Part shown: one piece after another, positions 1 to 10,179 of the stretch
Position numbering within the stretch: position 1 is the first letter of the stretch
How the letters are laid out: each line of letters starts with the position of its first letter
DNA from: a bacterium
GTDB lineage: Bacteria; SZUA-182; DTGQ01
Reading direction: 5' to 3'
Assembly: GCA_023512255.1 (NCBI GenBank)
Contig: JAILZY010000113.1
Span: 1 to 10,179, forward strand
DNA length: 10,179 nucleotides
Translations under genes and position numbers: made by a program
Notes under the pieces: model-generated
Told to the model about the DNA's origin: nothing
The model's input: the letters and a program-made list of their open reading frames with translations, nothing else
Database searches by the model: none

Positions 1-1
1 T

Positions 2-127
2 TTTACTGGATTTGCTATTAGAGGTAACTTTCTTAAGGATGTCAAGGCGCTAAGAAATTTCTGCAAAAGTGTAGATACTCAAAATTCTTCAGGCGGTGAC
101 CGCGAAGCGTGCAAGGACCGTCATTGA
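2..127 (+). CDS. 3' end of an upstream gene; C-terminal piece resembling a D12-class DNA adenine methyltransferase, apparently truncated
   Basis: The frame is open from the left edge to a TGA at 125-127 (41 codons) and starts outside the window. Its first 25 or so residues contain FTGFAIRGNF, then LKDVKALRNFCKSVD. This resembles the stretch after the DPPY motif in Dam/DpnM-type (D12 class) adenine methyltransferases, which reads roughly FT.Y...GF...DQ..LA..C..LD. In that family the chain normally continues through an SNSD-like segment for some 50-80 residues. Here the last 15 or so residues are unlike the family and the frame stops, running 32 bp into the next gene. The methyltransferase may therefore be broken or fused to the nuclease region by a deletion. 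The resemblance is from memory of the family and covers a short stretch, so the assignment is tentative. Confidence 0.42.
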   Translation, partial: FTGFAIRGNFLKDVKALRNFCKSVDTQNSSGGDREACKDRH

Positions 128-776
128 TCACATTATCGAGCACGGCTACATTACCACAGAAGAGTTGAAGGAGAAATACGGCTACAACCATCCTCCACGC
201 GCCGCTCGCGATGTTCGCGAGCAAGGAATCCCGCTGGAAACATTCAAGGTAAAAGACTCAACCGGACGAGCCATTGGTGCGTACCGCTTCGGCAAATGGG
301 AGGACTTCCGCGTTGACAGGTTGAAGGGGTCTCACGCCTTCTCAAAGCAGTTCAAGAAGGATTTGGTCAAAAAATATGGGGAACAATGCCTTGTTTGCTC
401 GGCAGCATTTGAGGAACGATATCTTCAGATAGATCACAGAATCCCGTACCAAGTGGCTGGAGATGATCCAAGTCCAAATCGAAATCTCGACCATTATATG
501 CTCGTTTGCTCTTCATGCAATCGGGCTAAATCGTGGTCATGCGAGCATTGCACAAACTGGCTGACAAAGCATGATCCGGCAGTTTGCAATGAATGCTACT
601 GGGCATCACCCATCGAATACGAACATATCGCCATGCATGATATTCGCAGACTGGCCATGGTCTGGCAGGATGAAGAAGTATCGCAATACGACCACGCGAA
701 AAAGAGGGCCGCTATTGTGGATGAAGATATGCCCACCTTTGTGAAGAATCTCATCCGCAAGCAACTCAAACTATAG
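96..776 (+). CDS. HNH endonuclease (probable restriction enzyme)
   Basis: A 226-residue protein. Residues about 1-65 look like a small winged-helix or DNA-binding N-terminus (IIEHGYITTEELKEKYGY, then PPRAARDVREQGIP). Residues about 95-145 form an HNH (beta-beta-alpha-metal) nuclease: CLVC at 98-101, the IDHRIP catalytic strand with D113/H114, N128/N130, and the closing CSSCNRAK with C138/C141/N142. The four Cys should hold a structural zinc. A second set, CEHC (149-152) and CNEC (164-167), suggests another zinc knuckle. The start is GTG at 96. No in-frame ATG is usable because a TAG lies at 72-74, and the ribosome site is weak (AGGCG). It overlaps the methyltransferase-like frame upstream, which supports a restriction-modification context. 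The nuclease fold is clear, but target specificity and activity are not known. A homing or phage-type HNH enzyme is the alternative. Confidence 0.85.
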   Translation: MTAKRARTVIDHIIEHGYITTEELKEKYGYNHPPRAARDVREQGIPLETFKVKDSTGRAIGAYRFGKWEDFRVDRLKGSHAFSKQFKKDLVKKYGEQCLVCSAAFEERYLQIDHRIPYQVAGDDPSPNRNLDHYMLVCSSCNRAKSWSCEHCTNWLTKHDPAVCNECYWASPIEYEHIAMHDIRRLAMVWQDEEVSQYDHAKKRAAIVDEDMPTFVKNLIRKQLKL

Positions 777-817
777 CTGTAGCGCATCATTATACCCCGA
801 ACTTCACGACCTCCGTG

Positions 818-870
818 CAACCGGTAGTATAGTGGACTCGGTTGTCAAGACAAAAAGTCAGGCTTTTTTA
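818..870 (+). terminator. possible terminator after the HNH gene
   Basis: A CAACCG (818-823) and CGGTTG (839-844) inverted repeat is followed by AAAAAG (852-857) facing CTTTTTT (863-869), about 45-95 bases after the HNH stop. The T run suits Rho-independent termination, but both stems are short (6 bp) and the first loop is long, so this is only a candidate. Confidence 0.35.
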
Positions 871-1090
871 TAAGCGCGCTGGATTTTGGTTATTATTTTT
901 TACTTAAGTTATAGTATGCCTTTCTGCCGAGGTTAGGAAGTTAATCTTACTTGTCTCTCAGCTTCCTGTGTTTATCATAAGTAACCTTAGTTCGATATAA
1001 TTTTGATGAAAATTACTTGGCAAATCAAGAACATAAGTATTTAGGCCATCGAGAAACCTAAAGTCAAGACTCTAATAAGAGTACAAATGG

Positions 1091-1150
1091 TTAACATAAC
1101 CTCATAGATTAACATAACCTAATAGATTATAAATAAATAGATTATAAATA
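1091..1150. repeat. two nested tandem duplications (18 bp and 15 bp)
   Basis: TTAACATAACCTCATAGA (1091-1108) is repeated at 1109-1126 with one change. The following AATAGATTATAAATA is repeated exactly at 1121-1135 and 1136-1150, sharing bases with the second 18-bp unit. These look like slippage-type duplications in AT-rich spacer DNA. Confidence 0.85.
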
Positions 1151-1201
1151 AAATCCCTATCAATCCTTTGGCATCCTGATGGGATTGTTTCCAAATTAAG
1201 G

Positions 1202-1233
1202 CCAGTAGTGAATTCTTCCAGTAGTGAATTCTT
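1202..1233. repeat. 16-bp perfect tandem duplication
   Basis: CCAGTAGTGAATTCTT occurs twice head to tail (1202-1217 and 1218-1233) with no mismatch, which implies a recent duplication. Confidence 0.9.
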
Positions 1234-1346
1234 TATGTCGAACTCAGGTTAGTTAATCTGATCTTCTGGACTCATAGCTTACACCTATTTGCCTAAAAAA
1301 CCATCATTAAATCTCCATTGGGGAAATCAATATATGCCCTTGCTGG

Positions 1347-1374
1347 CATGTTAGTTATCTCATGTTAGTTATAT
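1347..1374. repeat. 14-bp tandem duplication
   Basis: CATGTTAGTTATCT (1347-1360) is followed directly by the same unit with one change (1361-1374). The second unit runs into the third copy of the 19-bp motif. Confidence 0.8.
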
Positions 1375-1458
1375 CGAACTCAGGTTATTATACATAAATG
1401 CCCAATCCTTATGAGGGGGGTGCGGAATGTCGGGTAAAAAGAGGGGAATGTGCATCTT

Positions 1459-2658
1459 CTACCGGTTCAGGATACGCCGCATCTGGTGGCGTACTCTTTG
1501 TATACCCCACGACAGCAGCCTTCCTGACAGCTTGCGATAAGGCCGAATAGCCGCGAATCGGCAGGCCTCATGGCAGCACATGCAGGCAATGCACTGCTTG
1601 CCGCTAATCCAAGCCAGGCCGGATGAAACCCTGATGGCTCCGGTTGGGCAAACCTCCTCGCACATCCGACAGCCGCGACATGCAGCCGCAATCACCTTAG
1701 GCCGCGCCTCAAGCTGTCGGCAAATAGCCTGGAAGAGGAACCCAGGCATCCATTTTCTGATTATCCCCAGGGAAACCCGGCTGGCCTTAAAGTCCTTGAT
1801 CTGCACATCTGATAGTCGCTCGCCAAGGATTTTAATAGATTCTATCTGAAAGACGCCAAGCCCTCTTTCTCCAGCATCGCGCAGATAAAGCACCTGCTCG
1901 GGATCAATTCCAGCCACAGCCAGCGCTACCCTATCAAGGGCTACAGCATCAGCTGAGGCCAGGATGAGCCCGATGGTGCGGGTATCTCCGTTAGCCGGGC
2001 CATCGCCCTCCATGCCAACTACGGCATCCATGATATTGAGTGAGGGTCGGACCACAGAGAAAAGATCAGCCAGCAGGGTGTGGAACTGCACCTCTTCCCG
2101 AAACCGAGCATGATAGCTGACCCTAAGACCGTGAGGCAGAAAGCCATAGATATTCTTGACCGAGCCAGTAAATATGGTCAGTGAGTGAGTCTTGAATTTA
2201 GGCAGATTAACCACCACATCGGCTTCCATCAAGGCCTTGGCTAGATGAGTCTCCTTCAATACCTTCCCCTGCGGGATGTAAACCTTACTAAATCCCGTCT
2301 GTTGAAAGTTCAAAAGCTCTACCCCAAGCCGCTCACAGACCTGACGAAGCCCCGAGACACTGAATCCATCAGCAGAAGACAGCCCAAGATCATCTCCAAC
2401 CCTTATTCTGCTGACTCCGCTCTCTTTAAGGATAATTAACACCTGCTCTACGAAGGCCGGGTGAGTTACAATTCCCCGCTCAGCCGCAGATGATGGAGAA
2501 AGGTGATTGACCTTGACTAGCACTTTCTGCTGTGGCCTGACAAACTGCTCAAGACAGCCAAGAAGGTCAATGGCCTTTCGGAGACCTGAGGCCAGCATTT
2601 TCCCCTCATATGTCGGGCAGCGGATAATACTAACTGAGGCTAGTGAAGAAAGGCTCAT
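1459..2658 (-). CDS. DUF362 protein with C-terminal 2x[4Fe-4S] ferredoxin domain
   Basis: A 399-residue protein. Residues about 8-300 are a DUF362 domain, recognisable from the long beta/alpha run with VLVKVNHLSPS, ADVVVNLPKFKTHSLT, a SVKNIYG segment, the MDAVVGMEGDGP segment and an ADAVALDRVA segment. The C-terminus has two ferredoxin motifs: CRGCRMCEEVCPTGAI (327-342) and CIACMCCHEACRFAAI (356-371), each CxxCxxCxxxC, enough for two [4Fe-4S] clusters. There is no signal peptide or membrane segment, so it is probably cytoplasmic. A basic tail of about 25 residues follows. The family has no settled function; electron transfer or a redox maturation role is inference. It lies 135 bp after mqnA on the same strand, behind a strong hairpin, so it may be transcribed separately or by read-through. 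A GAGG lies about 12 bases before the ATG. Confidence 0.9.
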   Translation of the reverse strand: MSLSSLASVSIIRCPTYEGKMLASGLRKAIDLLGCLEQFVRPQQKVLVKVNHLSPSSAAERGIVTHPAFVEQVLIILKESGVSRIRVGDDLGLSSADGFSVSGLRQVCERLGVELLNFQQTGFSKVYIPQGKVLKETHLAKALMEADVVVNLPKFKTHSLTIFTGSVKNIYGFLPHGLRVSYHARFREEVQFHTLLADLFSVVRPSLNIMDAVVGMEGDGPANGDTRTIGLILASADAVALDRVALAVAGIDPEQVLYLRDAGERGLGVFQIESIKILGERLSDVQIKDFKASRVSLGIIRKWMPGFLFQAICRQLEARPKVIAAACRGCRMCEEVCPTGAIRVSSGLAWISGKQCIACMCCHEACRFAAIRPYRKLSGRLLSWGIQRVRHQMRRILNR

Positions 2659-2676
2659 AAATTAAAGCAACCTCAT

Positions 2677-2698
2677 TTTTGTGATTATTTTGTGATTA
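2677..2698. repeat. 11-bp perfect tandem duplication
   Basis: TTTTGTGATTA occurs twice head to tail (2677-2687, 2688-2698), just upstream of the DUF362 start codon and within its likely leader or promoter. Confidence 0.85.
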
Positions 2699-2716
2699 AA
2701 AGTTTTAGGAAAGGGG

Positions 2717-2762
2717 TTTTTAAGGGGAAAACCCTTTTTCAAAAGGGTTTTCCCCTTAAAAA
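2717..2762 (-). terminator. perfect 22-bp-arm hairpin after mqnA, probable terminator or stabilising stem-loop
   Basis: The bases 2717-2738 and 2741-2762 are exact reverse complements, separated by only two bases, so the practical loop is a few bases wider. The core is AAGGGGAAAACCC. It starts about 30 bases after the mqnA stop and lies 59 bases before the DUF362 start. Read on the minus strand, it is followed by AAAAACCCC rather than a U tract, so it is not a textbook Rho-independent terminator. It could block transcription, protect the mRNA 3' end, or attenuate read-through into the DUF362 gene. A further partial copy of AAAGGGTTTT follows at 2762-2770. Confidence 0.6.
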
Positions 2763-2793
2763 AGGGTTTTCTCCTTCCCCTTCTGGCAATTTC

Positions 2794-3774
2794 CTAATCC
2801 GGTAGCAGATTTAACCTTGGGATCGGCTGAGGGATTTCTCCGAGCTCATGCAGGTAGTGGTAGTAGCGGAGCAATCCTTGCTGGTAGCGGGACGAAAACT
2901 CATAGTCAAGGTTTTGGATATAGCTTCGACAAATCGAAAGCTCTGCCGGCAGGCTGATTGAAGCCATGAATTGGTCAAGGTGATTCAGGCTCCAGTGTCG
3001 GCAGTCCAAAAGAGCCTGCCGAATCTGCAAAACGAGCTGCGGATTGTGATAAAATACCTCGTTTCTGACGATCCAGAGCGCAAATACAAAGGGCAAGCCG
3101 GTCATCTTCTTCCACTCTGCGCCAAGATCATATAGAAATGGAAAAGAGAGGCGCTCGCGGCTAGATGACCACCACTTCAAAGCCTGATCCCCAATAGCCA
3201 AAAAGGCAGAAAACTCAAACTGAGACCAAAGGGTTCCCCTACCCTCTTGTTCTGCTCCTTTTTCTTCCTCATCCGGCACCTTTCCCTGAACATAGACAGG
3301 CTCGATTCCCCGCTGAGAGAGTATAATTTTCAGCAAGGCCACCGAGGCTTCAGACTCGCTGGACAGGAGAATGGGCCGCCGGTGCAACTCCTCCATTGCA
3401 ACCCTACTCATTAGCAAAACACTGTACACCGGGCCATCCGAGCTAATGGAAAGATCGGGCAAAATTAAATAATGCTCGAAATTGCGGGCATATTCAATGG
3501 AAGAGACTACCGTCAGATCTATTTCTCCCTGCCTGATGGAGCGATTTAGGCAGGATGGTGGAGCCTCAACAATGGTGCATCGCTCAGCCAGAGCGGGATA
3601 GCGACTGGCCAGGCCAAAATATATGGGGGCATTGTTCAGGTAGGAGAGCTTGCCTAGGCGAAGTTTTCTCTCCTCTAGCCGCTGGTGGTGCGGCGGCTGC
3701 CCAATTGGCTGATTCCCTGATGATTGATTTTCTGAACAATAATGGTTCATGATTTTATCCGCTGGCTGACCCAT
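2794..3774 (-). CDS. mqnA: MqnA, chorismate dehydratase (futalosine menaquinone pathway)
   Basis: Chorismate dehydratase makes 3-[(1-carboxyvinyl)oxy]benzoate, the first committed step of the futalosine route. The protein has the family's periplasmic-binding-like fold signature: LRLGKLSYLNNAPIYFGL (38-55) and VVSSIEYARN (88-97), with SYLN and SS likely lining the substrate pocket. At 326 residues it is longer than the usual 270-290. There are about 36 extra residues at the N-terminus and an acidic stretch (EEEKGAEQEG, about 170) before FLAIGDQALKW. Two starts compete. ATG 3774 has a strong AGGGAGG four bases upstream and overlaps the preceding gene by 28 bp. ATG 3750 forms an ATGA overlap with that gene's stop but has no good ribosome site. 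I chose 3774. It is the last mqn gene of the operon; mqnD is not beside it. Confidence 0.93.
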   Translation of the reverse strand: MGQPADKIMNHYCSENQSSGNQPIGQPPHHQRLEERKLRLGKLSYLNNAPIYFGLASRYPALAERCTIVEAPPSCLNRSIRQGEIDLTVVSSIEYARNFEHYLILPDLSISSDGPVYSVLLMSRVAMEELHRRPILLSSESEASVALLKIILSQRGIEPVYVQGKVPDEEEKGAEQEGRGTLWSQFEFSAFLAIGDQALKWWSSSRERLSFPFLYDLGAEWKKMTGLPFVFALWIVRNEVFYHNPQLVLQIRQALLDCRHWSLNHLDQFMASISLPAELSICRSYIQNLDYEFSSRYQQGLLRYYHYLHELGEIPQPIPRLNLLPD

Positions 3775-5030
3775 TTGACCTCCCTGTAGCCACCTTCCAA
3801 GACCAGAGCATCCTCAAGTTCGCTGCCTGAGCGGGCGGTGATCGGAAGGAAAATCAATGAAGCCTCTTGTCCTGCCTCGATCTTGCCAAGCCCTTTTTCC
3901 CCTAAAGCCAAGGCCCCTGAAAGAGTAGCCATGCGCAGAATCTTTCTGCTGGATAGATTAGGCAGGGCGGCCTTTAAAAAAGCCATCTCCTGCCAGAGGC
4001 AGAGGCTGCTGTTGCTGGCTAAACTGTCGGTTCCAAGGCAAAGCGGTACTCCCCGCTCAAGGAATTTCAGCACCGGCGAAAGCCCTGTGCCCAGGTTATA
4101 GTTGCTCCTTGGGCAGAGACAAACCCAGGTTGCGGTTTTGGCCAAAAGCTCTATATCCTCATCAGATACCCAATTGGCATGCACGCAGATCGTCCGTGGC
4201 CGCAAGATTCCCTGCCCCGAAAGATACCTAACTGGCGTTGTCCTCGGTGGGGACCAGCTCTCATCCCATACTCCTCGCTCAATCAGGAATGACTTTAGCT
4301 CACCTTCTCCACTGGCTAGAAAGAGAAGCTCATGGCAAGATTCTGCCACATGGATAGAGAAGGGACGATCAGACCAAAGCTCACTTTGGCGCAAAAGCTG
4401 CAAGTAGCGAGCCGAGACACTATATGGGGCATGAGCAGCCAGGCTCAAGTGAACTCCTGCTGCCGAATGCGGGCCCAGAGCTAGAGCAGCCTGAATAGCG
4501 GCCTGGTTTTCTAGCTCCCGCTGAGGCCGAAAACCGATGGCTTCCAAGAAGATGCGGGCCGAGAGGCTGCTTTTCCGAAGCTCGTCAATGGAGGCTCCAG
4601 TGTTTGAAATATCACCTACCAGGCCAACTCCCCTCTGCCACAGCTCTCCGATGGCGGACCGAATCCCTTCAGCTACCTCACTGGCGGTGCACTCAGCCCT
4701 GGCCCGAACCAACTGCCTGATCCAGTCAACAAAACCGAAGGCTGCGGGCCGAATCTTTCCGGCTAGGCAGGAGAGCTCAAGGTGAGTGTGAGCATTGACC
4801 AGGGAGGGCATAATTACCCCATCTCCATGATCGACAAGGCGCGCTTGGCCTGCTTGATGGTGGTGAAGATACTTTTCCCGCATGGGCTTTGCGGCTCCGG
4901 CCTCAAGGATAATTCCATCCCGCACAGCCACGATCCCATCTTTGATCGGCACTGAGGATATGGGCAGAATCCAGGCTGCCCGGTGGAGGGAGAGTAAAGA
5001 TTCGGTCGGATCAGGATCAGAGCAGGGCAT
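3747..5030 (-). CDS. mqnX: Metal-dependent amidohydrolase, probable aminodeoxyfutalosine deaminase
   Basis: A 427-residue member of the cytosine deaminase/chlorohydrolase branch of the amidohydrolase superfamily. Metal and catalytic residues are visible in order: HTH (H81, H83) after MPSLVNA, H200 in AAHAP, H227 and E230 in SIHVAES, H284 in CVHANWVSDED, and D335 in GTDSLASN. The ends carry the small beta-sandwich typical of the family. Known substrates of relatives include S-adenosylhomocysteine, methylthioadenosine and guanine. Its place between mqnC and mqnA points to aminofutalosine, which it would deaminate to futalosine for MqnB to cleave. The start is ATG 5030 with AGGAG eight bases upstream; it overlaps the mqnC stop by 14 bp. 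The enzyme class is certain, and the substrate is inferred from gene context. Confidence 0.9.
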   Translation of the reverse strand: MPCSDPDPTESLLSLHRAAWILPISSVPIKDGIVAVRDGIILEAGAAKPMREKYLHHHQAGQARLVDHGDGVIMPSLVNAHTHLELSCLAGKIRPAAFGFVDWIRQLVRARAECTASEVAEGIRSAIGELWQRGVGLVGDISNTGASIDELRKSSLSARIFLEAIGFRPQRELENQAAIQAALALGPHSAAGVHLSLAAHAPYSVSARYLQLLRQSELWSDRPFSIHVAESCHELLFLASGEGELKSFLIERGVWDESWSPPRTTPVRYLSGQGILRPRTICVHANWVSDEDIELLAKTATWVCLCPRSNYNLGTGLSPVLKFLERGVPLCLGTDSLASNSSLCLWQEMAFLKAALPNLSSRKILRMATLSGALALGEKGLGKIEAGQEASLIFLPITARSGSELEDALVLEGGYREVKWVSQRIKS

Positions 5031-6090
5031 AGTCCATTCTCCTGCGCCTTGGCTGAAAGCCTGCCCCCTCGATTATCCTAATCAGCTCTGACTCCGGCAG
5101 CCGATAGGAGACCCCAGCAGCAGCTACTACATTTTCTTCAATCATGGTGGAGCCAAGATCATTAGCCCCGAAATTCAAGGCAATCTGGGCAACTTTGGCT
5201 CCTTGCGTAACCCAGGAGGCTTGAATATTGGGGATATTGTCCAAAAAAATTCGGCAGATGGCCAAAGTTTTAAGGTATTCGAACCCTGAGGCTGCCGGTC
5301 TTGAGATCAGGGAGGTATTGCCCGGCTGATAAGGCCAGGGGATAAAGGCGGTAAATCCCCCGGTTTTATCCTGGAGTTGACGAATCAGGTTAAGATGCTC
5401 AATCCGCTCAGGCAGAGTTTCGATATGCCCAAACATCATGGTGGCGGTGGTTTTTAAGCCAAGCCGGTGGGCTTTTTCCATGACCTCAAGCCATTCACGG
5501 CTGCTGCATTTGCATGGGGAAACCTCACGGCGCACCCGATCGACCAAAATTTCTGCTCCGCCGCCGGGAATAGAGTCAAGGCCGGCAGCCAAGAGCCGCT
5601 CAAGAACGGTCTCAACTGGCAGATTGTTCAGCCGGGCAAAGTGAATGATTTCTGGTGGAGAAAAGCCGTGAATGTGGATCTGGTAGCGGGACTTGATAAA
5701 TTCGAGAAGCTCCTGATAATAGTCAAGCTTCAAGCCGGGATGAAGCCCGCCCTGGAGCAGAATCTGAACGCCGCCAAGCTCCAGGGTTTCTTCGATTTTT
5801 TTCGCCAGCTCCTTGCGGGAGATGACATAGCTTCCCTCTGCTCCCTCCTCACGGAAAAAGGCACAAAAGCGGCACTTTGAAAGACAAATATTGGTATAGT
5901 TGATATTGCGGTCAACTATGTAGGTAACTATTTTGTCCGGGTGCAGGCGCTGCCGCTTGAGGTTAGCCAGAGCGCCCAAAGTCAAAAGATCCGCCTCTTC
6001 AAAGAGAATAGCCGCCTCTTGCGGCAAAAGGCGTACATCGGCCACTACCTTGTCGATAATGCTTTTCAGCAGGAAAGCGCTATCACTCAT
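5017..6090 (-). CDS. mqnC: MqnC, dehypoxanthine futalosine cyclase (radical SAM)
   Basis: A radical-SAM enzyme that cyclises dehypoxanthine futalosine to cyclic dehypoxanthine futalosine, building the naphthoquinol ring of menaquinone. The 357-residue length is normal. The cluster motif is C69-x3-C73-x2-C76 in NYTNICLSKCRFCAFFRE, preceded by YIVDRNI. Further family marks are LLQGGLHPGL, HIHGFSPPEI, DSIPGGGAEIL, TTATMMFGHIET, FIPWPYQPGNT and, near the end, GANDLGSTMIEENVV. MqnC and MqnE are paralogues. The WPYQPGNT segment and the position downstream of a second, clearly MqnE-like gene favour MqnC. The start is ATG 6090, 24 bp after the mqnE stop. A G-rich stretch (GAGGTGGGGG) about 12 bases upstream may be the ribosome site. 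Confidence 0.95.
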   Translation of the reverse strand: MSDSAFLLKSIIDKVVADVRLLPQEAAILFEEADLLTLGALANLKRQRLHPDKIVTYIVDRNINYTNICLSKCRFCAFFREEGAEGSYVISRKELAKKIEETLELGGVQILLQGGLHPGLKLDYYQELLEFIKSRYQIHIHGFSPPEIIHFARLNNLPVETVLERLLAAGLDSIPGGGAEILVDRVRREVSPCKCSSREWLEVMEKAHRLGLKTTATMMFGHIETLPERIEHLNLIRQLQDKTGGFTAFIPWPYQPGNTSLISRPAASGFEYLKTLAICRIFLDNIPNIQASWVTQGAKVAQIALNFGANDLGSTMIEENVVAAAGVSYRLPESELIRIIEGAGFQPRRRRMDYALL

Positions 6091-6114
6091 GACTATTTTT
6101 AACCCCCACCTCGA

Positions 6115-7341
6115 TCAGGTTTTAGAAACAACTCGTAAACTGGAATTGTGTCCTTGCGCTTCTGCCCCCTCCTCCTCGCTGATCAGGTTGTAGAGGGTAT
6201 CACGCTGCTTGGGCCAGCGGCCAGCTTCCCGAATCAGGCGGATCAGCTCCGACTGTGGCAGCCCTTGGGTAGTTTCCCCTCCGGCCATGTGGGTGATGCG
6301 CTCTTCAATAACCGTGCCATCTAGGTCATCTGCTCCAAAGGATAAGGCAATCTGGGCGATTTTTGGGGTTACCATGATCCAGAAAGGTTTTATATGGGCG
6401 AAATTATCAAGGAGCAGGCGGGCGACGGCAATGTTTTTCAAATCATCAAAACCGCTAGTTTTCTTAAGGGAAGAAAGTTTGGTATTGTGCGGGTGAAAAG
6501 CCAGGGGGATGAAAGCCAAAAATCCTCCATACTCATCCTGCACCTGCCGCAGGGCCAAGAGGTGTTCTACCCGCTCTTTCAGGGTCTCAATGTGTCCGTA
6601 AAGCATGGTCGCATTGCTCCTGATCCCAAGCCGATGGGCAACTCTCATGATCTCTAGCCACTCATTAGCTGGCAGTTTTTTCGGACAGACCATCTGGCGA
6701 ACCCGGGAGCTGAAAATTTCGGCTCCCCCACCTGGTAGGGAACCAAGACCTGCAGCTTGCAATTCCAGCAGAGTTTCGGCTGGGCTCTGGTTAGAGAGCT
6801 CGGCCAAATAGGCGATTTCAACCGCGGTAAAGGCCTGAATATGGACCTTAGGGCGAATTCTCTTGATAGTGGCCAGCATCTCAAGATAATAGCTATAGGG
6901 AAGCTTTTCATTCAGGCCACCGACAATATGAACCTCGGTTATAGGCTCATCCAGCCTTGATCTGATCTTGTCTGCGATCTCATCAAGGGACATGGTATAG
7001 GCGCCCTCTTCTCCTTCCCGGCGGCTGAAGGCGCAAAAACTGCACCCATTCCGGCAGATATTGGTATAGTTAAGATGCTGGTTGTAGACATAGTAGGCAT
7101 CTTGGCCATTGATTCTCTCTCTGACCAGGTTAGCTAGAAAACCTATGCCGAGAAGATTGTTCGATTGATACAGGGTCAATCCATCTTCAGCCGAAAGCCG
7201 CTTCCCAAGAAGGACCTTTTCATATATAGGCTCAAGATCAGGATCAAGGAAAAGCTTTGGGTCAAGGGAAGGCCTATGGGCAAGAAAAGACTCCGTTGGA
7301 TCAAAAGAAAATTTTGTGCTTATATCATGATTTATCTGCAT
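6115..7341 (-). CDS. mqnE: MqnE, aminofutalosine synthase (radical SAM)
   Basis: A radical-SAM enzyme that adds the adenosyl radical of SAM to the MqnA product and, with loss of CO2, gives aminofutalosine. It is 408 residues long. The cluster motif is C96-x3-C100-x2-C103 in NYTNICRNGCSFCAFSRREG, preceded by YYVYNQH. Family marks include HIVGGLNEKLPYSYY, VHIQAFTAVEI, GSLPGGGAEIF, SNATMLYGHIET, FIPLAFHPHNT and GADDLDGTVIEERITHMAG. The IPLAFHPHNT segment, where MqnC has IPWPYQPGNT, and the GGLNEKLP loop fit MqnE. About 40 N-terminal residues before the family core and about 20 after it are less conserved. The start is ATG 7341 with GGAG seven bases upstream, overlapping the tetR stop by 10 bp, so translation is probably coupled. 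Confidence 0.95.
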   Translation of the reverse strand: MQINHDISTKFSFDPTESFLAHRPSLDPKLFLDPDLEPIYEKVLLGKRLSAEDGLTLYQSNNLLGIGFLANLVRERINGQDAYYVYNQHLNYTNICRNGCSFCAFSRREGEEGAYTMSLDEIADKIRSRLDEPITEVHIVGGLNEKLPYSYYLEMLATIKRIRPKVHIQAFTAVEIAYLAELSNQSPAETLLELQAAGLGSLPGGGAEIFSSRVRQMVCPKKLPANEWLEIMRVAHRLGIRSNATMLYGHIETLKERVEHLLALRQVQDEYGGFLAFIPLAFHPHNTKLSSLKKTSGFDDLKNIAVARLLLDNFAHIKPFWIMVTPKIAQIALSFGADDLDGTVIEERITHMAGGETTQGLPQSELIRLIREAGRWPKQRDTLYNLISEEEGAEAQGHNSSLRVVSKT

Positions 7342-8216
7342 CTATCCGCTCCATTGCCTGAATCCGCCTCCGGTCTTCCTTCTTGTGTCGATGGCGGAAG
7401 GCTTTGCTGCGGGGAGGCGATGAGTCCCCGCTTCAATATATCAATCAGTTCTGCCACCAGGTCCTGCTCCTGATCCTTTGGCCTGATCCAGAGGGCAGGA
7501 GAGGCAGGATAAGGTGGTATCGCTGGGTTTCCAGTCGGTTGGTTTCCGTTTCCATGAGAAGATACTTTTGGCTCTCCAGGAGAAGATGGTGACATACCAG
7601 GAGAATATGGTGAGGTAGATGATAATGGAGAAGATACATAAGCCGGCTCAGGATGAGCCAAAAGATCAGGATGAGCGCAAAGATATGATTGGAGGATCCG
7701 ATCAACGAGGGCCATAATCATGAAGGCCACCAGATGAGGCTGGCAATCGGTCCTGATCTCACCCCGCGACTTTCCCTCCTCCAGCAGGGGAACCAGATAC
7801 CCTAAGGAAGAGAGATAAATCCGCTCAACTAACTCCTGTTTGAGGGGCAGGTCGTTTTCAAAAATCGTTCTCAAGTAAAGACGAAATATTAGCGGGTAAT
7901 TTTTTACAAATTGAATGGCCGAAGAGAAAAAGGCCTGAATTTTAGTGAAGGTATCCTGGCCGGGCAAAACATCCTTTTCTGCCTGGCGAACCATATCTTT
8001 AATCAACTGGAGGCCATAATCAAAGATATAGCGAAACAGGCTTTCCTTATTGGAAAAGTACTGATAGATCGACCCCTTGGCAATTCCCAGGTTAGCGATC
8101 ATAGTATTGATACTGGCCTTCTGGTACCCCTTGGTGGCAAACTCCTGGATGGCCACGTCGATAATTTTCTTCCGCTTCTCCTGGGGAAGGTTCCAAAAGG
8201 TCTGCTTCGCCAGCAT
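7332..8216 (-). CDS. TetR-family regulator, first gene of the mqn operon, with a Ser/Pro/Gly-rich insertion
   Basis: A 294-residue TetR-type repressor. The helix-turn-helix domain covers about residues 12-60, with KKIIDVAIQEFATKGY, the turn at ASINTMIANLGIAKG and the recognition helix end SIYQYFSNKESLF. The ligand-binding and dimer domain follows. Ordinary family members have 190-220 residues. Here a low-complexity stretch of about 45 residues rich in Ser, Pro and Gly (about 195-242) precedes the usual last helix, LVAELIDILKRGL, and a polar tail. I chose ATG 8216 with AAGGAG upstream (13-base gap). A TTG at 8252 would add 12 residues but has no ribosome site. The gene overlaps mqnE by 10 bp, and a perfect palindrome lies on the operon promoter, so it likely represses itself and the pathway. 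The inducing ligand cannot be told. Confidence 0.92.
   Translation of the reverse strand: MLAKQTFWNLPQEKRKKIIDVAIQEFATKGYQKASINTMIANLGIAKGSIYQYFSNKESLFRYIFDYGLQLIKDMVRQAEKDVLPGQDTFTKIQAFFSSAIQFVKNYPLIFRLYLRTIFENDLPLKQELVERIYLSSLGYLVPLLEEGKSRGEIRTDCQPHLVAFMIMALVDRILQSYLCAHPDLLAHPEPAYVSSPLSSTSPYSPGMSPSSPGEPKVSSHGNGNQPTGNPAIPPYPASPALWIRPKDQEQDLVAELIDILKRGLIASPQQSLPPSTQEGRPEADSGNGADRCR
7576..7617. repeat. 21-bp in-frame duplication inside tetR
   Basis: Two adjacent 21-bp units (7576-7596, 7597-7617) differ at few bases, and weaker copies of GGAGAAGATAC lie on both sides (7556-7565, 7627-7636). Being 21 bp, they add seven residues per unit and keep the frame. On the minus strand they encode the repeated pattern S-P-x-S-P-G-x, which makes the Pro/Ser/Gly-rich insertion of the regulator. 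Confidence 0.8.
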
Positions 8217-8345
8217 TGATTTTCCATCTCTCCTTGAATTATAGTGCTTCAACTTTGGTTTTTTCAGGCATAATTTTATATTAGCTATTTTGGTAAAAAT
8301 TTATAGTTTATTTCAATACTATATTTAGTTTACTATAAAAACTTT

Positions 8346-8369
8346 AAAAACTTGAATAAAAACTTGAAT
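8346..8369. repeat. 12-bp perfect tandem duplication
   Basis: AAAAACTTGAAT occurs twice head to tail (8346-8357, 8358-8369) within the AT-rich 5' leader of the tetR-mqn transcript. Confidence 0.85.
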
Positions 8370-8412
8370 GAGTATAGGTTAAGAATACGTAATAGCTTAA
8401 GAAAATATGAGT

Positions 8413-8434
8413 AATATGACCAGGTGGTCATATT
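8413..8434. promoter_or_regulatory. perfect 22-bp palindrome, probable TetR operator
   Basis: Arms AATATGACCA and TGGTCATATT are exact inverted copies separated by GG. The TGACC/GGTCA core is the kind of site bound by many TetR-family repressors. The site begins seven bases after the -10 box of the minus-strand promoter, so it sits at about +1 to +22 of the tetR-mqn transcript, where a bound repressor would block initiation. The binding protein is inferred to be the adjacent TetR. Confidence 0.8.
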
Positions 8435-8441
8435 TATGATT

Positions 8442-8470
8442 ATGATACTTTCTCTGGACCAGAATGTCAA
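8442..8470 (-). promoter_or_regulatory. sigma-70 promoter of the tetR-mqnE-mqnC-mqnX-mqnA operon
   Basis: On the minus strand TTGACA (8465-8470) and TATCAT (8442-8447) are separated by exactly 17 bases. The -35 box is perfect and the -10 box matches at five of six positions. Transcription should start near 8434-8436, giving a leader of about 220 bases before the tetR ATG. The leader is AT-rich, with no riboswitch or ORF I can recognise. The palindrome directly downstream is the likely operator. Confidence 0.8.
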
Positions 8471-8549
8471 TGGCCAAGAAGTGAGAAATTAGAGGGTTGG
8501 GAAGGCTGAGGAAGATTCGTGCTCTGATTATGCTCTCTGAACAATTCTC

Positions 8550-8578
8550 TTGACATCCGCCTGCCCTGCTCGTATAAT
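8550..8578 (+). promoter_or_regulatory. consensus sigma-70 promoter of tRNA-Gly
   Basis: TTGACA (8550-8555), a 17-base spacer and TATAAT (8573-8578) match the consensus at all twelve positions. The start of transcription would be near 8585, about eight bases before the mature tRNA 5' end. It points away from the operon promoter at 8442-8470, with about 80 bp between the two -35 boxes. Confidence 0.9.
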
Positions 8579-8592
8579 GCAACCTGAAAAAT

Positions 8593-8664
8593 GCGGGCAT
8601 AACTCAGCGGTAGAGTACAAGCTTCCCAAGCTTGGAGTCGCGGGTTCGAATCCCGTTGCCCGCT
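8593..8664 (+). tRNA. tRNA-Gly (anticodon CCC)
   Basis: A complete cloverleaf can be folded: acceptor GCGGGCA with TGCCCGC, D arm ACTC/GAGT, anticodon stem CAAGC/GCTTG around the loop TTCCCAA, and T arm GCGGG/CCCGT with loop TTCGAAT. The discriminator is U, usual for bacterial tRNA-Gly. CCA is not encoded. It is followed at once by CTTTTTTT, a likely stop signal for transcription. Confidence 0.95.
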
Positions 8665-8672
8665 CTTTTTTT
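8665..8672 (+). terminator. T-run ending the tRNA-Gly transcript
   Basis: C followed by seven T directly after the tRNA. The tRNA acceptor and T arms could serve as the upstream stem. No separate hairpin stands between. Confidence 0.45.
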
Positions 8673-8769
8673 ATTCTCTAATAACTCCGGTTACGTTATT
8701 CGTTAGGTGGTTTTTTCGCTAACTGCGAGAGCAGATCCAATTACCAAATCAATTGTAGGGCAGACCTTG

Positions 8770-8810
8770 TGTCCGGCCCTTATTATTGTATGTCCGCCCT
8801 TATTATTGTG
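8770..8810. repeat. 20/21-bp tandem duplication in the tRNA-Gly/DUF488 spacer
   Basis: TGTCCG(G)CCCTTATTATTGT occurs twice head to tail (8770-8790, 8791-8810), the first copy with one extra G. The rest of the 248-bp spacer 8665-8912 shows a small stem AATAAC...GTTATT (8679-8699) but no gene. Confidence 0.85.
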
Positions 8811-8912
8811 CACTCTGTGTTAGCTATTATAACCACTAGGTGGGGCTGAGAATAGTCTTTGGCTGGAAAAAGAGCGAGAAAGAAAATCCCTACGTGTTTT
8901 ATTTAAAGAGTT

Positions 8913-9284
8913 TTAAGGATTAGACGAGCTGGTTTTTAAATATTTCTCAATCAGCTCCTTTAGTAATCTGCGGTGGCACTCCTGATCGGTTCTTTCTTTA
9001 CAAAGAAGGGTAAGAGGTCCTTCTTTGGCCAAATCTGCTAGCTTACCTATTTTATCCACCTGAAATTTCATCTCCTCAAGGTATCTTCGCTCATATTCTG
9101 CGAAATCTATCGTGTGGTTATTCCAGTCATCCAGAAGCTCGTTGCTGGGACCTACCTCCTTCATCCATAGATCGATCCGGTTCTTGTTACGTCCAATGCC
9201 TCGAGGCCATCTGCGCATTACCAGGATTCTCTGTCCATCTTCTGGCTCGATTGGGTCGTAGTAAACCGATTTGGTCTTGATCAT
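8913..9284 (-). CDS. DUF488 family protein (YeaO-like)
   Basis: A 123-residue cytoplasmic protein of DUF488. Family marks are IKTKSVYYDP at the start, DGQRILVMRRWPRGI (17-31), IDLWMKEVGPSNELLDDW (38-55), the EFxxRY-like FAEYERRYLEE, and the late strand LTLLCKERTDQECHRRLL. The usual LVDRLWPRG reads LVMRRWPRG here, and the usual nhA near the end reads ECH. Length is normal for the family, whose biochemical role is unknown. It stands alone, with the tRNA-Asp terminator upstream and tRNA-Gly convergent downstream. The start is ATG 9284 after a GAGAGAGA purine stretch that may serve as ribosome site. No clear terminator follows. Confidence 0.9.
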   Translation of the reverse strand: MIKTKSVYYDPIEPEDGQRILVMRRWPRGIGRNKNRIDLWMKEVGPSNELLDDWNNHTIDFAEYERRYLEEMKFQVDKIGKLADLAKEGPLTLLCKERTDQECHRRLLKELIEKYLKTSSSNP

Positions 9285-9520
9285 TATCTCTCTCTTTCAT
9301 TAACACTTTAAGTTATTAACCCTGAATCCAGAGCGAACAACTGAAAAGCTTATATTCCAGAATGTTAACTCACACATTTTGTGAAAGTTAATTGATTGAT
9401 TTTAAAATGCAATCAAGCATTCGCTCCGGCATAAGGTTAACACTTTAAGTGCCGCCATCTGGCAAAACCACATGGATCGTGCCCACCCACCATACTGCTT
9501 TGTAAAAGAGCAGCCAAATA
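9285..9520. other. spacer upstream of DUF488 with two adjacent imperfect palindromes
   Basis: No gene is seen. Two inverted repeats abut. At 9365-9391 the arms TTAAC-TCACA and TGTGA-GTTAA pair, with a 2-base bulge. At 9392-9416 TTGATTG and CAATCAA flank a self-complementary ATTTTAAAAT with one bulged base. A direct repeat TTAACACTTTAAGT lies at 9300-9313 and 9437-9450. These could be regulatory for the DUF488 gene, but I could not place a convincing -35/-10 pair. Confidence 0.5.
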
Positions 9521-9561
9521 ACAAAAAAGAGGTTAGCCCAAATGGTTAACCTCTTTATTTT
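9521..9561 (-). terminator. Rho-independent terminator of the tRNA-Val/tRNA-Asp transcript
   Basis: AAAGAGGTTAG (9526-9536) pairs with TTAACCTCTTT (9546-9556), with one G-T pair and a 9-base loop. On the minus strand the stem is followed by six U (complement of 9523-9528, partly within the stem). It lies four to ten bases after the CCA end of tRNA-Asp, exactly where a terminator is expected. Confidence 0.85.
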
Positions 9562-9564
9562 TCA

Positions 9565-9642
9565 TGGCGGGGCCGACGAGGCTCGAACTCGCGACCTCCG
9601 GCGTGACAGGCCGGCGTTCTAACCAAACTGAACTACGACCCC
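9565..9642 (-). tRNA. tRNA-Asp (anticodon GTC), CCA encoded
   Basis: On the minus strand the acceptor GGGGTCG pairs with CGGCCCC (one T-G). The D arm is GTTC/GAAC, the anticodon stem CCGGC/GCCGG holds CTGTCAC, and the T arm is GCGAG/CTCGT with loop TTCGAGC. The discriminator is G, as expected for Asp. The 3' CCA is encoded (9565-9567), unlike the other two tRNAs of the window. No good promoter lies just upstream, so it is probably co-transcribed with tRNA-Val. Confidence 0.95.
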
Positions 9643-9914
9643 TTTTTTGCTCTTTAAATCACTAACTATGGTTTTATTTTTTTGTTTTTGTGTTTATCTA
9701 AAATTTTTAGCTTTTGCATTTCGGCCGCATCCACCAAATCATCCGCTTTCAGCCTCACCCACCAAATCATCCGCTCATCCACTCATCTACTCATCCGCTT
9801 TCGGCCTCATCCACCATTCGCTTCTTTCAGCCACATCCACCACCCATCCACTTCCAGCATCACTGCCTATCCAATACCCGCTTCCAGCTTAACATCGCCC
9901 CAGACAATCCGATA
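9643..9914. repeat. degenerate minisatellite between tRNA-Val and tRNA-Asp
   Basis: Bases about 9720-9895 are C/A/T-rich and built from variants of a unit like CATCCACCAAATCATCCGCT followed by TTCAGCCT or TTCGGCCT, at an irregular period of about 25-32 bases. The three overlapping plus-strand frames in it are Pro/Ser/His-rich translations of the repeat, lack starts with ribosome sites and run towards the tRNA, so I do not call a protein. It would be transcribed as spacer RNA in a tRNA-Val to tRNA-Asp precursor. Bases 9643-9715 are a plain AT-rich stretch. Confidence 0.7.
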
Positions 9915-9986
9915 TGGGCGGAACAGGATTCGAACCTGTGACCCCCGGCTTGTAAGGCCGATGCTCCCCCGCTGAGCTACCCGCCC
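9915..9986 (-). tRNA. tRNA-Val (anticodon TAC)
   Basis: On the minus strand acceptor GGGCGGG pairs with TCCGCCC (last pair G-T). The D arm is GCTC/GAGC-like, the anticodon stem TCGGC/GCCGG holds loop CTTACAA, and the T arm is ACAGG/CCTGT with TTCGAAT. The discriminator is A. CCA is not encoded (TAT follows). Confidence 0.95.
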
Positions 9987-10007
9987 GAGTTAACTTACAG
10001 TTAATAA

Positions 10008-10037
10008 TTTATATCATGGCTCACAGGCTCTTGTCAA
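10008..10037 (-). promoter_or_regulatory. sigma-70 promoter of the tRNA-Val/tRNA-Asp unit
   Basis: On the minus strand TTGACA (10032-10037), an 18-base spacer and TATAAA (10008-10013) precede tRNA-Val by about 20 bases. The -35 box is perfect and the -10 box matches at five of six positions. Bases 10038-10179 beyond it show no gene I can support. Confidence 0.78.
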
Positions 10038-10179
10038 ATACTATTTCACAGCCTCAGATGTTCCCCATGTTTAAATTAGGAGGAGGAGATAAGCCGCAGG
10101 GGAAGGGTATTGAGGTAAAAGACAATAGTATCCCCTTTGTCTCCCTGGAGCTATTTAACCTTAAATTCAATTCTCTTAC

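Follow-up and report, generated by a model that had tools for sequence, protein, structure and literature searches.

A TetR-family regulator and its putative palindromic operator at the promoter of a futalosine-pathway menaquinone operon

The 10,179-nt stretch of bacterial DNA analysed here (the window) carries on its minus strand a menaquinone (vitamin K2) operon of the alternative futalosine pathway, with a conserved palindrome at its promoter. This palindrome is very probably the operator of the TetR-family protein encoded by the first gene, which would repress its own mqnE-mqnC-deaminase-mqnA operon by promoter blocking. The promoter, the palindrome, the operon, their conservation, the co-occurrence and the near single-copy state of the site were all computed. 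The name MqnR is used for the TetR as a label only.

The putative operator lies at 8413..8434 (-), reads AATATGACCA-CC-TGGTCATATT with the core ATGACCANNTGGTCAT, and was recognized as an inverted repeat and by its conservation. Two perfect 10-bp arms flank a 2-bp centre, GG on the plus strand and CC on the minus strand; the perfect 22-bp palindrome described in the initial annotation thus holds for its 10 + 10 arms but not for the centre, which is not self-complementary. Dinucleotide shuffling of the intergenic region 8220-8592 produced an inverted repeat of such size (arms of at least 10, gap of 0-10) in 0.4% of cases, and in our reading far more weight against a chance origin comes from conservation than from shuffling. 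The -35 hexamer TTGACA (8465..8470, -), conserved in the related genomes G001 and G002, is followed after a 17-nt spacer by the -10 hexamer TATCAT (8442..8447, -). Together they agree with the consensus at 11 of 12 positions, in line with the near-consensus promoter first noticed there, and the seven bases said to precede the palindrome were confirmed as AATCATA, after which the dyad begins at 8434. The position of the -10 hexamer predicts a transcription start at about 8435-8432.

A scan of the minus strand flagged the same element as a terminator-like site, and it could in principle form an RNA hairpin at the transcript's 5' end, serving as an attenuator, terminator or stabilizer. We consider this very improbable. 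A proper T run is absent, the sequence itself, beyond its pairing, is near-invariant across phyla, and the site overlaps the -10 hexamer in many loci and is hence partly untranscribed there. The Rfam search matched only tRNAs, and an RNA element was rejected on this result.

The genes tetR, mqnE, mqnC, an amidohydrolase gene and mqnA overlap or stand 24 nt apart, as would suit a single operon. The first gene, tetR (7332..8216, -; 294 aa), starts with the ATG at 8216, a start supported by relatives, and overlaps mqnE by 10 nt. Its identification as a TetR regulator in the initial annotation was upheld by the N-terminal helix-turn-helix domain (PF00440, 47.3 bits, cut-off 24) and by an AF2 model with the TetR fold. 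The next two genes encode aminofutalosine synthase MqnE (6115..7341, -; TIGR03700, 491.8 bits, cut-off 434.55) and cyclic dehypoxanthinyl futalosine synthase MqnC (5017..6090, -; TIGR03699, 496.5 bits, cut-off 428.1). The amidohydrolase (3747..5030, -; PF01979 over cut-off) is probably an aminofutalosine deaminase (mqnX), as its top NCBIfam model is that family, although it scores 156 bits where the cut-off is 320. The last gene encodes an MqnA-like chorismate dehydratase (2794..3774, -; PF02621, 200 bits, over the Pfam cut-off). The later-step gene mqnL was found over the TIGR03701 cut-off in the window genome (G000) and in its three relatives G001-G003. In G000 it lies on a separate contig without the site, so that the "complete self-regulated unit for menaquinone synthesis" proposed at first does not cover the full pathway. 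A long AT-rich inverted repeat (20 pairs) at 2717-2762, between mqnA and a DUF362-ferredoxin gene, may end the mqn operon; the DUF362-ferredoxin gene stands outside the mqn operon in G002.

The phylum of G000 has nine genomes in the collection. The TetR was found in all four genomes of the G000 family and in none of the other five, four of which have mqnE-like genes. The gene order of G000 is kept in G001 and G002, and in G003 as far as its contig reaches; this contig begins inside tetR, and the upstream comparison covers G001 and G002. Both retain the promoter hexamers with their 17-nt spacing and the dyad, although the surrounding sequence has mostly diverged, and the two arms have changed together, from TATGACC...GGTCATA to TGTGACC...GGTCACA. 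A kept dyad with matched arm changes amid diverged flanks is the pattern of a protein-binding dyad. Two features count against the operator reading: the distance from the -10 hexamer to the core is 11 nt in the window genome versus 8 nt in G001 and G002, and the AT-rich leader from the operator to tetR (8217-8412) is about 200 nt in the window genome, longer than elsewhere (about 45-60 nt in relatives). A wider regulon in G000-G003 was rejected, as the near-matches to the site that were read fall in open frames. In G002, which is of the same genus, a single open frame of 791 codons (L096:10122-12497, -) runs through mqnE and mqnC without a stop between them, possibly encoding a fused MqnE-MqnC enzyme.

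The association of this TetR with menaquinone genes recurs in a second phylum, reached from the seed G012 (a Deltaproteobacteria MAG) and taken as Desulfobacterota, where 91 of 395 genomes gave a TetR match at an E value of 1e-15 or lower, with 41-48% identity for the best matches. Eighty TetR loci were read in this phylum, and 73 of them adjoin menaquinone genes. The pair mqnE-mqnC stands directly downstream of tetR in 50, mostly with the deaminase gene and mqnA as well; 23 of the remaining 30 adjoin other menaquinone genes (mqnL-mqnP, mqnB and/or mqnD, or UbiE-type with UbiA/MenA-type genes), and the last seven comprise two loci cut by contig ends and five weaker paralogues. All 50 tetR-mqnE loci carry the site upstream of tetR. 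A contingency test of the site against mqnE downstream gave p = 2e-13, a value that is only a guide because the genomes are related. The site consensus of these loci, ATGACCANNTGGTCAT, is matched exactly by the window site, and a sigma-70-like promoter overlaps the site, its -10 hexamer most often beginning 5 or 2 nt before TGACC. Where tetR lies with mqnB-mqnD and has no site of its own, the site was found at mqnE, or shortly before it, in each of the five genomes checked (G282, G320, G428, G549 and G015). Such departures from the tetR-mqnE arrangement add weight to the interpretation. A lack of conservation upstream of orthologous operons had been named in the initial annotation as a finding that would speak against the operator; the site instead recurs in G001, G002 and every tetR-mqnE operon of the second phylum, and its conservation extends to genomes with tetR elsewhere.

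Relatives of the TetR were also sought from three further seeds, G013 (Ktedonobacterales), G009 and G017, whose groups are taken as Chloroflexota, Clostridia and Spirochaetota, respectively. The Chloroflexota and Clostridia TetRs are 28-37% identical to that of the window and share its half-sites, which often form tandem TGACC-N4-GGTCA dyads spaced 16 bp apart (L183-L198 and L219-L231). No mqn genes were found near these sister TetRs, and ABC exporter genes (FLQE3-type or MacB/FtsX-type) adjoin the sister tetR in many Chloroflexota loci. A matrix derived solely from 20 Chloroflexota sites scored the window site at 31.9 bits, with a runner-up in the window of 2.3. A quick tree built with 150 TetRs placed all 76 menaquinone-linked proteins, together with two contig-truncated TetRs, apart from the rest by a single branch (SH-aLRT 98). 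These two results suggest that the DNA recognition is common to more than the menaquinone-linked TetRs and that within one TetR clade the link to menaquinone genes is both old and stable, the direction of change not being firmly rooted. The early picture of a clade-private switch was rejected, since whole-genome searches found these distant relatives. Of 20 loci of Spirochaetota relatives, only two showed operator-like sites and none had mqn genes; the viral contigs searched gave no match.

The site could also belong to another regulator of the genome, and G000 does have weak TetR paralogues (23-26% identity). This is the least credible of the readings considered, as the occurrence of the site follows this TetR clade and its sisters from phylum to phylum. 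A pattern-based scan of genome contigs, which missed the best relatives, returned 80 loci of mostly generic TetRs, none of them with mqn neighbours or the exact site.

The sister loci bear on a further alternative, in which the TetR does bind here, yet its main task is to sense and manage a transported quinone-like or drug-like compound, control of mqn genes being one output of a wider transport regulon. In its favour, many Chloroflexota loci combine a sister TetR of shared half-sites with neighbouring ABC exporter genes, the sister subfamily seems to manage such compounds, and an NMT1-type binding protein with an ABC transporter occurs in some menaquinone-linked operons. However, 29 genomes of the menaquinone-linked clade gave roughly one copy each of the exact core TGACCANNTGGTCA, at mqn genes, the extra hits that were read lying in open frames, and no transporter stands beside tetR in most of these operons. 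We therefore regard a primary role in transport as improbable. The genes for the NMT1-type binding protein, ABC ATPase and permease (L261, L262, L268, L328, L330 and L333) lie beside mqnL-mqnP or UbiE/MenA-type genes, and are a candidate importer of a menaquinone precursor.

The AF2 model of the window TetR showed an all-helical TetR fold (pLDDT 82), with many TetRs at Z above 17. The closest solved chain, by sequence (E 1.7e-24) and by fold (Z 21.4), is 3nrg, an uncharacterised structural-genomics TetR (Caur_2714) of Chloroflexus aurantiacus, and a literature search with its locus tag found nothing relevant. Upstream of the Caur_2714 gene (L184) stand the same half-sites, and one site there is nearly identical to that of the window. 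The gene differs in having tandem sites 16 bp apart and ABC exporter genes instead of mqn genes as neighbours, and its product falls on the opposite side of the tree branch. The tandem dyads before Chloroflexota tetR and ABC exporter operons suggest an unstudied exporter regulon around 3nrg.

FadR-type acyl-CoA regulators are among the next closest folds. Bacillus FadR (YsiA), a TetR-type acyl-CoA-responsive repressor, is close in fold (3whb/3whc, Z about 18) and gives the top NCBIfam match of the window TetR (NF053878), but this match reached 55.2 bits against a cut-off of 200, and the neighbours of the window TetR are mqn genes, not a fatty-acid degradation operon. Weak NCBIfam matches also pointed to AcrR/MtrR-type repressors, which are local regulators with a palindromic operator at the promoter. 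A palindromic promoter site, a TetR-family feature, is present in the window, in G001 and G002 and in 50 further loci; unlike the AcrR/MtrR types, the window TetR is encoded by the first gene of a respiratory-quinone biosynthesis operon, its predicted target of control, and not beside efflux genes. A low-confidence Pro/Ser-rich stretch precedes its last helix (residues about 193-245; 7480-7640, -), and the G001 and G002 TetRs are shorter there.

From family and geometry, we infer that the TetR binds and represses at this site. A TetR dimer, or a pair of dimers, would sit on ATGACCANNTGGTCAT at the transcription start and block sigma-70 RNA polymerase, and tetR-mqnE-mqnC-mqnX-mqnA would be repressed together, with negative autoregulation. 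Repression by blocking is proposed because the site lies at -10/+1, is near single copy and has tetR as the first gene behind it; the position fits repression but does not prove the sign of regulation. An effector would weaken or strengthen TetR binding and so match menaquinone synthesis to need. As sister TetRs serve other genes, the ligand is not readable from the operon alone. By analogy, a hydrophobic quinone-like or acyl-type molecule is most likely, since acyl-CoAs are bound by the closest structural relatives for which a ligand is known, and the modelled fold near the FadR types makes a hydrophobic effector plausible. Biosynthetic operons are often shut by their end product, and some TetR-family proteins activate. 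On these general grounds, the TetR might be an activator, or a repressor with menaquinone as corepressor, and not a classic inducer-released repressor. This is less likely, though with an appreciable probability: the overlap of the site with -10/+1 in nearly all loci suits blocking, but does not separate inducer release, as by a pathway intermediate, from corepression by menaquinone.

A TetR regulator with a palindromic operator is of a known kind; for one dedicated to the futalosine pathway we found no description in NCBIfam, Pfam or open-access papers, RegPrecise and most subscription journals lying outside the search. With moderate confidence, we propose a previously undescribed TetR clade that is devoted to menaquinone synthesis in two or more phyla, responds to menaquinone itself or to an intermediate of the futalosine pathway, acts there as the general switch of the pathway, and shares an ancestor with ABC-exporter regulators reading the same half-site. 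Many bacteria make their respiratory quinone by the futalosine route, and with one protein, a 16-bp putative operator and some 75 menaquinone-linked loci, its control becomes directly testable. The identity of the effector would show how cells sense quinone supply and would provide a biosensor part.

Divergent from the mqn promoter, a sigma-70 promoter matching the consensus at 12 of 12 positions lies at 8550-8578 (+), upstream of a tRNA-Gly gene (8593-8665).
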